Below, piece by piece: positions 1 through 64,000 of a stretch of DNA of 64,000 nt. The stretch covers positions 1 through 64,000 of the forward strand of contig JAIOQA010000070.1 in NCBI GenBank assembly GCA_021413675.1, given 5' to 3'. Numbering within the stretch: position 1 is the stretch's first letter; each line of letters opens with the position of its first letter. Under the pieces are notes generated by a model. It was not told the DNA's origin. It ran no database searches and saw only the letters and a program-made list of their open reading frames with translations. Both the position numbers and the translations under genes were made by a program. This stretch comes from Deltaproteobacteria bacterium (lineage in GTDB: Bacteria > Myxococcota_A > Polyangia > Haliangiales > Haliangiaceae).

Positions 1-1316
1 TGATCCACCGCGACCTCAAGCCTGGCAACATCATGCTCGGCGACTTCGGCGAGGTCTACGTGCTCGACTGGGGCGTCGCGCGGATCGTCGGCGTCGACGA
101 CATCACCGCCGATGGCGACAGCGCCGACAGCGCCGAGCGCATGACCCAGCCCGGCGCGATCCTGGGCACGCCGGCGTACATGGCGCCGGAGCAGCGCCGC
201 GGCGCGCTCGATGTCGGGCCCGCCGCCGACGTCTACTCGCTGGGCTGCATCCTGTTCGAGATCCTCGCCGGTGAGCCGCTCGCGCCGACGCCGGACGCGC
301 GCGCGATGCCGGTCGAGCCGCTCGATCCGCGCCCGAGCGCGCGCGGCGTCGACGTCGCCCCCGAGCTCGAGGCGGCGTGCGTCGCGGCGATCGCGGCCGA
401 TCCCGCGGCCCGCCCGAGCGCGCGCGCGCTGTCCGATCGACTGCAGCACTACCTCGACGGTGATCGCGACGCCGAGCAGCGCCGCGCGCTGGCCGCCGAT
501 CACGTGCGCGCCGCGACCCAGGCGCTCGCCGGCGATGGCCCCGACGCCGATCGCCGCGCCGCCGCGATGCGCCGCGCCGGCCAGGCGCTCGCGCTCGATC
601 CGACCTCCACCGCCGCCGCGCAGATCGTCTCGCGCCTGGTGCTCGAGCCACCGCCGATCGCGCCGCGCGAGGTCACGCAGCTGCTCGCCGATCGCGATCG
701 CGAGACGATCACGCGCCAGGGCTACCTCGCGGCGCGCAGCCTCGGCACGTCGGCGGTGATCGTCGCGCTCCTCATGTGGCTGTTCGTGCGCAGCTGGCCG
801 CTCACGCTCGCGGTGTTCGCGGTGTTCGCCGCCAGCGCCGCGCACGCGTACCGCACGAGCCGGGCGAACCGCACGTTCCGCCCGCTCGACATCGCCTACA
901 TCCTCGGCTCGAACGTCGTGATCCTCGTGCTGCTGTCGCGGTTGTTCGGCGTGTACCTGATCGTCCCGGCGATCGCGACCGCGGCGATGTCGGGCCTCGC
1001 GGTGCTGCCGCCACTGCTCGGCGCCTACAACCGCGTGTGGCTCGCGTTCGCCGCCGGCCTGGTGATCCCGGCGGTGCTCGAGACCGCCGGCGTGTGGGCG
1101 CGCACCACCACGTTCGCCGCGAACGGCGTGGTGATCGCGCCGCTCGGCACCGAGGTCCCGGCGGGCGCGGAGCTGCTGGTGCTCGCCGCGGTGCTCGCGC
1201 TCCTCTACGCCGCCGGCCGCTACGTGCGCGATCTGGCCACCGCGAACCGCGCCGCGCAGGCCCGGCTCGAGCTCCAGGCCTGGCACCTGCGCCAGCTCAT
1301 CCCGCCGGCGGCCTGA
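1..1316 (+). CDS. Membrane Ser/Thr protein kinase, C-terminal part (5' end outside window)
   Basis: The window opens inside the kinase catalytic loop: the frame from base 3 reads IHRDLKPGNIML, so the glycine loop, the VAIK lysine and the start lie upstream. The metal-binding motif is DWG (VLDWGVARI) instead of the usual DFG, a variant I know from other myxobacterial Hanks kinases. [10 protein letters not shown] (activation segment) follows near base 170 and the C-lobe ends near base 450. After a charged helical stretch, about six hydrophobic segments run from roughly base 740 to 1250, so the kinase domain precedes a multi-pass membrane domain. It probably phosphorylates cytoplasmic proteins in response to an envelope signal; substrate unknown. 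TGA at 1314-1316. The next gene starts 5 bases later on the same strand. Confidence 0.9.
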   Translation, partial: IHRDLKPGNIMLGDFGEVYVLDWGVARIVGVDDITADGDSADSAERMTQPGAILGTPAYMAPEQRRGALDVGPAADVYSLGCILFEILAGEPLAPTPDARAMPVEPLDPRPSARGVDVAPELEAACVAAIAADPAARPSARALSDRLQHYLDGDRDAEQRRALAADHVRAATQALAGDGPDADRRAAAMRRAGQALALDPTSTAAAQIVSRLVLEPPPIAPREVTQLLADRDRETITRQGYLAARSLGTSAVIVALLMWLFVRSWPLTLAVFAVFAASAAHAYRTSRANRTFRPLDIAYILGSNVVILVLLSRLFGVYLIVPAIATAAMSGLAVLPPLLGAYNRVWLAFAAGLVIPAVLETAGVWARTTTFAANGVVIAPLGTEVPAGAELLVLAAVLALLYAAGRYVRDLATANRAAQARLELQAWHLRQLIPPAA

Positions 1317-1321
1317 GGTCG

Positions 1322-1861
1322 GTGAGCGTGCACGATCTCGAGTGGCTGTTCGGCTACGGCTCGGTCATCTACCGGCCGAGCTTCCCGTTCGTCGAGCGAC
1401 GCCCGGCGACCCTGCGCGGCTACGCGCGCCGGTTCTCGCAGGCCTCCGATGATCACCGCGGCACCGCGGCCCTGCCCGGCCGGGTCGTCACGCTGCAGGC
1501 CGCCGACGGCGCGGTGCGCGGCATCGCGTACCGCTTCGCGCGCGCCGATGCCGCCGCGGTGTTCGCCGATCTCGACGTGCGCGAACAGGCCGGCTACGCG
1601 CCCCAGCGCGTGACGATCGAGCTCGACGACGGCCCCGCGGTGCCGGCGATCGCGTACATCGCGCCGCCCGGCAACGCCTGGGACGCGGGCGACGAGTCGC
1701 TCGACACGATCGCCGCGCGCATCCTGATCGCGGTCGGGCCCAGCGGCCCTAACGTCGAGTACCTGCTGCGCCTCGCCGACGCGCTACGCGATCTCGGCGA
1801 CGATGATCCGCACGTGCGCGCGCTGGCGGAGCGGGTGCGTGCGGGGCTGGCCGCGCGGTAG
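1322..1861 (+). CDS. Gamma-glutamylcyclotransferase, ChaC-like
   Basis: About 179 residues, the usual size for ChaC proteins, which cleave glutathione to 5-oxoproline and Cys-Gly in the cytoplasm. The N-terminal substrate loop WLFGYGSVIYRP and the LDVREQAGY segment, whose Glu is the family catalytic residue, are both present, as is the YIA sheet strand (AIAYIAPPGN). Two GTG codons are possible starts (1322 and 1328); no ATG is available before the GYGS motif. The gene follows the kinase by 5 bases, so it is probably cotranscribed with it. Its last 113 bases overlap the convergent gene on the opposite strand. Family assignment is firm; the exact start is not. Confidence 0.85.
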   Translation: MSVHDLEWLFGYGSVIYRPSFPFVERRPATLRGYARRFSQASDDHRGTAALPGRVVTLQAADGAVRGIAYRFARADAAAVFADLDVREQAGYAPQRVTIELDDGPAVPAIAYIAPPGNAWDAGDESLDTIAARILIAVGPSGPNVEYLLRLADALRDLGDDDPHVRALAERVRAGLAAR

Positions 1862-2225
1862 CCGGGGCCTCGCCCAGCACCTCGAGCATCGCCCGCGCCA
1901 GCGCCCGCATCGACAGGTGCTCGCCGCCCGCGACGTCGCGCGCGACCACCAGGGGCCGGATGAGCGCGATCAGATCGGCGAGCTGCGCGTCGGGCTCGAT
2001 CACGCGGTCGAACTGCGCGCGCAGCGTCGGCTCGGGGACGATCAGCGCCAGCGCCAGCAGCAGCCGGAAGCCGCGCTCCTGGTGCCAGGTCGCCAGCATC
2101 GAATCGGGCCCGAGCGCGGCGAGCTGCGCGCGGGCGTAGGCCACATCCCAGAAGACGCCCATCCGCGGTGGCAGGCGGCGGAGCGTGGCGAAGAGCTCGT
2201 CGAGGGCGGCGTGGGTACCGGACAT
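1749..2225 (-). CDS. Hypothetical protein, 158 residues
   Basis: I do not recognise this protein. The first 115 residues look like a genuine soluble helical protein (MSGTHAALDELFATLRRLPP, then alternating hydrophobic and charged helices with no signal peptide). The last 40 or so residues are Ala/Pro/Arg-rich and lie in the 113-base antisense overlap with the ChaC gene, so they may simply be read-through of a GC-rich frame. It lies 46 bases downstream of the lipoprotein hydrolase on the same strand and may be cotranscribed with it. No clear ribosome-binding site precedes the ATG. Confidence 0.55.
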   Translation of the reverse strand: MSGTHAALDELFATLRRLPPRMGVFWDVAYARAQLAALGPDSMLATWHQERGFRLLLALALIVPEPTLRAQFDRVIEPDAQLADLIALIRPLVVARDVAGGEHLSMRALARAMLEVLGEAPATARPAPHAPAPPARARADHRRRDRVARRRGAAGTRR

Positions 2226-2271
2226 GGGCGTGCAGGCGCTATCGCCACCCGACCCGCCCGGTTGCGTGCGA

Positions 2272-3642
2272 TCAGGGCGGCGGCAGCCCACCCGCGAGCG
2301 TGGCCGCGATCGTCTGCGCGGTCTCGTGCGTCCCCCAGATCGCGTTGACCGCGGTCGCCGCGACCTCGGCGCCCGGGTGCAGCGCGCCATCGGTGAGATC
2401 GAGCAGGTACAGGCGCGGATCGGCGAGCTCGCGCAGCCGCGGCGCCGCGAACAGCACGTCGCGCCCGGCCAGCTGCGCCGCGTGCACGGTCGCGAGGTGC
2501 GCGGCCAGCGCGTCGGGCGCGTACGCCGACAGCACCAGCGCCTGCTCCGGCGGCGCCAGGTGCAGGCCGAGGTAATCGAGCGCGTAGGTCGACACCGACG
2601 GGAAGCCCGGCTCCGACAGCAGCGGTCCGTGCGACCACACCGACGGATCGATCGCGCCCGTGCGCCGCCAGAACACCGCGTCGCCGCCGCACGCCGCGAG
2701 CAGCGCCTCGGTCTGCGCGACCGGCACGAGGTTGTCGTGCTCGTCGTGCAGCACCAGCGTCGCCGCCGGCAGCCCCGCGCACAGGTCCGCGGTGCGCAGC
2801 TCGCCGTAGTCGGCGCCGGGGTCATCGGGCGCGCCCCCGGTCGCCGCGTGGATGCGCCGCAGGTACGGCTGCAGGAACGTCCGCGCGTCGCCGGTGACCG
2901 CGTGGAAGTGCGGCTCCAGGGTCGTGAAGTCGGCGGGCGCGTACTCGGCGACCGTCACCAGCGGCCGGGCGCGCGGGTCGGCGTAGGCGCTGGCGTAGAG
3001 CGCCTCGAACCCGCCCCACGACCCGCCGAACACGCCGATCCGCGCGTGATCGATCTCCGTCGCCGGGCGCTCGGCGACGAACCACATGCCCGCGCGCATG
3101 TCCTCGATGTCGTCGCGGACCGAGCCGCCGGTATAGAAGCGCGCGTAGACCAGCGCGACCGCGAAGTCATTGAGCAGGTGGAGGTGGGCCTGGTCGTCGG
3201 CTTTCGCGATCGGCGTCGGGTCGTAGACGATCATCGCCGCGCCATCGAAGCCCGGGCCATCGACATCGAGGTGCCGCCCATCGGTCAGCGCGTAGCCCGC
3301 CCAGCGGGTGTCGATGGCCTCGCCGGTCCAGTCGATGCCGGCGTAGGGCATCGTCAGGACGACGATCGGCCGGGGCCCCGGCTTGTCCGATGGGATGTAC
3401 TGCACGTAGGTGGTCGCGCCGTCCGGGCGCGTGATCCGCACCAGGTGGTTCGTCCATTCGCGGCCGCTGCTGCTGTCGACGTAGGGCGCGGTGCCGAGCT
3501 CGGTCGCCTGGTAGCCCGGCGTTGCGTCCGTACCCGCGTCAGGCGCCTCCCCGGCGTCGGGGGCGTGGCCCGATCCGGCACCGCAGGCGACGACCGTGGC
3601 GAGAACCAGCAGAAGGCGTGGCGTACGACGACAGATCGGCAT
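2272..3642 (-). CDS. Secreted lipoprotein alpha/beta hydrolase
   Basis: About 456 residues. The N-terminus has a lipoprotein signal: basic MPICRRTPR, hydrophobic LLLVLATVV, then lipobox VVAC. An Asp/Ala/Gly-rich linker (DAGEAPDAGTDATPG) typical of myxobacterial surface lipoproteins follows. The body is an alpha/beta hydrolase fold: a strand and oxyanion region (IVVLTMPYAG), the nucleophile elbow GVFGGSWGGFEAL with Ser in GxSxGG, and a late TLVLHDEHDNLVP segment offering the acid residue. It probably cleaves an ester or peptide at the cell surface (S9/esterase-like); the substrate cannot be read from sequence. The long reading frame continues upstream of this ATG, but that part is antisense to the cytochrome gene and is not real. 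Divergent from the decaheme cytochrome. Confidence 0.85.
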   Translation of the reverse strand: MPICRRTPRLLLVLATVVACGAGSGHAPDAGEAPDAGTDATPGYQATELGTAPYVDSSSGREWTNHLVRITRPDGATTYVQYIPSDKPGPRPIVVLTMPYAGIDWTGEAIDTRWAGYALTDGRHLDVDGPGFDGAAMIVYDPTPIAKADDQAHLHLLNDFAVALVYARFYTGGSVRDDIEDMRAGMWFVAERPATEIDHARIGVFGGSWGGFEALYASAYADPRARPLVTVAEYAPADFTTLEPHFHAVTGDARTFLQPYLRRIHAATGGAPDDPGADYGELRTADLCAGLPAATLVLHDEHDNLVPVAQTEALLAACGGDAVFWRRTGAIDPSVWSHGPLLSEPGFPSVSTYALDYLGLHLAPPEQALVLSAYAPDALAAHLATVHAAQLAGRDVLFAAPRLRELADPRLYLLDLTDGALHPGAEVAATAVNAIWGTHETAQTIAATLAGGLPPP

Positions 3643-3966
3643 CCAGGCGGTCTCGAGAGCAGGCTCCGTGCCTGCGCGCATTCGCCTCACCCCGCCGCGG
3701 GAATGGCGGGCGACAGCGCACGGGTTCGTGCTCACCGCAGGAGCAGCGATCTCCGAAGAGGACGCCACCGACCCCGAGGGTCTGTGCCGACCCCCGCACG
3801 CCTCGCGTGATCCTCGCAATTCCTGCACGCCATTCCTGCGCACAGCAGCCTCTGCGCGATTTCGCGTGTCGCCACGCCGATCTGCCGTACGGATCCAGAC
3901 GGTTGTGGAAGGGGTTCGGTCCTTGCACACGGCAGCCAGCATCCACTCTTTGCTGGAGGAGCTGCC
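3643..3966. promoter_or_regulatory. Divergent intergenic region, hydrolase lipoprotein / decaheme cytochrome
   Basis: A 324-base stretch with no convincing gene that must hold both promoters. It contains a direct repeat ATTCCTGC at 3819-3826 and 3832-3839 (13 bases apart), a possible half-site pair. A strong ribosome-binding site (CTGGAGGAG, about 3953-3961) stands 6-8 bases before the cytochrome ATG. I see no reliable -35/-10 pair. Confidence 0.5.
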
Positions 3967-6843
3967 ATGAAGGCGCTGGGACTCGGTACGTTGTTCTCGT
4001 TCTTGCTGTGCGGGCTCGTAGCCTGCACAGGCGATCAGGGGGCGCCGGGACAGCCCGGCGACCCAGGCACACCGGGCGATCCGGGTGATCCGGGCGCCGC
4101 GGCGCTCGCCGTCACCAGCGTCGAACCCCCCGGCACCAACTGCGCGAATGGAGGAACCAAGATCGAGGTAGGCATCGACACGAACGGCAACGCCACGCTC
4201 GACGCGTCGGAGATCACCTCCACGTCGTACGTCTGCAACGGCACCAGCGGCGGCAACGGCCATGACTCGCTGGTCCGCACGACCGACGAGCTGGCCGGCG
4301 CCAACTGCCCGTTCGGCGGCACCAAGATCGAGACCGGTCTCGACGCGAACGACGACGGCGTCCTCCAGGATACCGAGGTCAACGCGGCAGCCACCAGCTA
4401 CGTCTGCAACATCGCGCCGGGCGGCTACGTCACGCCCAGCACCGGCGTGAACGTCGTGATCACCGCGGTCAGCACGTCGACGACGGCGCCGATCACGGTC
4501 CGCTTCACGATGAAGGACGACAAGGGCTTCCCGCTCGACGTCGCCGGCAAGTACTCGCAGAACACGGCCATCCAGCCGCGCTTCGCGCTCGCGTACTTCA
4601 CCAAGGACGCGACGACGGGCATCGTCTCGCCGCTGACGGTCTACACCAAGTCGGGCGCGACCCCGCAGCCCACCAACTACAACCCGCTTGGCGCGAACCC
4701 GGCGGGCTCGGCCGGTACCCTGGTCGAGAACGGCGTCGGCGCCGGTGACTACACGTACACGTTCCCGACCACCCCGGCCCCCAATAGCGGCCCGGTCGCG
4801 GTCGCCTACGACTCCACCAAGCTCAACGAGACCCACGTGGTCTGGATGCAGGTCACGCGGCAGACCGACACCAACTTCACGATCAACGCGAACACGTTCT
4901 ACGCCGCGAACCCGAGCTACAACTTCATCCCGAGCGGCGTCGGCACCCCGCTGGTCCGCGAGATCGCCTCGCAGACCGCGTGCGACGCCTGCCACGCGAA
5001 GTTCAAGGCCGAGACCACCGCGTCGGCCGCGTTCCACGGCGGCGGTCGCGTCGCCGTCGGCATGTGCAACGTCTGCCACAACCCGGGCCGGACCTCGAAC
5101 CCGCAGGCCGACTCGGCGTCGTTCATCCACCGCATTCACAACGGTGAAGAGGTCGCGAGCGCGAACCTGTTCCACGGCATCGCGGCGACGTTCCCGCGCG
5201 ACGTGAAGGACTGCAGTACCTGCCACGGCACCGCCGCGCAGGCGCAGCAGGCGTTCTCGAACCCCAGCACGATCGCGTGCAAGGGCTGCCACGACTACGT
5301 CGACTTCACCGGAACGCTGAGCAACTCCTGCTTGCCCGTCGTTCGCAATACCGATCCCAACAGCGTCGACTTTGGCAAGCCCGTGCCCTGCGCGCACGTG
5401 GCCGGCAATGTCCCCTCCAACTCGTGCGCGAGCTGCCACGGCCTCGCCAACGCGGACCCACTCCAGCCGCCATTCTTCCCGGCCTCGAAGTACCACGTCC
5501 CGGTTGCCAAGCCTGACCCGGCGAACATCTGGAACCCGAACGGTCTTGGCACCAACGCCAACACCAACGCCTCGTACGTGGCGGCTGGTGGCTATGTCCC
5601 GTCGTCTGGGGCGACGGGCGCCCAGGTCGAGACGATCACGTATGACCTGAAGAGCGTCGGCACCGAGGTGGACGCCAGCGATTCGACGAAGCTGCACCCG
5701 ACGATGACGTTCCGCTTGCTGAACACCGTGAACGGCGTGACCACTCCGGTGGTCTTCCAGACCTACGCGGCGGGCACGGTCACCGAGCTCATGCCGAACT
5801 TCGTGGGTTCGCCGAGCGCGTACTTCGTCTGGGCGGAGGCGCAGGACGGCATCACGTCGCCTGCCGACTTCAACAAGGCCGGCAGCGTCTACATCAAGAA
5901 CGCGTGGAAGGGCACCGGCGCCACGCTGACCTTCGCCTCGGGATACTACACGCTGCACACGACGGCCATCACGATCCCCTCGACTGGGGCGGTCATGCTC
6001 ACCGGCGGCCTCGGCTACACCTACTCCCTGTCGAGCGCGCCGCCCCTGGTCCAGACCAACCTCGGCGCCTATCCGTGGACGCCCGCCGCTGACTTCGCGA
6101 CCTCCGGCAAGGCGCAGGGCGGCCTCAGCGTCCCGGCGCCGAACGTCTGGAAGGTTGCGAGCGGCTTCACCGGTCGCCGCGCGATCGTCGACAACGCCAA
6201 GTGCAAGAACTGCCACGGCGCGCTCGGTGTCGAGCCGACCTTCCACGCCGGTCAGCGCAACGACGGCCCGACCTGCTCGTTCTGCCACAACCCGGGCCGC
6301 AGCAGCTCGGGCTGGGCGGCCGGCTCGAAGTACTTCATCCACGCTATCCACGCCGGCCGCAAGCGGACGGTCGATTTCACCTGGCACGCGGCTGCCAAGG
6401 GCCCCGGCTACGACGAGGTCGAATTCCCCGGCACCTTGAACGCTTGCACCACGTGCCACGTGGCCGGCACGTACGACTTCGAGACCGCGGCCAACCTGGC
6501 TTCGCTGCCCAACCAGCAGCTGTCGACTGCCGCAACGGGCACGTTGATCTCGGACCCGGGCGCCAGCTCGACGTACTATACGGTCTCGCCGTACATCAAT
6601 AGCGGCACAAACTACGGCCTCGCTGGCGAGGATCCCAACCTGGTGATCTCGCCGATCACAGGCGCTTGCTCCGCCTGCCACGACACCTCGATCGCTATCA
6701 ACCACATGAAGGCCAATGGCGGTCAGTTCTACGCAACCCGTGGCTCGCTCAAGGTCGCTGGCGTCGTCCAGCAGACCGAACAGTGCATCATCTGCCACGG
6801 CCCGGGACGTGTCGCTGCGATCGGAGACGTGCACCAGCGCTGA
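3967..6843 (+). CDS. OmcA/MtrC-family decaheme c-type cytochrome lipoprotein
   Basis: 958 residues. It has a lipoprotein signal ending in LVAC (Cys20), then a short collagen-like Gly-X-Y stretch (about residues 22-43), then two copies of a roughly 45-residue Cys-containing module (NGGTKIEVGIDTNGN / FGGTKIETGLDANDD). Ten CxxCH haem-binding motifs follow in two groups of five: near residues 339, 367, 416, 438 and 487, and near 746, 770, 827, 901 and 940. Beta-rich domains separate the groups. Two pentahaem domains alternating with beta domains is the architecture of outer-surface MtrC/OmcA cytochromes, which pass electrons to extracellular minerals or other acceptors. No MtrA/MtrB-type porin-cytochrome partner is in the window. 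A GGAGGA site supports the start, and a hairpin terminator follows the stop. Confidence 0.93.
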   Translation: MKALGLGTLFSFLLCGLVACTGDQGAPGQPGDPGTPGDPGDPGAAALAVTSVEPPGTNCANGGTKIEVGIDTNGNATLDASEITSTSYVCNGTSGGNGHDSLVRTTDELAGANCPFGGTKIETGLDANDDGVLQDTEVNAAATSYVCNIAPGGYVTPSTGVNVVITAVSTSTTAPITVRFTMKDDKGFPLDVAGKYSQNTAIQPRFALAYFTKDATTGIVSPLTVYTKSGATPQPTNYNPLGANPAGSAGTLVENGVGAGDYTYTFPTTPAPNSGPVAVAYDSTKLNETHVVWMQVTRQTDTNFTINANTFYAANPSYNFIPSGVGTPLVREIASQTACDACHAKFKAETTASAAFHGGGRVAVGMCNVCHNPGRTSNPQADSASFIHRIHNGEEVASANLFHGIAATFPRDVKDCSTCHGTAAQAQQAFSNPSTIACKGCHDYVDFTGTLSNSCLPVVRNTDPNSVDFGKPVPCAHVAGNVPSNSCASCHGLANADPLQPPFFPASKYHVPVAKPDPANIWNPNGLGTNANTNASYVAAGGYVPSSGATGAQVETITYDLKSVGTEVDASDSTKLHPTMTFRLLNTVNGVTTPVVFQTYAAGTVTELMPNFVGSPSAYFVWAEAQDGITSPADFNKAGSVYIKNAWKGTGATLTFASGYYTLHTTAITIPSTGAVMLTGGLGYTYSLSSAPPLVQTNLGAYPWTPAADFATSGKAQGGLSVPAPNVWKVASGFTGRRAIVDNAKCKNCHGALGVEPTFHAGQRNDGPTCSFCHNPGRSSSGWAAGSKYFIHAIHAGRKRTVDFTWHAAAKGPGYDEVEFPGTLNACTTCHVAGTYDFETAANLASLPNQQLSTAATGTLISDPGASSTYYTVSPYINSGTNYGLAGEDPNLVISPITGACSACHDTSIAINHMKANGGQFYATRGSLKVAGVVQQTEQCIICHGPGRVAAIGDVHQR

Positions 6844-6880
6844 CCCGCACGCACGACAGACTCCTCTGTGAATGAGGAGA

Positions 6881-6914
6881 CGGCGCCGGTGACTCACCGG
6901 CGCCGTTGTCGTTT
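6881..6914 (+). terminator. Rho-independent-type terminator after the decaheme cytochrome
   Basis: A perfect 10-bp stem, CGGCGCCGGT (6881-6890) pairing with 6896-6905, has a 5-base loop and a T-rich tail (TTGTCGTTT). It begins 37 bases after the cytochrome stop codon. The GC stem is strong, but the T-run is interrupted. Confidence 0.75.
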
Positions 6915-7089
6915 CGGCCCCCCCTTGAAGACCGCGAGCATCGAGGTGCGCAGCTACGGCGGCGCCAGGGCAAGACCGGTAGCTTCGGGCGAGGCGCTCA
7001 CCGAGCCCGCGGCGTCAAAACCGGCCACCTCGGACGAGGTAATCACCCCCTCCTGCCTCACGACCGCTCCGCTCCGAGCGCGAGCCCCT

Positions 7090-7240
7090 TGCGCACCCTT
7101 CCGGGAGCTCATCACGGCGTGGATCGACGACGGCCGCACGGCAATGTCCGTCTGGTAGGAGCTCGTCGAGAAGCATGGCTTCACTGCGCGCTACAGCTCG
7201 CGTACCGCCGTGCTCGAGATCCGCATCCACGGCGTCGGCC
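7090..7240 (+). pseudogene. istA: Fragment of IS21-family transposase IstA
   Basis: Translation of about 7098-7210 gives FRELITAWIDDGRTAMSVW, a TAG stop (7156-7158), then ELVEKHGFTARYSS. This matches the IstA N-terminal helix-turn-helix region, where the family has Q followed by (D/E)LV..HGF..SY.S. The stop sits where CAG (Gln) is expected, so it is a single-base nonsense change. Only about 40 residues of a roughly 500-residue protein remain; the catalytic DDE part is absent and the sequence runs directly into an istB-like stretch. No function is expected. Confidence 0.7.
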
Positions 7241-7850
7241 GAGCGCCAGCCCCACGTCGACTTCCCGTCCGTGCTCCTCGGCGACGAGGAACTCCGGCGT
7301 CAGGACGGGCTGCTCGGCCGTCGGATCAGGTAGCCCGGCTGCCGCGACGCAAGCAAGGCGCTCGACCGGTTCGACTTGGACTTCAACAAGAAGCCCCACC
7401 GCCTGGTCGCCTACAAACTCGCGCCTGCGCGCCACGTCGAGCGCCGCGAGGACGGGATGCTCCTCGGCCCGCCCGGCGCCGGCGAGAGCCATCTCGCGCA
7501 GGCGCACGCGCTCTCCGCGATCCAGAAGGGCTACCGCTTCCGCTACAGCGAAGCCCACGTCCCCTCTCGAGAAACTCGCCGACGCGACGCTCGAACGCTC
7601 CGGTAAGGAGGCATGAGCGCTCTCGCCACGGGGCCGCCGCCGTGACCGACGAACTCGGCATGAGCAAGCCCAATTAGCGACCACCGCCGCGGAAGAGCTG
7701 CTCGACCTGCTCATGCGCCGCCAGGAGCGCGTCTCGACGCTGCTCACTTCGAATCGCCCCGCCGAGGACTGGGGCAAGCTGCGCGGGGACACCGAGGGCC
7801 GCCTCGGCGCTGCTCGATCGCGGCTCGCAGCGTGGGCCGCGTCTACCTCG
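7241..7850 (+). pseudogene. istB: Decayed IS21-family IstB ATPase
   Basis: Pieces of IstB are spread over three frames. DEELRRQDGLLGRRIR precedes a TAG at 7331-7333. DFNKKPHRLVAYKLAP and the Walker A segment LLGPPGAGESHLAQAHAL follow. A one-base insertion near 7560 shifts the frame into LEKLADATLE. Then come remains of the Walker B region (DELGMSK, about 7647-7667) and, in another frame, EELLDLLMRRQERVSTLL and TSNRPAEDWGKLRGDTE (7683-7800). The Walker A lysine is replaced by glutamate (GES for GKS/GKT), so even an intact protein would not bind ATP normally. IstB is normally the transposition helper ATPase; here it is dead. Confidence 0.75.
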
Positions 7851-7931
7851 CATTCCCATCAAGGTGCGCGAGGCAGCACCCGGCTGCCACCTGGAATTCG
7901 GCGGATGAGGCCCTCGATGGTCTCGAACTGG

Positions 7932-10900
7932 CTACTGGCCAAGCAGGACTATCAGGCCATCCGAGTTCGTGCTCGCGACGGCCAGATCGAGCCTGCCGTC
8001 ACCATTGAGATCCCCGACCGCGACGGCGTAAGGCGAAAACCCGGCCCCGTAGTCGACCTTTGGCGCAAAGGTCGGGGCCGTTGCGCCCTGAAGTGTCGAG
8101 GAGAGAAAGACCGAGACCGTGCCAGCGTTCGAGTTCGTGTCCACAAAATCGAGCTTCCCATCGCCGTTGAGGTCGCCCAACGCCACCGATGAAGGATTGA
8201 GGTCTGCCGTGAAGTTGACCACCGGAGAGTAACTCGGCGCAGCGGCACCGCTCGCGGTCGTGCTCATGAATACTGAGACCTGGTCGAAGCCGTAGTTGTG
8301 GTCACCGGCGTTCGGATCGGGGTTATTGTTTGCGACCACCAGATCAGGTGCACCGTCCCGGTTGATGTCGCCAACCGCAACGGAGATCGGAGATACGCCT
8401 GCGGTAAAATAGACCTGCATCGAGAACGTCGGCACCGCCGCCCCGGGGGCCGTGGTATTGAGCCGAACGGAAGCACCGCTGTAGCCAGCAAAGGCGAGGT
8501 CGACCTTGCCATCCTGATTGAGGTCGCTCAGGACAACCGATTCGGTCTCCCACAACGATGGGAAGTCGACCTTTGCCGCGAAGCTCGGCATGGAAGCGCC
8601 GTTCGATGCCGTATTGAGAAGGACAGACGTGCTCCGCAACGACGCGCTGACTCCGTCGCTAGCCACCGCGAGATCAAGCCTCCCATCACCGTTGATATCA
8701 CCAATGGCGACAGATGCCGGCTGGGGACCACCCGGGAAGTCGACCTTAGCCGAGAAGGTGGGCACTAGCGCCCCGCCCGCGGTGGTGTTCAGAAAGACTG
8801 ACACGCTCGCGGCGGTCCGATTCGCAACTGCGATGTCGGGCTTCCCGTCGCCGTTGAGGTCACCAATCGCGAGCGCGTAGGAGGAAGGCCCACTCGGGAA
8901 GTCAACCTTGGGCGCGAAGGTAGGCGTTGTCGCGCCAGTCGCGGTCGTTCCCAGCAACACCGAGATATAGGTGGAGCATGCAAGTACGACGTCGGGCTTG
9001 CCATCGCTATTGAGATCGCCCACCGCAACTGCGTACGAACATAGTCCCGCGAAGCTGACTTGCGGTCGAAAGGTCCCCGTCGACGAAACCAGCTTGGTTG
9101 CCGTGAACGTGATCGGCGATCCTGTGAGCACCGGCGCAGTCGCGGTCACGGTGTTCAGGCCTGCCGACGCGCCGAGCGTCAGCGTCGTTTGTGCCAGGCC
9201 CTGCGCGTTGGTCTGGACCGTCGTGGCAGACAGGCTACCGCCGCCCGATGCGACAGCGAACGACACCGTGACGCCCGGCACCGGATTCCACGCGGCGTCT
9301 CGCACGGTCACGACGAACGGCGAGGCAAGCGCCGTACTGACAACGCCGGCCTGATTGTCGCCGGCGGTCCGCACGAGCGTGAGCGCCCCGCGGTCGACCA
9401 CCGTCACGGCGATCGCCTTCGTGCCGAGTGCCGCGTTGGACACCGAGATCGTCGCCGAGTCGTCGGTTGCGTTCGCATCCTCGACGCCGGTGACGTTGAT
9501 GATCTGGCCCGTGGCATAGTTGCTCGAGTCGAGGGTGACGCTGGCGGGCGTGACGGTCACCGCACCGGTGTTGTTCGAGCCGATGGTGATCGTCGTCGGC
9601 GCGGTCGGGATGAACGCCAGCGAGACTTTGACGCTGCTGTTGGTCGTCCCCTCCGGCACCGTCAACGCATTCGCGCTCACCTGCAGCGCCTGCATATCAT
9701 CGTCGACGACATTGGCAGTCACATCCGGAATGCTGCCGATCGCCGCGGAGGCCATCTTGATGGCCACGGTCTCGTTGACCAGGTCCTGGTCCGCGACCCC
9801 GTTCAGCGTGACCGGCTGGTAGGTGCTCCAGTTCGCCGACGTGAACGTCAGGCTCGGAGTCCCCACGGTCACGGCGCCGGTATCGCTCGACGTGATCGAG
9901 ATGACGACGTTGTTGCCGACGGTGGGCTGCGCCGTCAGCTTGACCTGGAACTGGCCGGTTCCGGCCTCGCCGAGACTGACAGACGTGAAGTCCGTCGCGA
10001 CCCCGAGCACATCGTCATCGATGACGGTCACCCCGATCGAGGCGCTCGAGGCTCCGGCGGTCGCCGAGATGACGGCCGCCCCGTTCGTCGTGTTCGCGTC
10101 CTGGACGCCCGTGATCGTGATCGGCTTGCCCGTCGCGTAGTTGGTCGCGTCGAGAGAGATGGTCGCGGGCGTGACCGAGGCGACAGTGGAATCGCTCGAG
10201 GCGACGGAGACCATCGTGGCGGCCGTCGGGATGAACTTCAGCGTGACCTTGATGGTGCCGTCGCTGGCGCCCTCGCCCACGGTCAGCGTCGGCGCGCTGA
10301 CCTGGACGACCTGTGTATCGTCGTCGGTGACGTTCGCGGTCACGTCCGGGATGCTGGCGATCGCCGCCGACGTTAGCTTGATCGCCACGGTCTCGTTCAC
10401 GAGATCCTGATCGGCGACGCCGTTGAGAATGACGGGCTGGTAGGCGTTCCAGTTCGCAGAGGTGAAGGTCAGGCTGGTGGTCGCAGCGCTGACCGTCACG
10501 GCACCGACGTCGCTGGACGCGATCGCCACGACAACGTTGTTGCCGGCAGCCGGCTGCGCGGTCAGGCGCACCTGGAACTGGGCGCTGCCGCCCTCGCTGA
10601 AACTGACCGAGGAGAGATCCGTGACCACGCCGAGGACGTCGTCGTCGATCACCGTGACCGCCACGCTCGCGCTCGCGGCCCCCGCCGCAGCCGTGATCGT
10701 CGCGGCGGCGTTCGCGGCATCGGCATCCTGCACGCCGGTCACGTTCACGTTCGAACCCGTGGCGTAGTTCGTCGCGTCGAGGACGACACTGGCGGGCGAC
10801 ACGGTCGCTCCGGCCGTGTTGTTCGACGTCAGCGTGATCGTCGTCGGCGCGGACGGAACGTACTTGAGTGACACCGTGAACGAGCCCGTCGTCCCCTCGG

Positions 10901-13900
10901 TGATGTTCAGCGTGTTCGCGCTCACCAGCACGACCTGCGTGTCGTCGTCGGTGACCGTCGCGGTGACGTTCTGGGTGGTGACCAGCGCGTTGGTCAGCGC
11001 GATCGTCACGGTCTCGTCGGCGAGGTCGAGGTCGCCGACGCCGGACACGGTGACGGTCTGGAAGGTGTTCCAGTTGGCGGTGGTGAACGGCAGGGTCGCG
11101 GGCGCGACGGTCGCCGCGCCGGTGTCGCTCGAGCCGACGGCGACGCTGAGGTTGGCCGAGGGCTGGGCGCTGAGCTTGACCTGGAACGTGGCCGTGCCGG
11201 CCTCGCCGAGCGAGACGGCGGAGGCGGTCGTGATGATGCCGAGGGTGTCGTCGTCGAGGACCGTCAAGGCGACGGTCTTCATCGGCAGGGCGCCGCTCGT
11301 GAGCGTCAGCGTGACGCTCTCGTTGGCGACGTCGGGGTCGTTGACGCCGGCGATGTTCGCGTCCTGGAAGACGTTCCAGTTGGCAGTCGTGAAGGTCAGC
11401 GAGCCGGTGACGGTGGCGGCGCCGGTGTCGCTCGACGCGATGCTCACGACCGTGGTGCCGGCCGGCTGCGCGGTGAGCCGCACGCTGACCTTGCCGGTGC
11501 CGGCCTCGCCGACCGTGAGGGAACCGACCGAGGTCTCGATGCCGAGGATGTCGTCGTCGGTGACGTTGACGGTGACGGTCGCGGGCGTCGCGCCGGCGGC
11601 GGTCAGGGACAGCGAGGTCGCGCCGTTGGCCGCGTCCGCGTCCTGCGTGCCGGTGACCGACACGGTCTGGGCGACGGCGTAGTTGGCGGGCGTGAAGGTC
11701 AGCGAGCCCGGCGATGCGGTCGCGACCGCGCCATCGGCGGAGGCGACCGACACGACCACGTTGCCCGCCGGCATGTACTGCAGCGACACGCCGAGCGTGT
11801 TGATGGTGCTGCCCTCGGTGACGGTCACCGCGGAAGCGGACGCGACCACGACCTGCGTGTCGTTGTCGGTGACGGTCGCGGTCACCAGGCGGTTCGGGAA
11901 GCCGGCGCTGGCCAGGGTCATCGTCACGGTCTCGTCGGCGAGATCGACGTCCTGCGCGCCGGTGATCGTCACGGTCTGGTAGACGTTCCAGTTCGCGGTC
12001 GTGAACATCAGCGTCGCCGGCGCGACGGTCGCCGCGCCGGTGTCGCCCGAGGTCACGGTGACGTTGGTGGTCGCGGCCGGCTGCGCCGCGAGCCGGACCT
12101 GGAACGTGCCGGTCGCGCCCTCGGTGAGGGTCACGGCGGTCACGTCGGTGACGATGCCGAGGATCTCGTCATCGACGACGGCGACCGCGATCGGCAGCGA
12201 GGTCAGGCCGGTGCTCGCGGCGGTGATCGTCACGCTCTCGTCGGCGGCGTCGGCGTCCTGCACGCCGGTGATGGTGACGTTCTGGTAGGTGTGCCAGTTG
12301 ACGGTCGTGAACGTCAGCGTCGGCTGCGCGGTCAAGCGCACGCCGACGGTGCCGGTCGCGCCCTCGCCGATGCTGAGGCTGGGCACGCTGGCCTCGAGCC
12401 CGAGGTGATCGATGTCGGTGACGGTGACGGCCACGGTGCGCGTGGCGAGGCCGGCCGAGGTCAGCGACACGGTCGTCGATTCGTCGACCGCGTCGGCGTC
12501 GATGACGCCGCCGATGGTCACGAGCTGCGGCGTGGCGTAGTTCGCCGAAGTGAAGGTCAGGGTCGCGGGCGCCGCGGTCGCGACGGCGGGATCCGCCGAG
12601 GCGACGGTGACGGTGACGTCGGAGGTCGGCATGAACTGCAGCGACACGCCGACCGTGCCGGTGCTGCCCTCGCTCACGGTGAGCGTCGCGGCGCTGAGCA
12701 CGGTACCCTGGGCGTCGTCGTCGTTGACCGTCGCGGTCACGACCTTGACCGGCAGCCCGCTGGCGGTGAGGGTGAGGGACAGCGACTCGTCATTGAGGTC
12801 CACGTCCTGGACGCCAGTGACCGTGACGGTCTGCGCGACGTTCCAGTTGCTGGTCGTGAAGCTCAGGGTCGCAGGCGACGGGGTGGCCGCGCCGAGATCC
12901 GAGGACACCACGCCGACCATCACGCCGGCGGGCGGCTGCGCGCCGAGCTGCACGGTGAACGTGGCGGTGCCGTTCTCGGCCAGCGTCACCGCGCTGACCG
13001 AGGTCTCGATCGTGAGGTGATCGTCGTCGGCCACGGCGACCGGGACGTTGGTCAAGAGCCCGGCGGCGACCGACTCGAGCCGCAAGGTCGTGCTGCCGGG
13101 CGCGGCGTCCGCATCGTCGGGCGCCATCAGCGTGAGCACCTGATCGCTCGAGTAGTTCGAGGCGGTGAACGTGAGCTGCGCCGTGCCGACGGTCGCGACC
13201 GCGGTGTCGAGGCTCGAGACCGCGACGACCACGTCGCTCGCCGGCTTGAACGCGAGGTGGACGTTGACGGTGGTGGTCCCGTTCTCGGTCATGCCGACCG
13301 TGCCGGGCGTGGCGACGATCAGCTGGGTGTCGTCGTCGTTGACCGCGACCGAGATCGTGCGCGTCGTCAGGCCGGTCGCGGTCAGCGTCACCGAGGTCGT
13401 CTCGTTGGCGGTGTCGGCGTCCTGGGGCGCGTCGACCGTCACGGTCTGCGCGACGTTCCAGTTGCTGGTCGTGAAGGTCAGCATCGTCGGCGTGGCAGCG
13501 GCGGCGCCGGGATCGACCGAGGCGACCGTCACCGTCGTGGTGGCGGTCGGCTGCTGGGTGAGCGCCACGCCGAACGTCATCGAGGCGCCCTCGGTCAGCG
13601 TGAGCGCGGTCGTGGTCGGCTGGATGCTGACCTGATCCTTGTCGACGACCTGGACCGGCACCGAGACGTTGGTGAGCGCGGCCGAGGTGAAGGTGACGTT
13701 GGCGGTGTCGGTGACGACGTTGGCGTCGGGCACGCCGCTCACGGTCACGGTCTGATCGACGTTCCAGTTGCCGGTCGTGAACGTCAGCGTGGCGGGCGTG
13801 ACCGTCGCGACCGCGAGGTTGTCGGAGGCGACATCGACGGTGACGTCGGAGGTCGGCTGCGCGGTCAAGTGCACGGCGAGCGGCGCGCTCGCGCCCTCGG

Positions 13901-14387
13901 TGACGTCGAGGCTCGCGGGCGACACCCGGACCGCGAGGCCGTCGTCGTCATCGACGGTGACCGCGACCGTCACCGTCGGCGCGTCGTCGGACGACAGCGT
14001 GATCGTCACGTTCTCGTCGACGGTGTCGGCGTCCTGCTTCGCGGGCAGCATCACCGCGTGCGGCGTGTTCCAGTTGGCGGTGCTGAACAACAGCGCCGTC
14101 GTGGTCACGCCGAGCTTGGTGTCGTCGGACGTGGCGACGTTGACCAGCACGCCGGCCGCGGTCGGCGGCGCCGCCGAGAGCGTGACCGTGAACATGCCGG
14201 TCGTGCCCTCGGCGACGGTCAGCGCGGTCGTCGACGGGACGATCGCGAGGGGACCGGTGGTGGCGTCGGCGCTGGCGTCGACGCCCGCGTCGGCCTTGCC
14301 GCCGTCCTCACCGGTGAACGTGACGCCCTGGACGGAGCAGGCGCTCCCCAGCGTGATGATCGCGATGATCCCGAGAAACCTGCGCAT
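7932..14387 (-). CDS. Giant surface lipoprotein: 16 Calx-beta-like repeats, Ig-like domain, FG-GAP propeller
   Basis: 2,151 residues from the ATG at 14387, preceded by GATGAGG at good spacing. Signal MRRFLGIIAIITLGSAC ends in lipobox GSAC and is followed by an Asp/Ala linker. Sixteen tandem repeats of about 105 residues follow, each opening with a variant of (L/V)TEG..G.F.V.L.AQP, containing T(L)TFT..NWN..Q.VTV.G..D.D, and closing with V.DDD, as in Calx-beta (Ca-binding) domains. Next is one bacterial Ig-like domain (about 1,650-1,760), then seven VCBS/FG-GAP units (YAVAVGDLNSDGKPD and relatives), enough for a seven-bladed integrin-alpha-like propeller whose DxNxDGxxD loops bind calcium. It probably acts in adhesion or contact-dependent surface functions. 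The downstream flank is the IS21 wreck. Confidence 0.9.
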   Translation of the reverse strand: MRRFLGIIAIITLGSACSVQGVTFTGEDGGKADAGVDASADATTGPLAIVPSTTALTVAEGTTGMFTVTLSAAPPTAAGVLVNVATSDDTKLGVTTTALLFSTANWNTPHAVMLPAKQDADTVDENVTITLSSDDAPTVTVAVTVDDDDGLAVRVSPASLDVTEGASAPLAVHLTAQPTSDVTVDVASDNLAVATVTPATLTFTTGNWNVDQTVTVSGVPDANVVTDTANVTFTSAALTNVSVPVQVVDKDQVSIQPTTTALTLTEGASMTFGVALTQQPTATTTVTVASVDPGAAAATPTMLTFTTSNWNVAQTVTVDAPQDADTANETTSVTLTATGLTTRTISVAVNDDDTQLIVATPGTVGMTENGTTTVNVHLAFKPASDVVVAVSSLDTAVATVGTAQLTFTASNYSSDQVLTLMAPDDADAAPGSTTLRLESVAAGLLTNVPVAVADDDHLTIETSVSAVTLAENGTATFTVQLGAQPPAGVMVGVVSSDLGAATPSPATLSFTTSNWNVAQTVTVTGVQDVDLNDESLSLTLTASGLPVKVVTATVNDDDAQGTVLSAATLTVSEGSTGTVGVSLQFMPTSDVTVTVASADPAVATAAPATLTFTSANYATPQLVTIGGVIDADAVDESTTVSLTSAGLATRTVAVTVTDIDHLGLEASVPSLSIGEGATGTVGVRLTAQPTLTFTTVNWHTYQNVTITGVQDADAADESVTITAASTGLTSLPIAVAVVDDEILGIVTDVTAVTLTEGATGTFQVRLAAQPAATTNVTVTSGDTGAATVAPATLMFTTANWNVYQTVTITGAQDVDLADETVTMTLASAGFPNRLVTATVTDNDTQVVVASASAVTVTEGSTINTLGVSLQYMPAGNVVVSVASADGAVATASPGSLTFTPANYAVAQTVSVTGTQDADAANGATSLSLTAAGATPATVTVNVTDDDILGIETSVGSLTVGEAGTGKVSVRLTAQPAGTTVVSIASSDTGAATVTGSLTFTTANWNVFQDANIAGVNDPDVANESVTLTLTSGALPMKTVALTVLDDDTLGIITTASAVSLGEAGTATFQVKLSAQPSANLSVAVGSSDTGAATVAPATLPFTTANWNTFQTVTVSGVGDLDLADETVTIALTNALVTTQNVTATVTDDDTQVVLVSANTLNITEGTTGSFTVSLKYVPSAPTTITLTSNNTAGATVSPASVVLDATNYATGSNVNVTGVQDADAANAAATITAAAGAASASVAVTVIDDDVLGVVTDLSSVSFSEGGSAQFQVRLTAQPAAGNNVVVAIASSDVGAVTVSAATTSLTFTSANWNAYQPVILNGVADQDLVNETVAIKLTSAAIASIPDVTANVTDDDTQVVQVSAPTLTVGEGASDGTIKVTLKFIPTAATMVSVASSDSTVASVTPATISLDATNYATGKPITITGVQDANTTNGAAVISATAGASSASIGVTVIDDDVLGVATDFTSVSLGEAGTGQFQVKLTAQPTVGNNVVISITSSDTGAVTVGTPSLTFTSANWSTYQPVTLNGVADQDLVNETVAIKMASAAIGSIPDVTANVVDDDMQALQVSANALTVPEGTTNSSVKVSLAFIPTAPTTITIGSNNTGAVTVTPASVTLDSSNYATGQIINVTGVEDANATDDSATISVSNAALGTKAIAVTVVDRGALTLVRTAGDNQAGVVSTALASPFVVTVRDAAWNPVPGVTVSFAVASGGGSLSATTVQTNAQGLAQTTLTLGASAGLNTVTATAPVLTGSPITFTATKLVSSTGTFRPQVSFAGLCSYAVAVGDLNSDGKPDVVLACSTYISVLLGTTATGATTPTFAPKVDFPSGPSSYALAIGDLNGDGKPDIAVANRTAASVSVFLNTTAGGALVPTFSAKVDFPGGPQPASVAIGDINGDGRLDLAVASDGVSASLRSTSVLLNTASNGASMPSFAAKVDFPSLWETESVVLSDLNQDGKVDLAFAGYSGASVRLNTTAPGAAVPTFSMQVYFTAGVSPISVAVGDINRDGAPDLVVANNNPDPNAGDHNYGFDQVSVFMSTTASGAAAPSYSPVVNFTADLNPSSVALGDLNGDGKLDFVDTNSNAGTVSVFLSSTLQGATAPTFAPKVDYGAGFSPYAVAVGDLNGDGRLDLAVASTNSDGLIVLLGQ

Positions 14388-14593
14388 CAAGACCTCATCA
14401 TCGAATCGAAACCAGACGACCCACCAACGCCGGCGAGGACCAGACCCTGCCCCGCACGACGCACCCCGAGGGCACGACGCGGAACGAGCAGGCAATCGAG
14501 CAATCCCCCCACCGACAACCTCTCCACGGTATCACGGCGTACGTGGTCGCCGTCGCGAGAAGGCGCGGTGCGCGCGGCGCAAAACGTGCGCGG

Positions 14594-15316
14594 CTACCGA
14601 CGGCGCTGAGCCTTGCGCTCCGCCGCCATCGCCGACTGCAGCAGCCGGTGCACCGCCTCGCACAGCGCCATCGCGCGGCGCCGATCGCCGCCCGCCGCCA
14701 CGTGCATCGCGTGCAACACCGCGTCCGCCCGGGCGATGAACTCGTCGAGCGGCGTGAACTCGAGCCGCGACGCGGGCCGGCCGCCGTAGCTGGCGCCCGA
14801 GCAGCGCGCCGAGGTCCCGACTGCATGGCCGTTGCGACAGGCAGGGGGGCGCACCGGATAGATCGTGCAGTCGCCCTGGTGGTTGAACGCGCACATCACC
14901 CGCCTGCCCCACTGCGCCTGGTGCTCGGCGAGGTACTCGTCGTGCGACACGCGCCCGCCGAGCTCCGCCAGCCGGCGCGGCCCATCGCCGGCGGCCTTCT
15001 GCCACGCCGGAAACGCCGCGAGGAAGCGCGTGCGCACCGCCAGCTGCGCCGGATCCATCAGCCAGCGCGCGACGACCTGCGCCTCCGGCATCCACACCAT
15101 GACCGGCTCCTCGCAGCAGCCGTTGCAGCCGCGCGAGCACACCACGGGCAGCCCCTGGCGCACACCCACGGCGGCGCGCTCGACGGTCCCGTCGTCGATC
15201 GTCTGGTTGAGCCGGGTGGCGATGGCGATCGTGTCGTCGACCGAGACCCGCGCCCGCCCGGCGAGCACCGTCTCGATCAACTGCGCGAGCCGCGCGTCCT
15301 CGGCGTCATCTGCCAT
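14594..15316 (-). CDS. YkgJ-family cysteine-cluster protein
   Basis: 240 residues, no signal peptide. It has the family motif CxxxCxxCC (Cys60, 64, 67, 68 in CSRGCNGCCEEP) and a second Cys set (VMCAFNHQGDCTIYPVRPPAC) that together form the Fe/Zn-binding cluster of UPF0153/YkgJ proteins. The biochemical role of the family is poorly known; metal or Fe-S cluster binding is the only safe statement. It lies between the large lipoprotein gene and a small lipoprotein gene, all on the minus strand, with 206 bases separating it from the large gene's start. Confidence 0.85.
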   Translation of the reverse strand: MADDAEDARLAQLIETVLAGRARVSVDDTIAIATRLNQTIDDGTVERAAVGVRQGLPVVCSRGCNGCCEEPVMVWMPEAQVVARWLMDPAQLAVRTRFLAAFPAWQKAAGDGPRRLAELGGRVSHDEYLAEHQAQWGRRVMCAFNHQGDCTIYPVRPPACRNGHAVGTSARCSGASYGGRPASRLEFTPLDEFIARADAVLHAMHVAAGGDRRRAMALCEAVHRLLQSAMAAERKAQRRR

Positions 15317-15334
15317 GCGCCGAGTGTAGCGAGG

Positions 15335-15529
15335 CTAGTGGGCGTCGGGTGGGTGCACCCAGATCACCTGCAAGCCGCGCTGACGGGCCGTGTACTCGAT
15401 CGCGGCGATGCGCGCCTGCGATCGGGCCTGCGAGGTCCGAGCGGTCGCGGGCCGCTGCGTCGTCGCGCCCGCCGCACACCCCGTGATTGCCACTGCCGCG
15501 ATGATCCATCCGATCGAAGCGAGCCGCAT
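15335..15529 (-). CDS. Small lipoprotein, 64 residues
   Basis: A short gene with a classic lipoprotein signal: MRLASIGWIIAAVAITGC, lipobox ITGC at Cys18. The mature part is about 47 residues, mostly helical and basic (two Gln/Arg-rich runs), ending IWVHPPDAH. Function unknown. Upstream on the minus strand a GGGAGG-like site lies 5-10 bases before the ATG. The 205 bases to the divergent plus-strand gene at 15735 hold no other gene and must carry both promoters. Confidence 0.65.
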   Translation of the reverse strand: MRLASIGWIIAAVAITGCAAGATTQRPATARTSQARSQARIAAIEYTARQRGLQVIWVHPPDAH

Positions 15530-15734
15530 GACATCCTCCCTGGTTCGTCTCGGACGATCCTACTCCTGACGCCGCGCGCGTGAAGAGGGTATTTCGAGCG
15601 CGCGAGGTGCCACGTCTACGCACCTCGTGCGCAACCGCGTGCGCGGAAGACGCGACGTGGATCGCGCCGACCCTGCAGAACTGCTCGACTCCCGTACGCC
15701 GGGCCGCGGCACATCGGCTGCAGTCTCCCGGGTC

Positions 15735-16073
15735 ATGGACGACGACGTGCCGGATCTCCGCCGCAGCCCGTGGCGCGCTCACGGCATCATCCTCGAGGTG
15801 TTCGCGATCGCCTACGCGGTGCTCGCGGTCGGCGCCTGGCCGAAGGCCTCGCCGGCGCCGAGCGGCAGGCTCGAGCAGGGCCTGTCGGTGCTCGAGGGCA
15901 TCGGCGAGGGCGTGGCGATGGGCGCCATCCTCATGGGCGGCGCCGCGCTCCTCTTCTACGCCGCGATCACGACGGCGATCCTCGGGATCGTGCCGCGCCG
16001 CATGCAGGATCCCTGGCTCGTGCACGTCACGCTGATCGGCGTGATCGCGATCGCCGCGCTGGTGGCGCAGTAG
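15735..16073 (+). CDS. Small integral membrane protein, 112 residues
   Basis: Not assigned to a family. After a short charged N-terminus (MDDDVPDLRRSPWRAHG) there are three predicted membrane segments: IILEVFAIAYAVLAVGAW, a long Gly/Ala-rich helix (GVAMGAILMGGAALLFYAAITTAIL) and VTLIGVIAIAALVA at the C-terminus. The frame is open further upstream, but no start there gives a sensible protein. It converges on the aminotransferase gene with a 9-base gap. Confidence 0.6.
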   Translation: MDDDVPDLRRSPWRAHGIILEVFAIAYAVLAVGAWPKASPAPSGRLEQGLSVLEGIGEGVAMGAILMGGAALLFYAAITTAILGIVPRRMQDPWLVHVTLIGVIAIAALVAQ

Positions 16074-16082
16074 CGATCCCGA

Positions 16083-17150
16083 TCAGCCGACCGTGACGGT
16101 CCAGCCGCGGGTGTCCGCGATGCGGCCCTGCTGGATGCCGGTCAGCTCGTCGAAGATGCGGAGCGCCATCGGGCCCGGCTTCTTGTCGTTGATGACCATG
16201 CGCTTCTCGCCGTGGCCGAGCTCGCCGACCGACGAGATCACCGCGGCGGTGCCGGTGCCGAACACCTCGTCGAGCTTGCCGCGCGCGTGGGCGTCCTCGA
16301 TCTCGGCGACCGCGATCGGGCCCTCGACCACCTCTTTGCCCCAGTCGCGCAGGAGCGTGATGATCGAGCTGCGCGTGACACCGGCGAGGATGCTGCCCTC
16401 GAGCGCCGGCGTGCGGAACACGCCGTCGATCTCGACGAACAGGTTCATCGTGCCGACCTCCTCGAGGTACTTGTGCTCGGCGGCGTCGAGCCAGAGCACC
16501 TGGGCGAAGCCGTGCTTCTTGGCGCGATCCGCGGCGTAGAGGCTGGCGGCGTAGTTGGCGCCGGCCTTGACCGCGCCGAGGCCGCCGCGCGGCGCGCGCA
16601 CGCACTCGTCCTCGATCCAGATGCTGACCGGGTTGAAGCCCTCGGCGTAGTACGCGCCGACCGGCGAGGCGATCACGAAGAAGATGAACTCGCGCGACGG
16701 CCGCACGCCGAGGAACGGCTCGGTGCCGATGATCGTCGGCCGCAGGTAGAGCGCGGTGTTCGGCGACGACGGCACCCACTCGTGCTCGAGCTTGACCAGC
16801 TCGGTCATCGCCTGCTGCACGATGTCCGCCGCGATCGTCGGCATGCACATGCGCTCGACGCCGTGGGCCAGGCGCGCCGCGTGGCGGTCGGGGCGGAACA
16901 GGCGGATCTTGCCGTCGACGCCGCGGATCGCCTTGAGGCCATCGAACAGGGTCTGGGCGTACTGCAGCACCGACGCCGCGGGGTCGAGCGAGAGCGGCCC
17001 GTACGGCTGGATCCGCGCGTCGTGCCAGCCACGCCCGGCGTGGAAGTCCATGAGGAACATGTGATCGGTGAAGTACTGGCCAAAGCCGAGCGCGGCGTCG
17101 GGGGTCCGCGGCTTGGAGGTGGCGGCGCGCTGAATCGGGATGTCGATCAT
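16083..17150 (-). CDS. ilvE: Branched-chain amino acid aminotransferase (class IV, PLP)
   Basis: 355 residues from the ATG at 17150 (MIDIPIQ). Class IV fold with FDGLKAIRG, a catalytic-lysine region GAVKAGANYAASL, the cofactor phosphate segment EVGTMNLFV and the GTAAVISSVGEL loop typical of the larger (eukaryote/Bacteroidetes-type) BCAT branch. It transfers amino groups between Leu/Ile/Val and 2-oxoglutarate, in the cytoplasm. An upstream in-frame ATG at 17207 would add 19 residues that look unrelated to the family, so I prefer the internal start. No other branched-chain genes are nearby; it ends 9 bases from the convergent membrane protein gene. Confidence 0.92.
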   Translation of the reverse strand: MIDIPIQRAATSKPRTPDAALGFGQYFTDHMFLMDFHAGRGWHDARIQPYGPLSLDPAASVLQYAQTLFDGLKAIRGVDGKIRLFRPDRHAARLAHGVERMCMPTIAADIVQQAMTELVKLEHEWVPSSPNTALYLRPTIIGTEPFLGVRPSREFIFFVIASPVGAYYAEGFNPVSIWIEDECVRAPRGGLGAVKAGANYAASLYAADRAKKHGFAQVLWLDAAEHKYLEEVGTMNLFVEIDGVFRTPALEGSILAGVTRSSIITLLRDWGKEVVEGPIAVAEIEDAHARGKLDEVFGTGTAAVISSVGELGHGEKRMVINDKKPGPMALRIFDELTGIQQGRIADTRGWTVTVG

Positions 17151-17231
17151 GGGGGCGTCCTTGCTGACTACCTCGCATTTATGCACGGGCGACGGGGCCC
17201 GGGCCATACAGCCGGGTGACTCGCGACCAGA

Positions 17232-18506
17232 TCAGGTGCGGCGACAGGCCGCGGCCCGCGCCCGGAGGCGGTCGCGCTGGCGAGCGTTGCCGGCGAGCTC
17301 GGCGGCGCGCTCGAACTCGGCCTGCGCCTCGTCGAGCCGGCCGAGCTGCTCGAGCAGATCGGCGCGCGCGCTCGGCAACAGGTGATAACGACTCAACGCT
17401 GGCGCGGCCTGCAGCGCGTCGAGCAGCGCGAGCCCGGCGGCCGGACCTTCGGCGCGCGAGATCGCGACCGCGCGGTTGAGGTCGATCACCGGCGAGGGTG
17501 CGCGCGCCGCGAGCTGACCGTACAAGGCGGCGATCCGGGCCCAGTCGGTGGCCGCGACCGAGGTTGCGCGCGCGTGGCACGCGGCGATCGCCGCCTGCAG
17601 GTGATAGGGGCCCGGGTCGTCGGTGAGCGCGTCGGCGCGGGCCAGCGCCGCCAGGCCGCGAGCGATCGCCGCGCGGTCCCAGCGCGATCGATCCTGGGCG
17701 GTGAGCAGCACTGGCTCGCCGGCGGCGTCGGTGCGCGCCGCCGCGCGCGAGGCCTGCAGCGCCATCAGCGCGACCAGCCCGTGGACCTCGGGCTCGGCGG
17801 GCGCGAGCGCGGCGAGCAGCGCGCCCAGCCGCACCGCCTCGTCGGTCAGCGCCGGCCGCAGCAGATCGTCGCCCGCCGTGGCGGCGTAGCCCTCGTTGAA
17901 GATCAGGTAGACGACCTCGAGCACCGAGGCGAGCCGCGGGCCGAGCTCGGCGCCCTGCGGCACCTCGAAGGCGACGCCGGCCGAACCCAGCGCGCGCTTG
18001 GCGCGGACGATCCGCTGCGCGATCGCCGGCTCGGTGGCGAGGAACGCGCGCGCGATCTCGTCGGTCGTCAGGCCGCCGATCAGCCGCAGGGTCAGCGCGA
18101 CGCGCGCCTCCCGGGCGAGGATCGGATGACACGCGATGAACACCAGGCGCAGCACGTCGTCGCCGAGGTCGTCATCCATGCGCGCCTCGATGGCGGCCGC
18201 GGGCGAGGGCTCGTGGTCGCCCATCTCACGGCCAAGGGCCTCGCTCGCGCGCGCCGCGAGCTGCGCGCGCTTGAGCGCGTTCCAGCCGCGGTTCTTCGCG
18301 GTGGTCGTGAGCCACGCGCCGGGGTTGGCGGGGATGCCGTCGACCGGCCAGTGCTCGAGCGCCTGGACCAGCGCGTCCTGCGCGAGATCCGCGGCGCGCG
18401 CGAGGTCGCGCACGAGCCGGGTCAGGCCGCCGATCACGCGCGCGGCCTCGGCCTTCCAGATCGTCGCGATCACGTGCGCGGTCACCGCGGCCATCGCCGC
18501 GAGCAT
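17232..18506 (-). CDS. ECF RNA polymerase sigma factor with C-terminal TPR-like extension (ECF42-like)
   Basis: About 424 residues, much longer than a standard ECF sigma (about 190). Region 2 is [20 protein letters not shown]...[13 protein letters not shown]; region 4 is [20 protein letters not shown] followed by RIVRAKR. The extension (about 190-420) matches the DUF6596/TPR-like tail of this sigma class, including FNEGYAAT and the VIDLNRAVA helix. In known genomes this class sits beside a DGPF/YCII-domain gene, as here. It starts 21 bases after the DGPF gene's stop, so the two are probably cotranscribed. A start at 18494 is equally possible; no Shine-Dalgarno sequence distinguishes them. Confidence 0.9.
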
Positions 18507-18527
18507 ACGCGACGCGCGCCGAGGCGA

Positions 18528-18881
18528 TCAGGTCGGCGGCGCGCCGGGCGGCTCGAACACCTGCAGGATCTCGCCGACGCCATCGCCGGCGATCTGCATG
18601 AACTCGGTCGCCATCTTGATCGCCTCGGCGCGCGAGTCGACCTGGATCAGCGCGAAGCCATCGATCAGCTCCTTGGTCTCCGCGAAGGGACCGTCGGTGA
18701 CGCTGACCTCGCCGCCCTCGCAGCGCAGCTGGATGCCGCGCGAGGGCCGGACCAGGCCGCCGGTCATCACGACGACGCCGGCGTTGATGTTCTTCACGGT
18801 GAACGCGCCGAGCGCGGCCATCTGCTGCGGCGTGGGCGGGGGCGCATCGGGGCGCTGGGCATAGGTCATCAGGAATTTCAC
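18528..18881 (-). CDS. YCII/DGPF-domain protein
   Basis: 117 residues with a GTG start at 18881, preceded by TGGAGACC at correct spacing. MKFLMTY-type opening and the defining VTDGPFAETKELIDGF segment place it in the YCII-related DGPF family, small dimeric ferredoxin-like-fold proteins of unknown enzymology. This family is the regular genomic partner of ECF42-type sigma factors. It is the middle gene of a DoxX-DGPF-sigma operon (41 bases after the DoxX gene, 21 before the sigma gene). Confidence 0.9.
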   Translation of the reverse strand: MKFLMTYAQRPDAPPPTPQQMAALGAFTVKNINAGVVVMTGGLVRPSRGIQLRCEGGEVSVTDGPFAETKELIDGFALIQVDSRAEAIKMATEFMQIAGDGVGEILQVFEPPGAPPT

Positions 18882-18922
18882 GGCGGGTCTCCAGAAGGTA
18901 GAAGGATCGAGAAGCGGGTGAT

Positions 18923-19324
18923 TCAGCCGAGGAGGGCGCGGCGCGCGCGCGGATCGCGGACCAGGAGCCCGGCCCACGCCAGCGCGCCGACGTACACCGG
19001 GAACAGCACGTGGCTGAACAGCGGATCCTCGACGCGCAGGTGCACCATCACCGCGCCGCCGAGGTAGCCGGTCAGCGCGATCGCGCCGACCAGCGCGGTG
19101 CGCGGCACCAGGTAGAGCGCGACGCAGGCCAGGAGCACCACGCCGATCACCGGTGTCAGATGCGCGGGGATCCCGAGGTGCTGCATCGCGTCCGCGACCT
19201 GCGATACCCCGGCGAGCTTGCCAGCGGCGTCGAACAGCAGAAACGCGGCCGGCAGGCCGGTGAGCACGCGGCCGGTCCAGCGCGTGCGGGAGATCGGGCG
19301 GCGGGTATCGAAGGTCGTGTCCAT
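18923..19324 (-). CDS. DoxX-family membrane protein
   Basis: 133 residues with four hydrophobic segments: WTGRVLTGLPAAFLLFDAAG, PVIGVVLLACVALYLVP, AIALTGYLGGAVMVHLR and VLFPVYVGALAWAGLLV. The first segment with KLAGV, the cytoplasmic-side Tyr/Gly turn GYLGGAV and the HLRVEDPLF loop fit DoxX/DoxD-like proteins. Some relatives belong to thiosulfate:quinone oxidoreductase or oxidative-stress complexes, but the role of this branch is unknown. It is the first gene of the operon with the DGPF and sigma factor genes and likely starts at the promoter in 19325-19472. Confidence 0.85.
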   Translation of the reverse strand: MDTTFDTRRPISRTRWTGRVLTGLPAAFLLFDAAGKLAGVSQVADAMQHLGIPAHLTPVIGVVLLACVALYLVPRTALVGAIALTGYLGGAVMVHLRVEDPLFSHVLFPVYVGALAWAGLLVRDPRARRALLG

Positions 19325-19472
19325 CGTCGGGCTCCTGTCCGACCGTCAGCGGCCGGCATCGACGCGACAATCGAGCCCACCGCGGATCGACACGGGCCGC
19401 GATCTTTTTCTGATCGCGGCCCAAGCCATCGAGATCCTTGGCCCGGCCGATCCGCAGCCCGCGGTCCGCCGA

Positions 19473-20927
19473 TCAGTGGCGGAGGAGGCGCGACCGGTGC
19501 GGCCCACTCGCGTGGCCCGCGGCGAACGAGGGGTTGAAGCCCTCGGCGCCATCGAACGGGAACGCCACGCTCGACGGCTCGGTGCGATCGCCCTGCTGCG
19601 ACGCGCACCCGGGGCACGACCACTCCCACTCCGGGCGGGCGCGCAGCGCGTCGTAGTCGGCGGCGTCCGAGAGATCGACCAGCTGCATGTCGCCGACGAC
19701 CGCATCCGCGGCGGTCGGCAGCTGGTCGGCGATCGCGGTCGGCAGCCCGGCCCAGCTCAGGCTGGTCTGGCCCGGCGGCACGCTGATCGTCCAGTAGTAG
19801 TACGTGGTCGACTCGTTGCTCGGATCGAAGCGCTGCCAGTTGGCGAACACGACCGCGGCGTCGTAGGAGCCGGTGCCGATCGGGATCCACTGCGCGATCT
19901 GGGCCGCGCCGTTGATCGTGACCTGGCCGAGCCACGGCAGGGTCGGCGCGGTCATCGCCACGCTGGTCGCGCTGGGCGCGAGCACGCGGTAGGTCTCCTG
20001 CGAGCCGGTCTGCAGCGTCTGCTGGTGGAGCTGCGCGTACGCGAGGACGTGATCGCTGCCAGTCGGCACCGTCATCATGAGCGCCGCCTCGCCAGCGGCG
20101 GGCTGCGCGTAGTAGTCCTGCTGCGCGCGCCGGAAGCCGTCGGTCCACTGCGCGAACGTCGAGAAATAGACGACGTCGACGGCGGCGCCCAGGCCGGTGA
20201 TCGAGAGCGCGAAGTTGTCGCCGGAGGTCGCCGGCGTCCAGGCCGTGATCGCGGCGGTGGCGCCGTCGGTGTACGGCGCGCCGTGCAGCGATGCGTACCC
20301 GAGTCGCGCGAACTTGCCGTCGTAGGCCTCGAAGCTCATGTCGGCGGTCGCGTTGCCACAGGTGGTCGCGAACGTCATCGAGGTCGCCGCGCCATCGTTG
20401 ACGCTCGCCGACGAGCACCGGTTGTACCCGTAGTAGTAGGCGGCGTTGGGCACCGTCGGGAACGTGACCGTCATCGTGCCGGTCGAGGTCCCGAGCGGCG
20501 CGAGGTAGTGATCGCCCAGCACGACGTGATCGCCGGGCTTCACCGCGAGCACGGTGACGAGCTGGTAGCCGCCGTTGACGGGGTACACCGCGGTCACCGA
20601 GGCGCCGGCCTTGACGCCGGTCAGCGTCAGGTCGCCGGAGGCGCTGGTCGTGCCCGAGGGCCCCGCGGTGCCATCGGGCTGGACCGTGAACACCGGGACG
20701 TCGGCGACCAGCGTGCCGCTCGGACCGCCGCCGACGCGGCTGTGGGTCGTGACCGTGATGTCGCCCGATGGCGTGGCGTCAGGCGTGGTGTTGCCGTCGA
20801 ACGAGACCGCGTCGATCGAGCTCGCGTCCGGGAAGGACTGGCCGCCGCCGCAGGCTCCGACGCACAGCCCGGCCGCCAGGCCGACCGAAAGAAAGACGAA
20901 TGACGCGAGTCCCCCGAATCGACGCAT
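19473..20927 (-). CDS. Secreted lipoprotein, 484 residues, unknown function
   Basis: Signal MRRFGGLASFVFLSVGLAAGL runs to a Cys-rich lipobox region (CVGACGGGQ), followed by an Asp/Ser linker (PDASSIDAVSFDG). The rest is beta-rich with many Thr/Ser/Tyr and few charges (for example NAAYYYGYNRCSS and STTYYYWTISVPPG), consistent with a secreted multi-domain beta protein; a carboxypeptidase-regulatory-like domain may occupy residues 85-140. I do not recognise a family. Four Cys in the mature part could form disulphides. It lies between the methyltransferase gene and the DoxX operon. Confidence 0.75.
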   Translation of the reverse strand: MRRFGGLASFVFLSVGLAAGLCVGACGGGQSFPDASSIDAVSFDGNTTPDATPSGDITVTTHSRVGGGPSGTLVADVPVFTVQPDGTAGPSGTTSASGDLTLTGVKAGASVTAVYPVNGGYQLVTVLAVKPGDHVVLGDHYLAPLGTSTGTMTVTFPTVPNAAYYYGYNRCSSASVNDGAATSMTFATTCGNATADMSFEAYDGKFARLGYASLHGAPYTDGATAAITAWTPATSGDNFALSITGLGAAVDVVYFSTFAQWTDGFRRAQQDYYAQPAAGEAALMMTVPTGSDHVLAYAQLHQQTLQTGSQETYRVLAPSATSVAMTAPTLPWLGQVTINGAAQIAQWIPIGTGSYDAAVVFANWQRFDPSNESTTYYYWTISVPPGQTSLSWAGLPTAIADQLPTAADAVVGDMQLVDLSDAADYDALRARPEWEWSCPGCASQQGDRTEPSSVAFPFDGAEGFNPSFAAGHASGPHRSRLLRH

Positions 20928-20939
20928 GCCGCGAGCGTA

Positions 20940-21743
20940 TCACTTCGCGCGGAGCGTGAGGGAAGGACAGCGATCGCCCAGCTCGTAGGCCGGGACGCGG
21001 CATGCGGTCTCGACCAGCGCGTCGCCGAGCGCGGCGCGGGTCTCATCGAGGGTCGGGAACGCGTAGACCCGGGCCGAGTCGCGATATGCGTCGATCGTGG
21101 CGATCTCCGCCGCGGGCCATCCCGTCGCGCGCGCGAGCGCCGCGCGATCCGGCACGAGCGCCGCGAACGCCTCCCAGATCGCGGCGACGCGCACGTTGCG
21201 ATCGTCGGGCGCGACCGCCATCGCGAGCCGCCACTTGAAGGCGTGGAAGCTGCCGATCGCGCCGGCGGCGAGCGCGTCGGCGACCGCGCCCAGCGCTTCG
21301 CGCACCGGCGGCGAGACGAACAGCCGCGTGACCAGCGCGCCGCCGGGCGCGAGCACGCGGCCGAGCTCGCGCGCGAACGCGCGGTAGCCGTCGGGGAACG
21401 CGAGGTTGGGCAGGCAGCCGTCGCCGAGCGCGACGTCGATCGCGGCCGCGCGCAGCGGCAGCGCGCGCCAGTCGGCGACCACCGCGCGGCGATCGGGCGT
21501 GGCCGTGAACAGCGCGCCGATCATCGCGGGCGCGCGATCGATCGCGGTCAGCGCGGTGCCCGCGGGCCACGCCAGGGTCGCGAGCTCCGGCGTCACGCCG
21601 AGCAGGAGCGCGCGCGGCGCGCGGCGGTGAGCCGCGGTCCAGGCGGCGAGCTCCGCGGTCGCGATCGCGACGTCGGCGGCGCACGGCCGCAGGGGCGGCC
21701 CGACGAGCGCCCACTGCCGGGCGTGCAGCGACCAGTGATCCAT
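20940..21743 (-). CDS. Class I SAM-dependent methyltransferase
   Basis: 267 residues, cytoplasmic. The fold signature is readable: ALLLGVTPELATLAWP (motif I, with Gly-poor LLGVTPE instead of GxGxG), LTAIDRAP (acidic end of strand 2), VVADWRALPL (motif II), IDVALGDGCLPNL (strand 4) and LGRVLAPGGALVTRLF (post-motif with the APGG turn). It resembles UbiE/Type-11 methyltransferases with a weak motif I. The substrate is unknown. It diverges from the PaaK-like gene with only 11-29 bases between starts, so the two share a promoter region. The RiPP-like precursor further along makes a modification role conceivable, but that is only inference. Confidence 0.82.
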   Translation of the reverse strand: MDHWSLHARQWALVGPPLRPCAADVAIATAELAAWTAAHRRAPRALLLGVTPELATLAWPAGTALTAIDRAPAMIGALFTATPDRRAVVADWRALPLRAAAIDVALGDGCLPNLAFPDGYRAFARELGRVLAPGGALVTRLFVSPPVREALGAVADALAAGAIGSFHAFKWRLAMAVAPDDRNVRVAAIWEAFAALVPDRAALARATGWPAAEIATIDAYRDSARVYAFPTLDETRAALGDALVETACRVPAYELGDRCPSLTLRAK

Positions 21744-21772
21744 GCGAGTCGCGCATGGTAAACGATTTGCCC

Positions 21773-23098
21773 ATGACCGTGACCCCGCGCTCGAGCGTTC
21801 CCGGGATCGCGTGGCCGGCGCTGCCCGACCCGCGCACCGCGATGCTGCTCGCGCTCGGCTGGCAGCTCGACCGCAGCCAGTGGTGGACCGAGGCCGACCT
21901 GCGCGCGCACCAGCGCGAGCAACTCGCGGTCCTGCTCGCCCACGCCGCGACCACGGTGCCGGCCTATCGCGGGCTCGATCCGCGCGCCTGGGATCGCGTG
22001 CCGATCCTCGAGCGCGAGGCGCTGATCGCCGCCGGCGACGCGATGCTGTCGAAGGGCTACCCCGCGGCCCACGGCCCGGTCGACGAGGTCACGACCTCGC
22101 GCACCAGCGGCACGCCGGTGCGCGTGCGCGCGAGCGGCATCGTCTCCACGTTCTGGCACGCGCTCACGCTGCGCGAGCACGTGTGGCACGTCCGCGATCT
22201 CGCCGCGCACCTCGCGGTGATCCGCCACGTCGACACGCCGGCGCCCGCGCCCGATGGCCTGCGCCTGCGCGGCTGGGGCGCGGCGACCGCGGCGCTCGCG
22301 CCGGACGCGCCGCTGTCGGTGCTGTCGGTGACGACCACGACCGACGAGCAGCTCGCGTGGCTCGCCCACGTCGCGCCCGACTACTTGCTGGTCTATCCCA
22401 GCGTGCTCGACGCGATCCTGCGCCGGATGGCGGCGACGGGCGCGAAGCTGCCGTCCGTGCGCGGCGTCCGCACGATCAGCGAGGTGCTCGCGCCCGCGAC
22501 CCGCGCGCTGTGCACCGAGGTGCTCGGCGTGCCGATCGTCGACACCTACTCGGCGCAGGAGGTCGGCTACATCGCGCTGCAGTGCCCCGATCACCCGCAC
22601 TACCACGTGCAGAGCGAGCGCCTGCTGGTCGAGATCCTCGACGAGCGCGGCGCGCCGTGCGCGGTCGGCGAGACCGGGCGCGTGGTGATCACCGATCTGC
22701 ACAACTTCGCGACGCCGCTGTTGCGCTACGCGATCGGCGACTACGCCACCGTCGGCGCGCCCTGCCCGTGCGGCCGCGGGCTGCCGGTGCTCACGCGGAT
22801 CATCGGGCGGCGCCGCAACATGCTGACGTATCCCGACGGTCGCACGGTCTGGCCGGTGTTCACCGTCGCGTGTCGCCAGGCCGCGCGCTACCGCGAGATC
22901 CAGCTGGTGCAGCCGACCCGCGAGTCCTTGCGCCTGCGGGTCGTGCCCGAGGGCGCGCTCGCGGCCGACGCGCCGGCCGCGCTGACCGCCGCGCTGCAGC
23001 GCGTGTTCGATCACCCGTTCGCGGTCGAGATCGAGATCGTCGACGCGCTCGCGCGCAGCCCGGTCGGCAAGCTCGAGGAGTTCGTGTCGCTCGTCTGA
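21773..23098 (+). CDS. PaaK-like adenylate-forming enzyme (phenylacetate-CoA ligase family)
   Basis: About 441 residues (a start at 21755 would add 6). It has the phosphate-binding loop TTSRTSGTPV, the IVDTYSAQEVGYIALQC segment matching the PaaK/CoF390-synthetase motif, GRVVITDLHNFATPLLRY, and the hinge region IGDYATVG with a PCPCGRGLP Cys pair. The C-terminal GRRRNMLTYPDGRTVWP leads into the mobile domain ending SPVGKLEEF, where Lys is the usual catalytic residue. It activates a carboxylic acid with ATP, and perhaps forms a CoA thioester; the acid is unknown. It is followed 129 bases later by a small lanthipeptide-like precursor on the same strand. Confidence 0.85.
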   Translation: MTVTPRSSVPGIAWPALPDPRTAMLLALGWQLDRSQWWTEADLRAHQREQLAVLLAHAATTVPAYRGLDPRAWDRVPILEREALIAAGDAMLSKGYPAAHGPVDEVTTSRTSGTPVRVRASGIVSTFWHALTLREHVWHVRDLAAHLAVIRHVDTPAPAPDGLRLRGWGAATAALAPDAPLSVLSVTTTTDEQLAWLAHVAPDYLLVYPSVLDAILRRMAATGAKLPSVRGVRTISEVLAPATRALCTEVLGVPIVDTYSAQEVGYIALQCPDHPHYHVQSERLLVEILDERGAPCAVGETGRVVITDLHNFATPLLRYAIGDYATVGAPCPCGRGLPVLTRIIGRRRNMLTYPDGRTVWPVFTVACRQAARYREIQLVQPTRESLRLRVVPEGALAADAPAALTAALQRVFDHPFAVEIEIVDALARSPVGKLEEFVSLV

Positions 23099-23176
23099 CT
23101 GGCGCACCACTCGACCGCTCGGCGGGCGACGGGTGCGACAACCTTTCCGCCGCGGGTCTGTCACAGCGTGAGACCA

Positions 23177-23198
23177 GCCGCTCAATACGATGAGCGGC
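23177..23198. promoter_or_regulatory. Inverted repeat upstream of the small peptide gene
   Basis: GCCGCTCA (23177-23184) and TGAGCGGC (23191-23198) are perfect 8-base arms with a 6-base spacer containing ATACGA. The repeat lies about 30-50 bases before the ATG at 23228, where an operator or the -10 region could be. A weak terminator for the upstream ligase gene is an alternative, but no T-run follows. Confidence 0.4.
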
Positions 23199-23227
23199 AA
23201 CTGGGCCGCTCTGAAAGGACCCGTGTC

Positions 23228-23377
23228 ATGAAGAAGCTCACCGAGAAGAAGCCGATCAGCCTGCAGACCGAGACCGTCCGCGTCCTCCGCGATGGCCAGA
23301 TCGAGCTGGTGGTCGGCGGCCGCGGCAGCGCCACCGTCGGCGGCTCGTGTCGCGACAACACGACCTGCTGCAAGTGA
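23228..23377 (+). CDS. Lanthipeptide-like RiPP precursor peptide, 49 residues
   Basis: ATG at 23228 with a good ribosome-binding site (GAAAGGAC, 23213-23220). The leader (1-31) is basic at the start (MKKLTEKKP), then has the amphipathic ETVRVLRDGQIELVVGG ending in a double glycine, like leaders of class I lanthipeptides and other GG-cleaved peptides. The core (32-49) is Ser/Thr/Cys-rich: Ser34, Thr36, Ser40, Cys41, Thr45, Thr46, Cys47, Cys48, with a second GG at 38-39. Three Cys and five Ser/Thr could form up to three thioether rings; disulphides are the alternative. No LanB/LanC/LanM or peptidase-transporter gene is in the window, so maturation would have to be in trans or by unknown enzymes. 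It ends 3 bases from the convergent kinase gene. Confidence 0.72.
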   Translation: MKKLTEKKPISLQTETVRVLRDGQIELVVGGRGSATVGGSCRDNTTCCK

Positions 23378-23380
23378 CCG

Positions 23381-25090
<1,710 letters not shown>

Positions 25091-25154
25091 CGCCCGCGAC
25101 GATGGTACGGGCGCGGGCGGCCGGAGCAAAGCGCGGCCGCGCGCTTCGCTCGTC

Positions 25155-26036
25155 TCAGTCCGGGCAGTCCTGCTTGAACGGCAGCTTCTGGTTGATCACC
25201 AGCTGCCCGCTGTCGTTGCGCCCCTCGATCACGATCGTCGCGTCCGAACACTCGCCCCAGTCGCCCTCCTGGAAGTTGACCTGGAAGTTGACCCAGGTGC
25301 CCTCGTCGATCGGGATGACCTCCGACTCGCGCGGCGGCGTCGACGTGGGCTGGCCATTGTCGTCCAGGCGCTCGATGCGGCCGACCACGGTGAGGTCACC
25401 GACCTTGGCCCGCTTGGCCCTGGGCGCGACCAGGCACGCGACCGCGGCCTCGGCGCCGTAGCGGCCGCGGCGCTTGCTGGTGATCGGGACCTGCGCGCCG
25501 TCCTGCGCCGTCGCGGTGCACGTGATCTTCGCCGCGACCGGCCTGGGCTTGGGGCACTTCTGCACGACCTTGAGCGTCTTCGCGTACGCGCTGTCGCCCT
25601 CGGCGGTGAAGACGTGCACGTTGATGTCGAAGTCCTCGCACGCCGCGAAGTACGGGCCCTCGTTCATGGTCGGCTCGTTCGGCTTGACCTCCCACTCCGC
25701 GTCGAGCACGCCGCTGGCGTCGCGCTCGAACGTGCCGCTCTTCGCGCCGGCGTCGGTGGGCGTCTTCGCGCCGCCGATGTGGCGGAGGAAGGTCAGCTCG
25801 ACGGACCACTGGTTCTCCCACCCCGGCGGCGCGTTGGTCACCCGCAGCGCGCAGCCGATCGGATCGGTGATCTTCGGCTTCTTCGGGCTCGGCACCACGT
25901 CCTTCACCTCGCCATCCACGAACGTGCCGCACAGGAACTCGAATTTCGGGTTGCCGGCGCGCGCCGCGCGCGGCGCCGCGGCGAGGCCACCGATCGCGAC
26001 AAGGACCAGGATCGAGATGCGAACGTGCTGGCGCAT
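25155..26036 (-). CDS. Secreted protein, 293 residues, unknown function
   Basis: Strong ribosome-binding site (AAAGGAG) 5 bases before the ATG. A Sec signal peptide, MRQHVRISILVLVAIGGLAA, has probable cleavage at ARA-GNP. The mature protein is beta-rich with paired cysteines (FLCGTF, PIGCAL, AACEDF, VQKCPK, KITCTA, VACLVA, GECSDA, KQDCPD: eight in all), suggesting four disulphides and a periplasmic or extracellular place. Family not recognised. Downstream of it, on the same strand, is the membrane kinase; the 250 bases before its start hold only the divergent promoter to the lipoprotein cluster. Confidence 0.75.
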   Translation of the reverse strand: MRQHVRISILVLVAIGGLAAAPRAARAGNPKFEFLCGTFVDGEVKDVVPSPKKPKITDPIGCALRVTNAPPGWENQWSVELTFLRHIGGAKTPTDAGAKSGTFERDASGVLDAEWEVKPNEPTMNEGPYFAACEDFDINVHVFTAEGDSAYAKTLKVVQKCPKPRPVAAKITCTATAQDGAQVPITSKRRGRYGAEAAVACLVAPRAKRAKVGDLTVVGRIERLDDNGQPTSTPPRESEVIPIDEGTWVNFQVNFQEGDWGECSDATIVIEGRNDSGQLVINQKLPFKQDCPD

Positions 26037-26286
26037 GAGACTCCTTTGACCGCGTTGCGACGCGGACGCCGGGCGAAATTGCAAGCAGCGGGCCCACCAC
26101 GGCCCGGCCGCTTGGCCGAGCGATCTCGAGCATCTGCGGCAGTCTTTCACGCGGTGGTCCGGGCTGGCGTCGCAACCGAGACGGCGGTGAGCGAGACGCG
26201 TCTCGCTCGCTGTCGCGCGATCGCGCGCGGCGGTCCGCCGCGATACGCTCGGTGTGCGACGACCGCGTTTCCCACCGAGGCACTCC

Positions 26287-27132
26287 ATGGACCGATCTGC
26301 CCTCCTCCCTCGCGCCGCTGCGCTCGGGTTCGCCCTCCTGCTCGGCTGCGGCGGCGCCGCGAAGCCCGCCGCGCGCGCCGGCACCGGGGACGGCAGCTGC
26401 GCCGACGCCGCCGCGGCGATCGACGCGCGCACCCACGGCGGCTCGCTGATCGCGCTGACCGACGCGCTCGCGCCGCTCGCGCCGTTCTACGCCACGCTCG
26501 AGGGCGAGATCGTGAACGCGTGCAGCGAGGGCTCCTGGTCCGCCGACGTGCGGGCGTGCATGGTCGCCGCGACCAGCGACGCCGAGCTGCGGACCTGCGA
26601 GGACAAGCTCTCGCTCGCGCAGCGTCGCACGCTCGCCGCGCGCGTCGCGCGCGTCATCGATCAGCGCACCGCCACCGACCTGCGCGACGAGATGTGCGCG
26701 TGCACCAACGCCGACTGCGCGACGGCGGTGTCGGCCAAGGTCGAGCGCTTCGGCAAGGCCAGCGAGGCGCGCTACCCGAAGCCGACGGACGCCCCCGCAG
26801 GGCTGAACCAGGCGATGGGCGTGCTCGCGGCGTGCGAGCAGCGCTTCGGCGGCGGCGACGAGGTGTGGGGCGCGGTCGAGGGCGACAGCCTCACCGGCGT
26901 CGCCGAGTGCGACCGCTTCCTCGATCTGCAGGATCGGTACTTCGCGTGCGACAAGGTCCCGCAGCAGGCCAAGGACGCGATGAAGCAGGCGATGGATCAG
27001 CAGAAGCAGGCGTGGGCGATGCTCCGCGATCCCAACGTTCCCGAGGAGGCCAAGCGCGCCGCGGCCGACGGCTGCAAGCAGGGCGGCGACGCGCTCCGGC
27101 AGTCGGCGGCGGCGATGGGCTGCTCGCTGTAG
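26287..27132 (+). CDS. Lipoprotein, first of three tandem paralogues
   Basis: 281 residues from ATG 26287. The signal MDRSALLPRAAALGFALLLGC gives lipobox LLGC. The mature part is helical with scattered Cys (EIVNACSEG, VRACMVAA, MCACTNADC, LAACEQRF). A C-terminal block, AECDRFLDLQDRYFACDKVP followed by QQAKDAMKQAMDQQ, is shared with the next two genes. It ends in a short Cys-terminated tail (AMGCSL). Function unknown; the conserved block and even Cys pattern suggest a disulphide-stabilised helical periplasmic protein. Confidence 0.75.
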   Translation: MDRSALLPRAAALGFALLLGCGGAAKPAARAGTGDGSCADAAAAIDARTHGGSLIALTDALAPLAPFYATLEGEIVNACSEGSWSADVRACMVAATSDAELRTCEDKLSLAQRRTLAARVARVIDQRTATDLRDEMCACTNADCATAVSAKVERFGKASEARYPKPTDAPAGLNQAMGVLAACEQRFGGGDEVWGAVEGDSLTGVAECDRFLDLQDRYFACDKVPQQAKDAMKQAMDQQKQAWAMLRDPNVPEEAKRAAADGCKQGGDALRQSAAAMGCSL

Positions 27133-27272
27133 CGCAGATTTCCGCGCCGTGCCGCCCCATGACGCCGGAGCGCGCAACCGCCATGCGCTACGGTCGAGAG
27201 GCCGCGCATGATGGCGCGGTCGCGAGCGCGGGTTCGCGCCTGCCACCGCGCCCCGTGCCCAGGATCTCGCCC

Positions 27273-28142
27273 ATGTTCACGCCCCGCCGCTCGTTGATCG
27301 CCGCCCTCCTGATGATCGTTCCCGCGTGTGGCGCGACCGCGAAGCCCGCGCCGCCCCGCCCCGCCACCTGTGAGGCGGTCGCCGCCGCGGTCGCCGTGCA
27401 GCTGCACGACGATGCGTTCGCCGCGCTGACGAAGCCCGCCGCCGCGCCCGACGCGTTCGCACGGTCGCTCGCCGCGCAGGTCGGCGCCTCGTGCGCGACC
27501 GACGCATGGCCGCTCGCGACCCGGCAGTGTCTGGTCGATGCGACCGACGACGCGGGCATCACGGGCTGCGCCGTCACCGCCGACCAGCGCGCTCATCTCG
27601 CCGCGGCGATCGAGCCGCTCGCCGATCAACACGCCATCGAGGCGCTGCGCGATCAGGTATGCGCGTGCACGACCCGCGCCTGCGCGGATGAGGCCATCGG
27701 CGCTGCGGACCGACTGAGCCAGCATCTCGGCGGGAAGTACCCGCGCCCGGTCGACGTCCCTGCGCCGATCTGGGACGCGCTGAACGCCACGGCCACCTGC
27801 ACGAACCGCATCGAAGGCGACGGCGGCTCGACGGCGGACACCTCGTCGAATGCGGACGACGGGACGACCGACTGGGCGGCCCTCCGCTCCGGTGGCTCGG
27901 TCGGGGTGCGCGCGTGCGATCGCTTCCTCGTCCTGCAGGATCGGTACTTCGCGTGCGACAAGGTCCCGCAGCAGGCCAAGGACGCGATGAAGCAGTCGAT
28001 GGATCAGCAGGAGCAAGCGTGGTCGATGCTCAAGGACCCCGGCATCCCCGAAGAGGCGAAGCGGGCCGCCGGCGACGGATGTCGTGCCGGCGCCGATGCG
28101 CTGATCCAGTCGGCCGCCGTGATGGGCTGCTCGCTCCTCTGA
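27273..28142 (+). CDS. Lipoprotein, second of three tandem paralogues
   Basis: 289 residues, ATG at 27273. Signal MFTPRRSLIAALLMIVPAC (lipobox VPAC). The start of the mature protein (GATAKPAPPRPATCEAVAAA) is nearly identical to that of the third copy, while its C-terminal block (ACDRFLVLQDRYFACDKVPQ) matches the first copy almost base for base (about 27930-27990 against 26921-26981). Cys pairs at CACTTRAC and the C-terminal MGCSLL follow the family pattern. Function unknown. Confidence 0.75.
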   Translation: MFTPRRSLIAALLMIVPACGATAKPAPPRPATCEAVAAAVAVQLHDDAFAALTKPAAAPDAFARSLAAQVGASCATDAWPLATRQCLVDATDDAGITGCAVTADQRAHLAAAIEPLADQHAIEALRDQVCACTTRACADEAIGAADRLSQHLGGKYPRPVDVPAPIWDALNATATCTNRIEGDGGSTADTSSNADDGTTDWAALRSGGSVGVRACDRFLVLQDRYFACDKVPQQAKDAMKQSMDQQEQAWSMLKDPGIPEEAKRAAGDGCRAGADALIQSAAVMGCSLL

Positions 28143-28173
28143 TCGAGACCACCCGACATCCGAGATCTCGTCC

Positions 28174-29055
28174 ATGCAGACGTTCGCGCCCCGCCGCTGC
28201 TCGATGATCGCGGCCCCCCTGCTGGCGATCGCCGCCTGTGGCGCGACCGCGAAGCCCGCGCCGCCGCGCCCCTCCACCTGCGATGCGGTCGCGGCTGCGG
28301 TAGCCGTGCAGCTGCACGACGAGGCGTTCGCCGCGCTGGCGAAGCCCGCTGCCGCGCCCGATGCGTTCGCGCGGTCGCTCGCCTCGCTGGTCGGCACCGC
28401 GTGCACCGCCGATGCGTGGCCACTCGCAACCCGCCAGTGCCTCGTCGACGCGGCGGACGACGCCGCGATCGCCGCCTGCCCGCTCACCGCCGAGCAGCGC
28501 ACACGGCTCGGCACGGCGATCACGCCGCTCGCGGATCAGCACGCGGCCGAGACGCTTCGCGACCGGGTGTGCGCGTGCACGAGCCGCGACTGTGTGCAGG
28601 CGGCCTTTCGCGACGTGGAGCCGTGGGGCAAGCACCTCGACGCGACGTACAAGGGCCCGGACGAGGTCCCGGCGGCCCTCAGGACCGCGATGACGGAGCT
28701 CGCACACTGCGCGGACCGCCGGTCGCACGACCGCCGCGCGACCGCGCCGCGCCCGCGCCACCACCCGGACGACGGGACGACCGACTGGGCGGCGCTGCTC
28801 CCTGGCGGCACGCTCGGTGTGCGCGCATGCGATCGCTTCCTCGTGCTGCAGGAACGATACATCGCGTGCGACAAGGTCCCGCCGCAGGCCAGGAGCGTCA
28901 TGCGGCAGTCCATCGAACAGCAGCGCCAGGAGTGGTCGATGCTCGAGCGCCCGGACGTCTCGGCCGAGGAGCTCGCAGCGGCCGGCGACAGCTGCATCGC
29001 GGGCACCGACGCGCTCCTCGAGTCGGCCGAAGCGATGGGTTGCCCGCTGGAGTGA
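28174..29055 (+). CDS. Lipoprotein, third of three tandem paralogues
   Basis: 293 residues, ATG at 28174, 31 bases after the previous stop. Signal MQTFAPRRCSMIAAPLLAIAAC (lipobox IAAC); an internal ATG at 28204 would still leave a working signal. It shares GATAKPAPPRPSTCDAVAAA with copy two but has a more diverged C-terminal block (ACDRFLVLQERYIACDKVPP). Function unknown. The three genes run head to tail and are probably one transcript. Confidence 0.75.
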   Translation: MQTFAPRRCSMIAAPLLAIAACGATAKPAPPRPSTCDAVAAAVAVQLHDEAFAALAKPAAAPDAFARSLASLVGTACTADAWPLATRQCLVDAADDAAIAACPLTAEQRTRLGTAITPLADQHAAETLRDRVCACTSRDCVQAAFRDVEPWGKHLDATYKGPDEVPAALRTAMTELAHCADRRSHDRRATAPRPRHHPDDGTTDWAALLPGGTLGVRACDRFLVLQERYIACDKVPPQARSVMRQSIEQQRQEWSMLERPDVSAEELAAAGDSCIAGTDALLESAEAMGCPLE

Positions 29056-29154
29056 TCGCGGCGGCGTGATCGCCGCCGCGGCGCTGCCCGAGGTTGCCGC
29101 TTCGGGCCGAACCGCGTGCTCGACGATCGCGGCGGCCCATCCTACGGTCGAGCG

Positions 29155-29910
29155 ATGCTCGATCGCGCACGCTCACCTCGTCGAAACTGGCGCATCGCCG
29201 CGGGCGCGCTCACCGCGCTGTCGCTCGCCGCGCCGGCGCACGCCGAGGACACCGCCTGGCTGACCGGCCAGACCTCGCCGCTCGGCCCGGCGATCGGTCC
29301 GGACCGCGCGGTCGCGCGCGCCGAGGTCGACTGGTCCGGCGCCTACGGCACCGCGACTGCCGGCGCGCGCGCCGAGGTCCGGCTGTGGCGCGGCCTGTCC
29401 GTGTTCGCGGGCGCCAGCGGCGCGTTCGCGGGCACCGATGCACCGACCCGACCGCGCGCGGGCGCCGCGTACCAGCTCACCGATCCGCGCCGGGATCCCG
29501 TCGGCGTGCGCCTGCAGCTCGAGTACAAGCCCGAGGGCCTCGTCGAGCCCGAGGGCGAGGTCGAGGCCACCATCGCGCTGTCGCGGCGCCTCGGCCGGGG
29601 CGCGGTCGCCATGACCGCGGTCTACGGCCAGGATCCCGAGGCCGTCGAGCGCGACGCCGAGCTCGCGCTCGAGGCCCGCGCGCCGATCACCGCGCGCGCG
29701 ACCCTGGGCTTCGCCGCGCGCGCCCGCCGCTCGCTCGGCACGCCCCGCAACGACGAGCCGCGCGCGGACGCCTTCGCCGCGCCGTTCGCGGCGATCGCGG
29801 TCGGCCGCTACCAGCTCGCCGCCGCGTGCGGCGTCGCCGCGATCGATCGCGCCGCCGGCGGCGCCGACGTCGGCATGCTGACGAGCGTCGTGCTCGCGGT
29901 CGACTGGTAG
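29155..29910 (+). CDS. Secreted protein, 251 residues, probable outer-membrane beta barrel
   Basis: Starting at ATG 29155, the signal region RRNWRIAAGALTALSLAA has likely cleavage at AHA-ED. The mature part alternates hydrophobic and polar residues in strands with short turns (for example ARAEVRLWRGLSVFAGASG, GVRLQLEYKPEGL, EATIALSRRLGRG) and ends in a strand terminating with an aromatic residue (LAVDW), the usual C-terminal signature for barrel insertion. No family is recognised. It converges on the lipoprotein gene at 29946. Confidence 0.65.
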   Translation: MLDRARSPRRNWRIAAGALTALSLAAPAHAEDTAWLTGQTSPLGPAIGPDRAVARAEVDWSGAYGTATAGARAEVRLWRGLSVFAGASGAFAGTDAPTRPRAGAAYQLTDPRRDPVGVRLQLEYKPEGLVEPEGEVEATIALSRRLGRGAVAMTAVYGQDPEAVERDAELALEARAPITARATLGFAARARRSLGTPRNDEPRADAFAAPFAAIAVGRYQLAAACGVAAIDRAAGGADVGMLTSVVLAVDW

Positions 29911-29921
29911 CGCCGACCGCG

Positions 29922-29946
29922 GCGCGGCGCGCCGACCGCGCCGCGC
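29922..29946. terminator. GC-rich hairpin between convergent genes
   Basis: GCGCGGCG (29922-29929) pairs with CGCCGCGC (29939-29946) around a 9-base loop, overlapping the stop codon of the minus-strand gene. It may serve both convergent transcripts. There is no T-run, so intrinsic termination is uncertain. Confidence 0.35.
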
Positions 29947-30560
29947 TACTGGACGATCAGCTCGAGCTTGCCGATCGCGACGTCCTTGGCCTCGACCACC
30001 GTGTTGCCGGCGCGGTCGCGCAGGCCGCCCGTCGGCAGCACGAAGCCTGGGGCCGCGCCGTCGAACATCACGCCGGGACGCGAGCCATCCGTGAGCGTGA
30101 GCGTGACCTTGTAGAGCAGCGTGCCCGGCGCCAGCGTCGTATCGGTCGTGACCGCGCCGGTGCCGGTGGCCTTCTGGCTCTGCGCCGCGACGAGGTTGTT
30201 GGCGAGCGGGCCCGTGGTCGGCACCAGCGCGCGCGCGGCGGCAGGCTCACCGGGAGCGAGCGCGGTGCCCGGCGTGAACTCGCTCACCGTGAGCGGCGCG
30301 GCGAGCGGCAGATCGAAGCCCGTCGCGTAGCCGGTCTGCGCGGCCTCGCCGACGACGAAGTCGAGCGTGACCGTGGGGCCGAGCGTCGACGCCGGGTCCT
30401 TGATCAGCCGCAGCTTTCCGCCGCTCGGATCGGTGTAGACCAGGGTCGCGCGGCTGGTGCCAACCGGCCCCGGCCCCACCTCTTCGCCCTTGATGTTGTC
30501 GCCGCAACCGGCCAGCGCGCCGAGGAGCGCGAGGGCCGAGATCGAAAGTGCGCGGTTCAC
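29946..30560 (-). CDS. Lipoprotein, 204 residues
   Basis: GTG start at 30560, whose bases overlap the TGA of the upstream propeller gene (GTGA, 30557-30560), so translation is probably coupled. Signal MNRALSISALALLGALAGC (lipobox LAGC). The mature protein is a single beta-rich domain (TLVYTDPSGGKLRLIKDP, VTLDFVVGEAA, GTLLYKVTLTLTDGS) resembling a cohesin or transport-lipoprotein type domain. That would fit with the dockerin-like tail of the coupled protein, but this is inference from shape only. Confidence 0.8.
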   Translation of the reverse strand: MNRALSISALALLGALAGCGDNIKGEEVGPGPVGTSRATLVYTDPSGGKLRLIKDPASTLGPTVTLDFVVGEAAQTGYATGFDLPLAAPLTVSEFTPGTALAPGEPAAARALVPTTGPLANNLVAAQSQKATGTGAVTTDTTLAPGTLLYKVTLTLTDGSRPGVMFDGAAPGFVLPTGGLRDRAGNTVVEAKDVAIGKLELIVQ

Positions 30561-33553
30561 GGGTGACCTCCGAAGTTCGCGAGCAGGGCATCGAAGTCAG
30601 CACCGTCGATCGCCTGCACCGGCGGATCGCTGCCTGCACCCGAGATGTCCATGATCCAGGAGTAGAGCGGCTTGGTCGTCGTCGCCGGCGTCACGCCGAG
30701 GCGGCTCGACATCGCCGCGAGATCGATCCAGTCGAGCTTCACGTTGCGGTCGTAGTCGCCGTTGCCGGCGGCGCCGTGGCTCGCGTCCGCGCTGGGATAG
30801 ATCTCCCAGAGCCCGCGGCCGTAGGTCGCGACGCGGATGAACTCCTGGTTCTTGGCGACGTACATGTCGCGCACCGGGACCATCGGGAAGCCATCGCCCA
30901 TCCGGTTCCAGGTCACCGCGTCATCGGTCGTGATGTACACGCCGAGGTCGGTGCCGGCGTAGATCGTCATCGGCGTGATCGGATCGTACTTCACGACGTA
31001 GACCGGAACGTTGGGCAGGCGGTGCGCGGGGTCGGCGCCGACGATCGAGGTCCAGGTCTGGCCGCCGTCCTTGGTGCGCCAGAGGCGGCCCTTGTCGTCG
31101 GGCGGCGGCGTGCGATCGGGGTCGTTCATCGTGTCGACGAACGCGCCGATGAACTCCTGGCCCGCCTGCGAGCCCGGCCTGAAGTCGATCGACGACGCGC
31201 CGGTCAGGCGAACGTCGTCACCGAGCGGATGCACCGGCTGCGCGACGGTCCAGTCGACCTTCGTGTTGCCCTGGGTGGTCACGTAGAACGGCTCGGCCGA
31301 GACCGCACCGACCGCGCCGTAGAGGCCTGGGATCGTGCGCGACGCGGTCACGTTCTTGATGCCCGCGCCGATCGGGGAGCTGGTGAGGTCCTGCGAGATC
31401 GACTTCCAGGTGAAGCCGCCCGCGCCGTCATCGATCGCGACGAAGACCTGCTCGTCGGAGTGCGTCAGCACGCTCGGGCCGGTGGTGTCGGTCTCGACGT
31501 TCGCGTAGTGCACCAGGAACGGCTCCTGGTCGTCGCCGAACTTCTTCGCGCGGGCCTCGGCGCGCGCGGCGATCTCCTCGGGCTCGAGACCGACCGGCGA
31601 TGGCGTGCCGTGCCAGTGCGCCTCCTCCTCGGTCTGGGCCATCGGCGTCTCGACCGAGCAGTCGGTGAGCGCCGGCTTGCACCAGGCCCACGCGAACTGG
31701 ACGCTGGCCCAGTACACGGTGCCCGCGGTCGAGGCGTGGACGGTCGCGCCGATGCCATCTCCGCCGATCGCCTGGTTGAACTCCGACGGGTGCTGCGGAT
31801 CAGCGCGGAAGCGAGTGCCGTTGTCCTGGAGGCCACCGAAAAGGACGAACGGGTTCGCGGTGGCGGGATCGCCCGAGGCGACCGAGTAGAACAGGTGGGT
31901 CGCGAGGCCGCGATTGTGGTGGCTCCAGACCACCGACTCGGCGGAGGTGGCCGGGTCGAACAGGTTGGAGCTCGAGAACACGCCGCCATCGGTGCCCGCG
32001 AACGTGCGGACCGCGCCGTTGATGACTACCGAGGTCGCGGTGTGCCAGTCGGCGTGGACATACGGTAGCCGGCCGTTGGCGGTCTCACCGTAGCCCGGTC
32101 CGGGCAGCCAGTGCGACACGTTCTCCCAGACCGGCGCGTCCGCGGTGCCGTTGAGCGTGCGCATGCCGCACAGGTTGCCGCCGACCAGCACGTGATCTGC
32201 GTCGGTGGGATCGACGACGATCGCCTGGTTGTACCAGGTCTGGCCGTGGCCGACGTCGATGCTGAGGCAGGTGTCGTCGCCGTTCTGATCGACGAGCGTC
32301 GGGTTGGCGAGCGCGCCGGTCGCGTCGACCCACGTCTTGCCGCCGTCCTTCGACCGCCAGAAGCCCTTGGTCGCCTCACCGTAGACCCCACCGATGTATG
32401 CGTAGATCACGGTGTGGGCCGGATCATCGGTCGGCCCTGACGCGAGCTGGCTGCGGCCGATGCCCGTCGTGTCGGGGGTCGTCACTGCCTGCCAGGTCTC
32501 GCCGTCGTCGCTGCGCCAGATCGCGAGGTTGTTGCCCAGCGGGCAGAAGCCCGGATCGCGATCGCTGCCGAATACGCCAGGCGGCGGCTGACCGACGTCG
32601 CACGCGGTGATGCCACCGGCGACCCAGCCACCGCCGCCGATCGGAACGATGCTCCACAGGCTCTCGGTGACGAACAGATCGTTGGCGTTGGGCAGGTCGA
32701 CAAGTGCGAAGGTCGCTCCGCCGTCGGTCGACTTGAAGAGTCCGGCATTGGTCGCGGCGTAGACGTTCTTGCCATCGACGCCGATCTGCCGGACCGAGTT
32801 GACCTTGGCGGGGATGTCGCCCGGGTACTTGCCGTCGAGCACGACCGGCGCGCCCCAGCTACTACCGCCGTCGGTCGACTTGAAGATCGTGTTGCCCGAA
32901 GCGTCGATGAAATCGCCGCTACCCAGGTAGAGCGTGTTCGGCCGCGCCGGATCGATCGCGAGCGCACCAGCCGCGAGGTTTGGCAGCGTGTCGCCGATCG
33001 GCGACCACGTCGGGCCATCGGCCGCGAGGAAGTTGAAGGTCTTCCAGACGCCGCCGCCGGAGACCGCCACATAGACGATGTTGCCGTCGCGCGGATCGAC
33101 GACGATGCTGTTCGGGCGGCCGGAGTCGACGCCGGGGATCTCGAAGTAGTTGAACTCCTTCGGCGCGTTGGTCGGCCCGAGGCTGACCCACTCGGTCGCC
33201 GCGACCGACGCCGCCTTGCCGATGTGGCCCTTGGCCTTGTCGATCATGCGCTGGCGGATCTTCGCGGCCTCGACGGTCGCGACCCGGTTCTTGACCACGA
33301 GCTCGGCCGGCCCCGCGCGGTGCACGCCCGGCGAACGCGAGCGGCCGTCCTTCTCGGCTCGGGGCTTGCGGTGCTCCCGCTCTTCGCGCTCCTCACGCTC
33401 GTCACGGTCTGGTTCCTTCGCCGCGATCGTGCTCGACGACGGCGCGCCCGCTGTCGGTTTGTCCGACGCGCGCGAACCTGGTCTCAGAGCGCTCACCGCG
33501 ACGGTGAGCGAGGCCGCGCCCAGGAGCGCAGCGCCGATGAAGATGGGTCGCAT
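30557..33553 (-). CDS. Large secreted BNR/sortilin-type beta-propeller protein with dockerin-like C-terminus
   Basis: 998 residues from ATG 33553. N-terminal signal/anchor MRPIFIGAALLGAASLTVAV, then a charged Arg/Glu/Lys-rich stretch (about 35-75). The body carries repeated Asp-box motifs: FKSTDGGSSWG, FKSTDGGATFA, WRSDDGETW, WRSKDGGKTW, WRTKDGGQTW and a weaker ITTDDAVTW. These are the hallmark of sialidase/VPS10/xyloglucanase beta-propellers; two propellers are likely given the length. The end, GDYDRNVKLDWIDLAAMSSRLG, resembles one Ca-binding dockerin half, followed by FDALLANFGG. It may bind or hydrolyse glycans outside the cell; catalytic residues cannot be assigned. Coupled to the following lipoprotein gene. 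Confidence 0.85.
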   Translation of the reverse strand: MRPIFIGAALLGAASLTVAVSALRPGSRASDKPTAGAPSSSTIAAKEPDRDEREEREEREHRKPRAEKDGRSRSPGVHRAGPAELVVKNRVATVEAAKIRQRMIDKAKGHIGKAASVAATEWVSLGPTNAPKEFNYFEIPGVDSGRPNSIVVDPRDGNIVYVAVSGGGVWKTFNFLAADGPTWSPIGDTLPNLAAGALAIDPARPNTLYLGSGDFIDASGNTIFKSTDGGSSWGAPVVLDGKYPGDIPAKVNSVRQIGVDGKNVYAATNAGLFKSTDGGATFALVDLPNANDLFVTESLWSIVPIGGGGWVAGGITACDVGQPPPGVFGSDRDPGFCPLGNNLAIWRSDDGETWQAVTTPDTTGIGRSQLASGPTDDPAHTVIYAYIGGVYGEATKGFWRSKDGGKTWVDATGALANPTLVDQNGDDTCLSIDVGHGQTWYNQAIVVDPTDADHVLVGGNLCGMRTLNGTADAPVWENVSHWLPGPGYGETANGRLPYVHADWHTATSVVINGAVRTFAGTDGGVFSSSNLFDPATSAESVVWSHHNRGLATHLFYSVASGDPATANPFVLFGGLQDNGTRFRADPQHPSEFNQAIGGDGIGATVHASTAGTVYWASVQFAWAWCKPALTDCSVETPMAQTEEEAHWHGTPSPVGLEPEEIAARAEARAKKFGDDQEPFLVHYANVETDTTGPSVLTHSDEQVFVAIDDGAGGFTWKSISQDLTSSPIGAGIKNVTASRTIPGLYGAVGAVSAEPFYVTTQGNTKVDWTVAQPVHPLGDDVRLTGASSIDFRPGSQAGQEFIGAFVDTMNDPDRTPPPDDKGRLWRTKDGGQTWTSIVGADPAHRLPNVPVYVVKYDPITPMTIYAGTDLGVYITTDDAVTWNRMGDGFPMVPVRDMYVAKNQEFIRVATYGRGLWEIYPSADASHGAAGNGDYDRNVKLDWIDLAAMSSRLGVTPATTTKPLYSWIMDISGAGSDPPVQAIDGADFDALLANFGGHP

Positions 33554-33774
33554 CGGCGCAGTATGTCCTAGCCGCGGTCGCGCTCGACGCAGCGATCCGT
33601 CCGATTCCACGACCTCGCGACCTTGACCGTTCGTTGCCGTCGTACGCCACCCGACCCACGACCGATGGCAACGGTCGGACCTGACCACGACAGCGCCGCG
33701 GCAGCCTTGACGCTCCACCGCCTGCAGCCCCGCCCGCCGCTCGTCGAGAAACGCGGCCTTGGCGCAGCCCTCCG

Positions 33775-34398
33775 ATGGCACGACCAGTGCAGCCACATCT
33801 GTCGGTGGCCCCGCCCTCGACCAACGACCTGGGGCGCGCGGTCGAGATCAGCGAGGACCTCAAGCGCCTCGGCATCGACGCCTTCCTGATGCGCCTCGAG
33901 GCGACGAACGCGATCATCCGCACCCGCTCGCGCGGCGTGAACGTGCCCGGGTTCGAGGCGGTCGCCGAGCAGATGGGGCACCTGAGCCGCGATCTCAGCG
34001 CCTGCGTCGCGCAGCTGCGCGTGCGCATCGTGCCGTGGATCCGCGCGGTCTCGGCGGGCCTCAGCCTCGAGCGCGAGCTCGGGACCCTGGCGCTCGCGGC
34101 GGCCGCCGCGCCGCACGCGCAGGCGATGATCACCGCGGTGATGCGGCCGCTCGAGGCCGAGCGCCTGTCGCGCGACGACGCGGAGCGCGCCCGCCGCGAG
34201 TTGGCGGCCTCCCTCGACGACGCACGCGACCTCGCGGCCACCGGCTGCGTGGTCGCGCGGACCGCCAAGCTCGAGGCCACCTATGGTGGCGCGCTGGCCG
34301 ACGCGCTCGCCGAGACCGCGGCCGCGTTCACGACGCTCGCCGACGCCGTCGACGAGGCCGTCCGATCGATCGCCCGTCGCCTGGGAAGGACCCGATGA
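33775..34398 (+). CDS. Helical protein coupled to an ODP gene (chemotaxis-like)
   Basis: 207 residues, all-helical, no signal or membrane segment. A central heptad-rich stretch (AVAEQMGHLSRDLSACVAQL, about residues 60-85) resembles coiled-coil signalling proteins of chemotaxis receptors, where a helix like this flanks the CheA contact, but the canonical receptor tip is not visible. Its stop overlaps the start of the ODP gene (ATGA, 34395-34398), so the two are translated together and probably form a complex. I infer a partner or output subunit for the oxygen sensor; function otherwise unknown. Confidence 0.7.
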   Translation: MARPVQPHLSVAPPSTNDLGRAVEISEDLKRLGIDAFLMRLEATNAIIRTRSRGVNVPGFEAVAEQMGHLSRDLSACVAQLRVRIVPWIRAVSAGLSLERELGTLALAAAAAPHAQAMITAVMRPLEAERLSRDDAERARRELAASLDDARDLAATGCVVARTAKLEATYGGALADALAETAAAFTTLADAVDEAVRSIARRLGRTR

Positions 34399-35153
34399 AG
34401 ACCGCCACCGAGCTCTGGAGTGATGGGACGCGCCGGTGGCTGGTGGTCGCGCGCGACCCCGAGCGCACCGATCACCTGATCGACACCAACGAGTACGCGA
34501 TGGCCACGGCGACCGAGGTGCTGATCACCGACCCCGGTGGCTTCGAGATCTTCCCGGCGGTGTTCGCGGCGATGACCACCGCGGTCGACGCGCAGCGCAT
34601 CGCCCACATCTTCGCGTCGCACCAGGATCCGGACGTCATCTCGTCGCTCGCGCTGTGGTTGCGGTTCAACCCGCGCATCACGTGCCACCTCAGCTGGCTG
34701 TGGGAGAGCTTCGTGCCGCACTTCGGCGGCGACGCGACCACGTTCCGCGCGCTGCCCGACGAGGGCGCCGCGATCGTCGTCGGCGGCACCCCGCTGGTCG
34801 CGGTCCCCGCGCACTACCTCCACTCGTCGGGCAACTTCCACCTCTATGATCCCGCGGCCAGGCTCCTGTTCTCGGGCGACGTCGGCGCGGCGCTCCTGCC
34901 CGAGGGCGCCGGCCTGTTCGTCGACGACTTCGATCGCCACATCCGCCACGCCGAGGGCTTCCACCGCCGGTGGATGGGCTCGAACGAGGCCCGGCGCGAC
35001 TGGTGCGAGCGCGCCGCAGCGATGCCGATCGACCTGCTCTGCCCGCAGCACGGCGCGATCTATCGCGGCCAGGACGTCGGGCGCTTCATCAACTGGTTCG
35101 GCGAGCTCGACGTCGGGCTCGGTCACCTGCGCCGCGCCGCGCGCGCCGCCTGA
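34395..35153 (+). CDS. Oxygen-binding di-iron protein (ODP), metallo-beta-lactamase fold
   Basis: 252 residues with ribosome-binding site GGAAGGA before the ATG. It has the flavodiiron-like MBL fold without a flavodoxin domain. Metal-ligand motifs are ASHQDPDVISS (HxDxD type), a His-rich PAHYLHSSGNFHLYD, LLFSGDVGAALL (bridging Asp) and CPQHGAIYRG (last His). ODPs bind O2 at a di-iron site and act as oxygen sensors, in spirochaetes together with chemoreceptors. The coupled helical gene upstream fits that theme. It carries a Trp-rich stretch (SWLWESFVPHFGG) near the site. Confidence 0.85.
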   Translation: MKTATELWSDGTRRWLVVARDPERTDHLIDTNEYAMATATEVLITDPGGFEIFPAVFAAMTTAVDAQRIAHIFASHQDPDVISSLALWLRFNPRITCHLSWLWESFVPHFGGDATTFRALPDEGAAIVVGGTPLVAVPAHYLHSSGNFHLYDPAARLLFSGDVGAALLPEGAGLFVDDFDRHIRHAEGFHRRWMGSNEARRDWCERAAAMPIDLLCPQHGAIYRGQDVGRFINWFGELDVGLGHLRRAARAA

Positions 35154-35279
35154 CGCGCCGCCGCACGTCATCCGTCGCACCAAAGTCGCGCCAGCGACAA
35201 GACCGCGCCACGATCGCACGGTCCGGTCGGCGTGTAGGACGTCAGCGCTTGTGAGCCGCGGCGGTGCGCGAACACGCAG

Positions 35280-35375
35280 AGGCAAAACTCCGCACATCGA
35301 GGCACCGTCGCGCCCAACTGGCGCGGGGTGATCCCGATGAATGTCCGGAAAACGGACGAATGAACTGTGGCCCGG
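35280..35375 (-). pseudogene. Possible remnant of an AraC-type DNA-binding domain
   Basis: On the minus strand, HSSVFRTFIGITPRQLGATV aligns by eye with the second helix-turn-helix of AraC-family regulators (F..F.GiSP...R). The sequence before and after does not continue as a recognisable AraC domain, and no sensible start is present. It could be chance in a GC-rich frame; an alignment search would decide. Confidence 0.25.
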
Positions 35376-35400
35376 CTCGCACTCCACGAGCTAGCCGATC

Positions 35401-35425
35401 GCGCTGACAGCCTGTCTGTCAGCGC
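35401..35425. promoter_or_regulatory. Perfect inverted repeat, 10-bp arms
   Basis: GCGCTGACAG (35401-35410) and CTGTCAGCGC (35416-35425) flank the 5-base loop CCTGT. It sits about 185 bases before the protease start, in the 457-base intergenic region. It could be an operator for a dimeric regulator or a terminator hairpin; there is no T-run. Confidence 0.5.
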
Positions 35426-35610
35426 CAGTGGCTCGCGCGGGCGGATCCGCACGCAGGTAACCGCGCCGCGCGCCTCGGTTGATGCACTGCGCCCGCGACG
35501 GCCGTGCGCAGCGCGCGGTTCTGGCGCACGCACCCTGAGGCCCGCACATCGCAGCGCATCGCCGTGGATCGCCCACCCTGTGGCGCGGATCATGAATTTG
35601 CGGGTGGCTC

Positions 35611-37881
35611 ATGCGAATCACCCGATACCCCGCTCGCGACTCCTGGCTCCTCCTCGGATCGCTGACCGCGATCACCACGTTCGCAGGCTGCGTTCCGGAA
35701 CCCACCGAGGGCTCCAAGAACGACACCGACGACATCGCCGCGGCGCTCGCGGCGATGCCGGAGGCGCAGGTGCTCCAGGCCACGCCCGACGGCGTGCCGG
35801 TGTTCATCGTCGGTGAGATGGGCAAGACCGGCGGGATGCAGGATGACGACGCGGTGGCCGCCGAGGGCGCGCTCCGCCCGGCGCTGCCGCCGGTGCTGGC
35901 CGCGTTCCGGCTCAAGAACGACGACCTCACGTTCCGCAAGATGAGCGTGGACGAGCAGGGCGAGCGCCACTTTCGTTACGCGCAGAAGCACGCCGGCCTC
36001 GACGTGATCGGCGCCGACCTCGTCGTCCACGTCGACGTCAAGGGCGCGATCAGCGCGGTCAACGGCACGGCCCGCGGCGACATCTCGCCGCTGCTCGGCG
36101 CCAACCCGATCTCCGAGGCCCAGGCTCGCAGCTCGATCCTCGGCGACAACCGCCTGACCGGCCTCGCGACCGGCGCGATGCGCACGGTCTACATCGAGAC
36201 CGACGACGGCAAGATGCACAAGGCGTTCGAGGCGATCGTCGCCGGCGCCCGCGACGGCGGCCCGGTCCGCGACAAGGTCTACGTCGACCTCGACACCGGC
36301 GCGATCGTCGCCGACTACCCGCAGATCTTCCACGCCGAGAGCCGCAAGGTCTACAGCTCGAACAACGGCACCACCACGCCGGGTACGCTCAAGCGCACCG
36401 AGGGCCAGGCGGCGACCTCGGACGTCGACGTCAACGCGGCCTACGACAACACCGGCAACGCGTACGAGGCCTACAAGGCGTTCTTCGGGCGCGACAGCTA
36501 CGACGGCGCCGGCGCGGCGCTGATCTCGTCGGTCCACTACAGCAGCAACTACTGCAACGCGTACTGGGACGGCACGCAGATGGTCTACGGCGACGGCAGC
36601 GCGTCGCAGGGCTGCAGCCCGCTGGCGCGCTCCAACGACGTGACCGCGCACGAGCTCACCCACGCGGTGACCGAGCGCGAGTCGCAGCTCAACTACTCGG
36701 GTGAGTCGGGCGGCATGAACGAGGCGATGTCGGACATCTTCGCCTCGTTCGTCGAGGCGTGGACCGACGGCGGCAAGACCGGCACCCTCGCGGTGTCGGC
36801 CAACACTTGGCTCGTCGGCGAGAAGGTGATCGCGCCGGCGCTGCGCTACATGTGCGACCCGGCCAAGGACGGCGCGTCGGCCGACTACTACTCGTCGTCG
36901 GTCGGTAACCTCGACGTCCACTACAGCTCGGGCCTCGGCAACCTCGCCTTCTGCCTGCTGTCGCAGGGCGGCACGCACCCGCGCGGCAAGAGCACGCTCA
37001 ACGTGACCGGCATCGGCCTCGAGAAGGCGATCCGCATCATGTACAAGGCGCAGACCGACTACATCACCTCGACCTCGAAGTACGCCGCGATCCGCACCGC
37101 GATGGAGCAGGCGACGACGGCGCTCGGCTACGACCAGGCGACCAAGGACTCGGTCAGCTGCGCGTGGGCGGCGATCGGCGTCGGCTCGGCCCCGACCAGC
37201 TGCGGCGCGGGCGGCGGCGGTGGCGGCGGCGGCGGTGGTGGCACCTCGGACGGCACGCTCACCAACAACGTCCCGGTGAGCAGCCTCGCGGCGGCGACCG
37301 GCACCCAGACCTTCTACCAGCTGGTGGTCCCGTCGGGTCAGGCCTCGCTGAGCTTCACCACCGCCGGTGGCAGCGGTGACGTGGACATGTACGTCCAGGT
37401 TGGCTCGAAGCCGTCGACCTCGACCTACCTCTGCAAGTCCGAGGGCAGCGCGACCGCCGAGACCTGCACGATCAGCAACCCGGCGGCGGGCACGTACTTC
37501 GTGCTGCTCAACGCCTACGCCGCGTACTCGGGCGTCACGCTGACCGGCAAGTACACGGCGCCCACCACGGGCGGTGACCCGTACCTGACCAACGGCGTCG
37601 CGGTCACCAGCATCTCGGGCGCGACCGGCACCTCGCAGTACTGGCGCGTCACGCTGCCGGCCGCCAAGACCCTGACGGTCAAGATCTCGGGCGGCACCGG
37701 CGACGCCGACCTCTACGTCCGGTCGGGCAGCCGTCCGACCACGACGACCTACGCGTGCCGGCCGTACCTGAACGGCAACGCCGAGACCTGCACGATCTCG
37801 AACACGGTCGCGGGCGACTACTACGTGATGGTCCGCAGCTACGCGGCCTTCACCGGCCTGTCGCTGCTCGCGAGCTACTGA
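35611..37881 (+). CDS. Secreted M4-family (thermolysin/vibriolysin-like) zinc metalloprotease with two PPC domains
   Basis: 756 residues. Signal with lipobox-like FAGC near residue 27, then FTP/PepSY propeptide (about 60-220). In the M4 catalytic domain the zinc motif HELTHAVTE starts at residue 347 and the third ligand is Glu371 in GGMNEAMSD; the acid/base His is in DVHYSSG. A Gly-rich linker (about 535-545, a run of G) joins two PPC (bacterial pre-peptidase C-terminal) domains at about 550-645 and 660-756, which direct secretion or substrate binding and are usually removed. All active-site residues are present. It digests extracellular protein, fitting a predatory or saprophytic lifestyle. 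A hairpin terminator follows. Confidence 0.93.
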   Translation: MRITRYPARDSWLLLGSLTAITTFAGCVPEPTEGSKNDTDDIAAALAAMPEAQVLQATPDGVPVFIVGEMGKTGGMQDDDAVAAEGALRPALPPVLAAFRLKNDDLTFRKMSVDEQGERHFRYAQKHAGLDVIGADLVVHVDVKGAISAVNGTARGDISPLLGANPISEAQARSSILGDNRLTGLATGAMRTVYIETDDGKMHKAFEAIVAGARDGGPVRDKVYVDLDTGAIVADYPQIFHAESRKVYSSNNGTTTPGTLKRTEGQAATSDVDVNAAYDNTGNAYEAYKAFFGRDSYDGAGAALISSVHYSSNYCNAYWDGTQMVYGDGSASQGCSPLARSNDVTAHELTHAVTERESQLNYSGESGGMNEAMSDIFASFVEAWTDGGKTGTLAVSANTWLVGEKVIAPALRYMCDPAKDGASADYYSSSVGNLDVHYSSGLGNLAFCLLSQGGTHPRGKSTLNVTGIGLEKAIRIMYKAQTDYITSTSKYAAIRTAMEQATTALGYDQATKDSVSCAWAAIGVGSAPTSCGAGGGGGGGGGGGTSDGTLTNNVPVSSLAAATGTQTFYQLVVPSGQASLSFTTAGGSGDVDMYVQVGSKPSTSTYLCKSEGSATAETCTISNPAAGTYFVLLNAYAAYSGVTLTGKYTAPTTGGDPYLTNGVAVTSISGATGTSQYWRVTLPAAKTLTVKISGGTGDADLYVRSGSRPTTTTYACRPYLNGNAETCTISNTVAGDYYVMVRSYAAFTGLSLLASY

Positions 37882-37900
37882 TCGCGAACGCAACGCTTCA

Positions 37901-37949
37901 GCGAGCCGTGCGCTCCGGGATGGCCCGGGCGCGCGGCTCGCGCCATTTT
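37901..37949 (+). terminator. Terminator after the metalloprotease gene
   Basis: A 13-bp stem (37901-37913 pairs with 37929-37941, one G-T wobble) with a 15-base loop is followed by GCCATTTT. It starts 20 bases after the stop codon. Confidence 0.7.
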
Positions 37950-38013
37950 CGGAGCGCTGCGGGCCGTCGATTTCCGCGCGCGCCCGGCCGCACCGGCGGT
38001 AGTGTGCCGCGCG

Positions 38014-39102
38014 ATGTCCCGAGCCGCGCTCGTCCTGACTCTCGCCGCGAGCGCGCTCGCGTGCTCGTCCCGGGGACCAGCGAGCGGCGACGCGCCCTCC
38101 GGCGGTGACGATGCCGCGATGTCCAGCGATGCCGCGAGCGGCGGCGACGGTGGCGTGGTGGCCTCGACCGACGTCACCGTGATCGTGGAGCCGAACGGTA
38201 ACGGCGGCGCCGAGCTGCGCAGCGCGATCGCGGCCGCGACCACCTCGGTCTACGTGACGCTGTACCAGCTCGACGACAGCAAGCTGCTCGACGCGCTGGT
38301 CGCGCGCCAGGCCGCGGGCCTCGACGTGCAGGTCATCCTCGACGGCTCCAGCACCAACCGCGCCTGGAACCAGCCGGCCTACGACCAGCTGCACACCGCG
38401 GGCGTCGACGTCGTGTGGTCGAACCCCGCGTTCACGTACACCCACGCGAAGTACGTGATCCTCGACGGCCGGGCCGCGTGGATCATGACGATGAACGGCA
38501 ACATCTCGTCACCCAGGTACAACCGCGAGTACCTGGCGATCGACACCGGGGCCGCCGACGTCGCCGAGGTCACGGCGATCTTCCACGCCGACCACGCGGC
38601 GCAGCCCATCACCCCGACCGGCGACCTCGTCGTCGCGAACACCAACGCGCGGCCACGGCTGGTCGCGCTGATCGACGCCGCGACCACGACCGTCGATCTC
38701 GAGGACGAGACCTTCAGCGACACCACCGCGAACGGGATCGTCGCCGCGCTCGAGCGCGCCGCCCACCGCGGGGTCCGGGTCCGGGTCGCGATCTCGAACC
38801 AGACCCTGTCGACCGGCGAGCAGAGCGCCAACGCGCGGGTGATCGCCGCCGGCGGGCACGTCGTGATGACCGGCCCGACGTCGGGGAGCGGCACCGCCTC
38901 GAACCCGTACATCCACGCCAAGGCGATCCTCGTCGATTGCGCCGGCACGACCTGCGCGCGCGGCTTCGTCGGCTCGGAGAACATGACGGCGAACTCGCTG
39001 GGCTACAACCGCGAGGTCGGCGTGATCCTCGCCGACCCGGTCGAGCTCGCCAAGGTCGCGACCGCGTTCGCCACCGACTACGCCCGCGGCACCGCGCTCT
39101 GA
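38014..39102 (+). CDS. Phospholipase D-family lipoprotein
   Basis: 362 residues from ATG 38014. Signal MSRAALVLTLAASALAC (lipobox LAC), then a Gly/Ser/Asp-rich linker. Two HKD motifs are present: THAKYVILDGRAAWIMTMN and IHAKAILVDCAGTTCARGF (HxKx4D), each followed by a conserved Asn (the MNGN and SENM stretches). Two motifs in one chain make one active site in the PLD superfamily. The enzyme could be a phospholipase or a nuclease; its place on the outer surface or periplasm argues for lipid or extracellular nucleic acid as substrate. It lies between the protease and the N-acetyltransferase genes. Confidence 0.88.
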   Translation: MSRAALVLTLAASALACSSRGPASGDAPSGGDDAAMSSDAASGGDGGVVASTDVTVIVEPNGNGGAELRSAIAAATTSVYVTLYQLDDSKLLDALVARQAAGLDVQVILDGSSTNRAWNQPAYDQLHTAGVDVVWSNPAFTYTHAKYVILDGRAAWIMTMNGNISSPRYNREYLAIDTGAADVAEVTAIFHADHAAQPITPTGDLVVANTNARPRLVALIDAATTTVDLEDETFSDTTANGIVAALERAAHRGVRVRVAISNQTLSTGEQSANARVIAAGGHVVMTGPTSGSGTASNPYIHAKAILVDCAGTTCARGFVGSENMTANSLGYNREVGVILADPVELAKVATAFATDYARGTAL

Positions 39103-39163
39103 TCGGCGCCGACACCCGCGCGCTGTGCCGCTCGGCCCGGCCGCGCTGTGGCAGCCTCGTCGC

Positions 39164-39967
39164 ATGGACCTCGACGCCTACTTCGCGCGCATCGGCTACG
39201 CCGGCAGCCGCGCGCCGACGCTGGCCACGCTGCACGCGCTCAGCGCCGCGCACGCGCAGGCGATCCCGTTCGAGAACCTCGACGTCCTGCTCGGCCGGCC
39301 GATCGACCTCGATCCCGCCGCCGTCGATCGCAAGCTGATCGGCGCGCGCCGCGGCGGCTACTGCTTCGAGCAGAACACGCTGTTCCTGCGCGTGCTCGAG
39401 GCGCTCGGCTTCGACGCGCGGCCGCTGAGCGCGCGCGTGCGCTGGGGCCGCCCGCGCGACTACACGCCGCCCCGCACCCACGTGTTCGTGCGGGTCGACC
39501 TCGACGGCGCGAGCTGGATGGTCGACGTCGGCATCGGCAGCACCTCGCTCACCGCCGCGCTCCGGCTGGACGCGACCGGCGAGCAGCCCACGCCGCACGA
39601 GCCGCGCCGGATCGTCTTCGAGGACGGCCGCTACTTCCACCAGGCGCGCCTCGGCGACAGCTGGCACGACATCTACGAGTTCACGCGCGAGGAGATGCCC
39701 GCGATCGATCGCGAGCTCGCGAACTGGTACACGAGCGCGCACCCCGGCTCGCACTTCAAGAACCGGCTCACGGTCGCGCGCGCCCTGCCCGACGGCGCGC
39801 GCGTCGCGATCCTCAACCGCGAGCTCACGATCCGCCGGCGCGGCGTGGCCGAGACCCGGACCATCGACTCGCCCGCCGAGCTCCTGGCGGTCCTCGCCGA
39901 GCACTTCGGCCTGCACTTCCCCGCCGGCACGACCTTCGCCTGCCCCGCGCTCGACTGGCCGTCGTAG
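39164..39967 (+). CDS. nat: Arylamine N-acetyltransferase
   Basis: 267 residues, the standard NAT length. It transfers acetyl groups from acetyl-CoA to arylamines or arylhydrazines (or acts as an amide synthase in secondary metabolism). The Cys-His-Asp triad is visible: Cys67 in RRGGYCFEQN, His106 in TPPRTHVFVRV and Asp121 in MVDVGIGS. The P-loop-like region and C-terminal domain are complete. ATG at 39164; no strong ribosome-binding site. Cytoplasmic, no neighbours of known related function. Confidence 0.93.
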   Translation: MDLDAYFARIGYAGSRAPTLATLHALSAAHAQAIPFENLDVLLGRPIDLDPAAVDRKLIGARRGGYCFEQNTLFLRVLEALGFDARPLSARVRWGRPRDYTPPRTHVFVRVDLDGASWMVDVGIGSTSLTAALRLDATGEQPTPHEPRRIVFEDGRYFHQARLGDSWHDIYEFTREEMPAIDRELANWYTSAHPGSHFKNRLTVARALPDGARVAILNRELTIRRRGVAETRTIDSPAELLAVLAEHFGLHFPAGTTFACPALDWPS

Positions 39968-39977
39968 CGCGCGGCGA

Positions 39978-40334
39978 CTACCGCGTCCGGCGCGCGCTCA
40001 CCTCGATCAGGATCCCGCTCGGGCCGTGGCAGTAGCAGACCGTGCCGCGGCCGTTGACGTCGACCGGTGACACCGTGACGCCCGCCGCCGCGAGCGCCTC
40101 GCGGCGGGCGTAGACCAGCGCGGGATCGTCGACGATGAAGCCGACGTGGAAGCCCGCGGGATACGCGACCTCGGCCTGGCGCTGCAGCACCAGCGTGAAG
40201 CCGGCGCCATCGCCGAGGATGGCGATCGCCGGCGAGTCGGGGCGGGTCTGCGGCGCGAGATCGAAGTGCCGCGCGAAGAACGCGGCGGCGGCGGGGACGT
40301 CCAGGACCTGGAGATCGAGATGGTTCAGCTTCAC
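39978..40334 (-). CDS. VOC-family protein (glyoxalase/bleomycin-resistance fold)
   Basis: 118 residues from a GTG at 40334, chosen because AGTGGAG stands 7-8 bases before it; an ATG at 40379 would add 15 non-family residues. It has NHLDLQVLDVPAAAAFF (first half), FHVGFIVDDPALV and a C-terminal PSGILIEVSA strand, the pattern of single-module VOC proteins that dimerise and usually bind a metal. Specific activity unknown. It is downstream of the channel gene on the same strand, 167 bases away. Confidence 0.85.
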   Translation of the reverse strand: MKLNHLDLQVLDVPAAAAFFARHFDLAPQTRPDSPAIAILGDGAGFTLVLQRQAEVAYPAGFHVGFIVDDPALVYARREALAAAGVTVSPVDVNGRGTVCYCHGPSGILIEVSARRTR

Positions 40335-40501
40335 GGCGTGCTCCACTTGCGCATCACACGCGGACGCAGGTCCGCGCATGATCGAGGGTCACACTCCGCG
40401 GTGGAGGGACAAGGGCTCCGGAATGGAGTGGCTGGGGCTCACCATGAACCAGCCTGCCGTTTTCCGATCGGGTCGAGCATAGCCTGCCCGCGCCCGATCC
40501 A

Positions 40502-42415
40502 CTACTCGTCGGCGACGACGATGATCTTGTCGCCTGGCGCGAAGCGGAGCGGCCGGCTCTTGCTGGGGCTGACGGTGACGCCGTACGAGGCGGCGGCGTC
40601 GCGCGCCGTGGCGGCGAGCCGGAAGCCGATCGCGACCTCGTTGCGGCGCAGCGCGGCCTCGACGACCGCCTGGTAGGGCACGTCGACGCCGAGCGCGACG
40701 TACTCGGCGGCGGGCTTGAGATAGATCTCGTGGCCGCCGGCGGTGAACAGCTCCTCGAAGACCTTCACCAGGTGGCGGTTCTCGGCGACCTGCGACACCA
40801 GCAACGACACCAGCGTGTTGCTGACGATGAAGTCGTCGGCCTGGGCGACCGCCGCCAGATCGCGGTTCTCGATCTGGAGGATCTCGCTGGTGATGGGCAC
40901 GGCCTTGCCCGCGATGCGCGCGATGTCGCGCAGATGGAGCAGCGTGATCATCGTGCGGGCGTCGGCCATCTCCTGCGATCGACCGGCGGTCTCCGACAGG
41001 AGCAGGATGTGATCGAACCCGGCCACGTTGAGCCGATCGAGCATGCCGCGCTCGGTGACGTCGCCGGCGTAGGGCTGGACGGTCATGTTCTTGATGCCGG
41101 CGCCGAGATCGCCGGCGGCGGTCAGGACCTCGCCGTCGCCGACGACGATCGTCTCGCTGCCCGGCGCGACGTACGCGTCGAGCTCGCCGAGCACGCGGCG
41201 GAGCCGGGCGCTGCCGCCCAGCACCAGCGTGCGCTCGCGGTGGCGCAAGGCCTGGCGCGGCGCCGCGACGATCGCGCCATCCGCGACCGGGACCGGCTTG
41301 CCGTTGAGCAGCGCGGTGTCGTCGTCCTCGCTGATGACGACCACCTGATCGCCCGGCGCGAACCGGCGGTCGAGCGGCGGCGGCACCAGCGTCTGGCCCT
41401 CCGCCGTGACCACGCCGAGCAGCGCCGAGTCGTCGTACGCGAAGACCGCGTCGCGGAAGGTCTGGCCGGTGAGCCCGGGCTCGGGCTTGACGTACATCTC
41501 GACGCCGCCGAAGTCGAGCAGCTCGGTGTAGACCACCGACAGCCCCGACTGCCTGCCGGTCTGCACCAGCAGCCGGCTGATCAACGGCGGCGCCACGATC
41601 AGCGCCGCGTTCGCGCCGACCACCATGCGCGCGACCGTCTCGGTGCGCTCGTCGAAGATCTCGGCGACGACGTGGAGCGGGAGCTTGCCGGCGGCCTTGT
41701 TGATCGCGAGCAAGGTCTTGAGCACGACGGTGTCCGACTCGTGGGGTGCCATCTCGCGCCCGTCGGGGTGGGTCTCGGGCGCGAGCACGACCACGGCCTT
41801 CGAGGTCTCCAGGCTGGCCAGCTCGAGATCGCCGAGGTTCATCGGGCTGCCCGCGCGGGTGACCACGCGCAGGCGCTTGCTGCCGAGGCTCTCGGCGACG
41901 TCCGCGTCCATCGCGACCTTGTCGCGGTTGGCGAGCACGACGACGCACGCGTTGCGCTGGTTCTCGCCGGCGGCGGCGAACTCCGACAGGAGCGTGTGGA
42001 TCTTCGGGCTCCAGCCGAGGATCACGGTGTGGTTGCGCTCGATGACCGTGCTGCGGCCGCGCCGCAGGCTCTCGATCAGCGCCGAGAAGCCGTTGTTGAG
42101 GATGCCGATCAGCGCCGACAGCACGAACAGGCCGCCGATCGTCACCAGCATCATGATGATGAGGAAGGTCCAGCTGCCGGCGTCGCCGCCGACCGCGCCG
42201 GCGTCGAGCGCGTGGTTCAGCGACTTCCAGGCCAGGCGGCCGAACGAGTCGGCGCCGGTGTCGTCCTCGGGCACGACATCGCAGATCTCGATCGCACCGG
42301 CCGTGATCAGCACGAGCACGACGGTGATCACGGCGAGCAGCAGGATCTGCGCGCCGGTGCCGCGAGCCATCAGGTTGTCGAAGCGGTAACGCAGGCGCTG
42401 GCGAATGCTGGGCAT
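40502..42415 (-). CDS. CASTOR/POLLUX-type ion channel-like protein
   Basis: 637 residues, ribosome-binding site GAGGGG before ATG 42415. Two membrane segments at about 22-44 and 85-112 flank a short extracellular loop. Then come two RCK/TrkA-like Rossmann modules: the first begins HTVILGWSPKIHTLLSEF, and the second begins RTLVLGGSARLRRVLGEL; the C-terminal end (PLRFAPGDKIIVVAD) is a TrkA-C-like fold. This is the layout of CASTOR/POLLUX/DMI1 proteins, nuclear-envelope Ca/K channels in plants, with bacterial homologues of unknown role. The pore selectivity cannot be read. No partner genes nearby. Confidence 0.88.
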   Translation of the reverse strand: MPSIRQRLRYRFDNLMARGTGAQILLLAVITVVLVLITAGAIEICDVVPEDDTGADSFGRLAWKSLNHALDAGAVGGDAGSWTFLIIMMLVTIGGLFVLSALIGILNNGFSALIESLRRGRSTVIERNHTVILGWSPKIHTLLSEFAAAGENQRNACVVVLANRDKVAMDADVAESLGSKRLRVVTRAGSPMNLGDLELASLETSKAVVVLAPETHPDGREMAPHESDTVVLKTLLAINKAAGKLPLHVVAEIFDERTETVARMVVGANAALIVAPPLISRLLVQTGRQSGLSVVYTELLDFGGVEMYVKPEPGLTGQTFRDAVFAYDDSALLGVVTAEGQTLVPPPLDRRFAPGDQVVVISEDDDTALLNGKPVPVADGAIVAAPRQALRHRERTLVLGGSARLRRVLGELDAYVAPGSETIVVGDGEVLTAAGDLGAGIKNMTVQPYAGDVTERGMLDRLNVAGFDHILLLSETAGRSQEMADARTMITLLHLRDIARIAGKAVPITSEILQIENRDLAAVAQADDFIVSNTLVSLLVSQVAENRHLVKVFEELFTAGGHEIYLKPAAEYVALGVDVPYQAVVEAALRRNEVAIGFRLAATARDAAASYGVTVSPSKSRPLRFAPGDKIIVVADE

Positions 42416-42498
42416 CGGTCCCCTCGGTGTCGAACGATCGAGGACACTACCCGAAGCGCGCGCGCGATGGGGCGACCCGCGCCGATCGATGCCGCCGC

Positions 42499-43044
42499 TC
42501 AGCGCGACGCGCCGGCAAGGGCCGGCAGGTCGAGCGAGATCCCGCCAGACGCGAACAGATCCGCGCCACCGCCCTCGAGCTGATGGGCGCCGAGGTCGAC
42601 GAACACCCCGGTCGCGAGCGCGCCCAGCACCCCGAGCGCGCCGCCGCCGTCGCCCGAGCCCCAACGCACGCCGCCGAGCTGGCGGCGCAGCGCGATCCGC
42701 GCGACCAGCGCGCGCCGCGGCTCGCCGGGTGCGACCCGCCAGAACAGCTCCGCGCGCCCGCCCAGCCAGAGCGCGCCGCGCACCCGACGGGCGAGCGCGG
42801 CGTAGGTGCCGTGCACGGTCCCGCGCCCGGGCGCCTCGTCGACGATCCAGCCGGCGCCGAGATCGACCGACGCGCCGCGATCGTCGAGGGCCGCGCTGTG
42901 CGCGCCGATCGACGCGCGGCGGCCCACGCCATGCGCGGTGGCCACCAGGGCGCCGCTCGACTGGCTCGGCGGGATCACGCACGCGCCCAGCGCGGCGGCG
43001 ATCGCGAGCCCCGCCCGCACCGCGCTCGCACGGCTCGCGTTCAC
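42499..43044 (-). CDS. Lipoprotein, 181 residues, coupled to the upstream gene
   Basis: GTG start at 43044 overlaps the TGA of the upstream gene (GTGA, 43041-43044). The signal VNASRASAVRAGLAIAAALGAC ends in lipobox LGAC. The mature part is short beta strands (ASVDLGAGWIVDE, GALWLGGRAELFWR, LGALATGVFVDLG) and looks like a small outer-membrane-associated beta protein. Function unknown. Coupling suggests it works with the preceding gene product, possibly one surface complex. Confidence 0.7.
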   Translation of the reverse strand: MNASRASAVRAGLAIAAALGACVIPPSQSSGALVATAHGVGRRASIGAHSAALDDRGASVDLGAGWIVDEAPGRGTVHGTYAALARRVRGALWLGGRAELFWRVAPGEPRRALVARIALRRQLGGVRWGSGDGGGALGVLGALATGVFVDLGAHQLEGGGADLFASGGISLDLPALAGASR

Positions 43045-43697
43045 CGGAACTCCGGCGAGGTGATCGAGAGCTTGAGCGCCGCGGCCATGAACTGCGACTC
43101 GATCCGCGTGCCGCCGCGGCGGAGATCGTCGTGCTGGCGGTAGACCTCGACCGCGATGCCGAGCCGCGAGCGTCCGACCCGCGTCGTGTACTCGCCGCCG
43201 ACCCGCAGCGCGCGCGACGAGGTCTCGAGCGACTGCTCCGAGACCAGCTCGAAGCCGTGCGCCATCGCGCCGCCGTACACCGACCACGTCCCGGTGCCGT
43301 AGCCGACCTGCGCGTCGGCCACGCCGCCGATGAACCCGCCGCCGCCGCCGCCGAAGCCGAAGCCCGACAGCGCGACGGCGATCGACACGCGATCGATCCG
43401 GAAGCGCGGCCGCACGTACGGGAAGCCGCCGAGCGTGTTGAACTCCTTGCCGCCGCTGCGCGCCGCGAGCTGCGTGTAGACGCCGCCCATCTCGAGCGCG
43501 AACCAGCGCGCGATCGCGAACTGGCCCTGGGCCTCGGCCTGGAACGTCTGCCGTCCCGGGCCCGCGCCCATGCCCACGGAGCCGGCCAGCACGCTGTGCC
43601 CGGTCTGGCTGATGGGCATCCGCGCGCCCATCCCCAGGCCCATCGGAGGGGCTGCGCAGGCGGCGAGGACGACGAGGACGACGGCGATCCGGTTCAT
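43041..43697 (-). CDS. Lipoprotein with outer-membrane-barrel-like body, 218 residues
   Basis: Signal MNRIAVVLVVLAAC (lipobox LAAC at Cys14). The mature part has regular amphipathic beta strands with Gly-rich turns, including FGFGGGGGGFIGG, and ends in a strand (AALKLSITSPEF). Together with the coupled 181-residue gene it may form a surface pair. No family assigned. It lies 134 bases downstream of the serine hydrolase gene. Confidence 0.7.
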   Translation of the reverse strand: MNRIAVVLVVLAACAAPPMGLGMGARMPISQTGHSVLAGSVGMGAGPGRQTFQAEAQGQFAIARWFALEMGGVYTQLAARSGGKEFNTLGGFPYVRPRFRIDRVSIAVALSGFGFGGGGGGFIGGVADAQVGYGTGTWSVYGGAMAHGFELVSEQSLETSSRALRVGGEYTTRVGRSRLGIAVEVYRQHDDLRRGGTRIESQFMAAALKLSITSPEFR

Positions 43698-43831
43698 GCG
43701 TCCGGATGAAACAGCAACCCGCGTGCCTCCGCGAACGCGGCGCAAGGCCTGGAATTCCGTTGCCGTCGACCGCGCCGCCACCGACGCGAGGTGGCAATCC
43801 GCGACGTCTGCGTCACGACATCGGTGTCATG

Positions 43832-45325
43832 TCAGGGACGCGCGAAGCGCATCGCCGCGCGGAGCCGCACCGCATCGGCCGGGGCCGCGTGCATCGGGGC
43901 AGCCCCGGGTGCTGGTCGAACCGCCACGAACTGGCGGTTGCGGAGGTAGACCTCGCCGCCGGGGCCGTCGATGAAGGTGAGCTCGAGGATCTCGCCGTCG
44001 ACGGTCGCGAGCCAGACCCGGGTCGTGATCGGCGAGAGCGCGTGATCGTAGGCCACGCCGGCCGCGTCGAGCGCCGGCGCCGAGATCGTCAGCCCGTCGC
44101 CGACGTGACCGACCACGATATCGCCGACGAGGTACGGGTCGGTGTACGTGCCGACCAGGCCCTCGAGCTGCGACGGATCGAAGGGCCGCTCGGGCGCGAC
44201 GCCCGGCGCCGGCAGCGCGGCGAGGGTCTTCATCGCGGCGACCGCGGTCGCGGTGAAGTCGTCGTCGACCCCGTTGCTGAGGATCGAGACCGCGAAGCGC
44301 TGCTCGGGCAGCACGTAGAAGGTCGACGTGTGCGTGTGGGTGTTGCCGCCGTGGAACCAGACCGGGACATCGTAGTAGTCGCTGCCGAGCTGGATGCCGC
44401 GCCCGACGATGAGGCCGAAGCCGTACCCCGGCGGCAGCCCCGGATAGATCGGCGTCTGCGCGCGCGTGATCTCGGACCGCAGCGCCGGATCGAGCACCGC
44501 GGGGTCGCCATCGACGAGGAAGCGCGCGAGCCGCATCTGATCGCCGGGCGTCGACCACACCAGGCCCGCCGGCCGCGTGAACCCCGACTCCCACGTGTCC
44601 TCGAACGACACCGCGTGGATCGTCTGGTCCTCGATCGTGAAGCCGCGGCCGAGCGCGCGGTCGGCGTCGACCTCGCTCTTGCGCGCCACCGTGCGCGTCA
44701 TGCCCAGCGGCGCGAAGACATCCTGTTCGACGATGTCGGCCCACGGGCGACCGTCGAGCTGCTGGGTGATGAGCCCGGCGATCGAGAAGTTCGGGTTGCT
44801 GTAGTTGTAGAACAGGCCGGGCGGGTTCATCGCGTGGTAGCTGGTCGCGAACTCGCCGTACGCGAAGCTCGCGAGCGCCGCGTCGGTGGTCGCGCTGGTC
44901 TCCTCGACGCCATCCATGATGCCGCTCTGATGGCTCATGAGCTGGCGCAGGGTCGTGTCGGTGAAGCCGGGCGCCATCGCCATGTGCAGCTCCGGCAGCG
45001 CCGCGCCGACGGTCGTGTCGAGCGAGGTCTTGCCGGCGGCGACCTCGCGCAGGAGCGCGATCGCCGCGATCTTCTTGGTGTCCGACCCGATCATGAACTG
45101 GGTGTCCTCGTCGGGCGGCGCGGTCCCGCCGGGATCGGCGTGGCCGAACCCGCCGACCCAGACGATCTCGCCGTCGAGCCAGACCGCGACCGAGGCAGCG
45201 GTCGCGTTGGCCTTCGCGAGATCCGCGGTGACCGCGGCCTCGATGGGCGCGAAGCTCGGGTGGGTCGGCTCCGACGAGCCGCACGCGGCGAGCAGGACGA
45301 GCGCGAGTGACAGGCGATGGGACAT
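43832..45325 (-). CDS. Serine hydrolase lipoprotein (beta-lactamase/class C fold)
   Basis: 497 residues, ATG at 45325. Lipobox LAAC (Cys15 of MSHRLSLALVLLAAC). The class C/esterase-EstB active-site motifs are present: SxxK as Ser81-Asp-Thr-Lys84 (FMIGSDTKKIAAI), YxN as Tyr175-Ser-Asn177 (NYSNPNFS), and HGGNTH for the KTG-like element. It probably cleaves an ester or a D-peptide at the cell surface; beta-lactam resistance is possible but not implied. It is divergent from the histidine kinase gene, with 163 bases between starts. Confidence 0.88.
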   Translation of the reverse strand: MSHRLSLALVLLAACGSSEPTHPSFAPIEAAVTADLAKANATAASVAVWLDGEIVWVGGFGHADPGGTAPPDEDTQFMIGSDTKKIAAIALLREVAAGKTSLDTTVGAALPELHMAMAPGFTDTTLRQLMSHQSGIMDGVEETSATTDAALASFAYGEFATSYHAMNPPGLFYNYSNPNFSIAGLITQQLDGRPWADIVEQDVFAPLGMTRTVARKSEVDADRALGRGFTIEDQTIHAVSFEDTWESGFTRPAGLVWSTPGDQMRLARFLVDGDPAVLDPALRSEITRAQTPIYPGLPPGYGFGLIVGRGIQLGSDYYDVPVWFHGGNTHTHTSTFYVLPEQRFAVSILSNGVDDDFTATAVAAMKTLAALPAPGVAPERPFDPSQLEGLVGTYTDPYLVGDIVVGHVGDGLTISAPALDAAGVAYDHALSPITTRVWLATVDGEILELTFIDGPGGEVYLRNRQFVAVRPAPGAAPMHAAPADAVRLRAAMRFARP

Positions 45326-45488
45326 GAGCTCCTCGAGGTGGTCGCGGACGGCCTCGCGATCACGGGTCGTGCGCTCACCCTACGGATCGCGCGGCGCCGG
45401 CGCCTGTGCCGGAAGGCAGGCGATCGACCATGACCAATGGCACATGCGCGCGTCCGCGGCGCAGGGCTATCCTCGCGGTCTGCGCTCC

Positions 45489-46622
45489 GTGAACGTCCCC
45501 CGATGGGCAGGCCTGCTCGCGTGGGCGGCGATCTGCCTTGAGTTCCTGCTGCTCGAGAGCCTCCCGTCCAGCGCCCAGGCGGTCATCGCCGTCGGGATGA
45601 CCGCGTTCGGCGCGGGCTTCGCGTGGGCGATCGGGCCAGGCCGCGACGGTCGCCATCCGCGGGCGCTGATCACGGTGATGCTCGCGCTGAGCCTGATCGG
45701 CACGCTGCTCACGACCGACCTGTTCTACATCGTCGCGTTCACGCTGCCGTTCGTGTTTCGCCGCCGCACCGCGGTGGTGTGGCTGGTCGCGCGCAACGCG
45801 CTGGCGCTGCCGTGGTTCGCGTACCTGATCCGCGAGCAGCAAGCTCAGGGCCTGCTGCCGCCGGGCGTGCAGGTGATGCTGATCGACATCCTGACCCACA
45901 CCGCGTGGCAGGGGTTCGCGTTCGTGGTCGCGACGGTGGTCACCGCCGAGCAGCGCGGCCGGGACGAGCTCACGCGGGTCAACGCCCAGCTACGCGCGGC
46001 GCAGCACCTGCTCGGCGATCGCGCGCGGCTCGAGGAGCGCGTCGCGATCGCGCGCGAGCTCCACGACGCCCTCGGCCATCACCTCGCCGCGCTGAACGTG
46101 CAGCTCGAGCTGGCCCGCCATCTCGCCGAGGGGCCGGCGCGCGCGCCGATCGAGCAAGCCCACGCCACCGGCAAGCGCCTGCTCGGCGAGGTCCGCGAGG
46201 TCGTGAGCGCGTGGCGCGGCGAGGCGTCGTTCGATCTGCTGACCGCGCTCGACGAGCTCGCCAGCGAGATCCGCGAGCCGGCGATCACCGTCGCGGTCGC
46301 CGACGGGCTCGAGCTCGGCGACTCGCTGGTCGCGCGCACGCTCTACCGCTGCGCCCAGGAGGCGGTCACCAACGCGATCCGCCACGCCGGCGCGCGCCAC
46401 GTGTGGATCGAGCTCGGCAAGGACGGTGCGCGCGTGCGGCTCGTGGTCCGCGACGACGGCGCGGTCGCCGAGCCGATCGTCGTCGGCAATGGCCTGCGCG
46501 GGCTGCGCGAGCGCGCGGAGGCGCTGGCCGGCACGCTCGACGTGCGCGCGGTCGCCGGCCAGGGGGTCGCGATCGAGATCGCGCTGCCGCTCGGCGAGGG
46601 CGCGCCGGAGATGGCGCGATGA
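45489..46622 (+). CDS. Sensor histidine kinase (NarL/DesK-type, HisKA_3)
   Basis: About 377 residues from GTG 45489; ATG 45444 would add 15 and is also possible. Five or six membrane segments (about 10-150), then a HisKA_3 box ARELHDALGHHLAALNVQLE (phospho-His), N-box EAVTNAIRHAGA and G-box GNGLRGLRERAEAL. The membrane part lacks a large periplasmic domain, so it may sense the membrane itself, as DesK does. It overlaps the response regulator by ATGA (46619-46622). Its signal and targets are unknown. Confidence 0.88.
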   Translation: MNVPRWAGLLAWAAICLEFLLLESLPSSAQAVIAVGMTAFGAGFAWAIGPGRDGRHPRALITVMLALSLIGTLLTTDLFYIVAFTLPFVFRRRTAVVWLVARNALALPWFAYLIREQQAQGLLPPGVQVMLIDILTHTAWQGFAFVVATVVTAEQRGRDELTRVNAQLRAAQHLLGDRARLEERVAIARELHDALGHHLAALNVQLELARHLAEGPARAPIEQAHATGKRLLGEVREVVSAWRGEASFDLLTALDELASEIREPAITVAVADGLELGDSLVARTLYRCAQEAVTNAIRHAGARHVWIELGKDGARVRLVVRDDGAVAEPIVVGNGLRGLRERAEALAGTLDVRAVAGQGVAIEIALPLGEGAPEMAR

Positions 46623-47251
46623 TCCGCGTCGTCCTCGCCGACGATCAGACGCTGATGCGCAGCGGCCTGCGCGGCCTGCTCGCGCTCGCGCCCGACATGG
46701 AGGTGGTCGGCGAGGCCGCCGATGGCGAGGCGGCGATCGCGCTGATCCGCGACCTCGCCCCCGACGTCGCGCTGGTCGACGTCCGCATGCCGCGCGCCGA
46801 TGGCATCGCCGTGCTCGAGCGCCTGGCCCCTCCCCCGCCGACGATCTTGCTGACCACCTTCGACGACGACGAGGCCCTGATCCGCGGCATGCGCGCCGGC
46901 GCCCGCGGGTTCCTGCTGAAGGACATCTCGCTCGAGCAGCTGCTCGACGCGGTCCGCCGGGTCGCGGCCGGCGAGACCCTGATCCGGCCGGCGGTCACCG
47001 CGCATGTCCAGCGCGGCATCGATCGCCTCAAGCCCGACTTCGATCGGATCGAGCGCCCCGAGCCGCTCACGAAGCGCGAGCGCGAGGTGCTGCGGATGAT
47101 GGCCGGCGGCCACAACAACCGCGAGATCGCGGAGGCGCTGCGCACGAGCGAGGGCACGATCAAGAACCACGCGTCGAACATCTTCGCCAAGCTCGGCGTG
47201 CGCGACCGCACCCGCGCGGTGCTGCGCGGGCTCCAGCTCGGCATCATCTGA
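46619..47251 (+). CDS. Response regulator, NarL/LuxR type
   Basis: 210 residues. Receiver domain: DDQTLMRSG, phosphoacceptor Asp in ALVDVRMPRADG, and a C-terminal TTFDDD..FLLKD pattern. The LuxR helix-turn-helix is LTKREREVLRMMAGGHNNREIAEAL...TIKNHASNIFAKLG. ATGA overlap with the kinase gene makes them a pair. It ends next to the convergent GAF gene (stop codons one base apart). Targets unknown. Confidence 0.95.
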   Translation: MIRVVLADDQTLMRSGLRGLLALAPDMEVVGEAADGEAAIALIRDLAPDVALVDVRMPRADGIAVLERLAPPPPTILLTTFDDDEALIRGMRAGARGFLLKDISLEQLLDAVRRVAAGETLIRPAVTAHVQRGIDRLKPDFDRIERPEPLTKREREVLRMMAGGHNNREIAEALRTSEGTIKNHASNIFAKLGVRDRTRAVLRGLQLGII

Positions 47252-48478
47252 TCAGCGCGAGCGGCCGCCGGCCGCCGGGAACACCAGCGCCAGCTCGTCG
47301 GGCGCGACCGCGACCTGGATCACGCCGCTCGCGCCGATGAGGTGCTCCAGCTCGGCGGCCGCGGCGCCGAGGACGTCCTCCGCGAGCCCGGTCGTGCGCA
47401 TCGCGATGCGGACGCCCGCGGGCCCCGCGTCGACGCTCGCGTCGATCCCGGCGGAGCGGCCCTTGAGGACCGCGGCGAGGATCGACAGCGCCGAGGTCAC
47501 CGTCGCGACCGCGACGATGCGCGGGACCGCGACCTCGAGGCCGGGGCGCAGGCCGGTCCAGCGCACGCCCCCGACCAGCTTGGTGTGGTGCAGCGCGAGG
47601 GACGACGCGGTCGTGACCACGTCCGAGACGAACGTCGCGTCGCGCTCGGCGGTGGTGAGGCGCTCGATCGCCGCGAGCATCGGCATGAGCCGGTGCGCGC
47701 TGCGCTCGAGGTCGTCGCAGATCTCGGTCAGATCGCGGAACGCGGCGATCGCCCGATCGAGGGCCCCGAACGCCGGCATCCGTTCGACCACCTCCGCGGG
47801 CAGCTCGGTGGCGAGCCGCACGAGGCCGCCGAGATCGGCGAGCGAGACCTTGGCCATGGTGACGTTGGCCTCGATCGGGCCGACGATGTTGCGCAGCTCG
47901 GAGAACGCCGGCAGCGCGGCGCGCGACAGGAGCGCGGCGGGTGTGGCGGTGCGGAGCTGGGCGAGCTCTTCGAGGCGCGCGCTGACCCGGGCCGCGAGGG
48001 TCTCGATGAGCGCGCGATCGACGTCGGAGAACTCGCGCGGCTCCGCGTCGATCGCACAGAGCGCACCGACCACCGTGCCCGCGACCGCGATCGGCTGGCC
48101 GATGTACGCCCGCGCGCCGTAGCGCCCGACGAGCTCCTGCGGCAGCAGCGCGTTCCCGGTCGCGTCGATCACCTCCAGGCGCTGGGAGTCGCGGACCACG
48201 AACTGGCAGAACGAGGCGTCGCGATCGGTGGCTCGAGCGATGGCGAGATCGGGGGGCAACCCGACGTGGGCCCGGAAGTACTGGGTGCGCGCGAGCACGA
48301 GTGACACCAGGGCGATGGGCATGTTGAGGCCCGCCGAGAGCTCGACGACCAACCCCTGGAGGACCGGGTCGAGTTCGGTGTCGAGCGCGCTGCCGGACAG
48401 ATGCCGCAAGCGAGCGGATGAATCGCCGGCCAGCGCGTCGATGCGCTGCGAGAAGCTTCGTCGGGTCAACGCCGTCAC
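47252..48478 (-). CDS. GAF-domain protein with degenerate kinase-like C-terminus
   Basis: About 408 residues with a GTG start (48478); another GTG at 48508 is possible, so the start is uncertain. The GAF domain (about 25-175) has RDASFCQFVVRDSQRLEVID and YIGQPIAVAGTVVGALCAID. After that, FSELRNIVGPIEANVTMAKV looks like a histidine-kinase dimerisation helix without its phospho-His, and the last 80 residues have an HATPase-like but incomplete pattern. I read it as a degenerate sensor kinase or a signalling scaffold. It lies 70 bases downstream of the PhaC-like gene, so it may be the tail of that operon. Confidence 0.75.
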   Translation of the reverse strand: MTALTRRSFSQRIDALAGDSSARLRHLSGSALDTELDPVLQGLVVELSAGLNMPIALVSLVLARTQYFRAHVGLPPDLAIARATDRDASFCQFVVRDSQRLEVIDATGNALLPQELVGRYGARAYIGQPIAVAGTVVGALCAIDAEPREFSDVDRALIETLAARVSARLEELAQLRTATPAALLSRAALPAFSELRNIVGPIEANVTMAKVSLADLGGLVRLATELPAEVVERMPAFGALDRAIAAFRDLTEICDDLERSAHRLMPMLAAIERLTTAERDATFVSDVVTTASSLALHHTKLVGGVRWTGLRPGLEVAVPRIVAVATVTSALSILAAVLKGRSAGIDASVDAGPAGVRIAMRTTGLAEDVLGAAAAELEHLIGASGVIQVAVAPDELALVFPAAGGRSR

Positions 48479-48548
48479 CCTCAAACGACGAATCGACCGG
48501 ATGCGCACAACAGGGAGCGCGAAAACGCCGGGATGTCGATGATCTGCC

Positions 48549-49619
48549 TCAGCGATCTCCCGATGGCGGGTCGTGCGCGATCCCGCGCTCCTCGTCCGTG
48601 TCGCGCGCGGCCCACCACTGCGACAGCATCGGCCACAGTCGATCCGCCGCCCTGCGCGAGACGACCGCACCGACATGTCCGCCGGGCAGGCGCAGCAGAT
48701 CGCGATCCGGGCTCGCGATGTGGTCGAGCAGCGCCGTGGCGCACGCATCGGGCACGATGTGATCCGCGCCGAAGCTGACGACCAGGGTCGGGCAGTCGAT
48801 GTCGGCGAGGCGCGCGGGCCGGCCCGACATCGTCATCGTGCCGGCGCAGAGCTCGTTGCCGCGGTAGAGCCGGTCGATGTAGTCGCGGTAGCACGCGCCG
48901 GGGAACGAGACGTTGTCGTTGCCCCAGCGCTCGGTCGCGAGGAACCCGTCGAGGAACTCGTCGTCCCAGGCGCGATCGAGGAGCGCCACCAGCTTGCTCG
49001 CGGTGAGGGTGGGCTTGAGCATCTGGAAGGAAGCCTGCATCAGGGGCCACGGCACGTTGCCGAAGGCCTCGACGATCGCGCCGACATCGAACGTGGGCGT
49101 GCGCGTCCAGGTCGCCATGATGCCGGCGCGCGCGAAGTCGATCGGCGCGGCCAGCGCGACCAGCGACGCGACGTGATCGGGACGCGCGGCGGTGTAGGTC
49201 GTGGCCAGCGTGCCGCCGAGGCAGTAGCCGAGCACGTGCGCGACGCCGTCCGGCGAGCGGCGCGCGACCTGGCGCACGGCGCGCCCGAGGTAGCGATCGC
49301 AGACGTCGTCCCACGTGAGGAAGCGATCCTCGGCGCCGGGCGTGCCCCAGTCGATGCAGTAGACGTCGTGGCCGCGCGCGACCAGCCACTCGATCAGGCT
49401 GCGCCCCGGCTGCAGATCGAGGATGTACCAGCGGTTGATGAGCGACGGCACGAGCAGGATCGGCGTGCGAAAGCTCGGGGTCACGCCGGGCGCGCGGAAG
49501 CGCAGGAGCCGCCACTTGTTCTCGGCGAAGACCACGTCGTGCGGCGTCTGCCCGACCGGCGGCAGGCCGCGGCCGAGGCGACGCGCGAGCGCGCGGAGGC
49601 TATCGATCGGGCCCTTCAT
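48549..49619 (-). CDS. phaC: Class III-like PHA synthase subunit PhaC (alpha/beta hydrolase)
   Basis: 356 residues, the length of class III PhaC subunits. Polymerises hydroxyacyl-CoA into polyhydroxyalkanoate granules. Lipase-like box GYCLGG with catalytic Cys133, PSLINRWYILDLQPGRS near the N-terminal core, an acid in SFGADHIVP and the final His in GGHVGAVV: the Cys-Asp-His triad is complete. The class III partner PhaE is represented by the small gene two places upstream. The paralogue at 59493 has the same layout. Last clear member of the PHA operon; it starts 13 bases after the acyl-CoA synthetase stop. Confidence 0.85.
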   Translation of the reverse strand: MKGPIDSLRALARRLGRGLPPVGQTPHDVVFAENKWRLLRFRAPGVTPSFRTPILLVPSLINRWYILDLQPGRSLIEWLVARGHDVYCIDWGTPGAEDRFLTWDDVCDRYLGRAVRQVARRSPDGVAHVLGYCLGGTLATTYTAARPDHVASLVALAAPIDFARAGIMATWTRTPTFDVGAIVEAFGNVPWPLMQASFQMLKPTLTASKLVALLDRAWDDEFLDGFLATERWGNDNVSFPGACYRDYIDRLYRGNELCAGTMTMSGRPARLADIDCPTLVVSFGADHIVPDACATALLDHIASPDRDLLRLPGGHVGAVVSRRAADRLWPMLSQWWAARDTDEERGIAHDPPSGDR

Positions 49620-49632
49620 GATGCTGCGGCCG

Positions 49633-51279
49633 TCATGAATACAGCGCCTCGAAGCGCTCCCGATAGCGGCCGTAGATCGCCTTGCGCTTCATCTTGAGCG
49701 ATGCGGTCAGGAGCCCGTTGTCGACGGTGACCGCGGCCGCGTCGTCGGCGATCCAGAACTTCTTGATGGTCTCGAACGACGCGAGCCCGGCGTTCACCGC
49801 GGCGACCGCGGCCGCGGCGACCGCGGTACGCTCGGCGGCCGGGAGGTCGGCGCTCATCCAGATGCCCGCGACCAGGTACGCGCGCGCGTCGCCGTAGACC
49901 ACGACCCGCTCGATGCCCGGATGATCCGCGAACCGCGCCTCGATGTTGGCCGGCGGCACGTTCTTGCCCCCGGCGGTCACGAGGATGTCCTTCTTGCGAT
50001 CGATGATCTGCAGGAAGCCGTCGTCGGTCCAGCGGCCGACGTCGCCGGTCGCGAACCAGCCATCGTCGGTGAACGCGGCGGCGGTGGCGGCGGGATCCTT
50101 GTGGTAGCGGCGGAACACGCTCGGGCCGCGCGCGAGGATCTCGCCGTCGTCGGCGAGGCGCACCTCGACCGAGGGCAAGGGCTTGCCGACCGCGTCGAAG
50201 CGATAGTCGCCCGGCCGGTTGAGCGTGAGCGACGGCGAGGTCTCGGTCAGGCCGTAGCCCTCGATGATGACCAGGCCGGCGTCGCGCAGGAGCTCCTTGA
50301 TCTCGACCTTGAGGCCCGCGCCACCCGACAGACAGAAGCGCAGGCGGCCGCCGGTGATCGCGGTCAGCGCGGCGCGCAGACTCGACGCGGGCGCGGCCGC
50401 GGCGATCGCCTTGGCGAGCTTCTCCCAGTAGGCAGGCACGCTCATGAACACCTGCGGCGCGACCTCGGGCAAGAGCGCGAGCGCCTCCGCCGGCGAGGTC
50501 ATCCACGACTCCCAGCCGAGGGTGTTGCCCAGGCACAGCTCGCCGAAGCCGAAGATGTGGCTCATCGGCAGCCACAGCAGATCGCGATCGCCGGGCTCGA
50601 GCAGCGGCGCGTTGCACCGCAGCCAGTCGGCGGCGTTGGTGCCGACGTTGCGGTGCGACAGCGGCACGCCCTTGGGGTTACCCGAGGTGCCGCTGGTGTA
50701 GAGCATCAGGCCCGGCGCATCGAGATCGATCGCAGCCAGGCGCTCGTCGACGACGCGCGGGTCGGCCTGATCGATCGCGGCGGCGGTCTGGATCGCCGAC
50801 CAGCGGGTGATCACCGGCGCGGTGTCGCTCGGCGCGGGGCCATCGGCATCGTCGAGCGCCGCGATGCGCTGGAGCTGCGGCAGGCGCGCGCGCACCGACG
50901 CGGCCCGCGCGCGCTGGTCCCCGCCGACGAACAGCACGCGGGCCTCGGCGTGCTCGAGCACGTAGGCGAGCTGGTCGGCGGTCGACGCCGGGTAGACCGG
51001 GACCATCACGCCGCCCGCGGCCTGGATGCCGAGGGCCGCGGCCGCCCACGCCACCGAGTTGCCGGCGTAGACCGCGGCGACCTCGCCGGGCTGGAGGCCG
51101 CCGTCGACGAGCCAGCGCGCGACCGCGCGCAGCTGGGTCGCGAGCTCGCCCCACGTGACCGCGGTCCACGAACCGTCCGGGTTCCGGACGCGGAAGCGGG
51201 CGCGATCGCGGTGGGTCGCGAGCTTGGCGAGGACCGCGCGCGGCGCGGGCTCGATCGTGAGGAGCGACGAGACGTCCAT
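49633..51279 (-). CDS. Long-chain acyl-CoA synthetase-like AMP-binding enzyme
   Basis: 548 residues, ribosome-binding site CGGAGGTCG before ATG 51279. AMP-binding signature [21 protein letters not shown], adenylation motif [10 protein letters not shown], and the hinge [20 protein letters not shown]. It activates a fatty acid or hydroxy acid to an acyl-AMP and then acyl-CoA. In this operon, between PhaE-like and PhaC genes, it may feed hydroxyacyl-CoA to the synthase or recycle monomers from depolymerisation. The C-terminal lysine region ([16 protein letters not shown]) is complete. Confidence 0.92.
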
Positions 51280-51296
51280 GGCGACCTCCGGTGGGG

Positions 51297-51605
51297 CTAA
51301 CGGGCGGCCCGCGCGTCGGCGAGCTGCTCCTCGAGATCGAGCAGGCGGCTCTCGAGCTGGTTGAGCTTGTGGAGCGAGCGCTCCTGATCGCGGCGCGTCG
51401 GCAGGCCGACCGCCGACCACCAGGTCGCGATCGCGCGATCGGTCGCGGCCTTGGTCTTCATCGCGGCGGTGAGCATCGCGCCGGCAGGGCCGAGCACCGC
51501 GGGGTTGCTCATGACCTGCTCCATGTACGTGGCGGTGGCTTGCTCCCACGCGCCGAAGCTCTGCTTCCACAGGTGCCAGGGGTTCATCGGATTCGAGGCG
51601 GCCAT
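51297..51605 (-). CDS. Small PhaE-like/phasin-like protein, 102 residues
   Basis: Excellent ribosome-binding site (AAGGAG). Helical protein starting [20 protein letters not shown]. The [20 protein letters not shown] segment followed by LLDLEEQL matches the C-terminal coiled coil of PhaE, the small-subunit partner of class III PhaC. Typical PhaE proteins are about 350 residues, so this is a minimal form or a phasin. It lies in the PHA operon 17 bases before the acyl-CoA synthetase gene, which supports a granule-surface or synthase-activation role. Confidence 0.8.
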
Positions 51606-51629
51606 GGCGATTCTCCTTCGTGCGTGCGG

Positions 51630-52445
51630 CTAGAGCGAATAGCGCCGCAGGGACGCGGCGGTCGTGAAGTCGGGGTTGGCTTCGTCGGGGCGGCTCTCGG
51701 CGCGCGTGATCTCGCCGAAGCACTCGAACAGGAACTGCACCTGGCGCTTGCCGATCGAGGTGCCACCGGCGGCGGGCGCGCGGACGACGTGGGTGCGCAC
51801 GCGCAGCACCGGCGAGAACCGCACGTACGGCAGGTCGAGGCGCCCGGTGCCGGTGACGTCGACGTCGTAGGTGTCGGTGCCGATGAACGGCAGGCCCTGC
51901 GCGGTGCCCGCGGTGATCTCGCCGACCTCGTGGTGCGCGTCACCGTCGACGATCGGGAAGCGCAGCACCGCGACCGGCGTGGCATATGGCAGGAGCGTCT
52001 TGCCGGCGGCGGGCGCGGCGTCGTGCGAGGCCAGGCCGTAGAGCCAGAGCGCGGTGTCGTCCTTGCGGTAGATGCCGTCGAGGCCGCCGCCGGCATCGAC
52101 GACGAACGCGGCGCCCGGGAAGCTCGACGCGTACCACTGCGCGTTGAGCGGCGCGGCCGCGACCGCGACGATCGGGTCGTTGCGCTCCTCGGAGAGATCC
52201 CAGCGGTGCGCGTCGGCGGCGCCGGTGCCGACCAGATCGACCGCGATGTCGGTCGACACCGCGTAGTCGACGGCGAGGTCGAGGGCGACCGGCAGCTCGG
52301 CGGCGGTGATCGCGCCGTCGCGATCGGGCACGCAGTCGAACACCGCGGGCGGCTCGATCGCGGCGGGCGGCGTGAGGTTGTCGCTGCACGCGCTGAACGC
52401 GAGGCTCGCGAGGCTCGCGGCGATGAAGTGGATCGCGGTGCGCAT
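51630..52445 (-). CDS. Lipoprotein of the PHA operon, second of a related pair
   Basis: 271 residues. Signal [20 protein letters not shown] (lipobox FSAC). The mature part opens with [20 protein letters not shown] and ends with a [10 protein letters not shown]...[13 protein letters not shown] tail. The other operon lipoprotein (55021-55968) has CTPNHDGILQRAELPLAPG at the same place and CYGPVGTIVSQN...EFTTATEVRRLAP at its end, so the two are paralogues flanking the hydrolase-barrel gene. Function unknown. Its ATG shares one base with the preceding TGA (TGATG at 52443-52447). Confidence 0.85.
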
Positions 52446-55024
52446 CAGAAGTGGTACCCGAGGCGCAGGCGCAGGGCCTGGGCCGGCTTGGCAGCGAGCG
52501 CGGTCGCGTCGAACGCCGCGCCGGGCAGCAGGAGCGCGTAGTCGAGGGCGATCGAGAAGCCGTCGAGGCTGAGCCAGCGCAGCGACGGATCGATCTCGAC
52601 GCCGAGGCCGCGCGCGCCGCTCGGCGTGGACGCGGCCTCGACCGCCCACGATGCGATCAGCGCGGCGCCGAGCTCGAGGCGCCCGGGCCCGATCTCGCCG
52701 AGGATGACGTCGGCGTGCGGGCGGAGGTACGCGGCATCGGTGATCGTGCCGATGATCTCGCGGAACAGGATCTGATCGATGTGGAAGTCGGGGTGGAAGC
52801 GGAAGTTGTCAACGGTGGTATCGCTCGGCAGATCGGCCTGCGCGCCGTCGAGCGATCCGGCCGGCGACGCCGGCTGACCGGGCGTGGGGAACGCGCCGAA
52901 CCCGGGCGCGTCGTCGCCGCTCGCGAAGCCGGCGTCCGCGCCGACGCGCAGGTTGCCGAGCAGGAACGCCGACTGCAGCGCGAAGCCGAGCTGGTCGGAG
53001 GTCGCCGGCTGGGTGAGCTCGACACCCGGGATGAGCGAGGGCTGACCGACGCGCGCGTGGGCGTAGTCGAGCTCGGCCTCGATGCGCAGGCGCGGCCCGG
53101 TGATGCGCAGCCACGCGCCGGTGGTGGTGGCGGAGAAGTCGCGCGCGACCAGCGCGTCGGGCGTGATCGGCTGCGGCGTCGCGGTCGGCAGGTAGTCGGC
53201 GGGGACATCCTTGGCCTGCCAGCGATGCGAGACGTAGGCGCCGTACTCGGCGGTCGCGATGCCCGCGGCGGTGCGGCGCGCGACGCTCGCCGGTACCCGC
53301 GCGCTGAGCAGCGCGGCGGTGACCGACGCCACGTCATCGGACGGCGCGATGTCGAGGATGCGGGCGTCGTCCTTGCGGCGGGTGAACGGGCCCGACGACG
53401 AGAAGTCGTAGGCGAGCGCGATGAGGTGACCGGCGAGCGGCGACACCAGCGCGATCCGATCGGCGGCGTCGCCGCCATCGCAATCGTCGCAGTCGCCGCC
53501 GTTGGCCACGATGCCGAGGCCCCAGTGCGCGCCCATGCGGCCGGCGGCGAGCACGCCGATCGGCGTGAGCACCTCGCCCCACGCGCGCTTGATCGCGATC
53601 GCGGTGAACGGCCGCTGGCCCGGCGAGGCGGCCGGCGTCGGGGCGCGGCCGGTGCCGACCTCGGGCGTCGAGCCCAGGCCGACGTTGTCGAGCCAGTCGA
53701 TGCGGGTCTTGATCGCGACGCCGGTGCCGCGCGCGTAGATCGCGAGATCGGTGCGCAGGCGCAGATCGCCGCCGTCGAGCAGCTGGCCACCGTCGAGCGG
53801 GACCGGGAACAGTGGCTGGCCGCTGGCGTCGGGGCCGCGATCGAGATCGAGGTTGTAGAGCGCCTCGCTGCGCACGCGCAGCGCGCCGCGCAGATCGAGC
53901 TCGGTGCGGGCGCGCGGCGCCGCGAACTTGCGCGGGGTCAGCTCGGCGCCGAGCGCCGCGAGATCGGCGCCCGGGCCGTACTCCCACGGCGACGGCGCGG
54001 CGAGCGGCGCGATCACCGGCGGCGGGACCTCAGCAAAATGCGGCGCGGGCGCGCGCGGTGCGGCCGGCTCGTCGGCGTCGGGCGCGGCGTCGCCGGGGGT
54101 GTCGCTCGCGGTCGCGTCCTCGCTCGTGGTGGTGAGGTCGCGCGCCAGGAACCGCACCAGATCGCGGGTCGAGGGGTTGCGGGCCTCGACCATCGGGATG
54201 TGGCCGCACGCCGGATAGACCTTCAGCTCGGCGTCCGGCAGCTCCGACGCGAGCCGCTGGCCGAAGCGCAGCGGCGTGACCTGATCGTCGTCGCCCCAGA
54301 GCAGCAGCACCGGGCGATCGATCGAGGGGTAGCGCGCGACCTGCGCCGCGAAGTGATGACCGCGCGCGGTGGCGAGCGCGGCCGCGACCGTGCCCGGGCG
54401 ATCCATCTCGCCGATCACGTGATCGACGCGAGCCTGGGTGATCCAGCGCTCGTCGTGATAGGCGAGCGGCACGCGCTCGTCGATGCGCTGCTTGTAGTAG
54501 AGCGAGAACAGGGCCTCGCCCGCGGCGGTCTGGGCCCAGCGGAAGAAGCTCGGGACCTGCTCGTCGTAGACGTAGGCCGAGTACAGCGCGATGCGGCGCA
54601 CCCGCCGCGGCGACTCGAGCGCCATCGCGAGGACCACCGACGAGCCCCACGAGTGCCCGACCAGCGCGGCATCGCCGACGCCGAGGTGATCGAGGACATC
54701 CCAGACGAGGTGCGCCTGGGCCTTGGGCGAGTAATCGCCGGGCGGCCGCGAGGTCCAGCCGAAGCCCTTGAGATCGATCGCGATCACCTTGTGGCGCTGC
54801 GCGATGACCTCGGCGACGCCGTTCCAGCTGTCGAGCGAGGCGCCGTAGCCGTGGATCAGCACGACCGTCGGGCCCTCGCCCAGCACGCGGTAGTGCACGT
54901 GCACGCCCTGCACGTCGACGAAGGTCGCGTCGGCGGGCGCGCCAGGCAGCGGCCCGGCGTGGAACTTCGCGCAACCGACGAGCGCGGTCAGCGCGAGGGC
55001 CGCGAGCGCGCGGGCATGGCTCAC
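52445..55024 (-). CDS. Fusion: lipoprotein alpha/beta hydrolase + TIGR04551-type outer-membrane barrel
   Basis: 859 residues. GTG start at 55024 overlaps the TGA of the upstream lipoprotein (GTGA, 55021-55024). Signal VSHARALAALALTALVGC (lipobox LVGC, Cys18). Residues about 35-305 are an alpha/beta hydrolase: VLIHGYGASLDSWNG, nucleophile Ser124 in VGHSWGSS, acid in LLWGDDDQVTP, His in CGHIPM. An Asp/Pro/Ala linker (about 310-345) leads to a beta-rich domain (about 350-859). Its AWGEVLTPIGVLAAGRMGAH and HWGLGIVANGGDCDDCDGGD segments match the TIGR04551 deltaproteobacterial outer-membrane family, with a C-terminal LRLRLGYHF strand. The hydrolase could act on PHA, lipid or another ester at the outer membrane. 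I saw no frameshift; the fusion looks genuine. Confidence 0.88.
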   Translation of the reverse strand: MSHARALAALALTALVGCAKFHAGPLPGAPADATFVDVQGVHVHYRVLGEGPTVVLIHGYGASLDSWNGVAEVIAQRHKVIAIDLKGFGWTSRPPGDYSPKAQAHLVWDVLDHLGVGDAALVGHSWGSSVVLAMALESPRRVRRIALYSAYVYDEQVPSFFRWAQTAAGEALFSLYYKQRIDERVPLAYHDERWITQARVDHVIGEMDRPGTVAAALATARGHHFAAQVARYPSIDRPVLLLWGDDDQVTPLRFGQRLASELPDAELKVYPACGHIPMVEARNPSTRDLVRFLARDLTTTSEDATASDTPGDAAPDADEPAAPRAPAPHFAEVPPPVIAPLAAPSPWEYGPGADLAALGAELTPRKFAAPRARTELDLRGALRVRSEALYNLDLDRGPDASGQPLFPVPLDGGQLLDGGDLRLRTDLAIYARGTGVAIKTRIDWLDNVGLGSTPEVGTGRAPTPAASPGQRPFTAIAIKRAWGEVLTPIGVLAAGRMGAHWGLGIVANGGDCDDCDGGDAADRIALVSPLAGHLIALAYDFSSSGPFTRRKDDARILDIAPSDDVASVTAALLSARVPASVARRTAAGIATAEYGAYVSHRWQAKDVPADYLPTATPQPITPDALVARDFSATTTGAWLRITGPRLRIEAELDYAHARVGQPSLIPGVELTQPATSDQLGFALQSAFLLGNLRVGADAGFASGDDAPGFGAFPTPGQPASPAGSLDGAQADLPSDTTVDNFRFHPDFHIDQILFREIIGTITDAAYLRPHADVILGEIGPGRLELGAALIASWAVEAASTPSGARGLGVEIDPSLRWLSLDGFSIALDYALLLPGAAFDATALAAKPAQALRLRLGYHF

Positions 55025-55968
55025 GGCGCCAGCCTCCGGACCTCGGTCGCGGTCGTGAACTCCGCGCCGGTCTCGTAGTTCTGCGAGACGATCGTGCCGA
55101 CCGGGCCGTAGCACTCGGAGACGAACGAGAACGTGCGGCTGGTGGTGATCGCCGCGCCGACGGTGCGGGTGAGATCGATCGCGACGCGCACCACCGGGAA
55201 GTCGCCGTAGGGCGTGCCGAGCGTACCGACCGCGTCGACCCGCGACGCATACTTCTCGCTGTAGAAGCTCGTGATGCCGCTGGCCAGCCCGGTGACGGTG
55301 CTGGTCGTGGTCCAGGTCGCGTCGGCGGCCATCGGCAGCGGCAGGATCGTGACCGGCGGGTCGTAGGTGAGCTCGGTGCGGGTCACGCCGGCGTCGGGCG
55401 AGACCACGCCGAGCAGGCGCAGGCCGGTGCCGTCGAGCTGGAACACGCCGAGCAAGGTCGAGCTCGCCGACAGCGTGGTCGCGTAGCTCGCGGTCGGGAA
55501 TGTGGTCGCCCACCAGGTCCCGGTCGGGGAGAGCAGCGTCGTGACCTTGTCCGCGTCGCCGGGGATCGCGGTGGCCAGATCCCAGGCGCGCTGTCCGCTG
55601 CCGGCCTGCGTGCCGGCGGTGTCGACGGTGACGCCGGTGGTGCTGGTGACGACCTTGTACGTCGCCGTCCGGCCGGGCGCGAGCGGCAGCTCGGCGCGCT
55701 GCAGGATGCCGTCGTGGTTGGGCGTGCAGGTCGCGGTCGACGCATCGGCGCCGGGCGCGCCGTCACCGGTGGGCGCGGCATCCGGGCCCTCGGGCGCACA
55801 GGTGCCATCGGCGCGGCAAAAGTGCGAGGCGCAGTCGTCATCGATCGCGCAGCGATCGGCGCTCGACCCGGCGCAGCCCGCGACCAGGCCCGCCGCGATC
55901 GCCGCGATCGCGGCGCCGCGGGTCCTACCGTGCAGTGCAACAACGAGGCGCCGGGCGAGGTGGGTCAT
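55021..55968 (-). CDS. Lipoprotein of the PHA operon, first of a related pair
   Basis: 315 residues from ATG 55968 (MTHLARRLVVALHG); a longer frame upstream is not used. Lipobox VAGC at about Cys32 of a long signal, then a Cys-rich segment (CAIDDDCASHFCRADGTCA) like a small disulphide knot, and an Ala/Asp/Gly linker. The body and C-terminal tail resemble the paralogue at 51630. First gene of the minus-strand operon, with the PhaR-type palindrome at 56029-56045 lying 61 bases upstream of its start. Confidence 0.8.
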   Translation of the reverse strand: MTHLARRLVVALHGRTRGAAIAAIAAGLVAGCAGSSADRCAIDDDCASHFCRADGTCAPEGPDAAPTGDGAPGADASTATCTPNHDGILQRAELPLAPGRTATYKVVTSTTGVTVDTAGTQAGSGQRAWDLATAIPGDADKVTTLLSPTGTWWATTFPTASYATTLSASSTLLGVFQLDGTGLRLLGVVSPDAGVTRTELTYDPPVTILPLPMAADATWTTTSTVTGLASGITSFYSEKYASRVDAVGTLGTPYGDFPVVRVAIDLTRTVGAAITTSRTFSFVSECYGPVGTIVSQNYETGAEFTTATEVRRLAP

Positions 55969-56028
55969 GGTGGGATCCGTTCGAGCCGCGCTCACCCTAG
56001 AGAACCACCAGGGCGCTGTCAACTCGAT

Positions 56029-56045
56029 ATTTTGCGGTGCAACAT
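56029..56045. promoter_or_regulatory. Palindrome ATTTTGC-N3-GCAACAT, candidate PhaR operator 1
   Basis: One of three 17-bp copies of ATNTTGC-N3-GCAAYAT in this window. It lies in the 122-base gap between the divergent PHA operon (start 55968) and phaR (start 56091), so it could control both. PhaR proteins are known to bind TGC-rich half-sites upstream of phasin and their own genes; here the spacing and sequence are read directly, the binding is inferred. Confidence 0.65.
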
Positions 56046-56090
56046 TTTCGGCGCTTGTGCGCCACCGCGCCGCAGCGTAGCGTCTCCGCC

Positions 56091-56786
56091 GTGCCCCCGG
56101 TCCTGATCAAGAAGTACGGCAACCGCCGCCTGTACGACACCGGCGAGAGCCGCTACCTGACGCTCGACGAGCTCGCCGCCAAGATCCGCAGCGGTCACGA
56201 CGTCCGGGTCATCGATGCCAAGACCAACGACGATCTGACCCAGGCGACCCTGGCCCAGATGATCCTCGAGAGCGGCACCGCCGCGCGGGTGCTGCCGGTC
56301 GGGCTGCTCATGCAGCTGATCCGCCTCGGCGACGATGCCCTCGGCGAGTTCTTCAGCCGCTACGTCAGCGCGGCGCTCGACCTGTACCTCCAGGGCAAGC
56401 GCGGCGTGCAGCAGCTCGCGGCGTACAACCCGATCGCGCAGCTGCCGATCAACGCCACCGACGCGCTCGCGCGGATGTTCATGGGGGGCATGGGCGGCAT
56501 GGGCGGCGGCTTCCCCAACCCGTTCGCGGGCGGGTTCCCGCCGCAGGGCTACGGGCCCGCCTATGCTGCAGCGCCGCAATACGCGCGAGATGCAGGGCCG
56601 CCGCCGCCGCCGCCCGATGTCGACGAGCCCGACGCGGACGACGACGCGCCCCCCGACACGCGGCCCGACGCGCGCGACGAGATGGCCACGATGCGGCGCG
56701 AGCTCGACGAGCTCAAGCGCGCGATGCGCGGCGACGCGGGCGGTCTGGGCAAGCCCGGCGCCAAGCGCAAGCCGAAGAAGTCGTAG
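56091..56786 (+). CDS. phaR: PhaR, polyhydroxyalkanoate synthesis regulator
   Basis: 231 residues from GTG 56091 (an ATG at 56037 would add 18 residues lying over the operator and is less likely). N-terminal PHB_acc_N DNA-binding domain: VLIKKYGNRRLYDTGESRYL and LTLDELAAKIRSGHDVRVID. PHB_acc-type repeat with FFSRYVSAALDLYLQGKRG. The tail is low-complexity: Gly/Met-rich (MFMGGMGGMGGGFPNPFAGG), Pro- and Asp-rich, ending in a Lys-rich stretch. PhaR represses phasin and PHA genes until granules form and titrate it. Such acidic/basic tails vary among PhaR proteins. Confidence 0.93.
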   Translation: MPPVLIKKYGNRRLYDTGESRYLTLDELAAKIRSGHDVRVIDAKTNDDLTQATLAQMILESGTAARVLPVGLLMQLIRLGDDALGEFFSRYVSAALDLYLQGKRGVQQLAAYNPIAQLPINATDALARMFMGGMGGMGGGFPNPFAGGFPPQGYGPAYAAAPQYARDAGPPPPPPDVDEPDADDDAPPDTRPDARDEMATMRRELDELKRAMRGDAGGLGKPGAKRKPKKS

Positions 56787-56807
56787 CCCGCCCGGCGCGG
56801 GGTTCCC

Positions 56808-57335
56808 TCAGGGGTTCCGGAGGGTCGCGAAGGCCGCGCCGTCGAGCCACGCGCGGAGCATGTCGGCGTGCGCGCGCATGGCCGCGGGGTCGCCCTCACC
56901 GCTGACGAGCAGCACGTGCTCGTCGACGACCGTCACCCGCTCGCGCTTCTCGATGTCGCCGAACCGGGGATGGACGAAGCGATAGTCCGCCTCGCACCAC
57001 CGGCGATCGGCGACGACGAGCTCGCGCACGTCGACCACCGTGACCGACGCGAACACCTTCGCGTAGAACACCGGATAGATCTCGGCCAGCAGCTCCTCGG
57101 GCGCACAGACGTCGTCGAGGGCGACCGTGTAGTCCTTGGCGATCGCGAAGAAAAACTCGCCGTCGCCGGTGCGCCGGCACTTGATCGCGCTGACGCGCTG
57201 GCCGCCCGCATCCGCGATCTGCGCGTCGACCGCCCAGCCAGGTCCTTCGGGGAGCAGGACCGTGACCATCCCATCGCTCGTCGCGTGTTGCATCGCGGTC
57301 AAGTCTAGTGCACCAAACGGGGTGGTTGTGGTCAC
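56808..57335 (-). CDS. Hypothetical protein, 175 residues, coupled to the symporter gene
   Basis: GTG start at 57335 overlaps the TGA of the symporter (GTGA, 57332-57335); an ATG at 57293 is an alternative start. Soluble alpha/beta protein with no signal. Segments such as MVTVLLPEGPGWAVDAQ, FFFAIAKDYTVALDD and RFVHPRFGDIEKRERVTVVD suggest a compact domain with repeated strands. Not recognised. Coupling suggests it regulates or partners the transporter. Confidence 0.75.
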   Translation of the reverse strand: MTTTTPFGALDLTAMQHATSDGMVTVLLPEGPGWAVDAQIADAGGQRVSAIKCRRTGDGEFFFAIAKDYTVALDDVCAPEELLAEIYPVFYAKVFASVTVVDVRELVVADRRWCEADYRFVHPRFGDIEKRERVTVVDEHVLLVSGEGDPAAMRAHADMLRAWLDGAAFATLRNP

Positions 57336-58885
57336 GCGATCGGCGACGCGACCGATCCCGCCATCGCGCCGCGCGACGCCCGCGCCAGCGCCACTGACCC
57401 GAGCGCGACCAGCGTGCTGGTCAGGATGCCCGCGGTCGCGGTGACGCCGGGGTTCGCGATGTCGAGGCCGAGCGCGCGCGCCGCGCTCGCGAGCCCCTCG
57501 AGCCGCGGCCCGACGAAGTACAGCCCGAAGTGGACGACCGGCCCGGCCACCGCCGCCACCGTCGCGCCGCGCCGGCCGAGCGCCGGGCTGAGCGCGCCGA
57601 TCACCATCGGCGCCGCGGCCGCCGACACCACCCCGTACGCGCCGAGCTGCCCGAAGACGCCGAGCAAGGTCGGCGGGTCGAGGGCGACCACGAACACCAG
57701 GAGGCCCATCGCGATCAGGATCACCCGGCTGGCCCGGCGCGCTGCCGCATCGCCGCCGCGGCCGCCGCGCAGCACGCCGACCCACAGGTCCTGGCCGGTG
57801 ATCGACGACAGCGTCATGAGGATCGCCGACAGCGCGCTCATGCCCGCCGCCATCACCGCGATCGTCACCAGCGCCAGCGCCGGCGGCGAGAACGTCGACG
57901 CGAGGTACGTGGCCATCACCCGGTCCTGCCGGAACGCGTGCGTGACCGGATCGATCATCGCCGAGGGCGGCAGGCCATCGAGCCGCGCGTACAGCCCGGC
58001 GAGCAGCACGCCGGCGAACACGACCGACAGCGCGATCGCGACCGTCAGCAGGCGCCGCACGCCGCGGTCGTCCTTGACGTACAGCGCCATCGTCATGATG
58101 TGCGGCTGGCACATCAGCGCGAAGCCGATCACGAAGCCCGCGACGTAGACCGAGAAGAACGAGCCGAACATCGTCGACGCCGGGTTGATCGGCGCCGCCA
58201 GGTTGGGATCGACCGCGCGCAGCTGATCGAGCACCGGCCCGGCGCCGCCGCTGAAGTGGTGCAGGCCGCTGACGATGATCATCACCGCGACGATCGCCTT
58301 GATCGCCGCGTGCAGCGTGTTGGCGTAGGCGCTGGCGTACGCGCCGCCGAGCAGCACGTAGCCGAAGACGAAGCCGATGACGATCACCAGGCTCTCGGCG
58401 TTGCCCAGGCCGAGCGTGGTCTGCATGACGATCGACAGCGCGCCCACGATCAGGATGACGAAGCACAGGCTCAGGAGGTTGATCGCCGCGAAGAAGGTGC
58501 GCAGGCCCTTCGAGCCGAAGCGCTGGCCGATCCACTGCGGGATCGTGACCGCGCCCGACGAGGCGCCCTGCCGGCGGAACGGGCCGCACACCAGCGACAG
58601 GCCGGCGCCCATGCCGAGCACCGCGGCCACGCCGAGGTGGAGCAGCGCCGACAGGCCGTGCACGTAGACGAAGCCGGGGTTGATCACGAACGTCGACGTC
58701 GAGGCCAGCGCCGCCGCCAGGCTCATGCCCGCCACCAGCGGGTGGACCTGGGCGATCGCGAAGCTGCGGCTGTCGACCTTGGCGCGGCGTCGCCCGAGCA
58801 CCGCCAGCCATGCGGTCGCCGCGAGGTAGAGGACGAACAGGGCCCAGGTCCATGGATGTTCGGCGATCAGGTCGACGTAGCGCAT
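57332..58885 (-). CDS. Sodium/solute symporter (SSS family)
   Basis: 517 residues and about 13 membrane segments. Family features: SLAAALASTSTFVINPGFVY early, PQWIGQRFGSKGLRTF (linker of TM3), QPHIMTMALYVKD, and MAAGMSALSAILMTLSSITGQDLW (the SSS signature region near TM9, SALSAILMTLSSI). Acetate/monocarboxylate or proline transporters are the nearest classes; the substrate is not fixed. It is divergent from the phasin operon and carries one of the candidate PhaR operators 44 bases upstream of its start, which suggests regulation with PHA metabolism. Confidence 0.88.
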   Translation of the reverse strand: MRYVDLIAEHPWTWALFVLYLAATAWLAVLGRRRAKVDSRSFAIAQVHPLVAGMSLAAALASTSTFVINPGFVYVHGLSALLHLGVAAVLGMGAGLSLVCGPFRRQGASSGAVTIPQWIGQRFGSKGLRTFFAAINLLSLCFVILIVGALSIVMQTTLGLGNAESLVIVIGFVFGYVLLGGAYASAYANTLHAAIKAIVAVMIIVSGLHHFSGGAGPVLDQLRAVDPNLAAPINPASTMFGSFFSVYVAGFVIGFALMCQPHIMTMALYVKDDRGVRRLLTVAIALSVVFAGVLLAGLYARLDGLPPSAMIDPVTHAFRQDRVMATYLASTFSPPALALVTIAVMAAGMSALSAILMTLSSITGQDLWVGVLRGGRGGDAAARRASRVILIAMGLLVFVVALDPPTLLGVFGQLGAYGVVSAAAAPMVIGALSPALGRRGATVAAVAGPVVHFGLYFVGPRLEGLASAARALGLDIANPGVTATAGILTSTLVALGSVALARASRGAMAGSVASPIA

Positions 58886-58929
58886 GAGCGGCGTTCTAGC
58901 GGATCACCGCGCGGCGCCGCAAGAGGAAA

Positions 58930-58946
58930 ATGTTGCATCGCAATAT
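58930..58946. promoter_or_regulatory. Palindrome ATGTTGC-N3-GCAATAT, candidate PhaR operator 2
   Basis: Second copy of the 17-bp palindrome, 44 bases upstream of the symporter ATG (58885, minus strand) and 131 bases before the phasin ATG. The two copies in this gap are 74 bases apart (start to start), about seven helical turns, so cooperative binding or a loop is possible. Confidence 0.65.
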
Positions 58947-59003
58947 CGATGAACAGAACCGCGCCATATCAAGGCCTTGTAGCCCACGAGCGAGCATCAC
59001 ACC

Positions 59004-59020
59004 ATATTGCACCGCAACAT
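59004..59020. promoter_or_regulatory. Palindrome ATATTGC-N3-GCAACAT, candidate PhaR operator 3
   Basis: Third copy, 57 bases upstream of the phasin ATG (59078), where a repressor would cover the phasin promoter. TTGTAG at 58978-58983 with CACCAT 17 bases later is a conceivable but weak -35/-10 pair overlapping the site. Confidence 0.65.
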
Positions 59021-59077
59021 TTCCGGTTGACACCGCGCCGCGAGATGCCCAGGGTGGCGGCAACAAAGGAACCGACC

Positions 59078-59482
59078 ATGTCCAAGCCCGAGACCCAGAA
59101 GACCGACGCCCCCAAGACCGACACCACCGCCGCCGCCCCGCGCACCGACGCGCCGCGCGCCGAGGCCAAGGCCGACGCGCCGCGCACCGAGGCCCCGCGC
59201 GCCACCGCGCCCCGCGGCTTCGACCCGCTGTGGCCCTTCACCTTCGGCACCGACGCGATGGCCCAGGCGACCCGCGAGCACCTCGGCCGCATGCAGGCCG
59301 CGTGGGACGAGTACGGCGCGTTCGAGGCCGCGCTGTTCGATCGCGCCCGCACCGCCGCCGCCGATGTCGCGCAGCTCGGCCAGGACTCGCTCACCTACGC
59401 CACCCAGCTCGCCGGCGAGTGGCGCAAGATCGCGATCGACTCCGCGCGCCGCGCCGTCGACGCCATGACCGTCCCGCGCTGA
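59078..59482 (+). CDS. Phasin-like granule protein, 134 residues
   Basis: ATG at 59078 with ribosome-binding site AAAGGA. The N-terminal 46 residues are Ala/Pro/Lys/Arg/Asp-rich with repeats of TDAPRAEAKADAP/TEAPRATAPR. The body (47-134) is helical and amphipathic with LWPFTFGTDAMAQATREHLG and LTYATQLAGEWRKIAID, the usual phasin helix pattern. Phasins coat PHA granules; the charged N-terminal tail could bind DNA or nucleoid as in PhaM/PhaF-like proteins. First gene of an operon with PhaC-like and SDR genes (10 bases to the next). Confidence 0.82.
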   Translation: MSKPETQKTDAPKTDTTAAAPRTDAPRAEAKADAPRTEAPRATAPRGFDPLWPFTFGTDAMAQATREHLGRMQAAWDEYGAFEAALFDRARTAAADVAQLGQDSLTYATQLAGEWRKIAIDSARRAVDAMTVPR

Positions 59483-59492
59483 GGCGCCACCG

Positions 59493-60571
59493 ATGGACCA
59501 CCTGTCCTCGCTGCCGCGCACGATCGCGGACGCCTGGCGCGGCGCCGCCACCCAGATCGCGGGCCTCGACCGGGTCCAGCCCGCGCCCGCGCTCATGCCC
59601 ACGCCGCGCGACGTGATCATGACCGACGGCACCGCCGCGCTCTATCGCTTCGCGCGCCCGGCCACCGCCCCGGCGGCGCCGAAGACGCCGATCGTCCTCA
59701 TCCCGTCGCTCATCAATCGCTGGTACGTGCTCGATCTGCGCGCCGGCGCGAGCCTGGTCGAGGCGCTCACCAGCGCCGGTCTCGACGTCTGGTGCCTCGA
59801 CTGGGGCATCCCCGAGGACGAGGATCGCCACCGCTCGTGGACCGACGTCCTCGATCGCCTGGCCCGCATGCTGCGCCGCGTGCGGCGCGAGACCGGCGCC
59901 GCGAAGGTCGCGCTGTGCGGCTACTGCATGGGCGGGACCCTCGCGACCATCCACACCGCGCTCCACCCCGACGAGATCGCCGCGCTGATCGATCTGGCGG
60001 GCCCGATCGACTTCGCGAAGGGCGGCATGTTGCGGCGCATGGTCGACCCGGCGTGGTTCGACGCCGACGCCATCGCCGACGCCGGCAACGTCGCGCCGGC
60101 GCAGATGCAGGCCGGGTTCACCGCGCTGCGACCCACGCTCGATCTGGCCAAGCTCGTCGGGCTCGGCGATCTGGTCGGCGACGCCAAGGCTCAGCTCGCG
60201 TATCGCGCGCTCGAGACCTGGTCGTCGGACAACATCCCGTTCCCGGGCGACGCCTATCGCACGTACATCACCGAGCTGTACCAGGGCAACGCGCTGGTCA
60301 ACGGCACCCACCGGGTCCGCGGCAAGGCGGTCACGCTCGCCGCGATCACCTGCCCCACCCTCGCGATCGTCGCCGATCGCGACACCATCTGCCCGCCCCC
60401 GGCGGCGATCGCGCTGACCGAGCGCGTCGGCACCACCGACACCGCGGTCCTGCGCGTGCCCGGCGGCCACGTCGGCGCCGTCGTCGGCGGCCGCGCCGCG
60501 CGCGAGATGTACCCGGGCCTGATCGCCTGGCTGCGCCCGCGCCTGGTTGCCTCATCTCAGGAGAAGTCACC

Positions 60572-60575
<4 letters not shown>
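59493..60575 (+). CDS. phaC: Class III-like PhaC paralogue, second copy
   Basis: 360 residues with lipase-like box GYCMGG (catalytic Cys145), PSLINRWYVLDLRAGAS in common with the copy at 48549, an acid in DRDTICPPP and GGHVGAVV. The triad is complete, so it should also be active. It lies in the phasin operon between the phasin and SDR genes; its TGA overlaps the SDR start (GTGA). Two synthases in opposite operons may act as a heteromer or at different stages; sequence does not decide. Confidence 0.85.
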
Positions 60576-61336
<761 letters not shown>

Positions 61337-61371
61337 CGCCACGCTGGCAATCGGGGGCGTACGCTCTCCCG

Positions 61372-61566
61372 ATGCGCCCACGCACGATCGCGGTCCTGCT
61401 CGCCACGCTCCTCCTCGGTGGCTGCTTCGTGCGGCACTCGAACTATCGCCGCCCCGGACACGTCGAGAAGTGCGAGGACCGCGGCGGCAAGCACTGCCAC
61501 GGCCGCGGGCACGATCACGACCATGACCGCGGCCACGGTCACGACGGCGATCACGACCGCGACTGA
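61372..61566 (+). CDS. Small histidine-rich lipoprotein, 64 residues
   Basis: ATG at 61372, 35 bases after the SDR stop. Signal MRPRTIAVLLATLLLGGC (lipobox LGGC). The mature part is nearly all His/Asp/Gly/Arg in the last third (GRGHDHDHDRGHGHDGDH), with an earlier Cys pair (VEKCEDRGGKHCHG). Such tails bind Zn, Ni or Cu at the outer surface or periplasm. The spacing makes it possible that it is transcribed with the PHA operon, but a functional link is not implied. Confidence 0.7.
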   Translation: MRPRTIAVLLATLLLGGCFVRHSNYRRPGHVEKCEDRGGKHCHGRGHDHDHDRGHGHDGDHDRD

Positions 61567-61651
61567 TCACGCGACGCGCGCGACCTCGCGCGCGTGCTTC
61601 GACGCGACCGCCCGGTGCCAACCGGTCGCGCGCGGTGGTAAGAGCGTGGCC

Positions 61652-63151
61652 ATGGATGTCTCCGCTCCGCTCCGCGCCCTCGGGCTCGATCGCGACCTCA
61701 CCCGTGGCGAGCTGATCGCGCGCACGCCGATCGACGGCTCGATCACCGCGCGCCTCGCGACCCACGACGCCGCCGCGGTCACCGCCGCCATCGGCCGCGC
61801 CCACGCCGCGTTCGCGATCTGGCGCGACGTGCCCGCGCCGCGGCGCGGCGAGCTGGTCCGGCTGTTCGGCGAGGAGCTGCGCGCCGCCAAGGATCACCTC
61901 GCGGCGCTGGTCACGATCGAGGCCGGCAAGATCACCGCCGAGGCCCGCGGCGAGGTCCAGGAGATGATCGACATCTGCGACTTCGCGTGCGGGCTGTCGC
62001 GCCAGCTCTACGGCCTGACGATCGCCTCGGAGCGCCCGGGCCACCGCATGGCCGAGACCTGGCACCCGCTGGGCGTGGTCGGCGTGATCAGCGCGTTCAA
62101 CTTCCCGGTCGCGGTCTGGGCCTGGAACTTCGCGCTGGCGATCGTCTGCGGCGACAGCGTGGTGTGGAAGCCGTCGGAGAAGACGCCGCTGTGCGCGCTG
62201 GCGTGCGACGCGATCTTCGCGCGCGCGCTGGCCCGGTTCGCGGCGAGCGGCGCACCGGCGCCGGCGGGACTATCGGAGATCGTGCTGGGCGCCGCCGAGG
62301 CTGGCGCGGCGCTCGTCGACGATCCGCGGGTGGCGCTGGTCAGCGCGACCGGCTCGACCCGCATGGGCCGGATCGTCGCGCCGCGGGTCGCGGCGCGCTT
62401 CGGCCGGGTGCTGCTCGAGCTCGGCGGCAACAACGCGATGATCGTCGCGCCCTCGGCGGATCTCGATCTGGCCGTGCGCGCGATCGTCTTCGGCGCGGCC
62501 GGCACCTGCGGCCAGCGCTGCACCACGCTGCGGCGGCTGATCGCCCACGCCTCGATCAAGGACGCGCTGGTCGCGAAGGTCGCGCGCGCCTACGCCCAGC
62601 TGCGGGTCGGCGATCCGCGCGAGGCCGGCACGCTGGTCGGCCCGCTCGTCGATCAGCCGGCGTACGCCGCGATGGCCGCGGCGCTCGATCGCGCGCGCGC
62701 CGACGGCGGCGAGGTGATCGGCGGCGAGCGCGTGGCGGTGCTGGGCGATGGCGCCTACGTGCGCCCGGCGGTGGTCCGCATGCCGGGCCAGACCGAGGTC
62801 GTGCGCACCGAGACGTTCGCGCCGATCCTCTACGCGTTCGGTTACCACGACCTCGACGAGGCCATCGCGCTGCACAACGACGTCCCGCAGGGTCTGTCGT
62901 CGTGCATCTTCACCACCGACCTGCGCGAGGCCGAGCGCTTCCTGTCGGCATCGGGCTCGGACTGCGGCATCGCCAACGTCAACATCGGCACCAGCGGCGC
63001 CGAGATCGGCGGCGCGTTCGGCGGCGAGAAGGAGACCGGCGGCGGGCGCGAGTCGGGGTCGGATGCCTGGCGCAGCTACATGCGGCGCGCGACCAACACG
63101 ATCAACTACTCGAACCAGCTGCCGCTCGCGCAGGGCATCACGTTCGCCTGA
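61652..63151 (+). CDS. Aldehyde dehydrogenase, ALDH7/AmaB (aminoadipate-semialdehyde) type
   Basis: 499 residues. It has the NAD-binding WKPSEKTPL, ELGGNNAMIVAPSADLDL (general-base Glu), the catalytic-Cys segment TCGQRCTTLRRLIAH, and PQGLSSCIFTTDLREAE; the Glu-Thr-Phe-Ala-Pro ETFAPIL is the usual family motif. ELGGNNA and GQRCTT are typical of ALDH7A1/AmaB, which oxidises 2-aminoadipate-6-semialdehyde in lysine breakdown. Substrate choice is inferred from these motifs only. Convergent with the partial gene at the window end. Confidence 0.9.
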   Translation: MDVSAPLRALGLDRDLTRGELIARTPIDGSITARLATHDAAAVTAAIGRAHAAFAIWRDVPAPRRGELVRLFGEELRAAKDHLAALVTIEAGKITAEARGEVQEMIDICDFACGLSRQLYGLTIASERPGHRMAETWHPLGVVGVISAFNFPVAVWAWNFALAIVCGDSVVWKPSEKTPLCALACDAIFARALARFAASGAPAPAGLSEIVLGAAEAGAALVDDPRVALVSATGSTRMGRIVAPRVAARFGRVLLELGGNNAMIVAPSADLDLAVRAIVFGAAGTCGQRCTTLRRLIAHASIKDALVAKVARAYAQLRVGDPREAGTLVGPLVDQPAYAAMAAALDRARADGGEVIGGERVAVLGDGAYVRPAVVRMPGQTEVVRTETFAPILYAFGYHDLDEAIALHNDVPQGLSSCIFTTDLREAERFLSASGSDCGIANVNIGTSGAEIGGAFGGEKETGGGRESGSDAWRSYMRRATNTINYSNQLPLAQGITFA

Positions 63152-63172
63152 CACCGCGCGCGCGGTCGCGCG

Positions 63173-64000
63173 TCAGTGCGTCAGCCGCGCGAGATCGCGG
63201 ACCAGCGCGCGCAGCTGCTGCTCGGCCTCGGTGCGCAGCGCCGGCTTGCGCGCGGCCTCGAGGTAGGGCGGCACGGCCTCGAACCGGCGGCGCAGCGGCG
63301 CGACCGCGTCGGCACCCTTGAGATCGGTCGCGCGGGCCAGCGCGGTCGCGACGCTCGAGTACAGCGCCTTCAGCGACATCCCGCTGGTGTCGGGGCCCTC
63401 GCCGATCGGCCCCGGCGGGACCGGGCCCGGCGGGCGCGCGTCGGGCGCGGTCCGGATCGCGGCGTCGGGCCGCGTCACCGCAGGCTCGGCGCGCGGCCGC
63501 GCATCGACGATGACGTCGGGCGCGCGCCGCGGGCGCGCGTCGATCGAGGCGATCGCGATCGCCGCATCGTCGATCCCCGCATCGATCGGCGGGCCAGCCT
63601 CGACCTCGGCGACCGCGACGCTCGCCGCGTCGATCGACACGAGCCGCGGCGTGTTCGCGTCGGGCGCGGCCACCGCGACCGCGGGCGCGCCGTCGCCACC
63701 GCAGCGCGCGATCACCAGCGCGGCGATCGCGATCGCGGCGACGCCCGCGCCGATCGCGACCATGCGCCCTGCGCCCCGCGCGGGCACGACAGCGGGCGGC
63801 GCGATCATCACCGGCGCCGAGGGCTCCGGCGCGAGCACCTCGGCGGTCGCGAGCGGCCGGAACGCCGGCGGCAGGAGCGCGCGCGCGCCGGGCATGTCCC
63901 CGGCCGCGAGCGCCCGGGCGATCGCGAGCACGTGCGCGGTGCGATCGGGGCGCTCGGCGGCGACCTTGCGGGTCAGCCAGCCGATCAGCGCCTCGACCAC
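63173..64000 (-). CDS. C-terminal part of a kinase-like membrane protein (5' end outside window)
   Basis: The visible 275 residues begin in EALIGWLTRKVAAERPDRTA, which resembles the last helices of a Ser/Thr kinase domain (the RPS/T region). An open cytoplasmic stretch, one membrane segment (AIGAGVAAIAIAALVIARC), a long Asp/Ala/Pro-rich low-complexity region (about residues 110-205) and a C-terminal helical domain follow. The apparent GTG at the window edge is only where the sequence stops; the true start lies outside. The kinase assignment depends on residues not shown. Confidence 0.65.
   Translation of the reverse strand: MVEALIGWLTRKVAAERPDRTAHVLAIARALAAGDMPGARALLPPAFRPLATAEVLAPEPSAPVMIAPPAVVPARGAGRMVAIGAGVAAIAIAALVIARCGGDGAPAVAVAAPDANTPRLVSIDAASVAVAEVEAGPPIDAGIDDAAIAIASIDARPRRAPDVIVDARPRAEPAVTRPDAAIRTAPDARPPGPVPPGPIGEGPDTSGMSLKALYSSVATALARATDLKGADAVAPLRRRFEAVPPYLEAARKPALRTEAEQQLRALVRDLARLTH

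Follow-up and report, generated by a model that had tools for sequence, protein, structure and literature searches.

The gene of interest lies at positions 23228..23377 on the forward strand of the window, by which we mean the whole 64-kb stretch of DNA that was analysed. Its 49-residue product, MKKLTEKKPISLQTETVRVLRDGQIELVVGGRGSATVGGSCRDNTTCCK, is a predicted LanA, a lanthipeptide precursor of class I type, as judged from the open reading frame, the leader profile and ~41 paralogues. It divides into a leader, MKKLTEKKPISLQTETVRVLRDGQIELVVGG (23228..23320), delimited by an alignment of 38 leaders and a weak NF038153 match and carrying the motif (L/I)xLxxxTVRxL...GG, and a core of 18 residues, RGSATVGGSCRDNTTCCK (23321..23374), with three Cys and five Ser/Thr. 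The GG of the leader corresponds to residues 30-31. A second GG within the core (VGG/SCRDNTTCCK) offers an alternative cleavage site, and the cut at the first GG is favoured because it agrees with the leader length of the family. An earlier sequence-only reading of this DNA had described the peptide, its GG leader and the composition of its core, and both coordinates and description hold. The same reading spoke of a strong ribosome-binding site; the region at 23206..23227, on the same strand, does contain GAAAGGA, with AAAGGA placed a few bases 5' of the ATG, but this is a plausible site and not an exceptional one. Directly 3' of the gene a terminator-like hairpin was found on the forward strand (23394..23415), formed by a 9-pair stem followed by the T-run GCGCTTTTTG, and it shares sequence with the 3' end of the kinase gene, which is convergent. 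Terminator-like sites numbered 2 in 451 bases, one per strand, against a mean of 0.1 in shuffles. Taking into account the ribosome-binding site and the hairpin of its own, the gene probably needs nothing from its neighbours. A promoter consensus was looked for at the gene and was not found, and the Pfam search of the peptide gave zero matches.

The frame was then compared with leader profiles. A profile built from the leaders of the 41 paralogues, leaving out the window peptide, was scanned against the 1551 small-ORF starts of the 64-kb window and matched only the precursor frame (E 5.9e-10, the next best being 4.6). A second profile, from precursors of other genomes, matched the same frame with E 3e-9; these two results are partly circular, since both sets were gathered starting from the window peptide. 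When the profile was restricted to the eight precursors that neighbour a LanB in other genomes, the frame was again ranked first, weakly (E 0.09), in a profile too thin for significance. Among the NCBIfam models the two best for the window peptide were NF038153 (lant_leader_L1a) and TIGR04149 (rSAM-modified RiPP). The first, a model of the class I lanthipeptide leader, came top with 15.5 bits and E 0.014, below its curated cut-off of 22 bits, and this is the outcome of the leader profile search that had been recommended; the second reached 13.3 bits, against a curated cut-off of 25 bits. Judging from these matches, the 23228-23377 frame is more than a chance ORF.

The genes beside it are as they had been described: a PaaK-like ligase on the forward strand, a divergent methyltransferase on the reverse strand and a membrane Ser/Thr kinase, also on the reverse strand. 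The methyltransferase and the ligase (20940-23098) form a divergent pair conserved in the family, in the genomes G003 (Myxococcales bacterium PRO3, WYBA01000406.1), G007 and G014, where tblastn gave identities of 60-64% for the ligase and 57-60% for the methyltransferase. The nearest NCBIfam models, both below cut-off, are DVU_1553 for the ligase and DVU_1556 for the methyltransferase, and two betaproteobacterial records (L141 and L142) also have the two genes side by side, on one strand. Elsewhere in the window, at 26254-27132, about 27300-28142 and 28174-29055 on the forward strand, there are tandem paralogous proteins, secreted or lipoprotein-like, that share the C-terminal CDRFLxLQxRYxACDKVPxQA, the first of them without a Pfam match; and at 7932-14495, on the reverse strand, a protein of 2187 residues shows by eye many Calx-beta-like repeats and C-terminal FG-GAP-like repeats.

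Considering that the genes are physically adjacent, that the ligase lies on the strand of the precursor and that ligase and methyltransferase are a real conserved pair, it could be thought that these two enzymes, perhaps with the kinase, form a dedicated and undescribed modification system for the peptide, as the sequence-only reading had put forward. However, no precursor-like peptide was found in the 12-14 kb around the pair in G003, G007 and G014, nor was there any peptide beside the distant proteobacterial homologues of the ligase. G007 and G014 had no LanB and no leader match at all; G003 has a LanB and four precursors, none of which is located at the ligase-methyltransferase site. It had been proposed to check the recurrence of the whole set in related genomes, and what recurs in these three is the ligase and the methyltransferase, with the peptide absent. 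At the 35 other precursor loci there were no homologues of the window ligase or methyltransferase. Kinases were near ~10 of the 36 precursor loci, with 9.7 expected when all 337 candidates are counted as kinases, and near 5, with 4.7 expected, when only the best 151 scored are taken, that is to say, at background frequency. Since the pair is conserved without the peptide and kinases occur at background frequency, a neighbour-based modification system is unsupported, and we consider it extremely improbable. From this gene content, the ligase, the methyltransferase and the kinase are, by all appearances, unrelated bystanders.

The other possibility that had been raised was maturation in trans. 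It had been noted that the window lacks a synthetase, peptidase or exporter, which agrees with our search of the whole 64 kb, in which homologues of LanB, LanC and the C39 transporter (LanT) were looked for and not found. The search for LanB and LanC elsewhere in the genome, suggested by the same reading, gave one strong LanB and six canonical LanCs. The LanB is split over the ends of two contigs (C98 and C245): Lant_dehydr_N (PF04738) covers model positions 1-327 at the end of C98 and 327-644 at the start of C245, where it is followed by Lant_dehydr_C (PF14028), the elimination domain. Aligned with the intact LanB of G003, the C98 half covers residues 8-415 and the C245 half 415-1107; they abut along it, which indicates one LanB gene cut by the assembly. 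After LanB, contig C245 carries in this order a GAF-HlyD protein, a C39-peptidase ABC transporter, an HlyD adaptor and a LanC, beyond which there are two precursors on the opposite strand. The genome encodes ten LANC_like proteins. The six canonical ones, on contigs C245, C456, C448, C540, C289 and C129, show both motifs, WC[YS]G and CHG, and every one of them has precursors next to it. The remaining LANC_like proteins, on C75, C94, C194 and C214, were not counted as lanthipeptide LanCs, as their loci are precursor-free and the motifs are missing or show a WCHG variant; those of C194 and C214 (L029 and L030), with WCHG plus CHG motifs and no nearby precursor, probably stand outside the lanthipeptide system. 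At the retrieved precursor loci other than C245 there was neither LanB nor C39 transporter, and an ABC match on C424 was discarded as a general ABC ATPase.

What is expected of a class I system was found in this genome: a LanB with both Lant_dehydr_N and Lant_dehydr_C domains in one gene, separate LanCs (six proteins) with the motifs of the Cys-Cys-His zinc site, and a precursor with a leader and a Ser/Thr/Cys core. LanB and LanC do not cluster with the window precursor; such clustering is usual rather than defining for class I lanthipeptides, and it is seen for other paralogues on C245 (LanB plus LanC) and on C456 and C448 (LanC). For ~34 of the 42 precursors, the window one included, the retrieved flanks have no LanC or LanB. 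Because the assembly is fragmented (564 contigs, 92% complete, 10.78 Mb), a LanB closer to the window gene, or a second one, could have escaped it.

With the window peptide as the sole query, seven close paralogues were retrieved from its own genome, and the profile made from these eight sequences revealed dozens more. In total, by profile search and by reading ORFs singly, ~42 precursors with a common leader were found on ~36 loci, in counts that rest on the profile searches of contigs plus the retrieved loci. The gene had been called an orphan, which is true of its place but not of the family, with its ~41 paralogues in the genome. The consensus of the 38 aligned leaders is MKKxxxxKKLxLxxxTVRxLxxxxLxxVAGG. 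Nearly all 42 precursors start with MK or MN and contain (L/I)xLxxxT(V/I/L)xxL, and the leader ends in GG in 32 of the 42 and in a near variant in nearly all of the others. The cores are mutually unrelated: mean pairwise identity was 0.415 for the leaders and 0.238 for the cores, hardly above the 0.218 of shuffled cores. Across the 42 paralogues, 0.08% of the residues of the leader are Cys, compared with 11.6% in the core. Cys is absent from two cores, those of L055/L148 (C460) and L066/L154 (C196), which combine family leaders with long Gly/Ser/Thr repeats; having zero Cys in the core, these two could be dehydrated, with no lanthionine possible. An RBS-like word was present at up to 20 nt upstream in 21 of the 42. 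As for a common promoter, the motif search upstream of the 42 precursors was discarded, since only GC-rich words were enriched, and sigma-54-like sites were seen upstream of three, unconvincingly. Next to the LanB operon, and at several loci of precursors or LanCs, there are sigma-54 activators, FHA-domain or other (L022 8746-10500 on C245; L025 about 1130-2647 on C456; L023 3399-4856 on C98; L074 2982-4529 on C429), and a common regulator is possible.

It could be argued that the peptide gives rise not to a lanthipeptide but to a different RiPP with a GG leader, such as a radical SAM-modified one of the TIGR04149 type. The weak match to that model, 13.3 bits and shared with six of the 42 paralogues, is consistent with this, as are the two Cys-free cores. 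On the other hand, NF038153 matches 23 of the 42 paralogues at E <= 0.1 (best E 1.7e-9), Cys is present in 40 of the 42 cores, and the gene families that recur at three or more precursor loci are LanC, general kinases, FHA/sigma-54 regulators and acyl-CoA dehydrogenases, no other enzyme family being widely repeated beside the precursors. The co-occurrence of the leader with LanB and LanC is also near complete. In a set of 36 genomes, LanB was found in 10 of the 11 leader-positive and 3 of the 25 leader-negative genomes (Fisher p 1.1e-5), and LanC in 11 of 11 and 1 of 25, respectively (p 2e-8); class-wide, over 290 genomes, LanB was in 17 of 18 leader-positive genomes and in 50 of the 272 others (p 4e-11). 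These p-values are optimistic, since related genomes are treated as independent. The genomes without LanB and LanC served as a natural negative control for the leader profile, and in the set of 36 they gave zero matches. A different RiPP class is consequently judged improbable.

The arrangement of the precursors differs among the relatives. They lie on the LanB contig itself in G015, G016, G017, G018 and G020, and they are dispersed and expanded in the host genome (G000, with 42), in G157 (at least 14), which belongs to the same family as the host and has more than one LanB-like gene, and in G026, of another family of the same order, with a smaller dispersed set of nine. No orthologue of the exact window peptide was seen in the genome sets searched, in which the host is the sole member of its genus, and the syntenic site of the relatives is without one, so the window copy would be young or lineage-specific. 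That empty site, together with the promoter consensus that was not found, would also fit a duplicate, now decaying or silent, of a precursor that was functional in the past. Upon decay, losses would be expected in the frame, the RBS, the GG site or the Cys-rich core, yet all of these are intact, and the leader score of the window copy ranks with the best of the family; a decayed copy seems very improbable to us.

Taken together, these results make it very probable that the product of the window gene is a class I lanthipeptide precursor and belongs to a set of ~42 that are dispersed in the genome and matured in trans. Maturation in trans, which the sequence-only reading had offered as one of two options, is strongly supported by the LanB, the six LanCs, the C39-peptidase ABC transporter and the ~42 same-leader precursors. 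The steps that follow are deduced from how the genes are organised and from the biochemistry of class I lanthipeptides. The single LanB would bind the (L/I)xLxxxTVRxL element of the leader and would use glutamyl-tRNA chemistry to dehydrate Ser/Thr in the core. Closure of (methyl)lanthionine rings, on as many as three Cys, would then fall to one of the six LanCs. Finally, the C39 domain would cleave after Gly-Gly and the ABC transporter would export the product. As to function, the likeliest class is a library of secreted and diversified peptides serving competition or signalling.

With regard to the whole set, scattered precursors, a common leader, unrelated cores and one LanB were found, as in a dispersed library. 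It is likely, with less assurance than for the window gene itself, that one LanB dehydrates the ~42 unrelated dispersed cores and that the six LanCs share the cyclisation, which would be a class I counterpart of the prochlorosins. In the literature accessible without subscription, we found neither a dispersed library of class I precursors nor any description of this family from Myxococcota. One paper, cited elsewhere, is said to describe a myxobacterial lanthipeptide. Since dispersed libraries are known for class II and none was found for class I, the genome-wide dispersed class I arrangement looks new, provisionally, and the peptide itself belongs to a known kind. If the proposal is true, one class I dehydratase works on dozens of unrelated natural substrates via one leader, and it would have a value for peptide engineering like that of ProcM, with glutamyl-tRNA chemistry and with separable, mix-and-match cyclases. 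Cluster-based mining, which needs the precursor near the enzymes, would miss ~34 of the 42 products here. The specificity of each LanC for the adjoining precursor, and which LanC serves the orphans, would become directly testable questions.

By comparison with known systems, the window peptide is closest in its leader to the class I precursors of Bacteroidetes, which have an LxLxKx5L leader, often with a Gly-Gly end, and C39 proteases nearby (Walker et al. 2020, PMC7268733). The spacing is the same as in these precursors and in NF038153, here I10-x-L12-x-T14-x5-L20 with Thr replacing Lys, and the Gly-Gly end, the separate LanB and LanC enzymes and the C39 peptidase are also shared; in contrast, the ~42 precursors are here dispersed, away from LanB, in a myxobacterial host, and the window peptide falls below the cut-off of NF038153. 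For lanthipeptides generally, maturation proteases are known that are unclustered and encoded elsewhere in the genome (PMC8960859). The likeness is that one step of maturation comes from another part of the genome; there the unclustered gene is that of the protease, whereas here the precursor lies apart from dehydratase, cyclase and transporter alike. The prochlorosins and synechococsins of marine picocyanobacteria, which are class II, have scattered precursors served by one synthetase, ProcM or SyncM (PMC10783134). Many scattered precursors, a conserved Gly-Gly leader, hypervariable Cys-rich cores and a distant enzyme are common to both systems. The class II system is characterised by LanM/ProcM and a Nif11-type leader, which does not describe the present one: the leader is of another type, unrelated to the Nif11 family, the dehydratase found is a LanB, with separate LanCs in place of the bifunctional LanM, and several LanCs are local to precursors.
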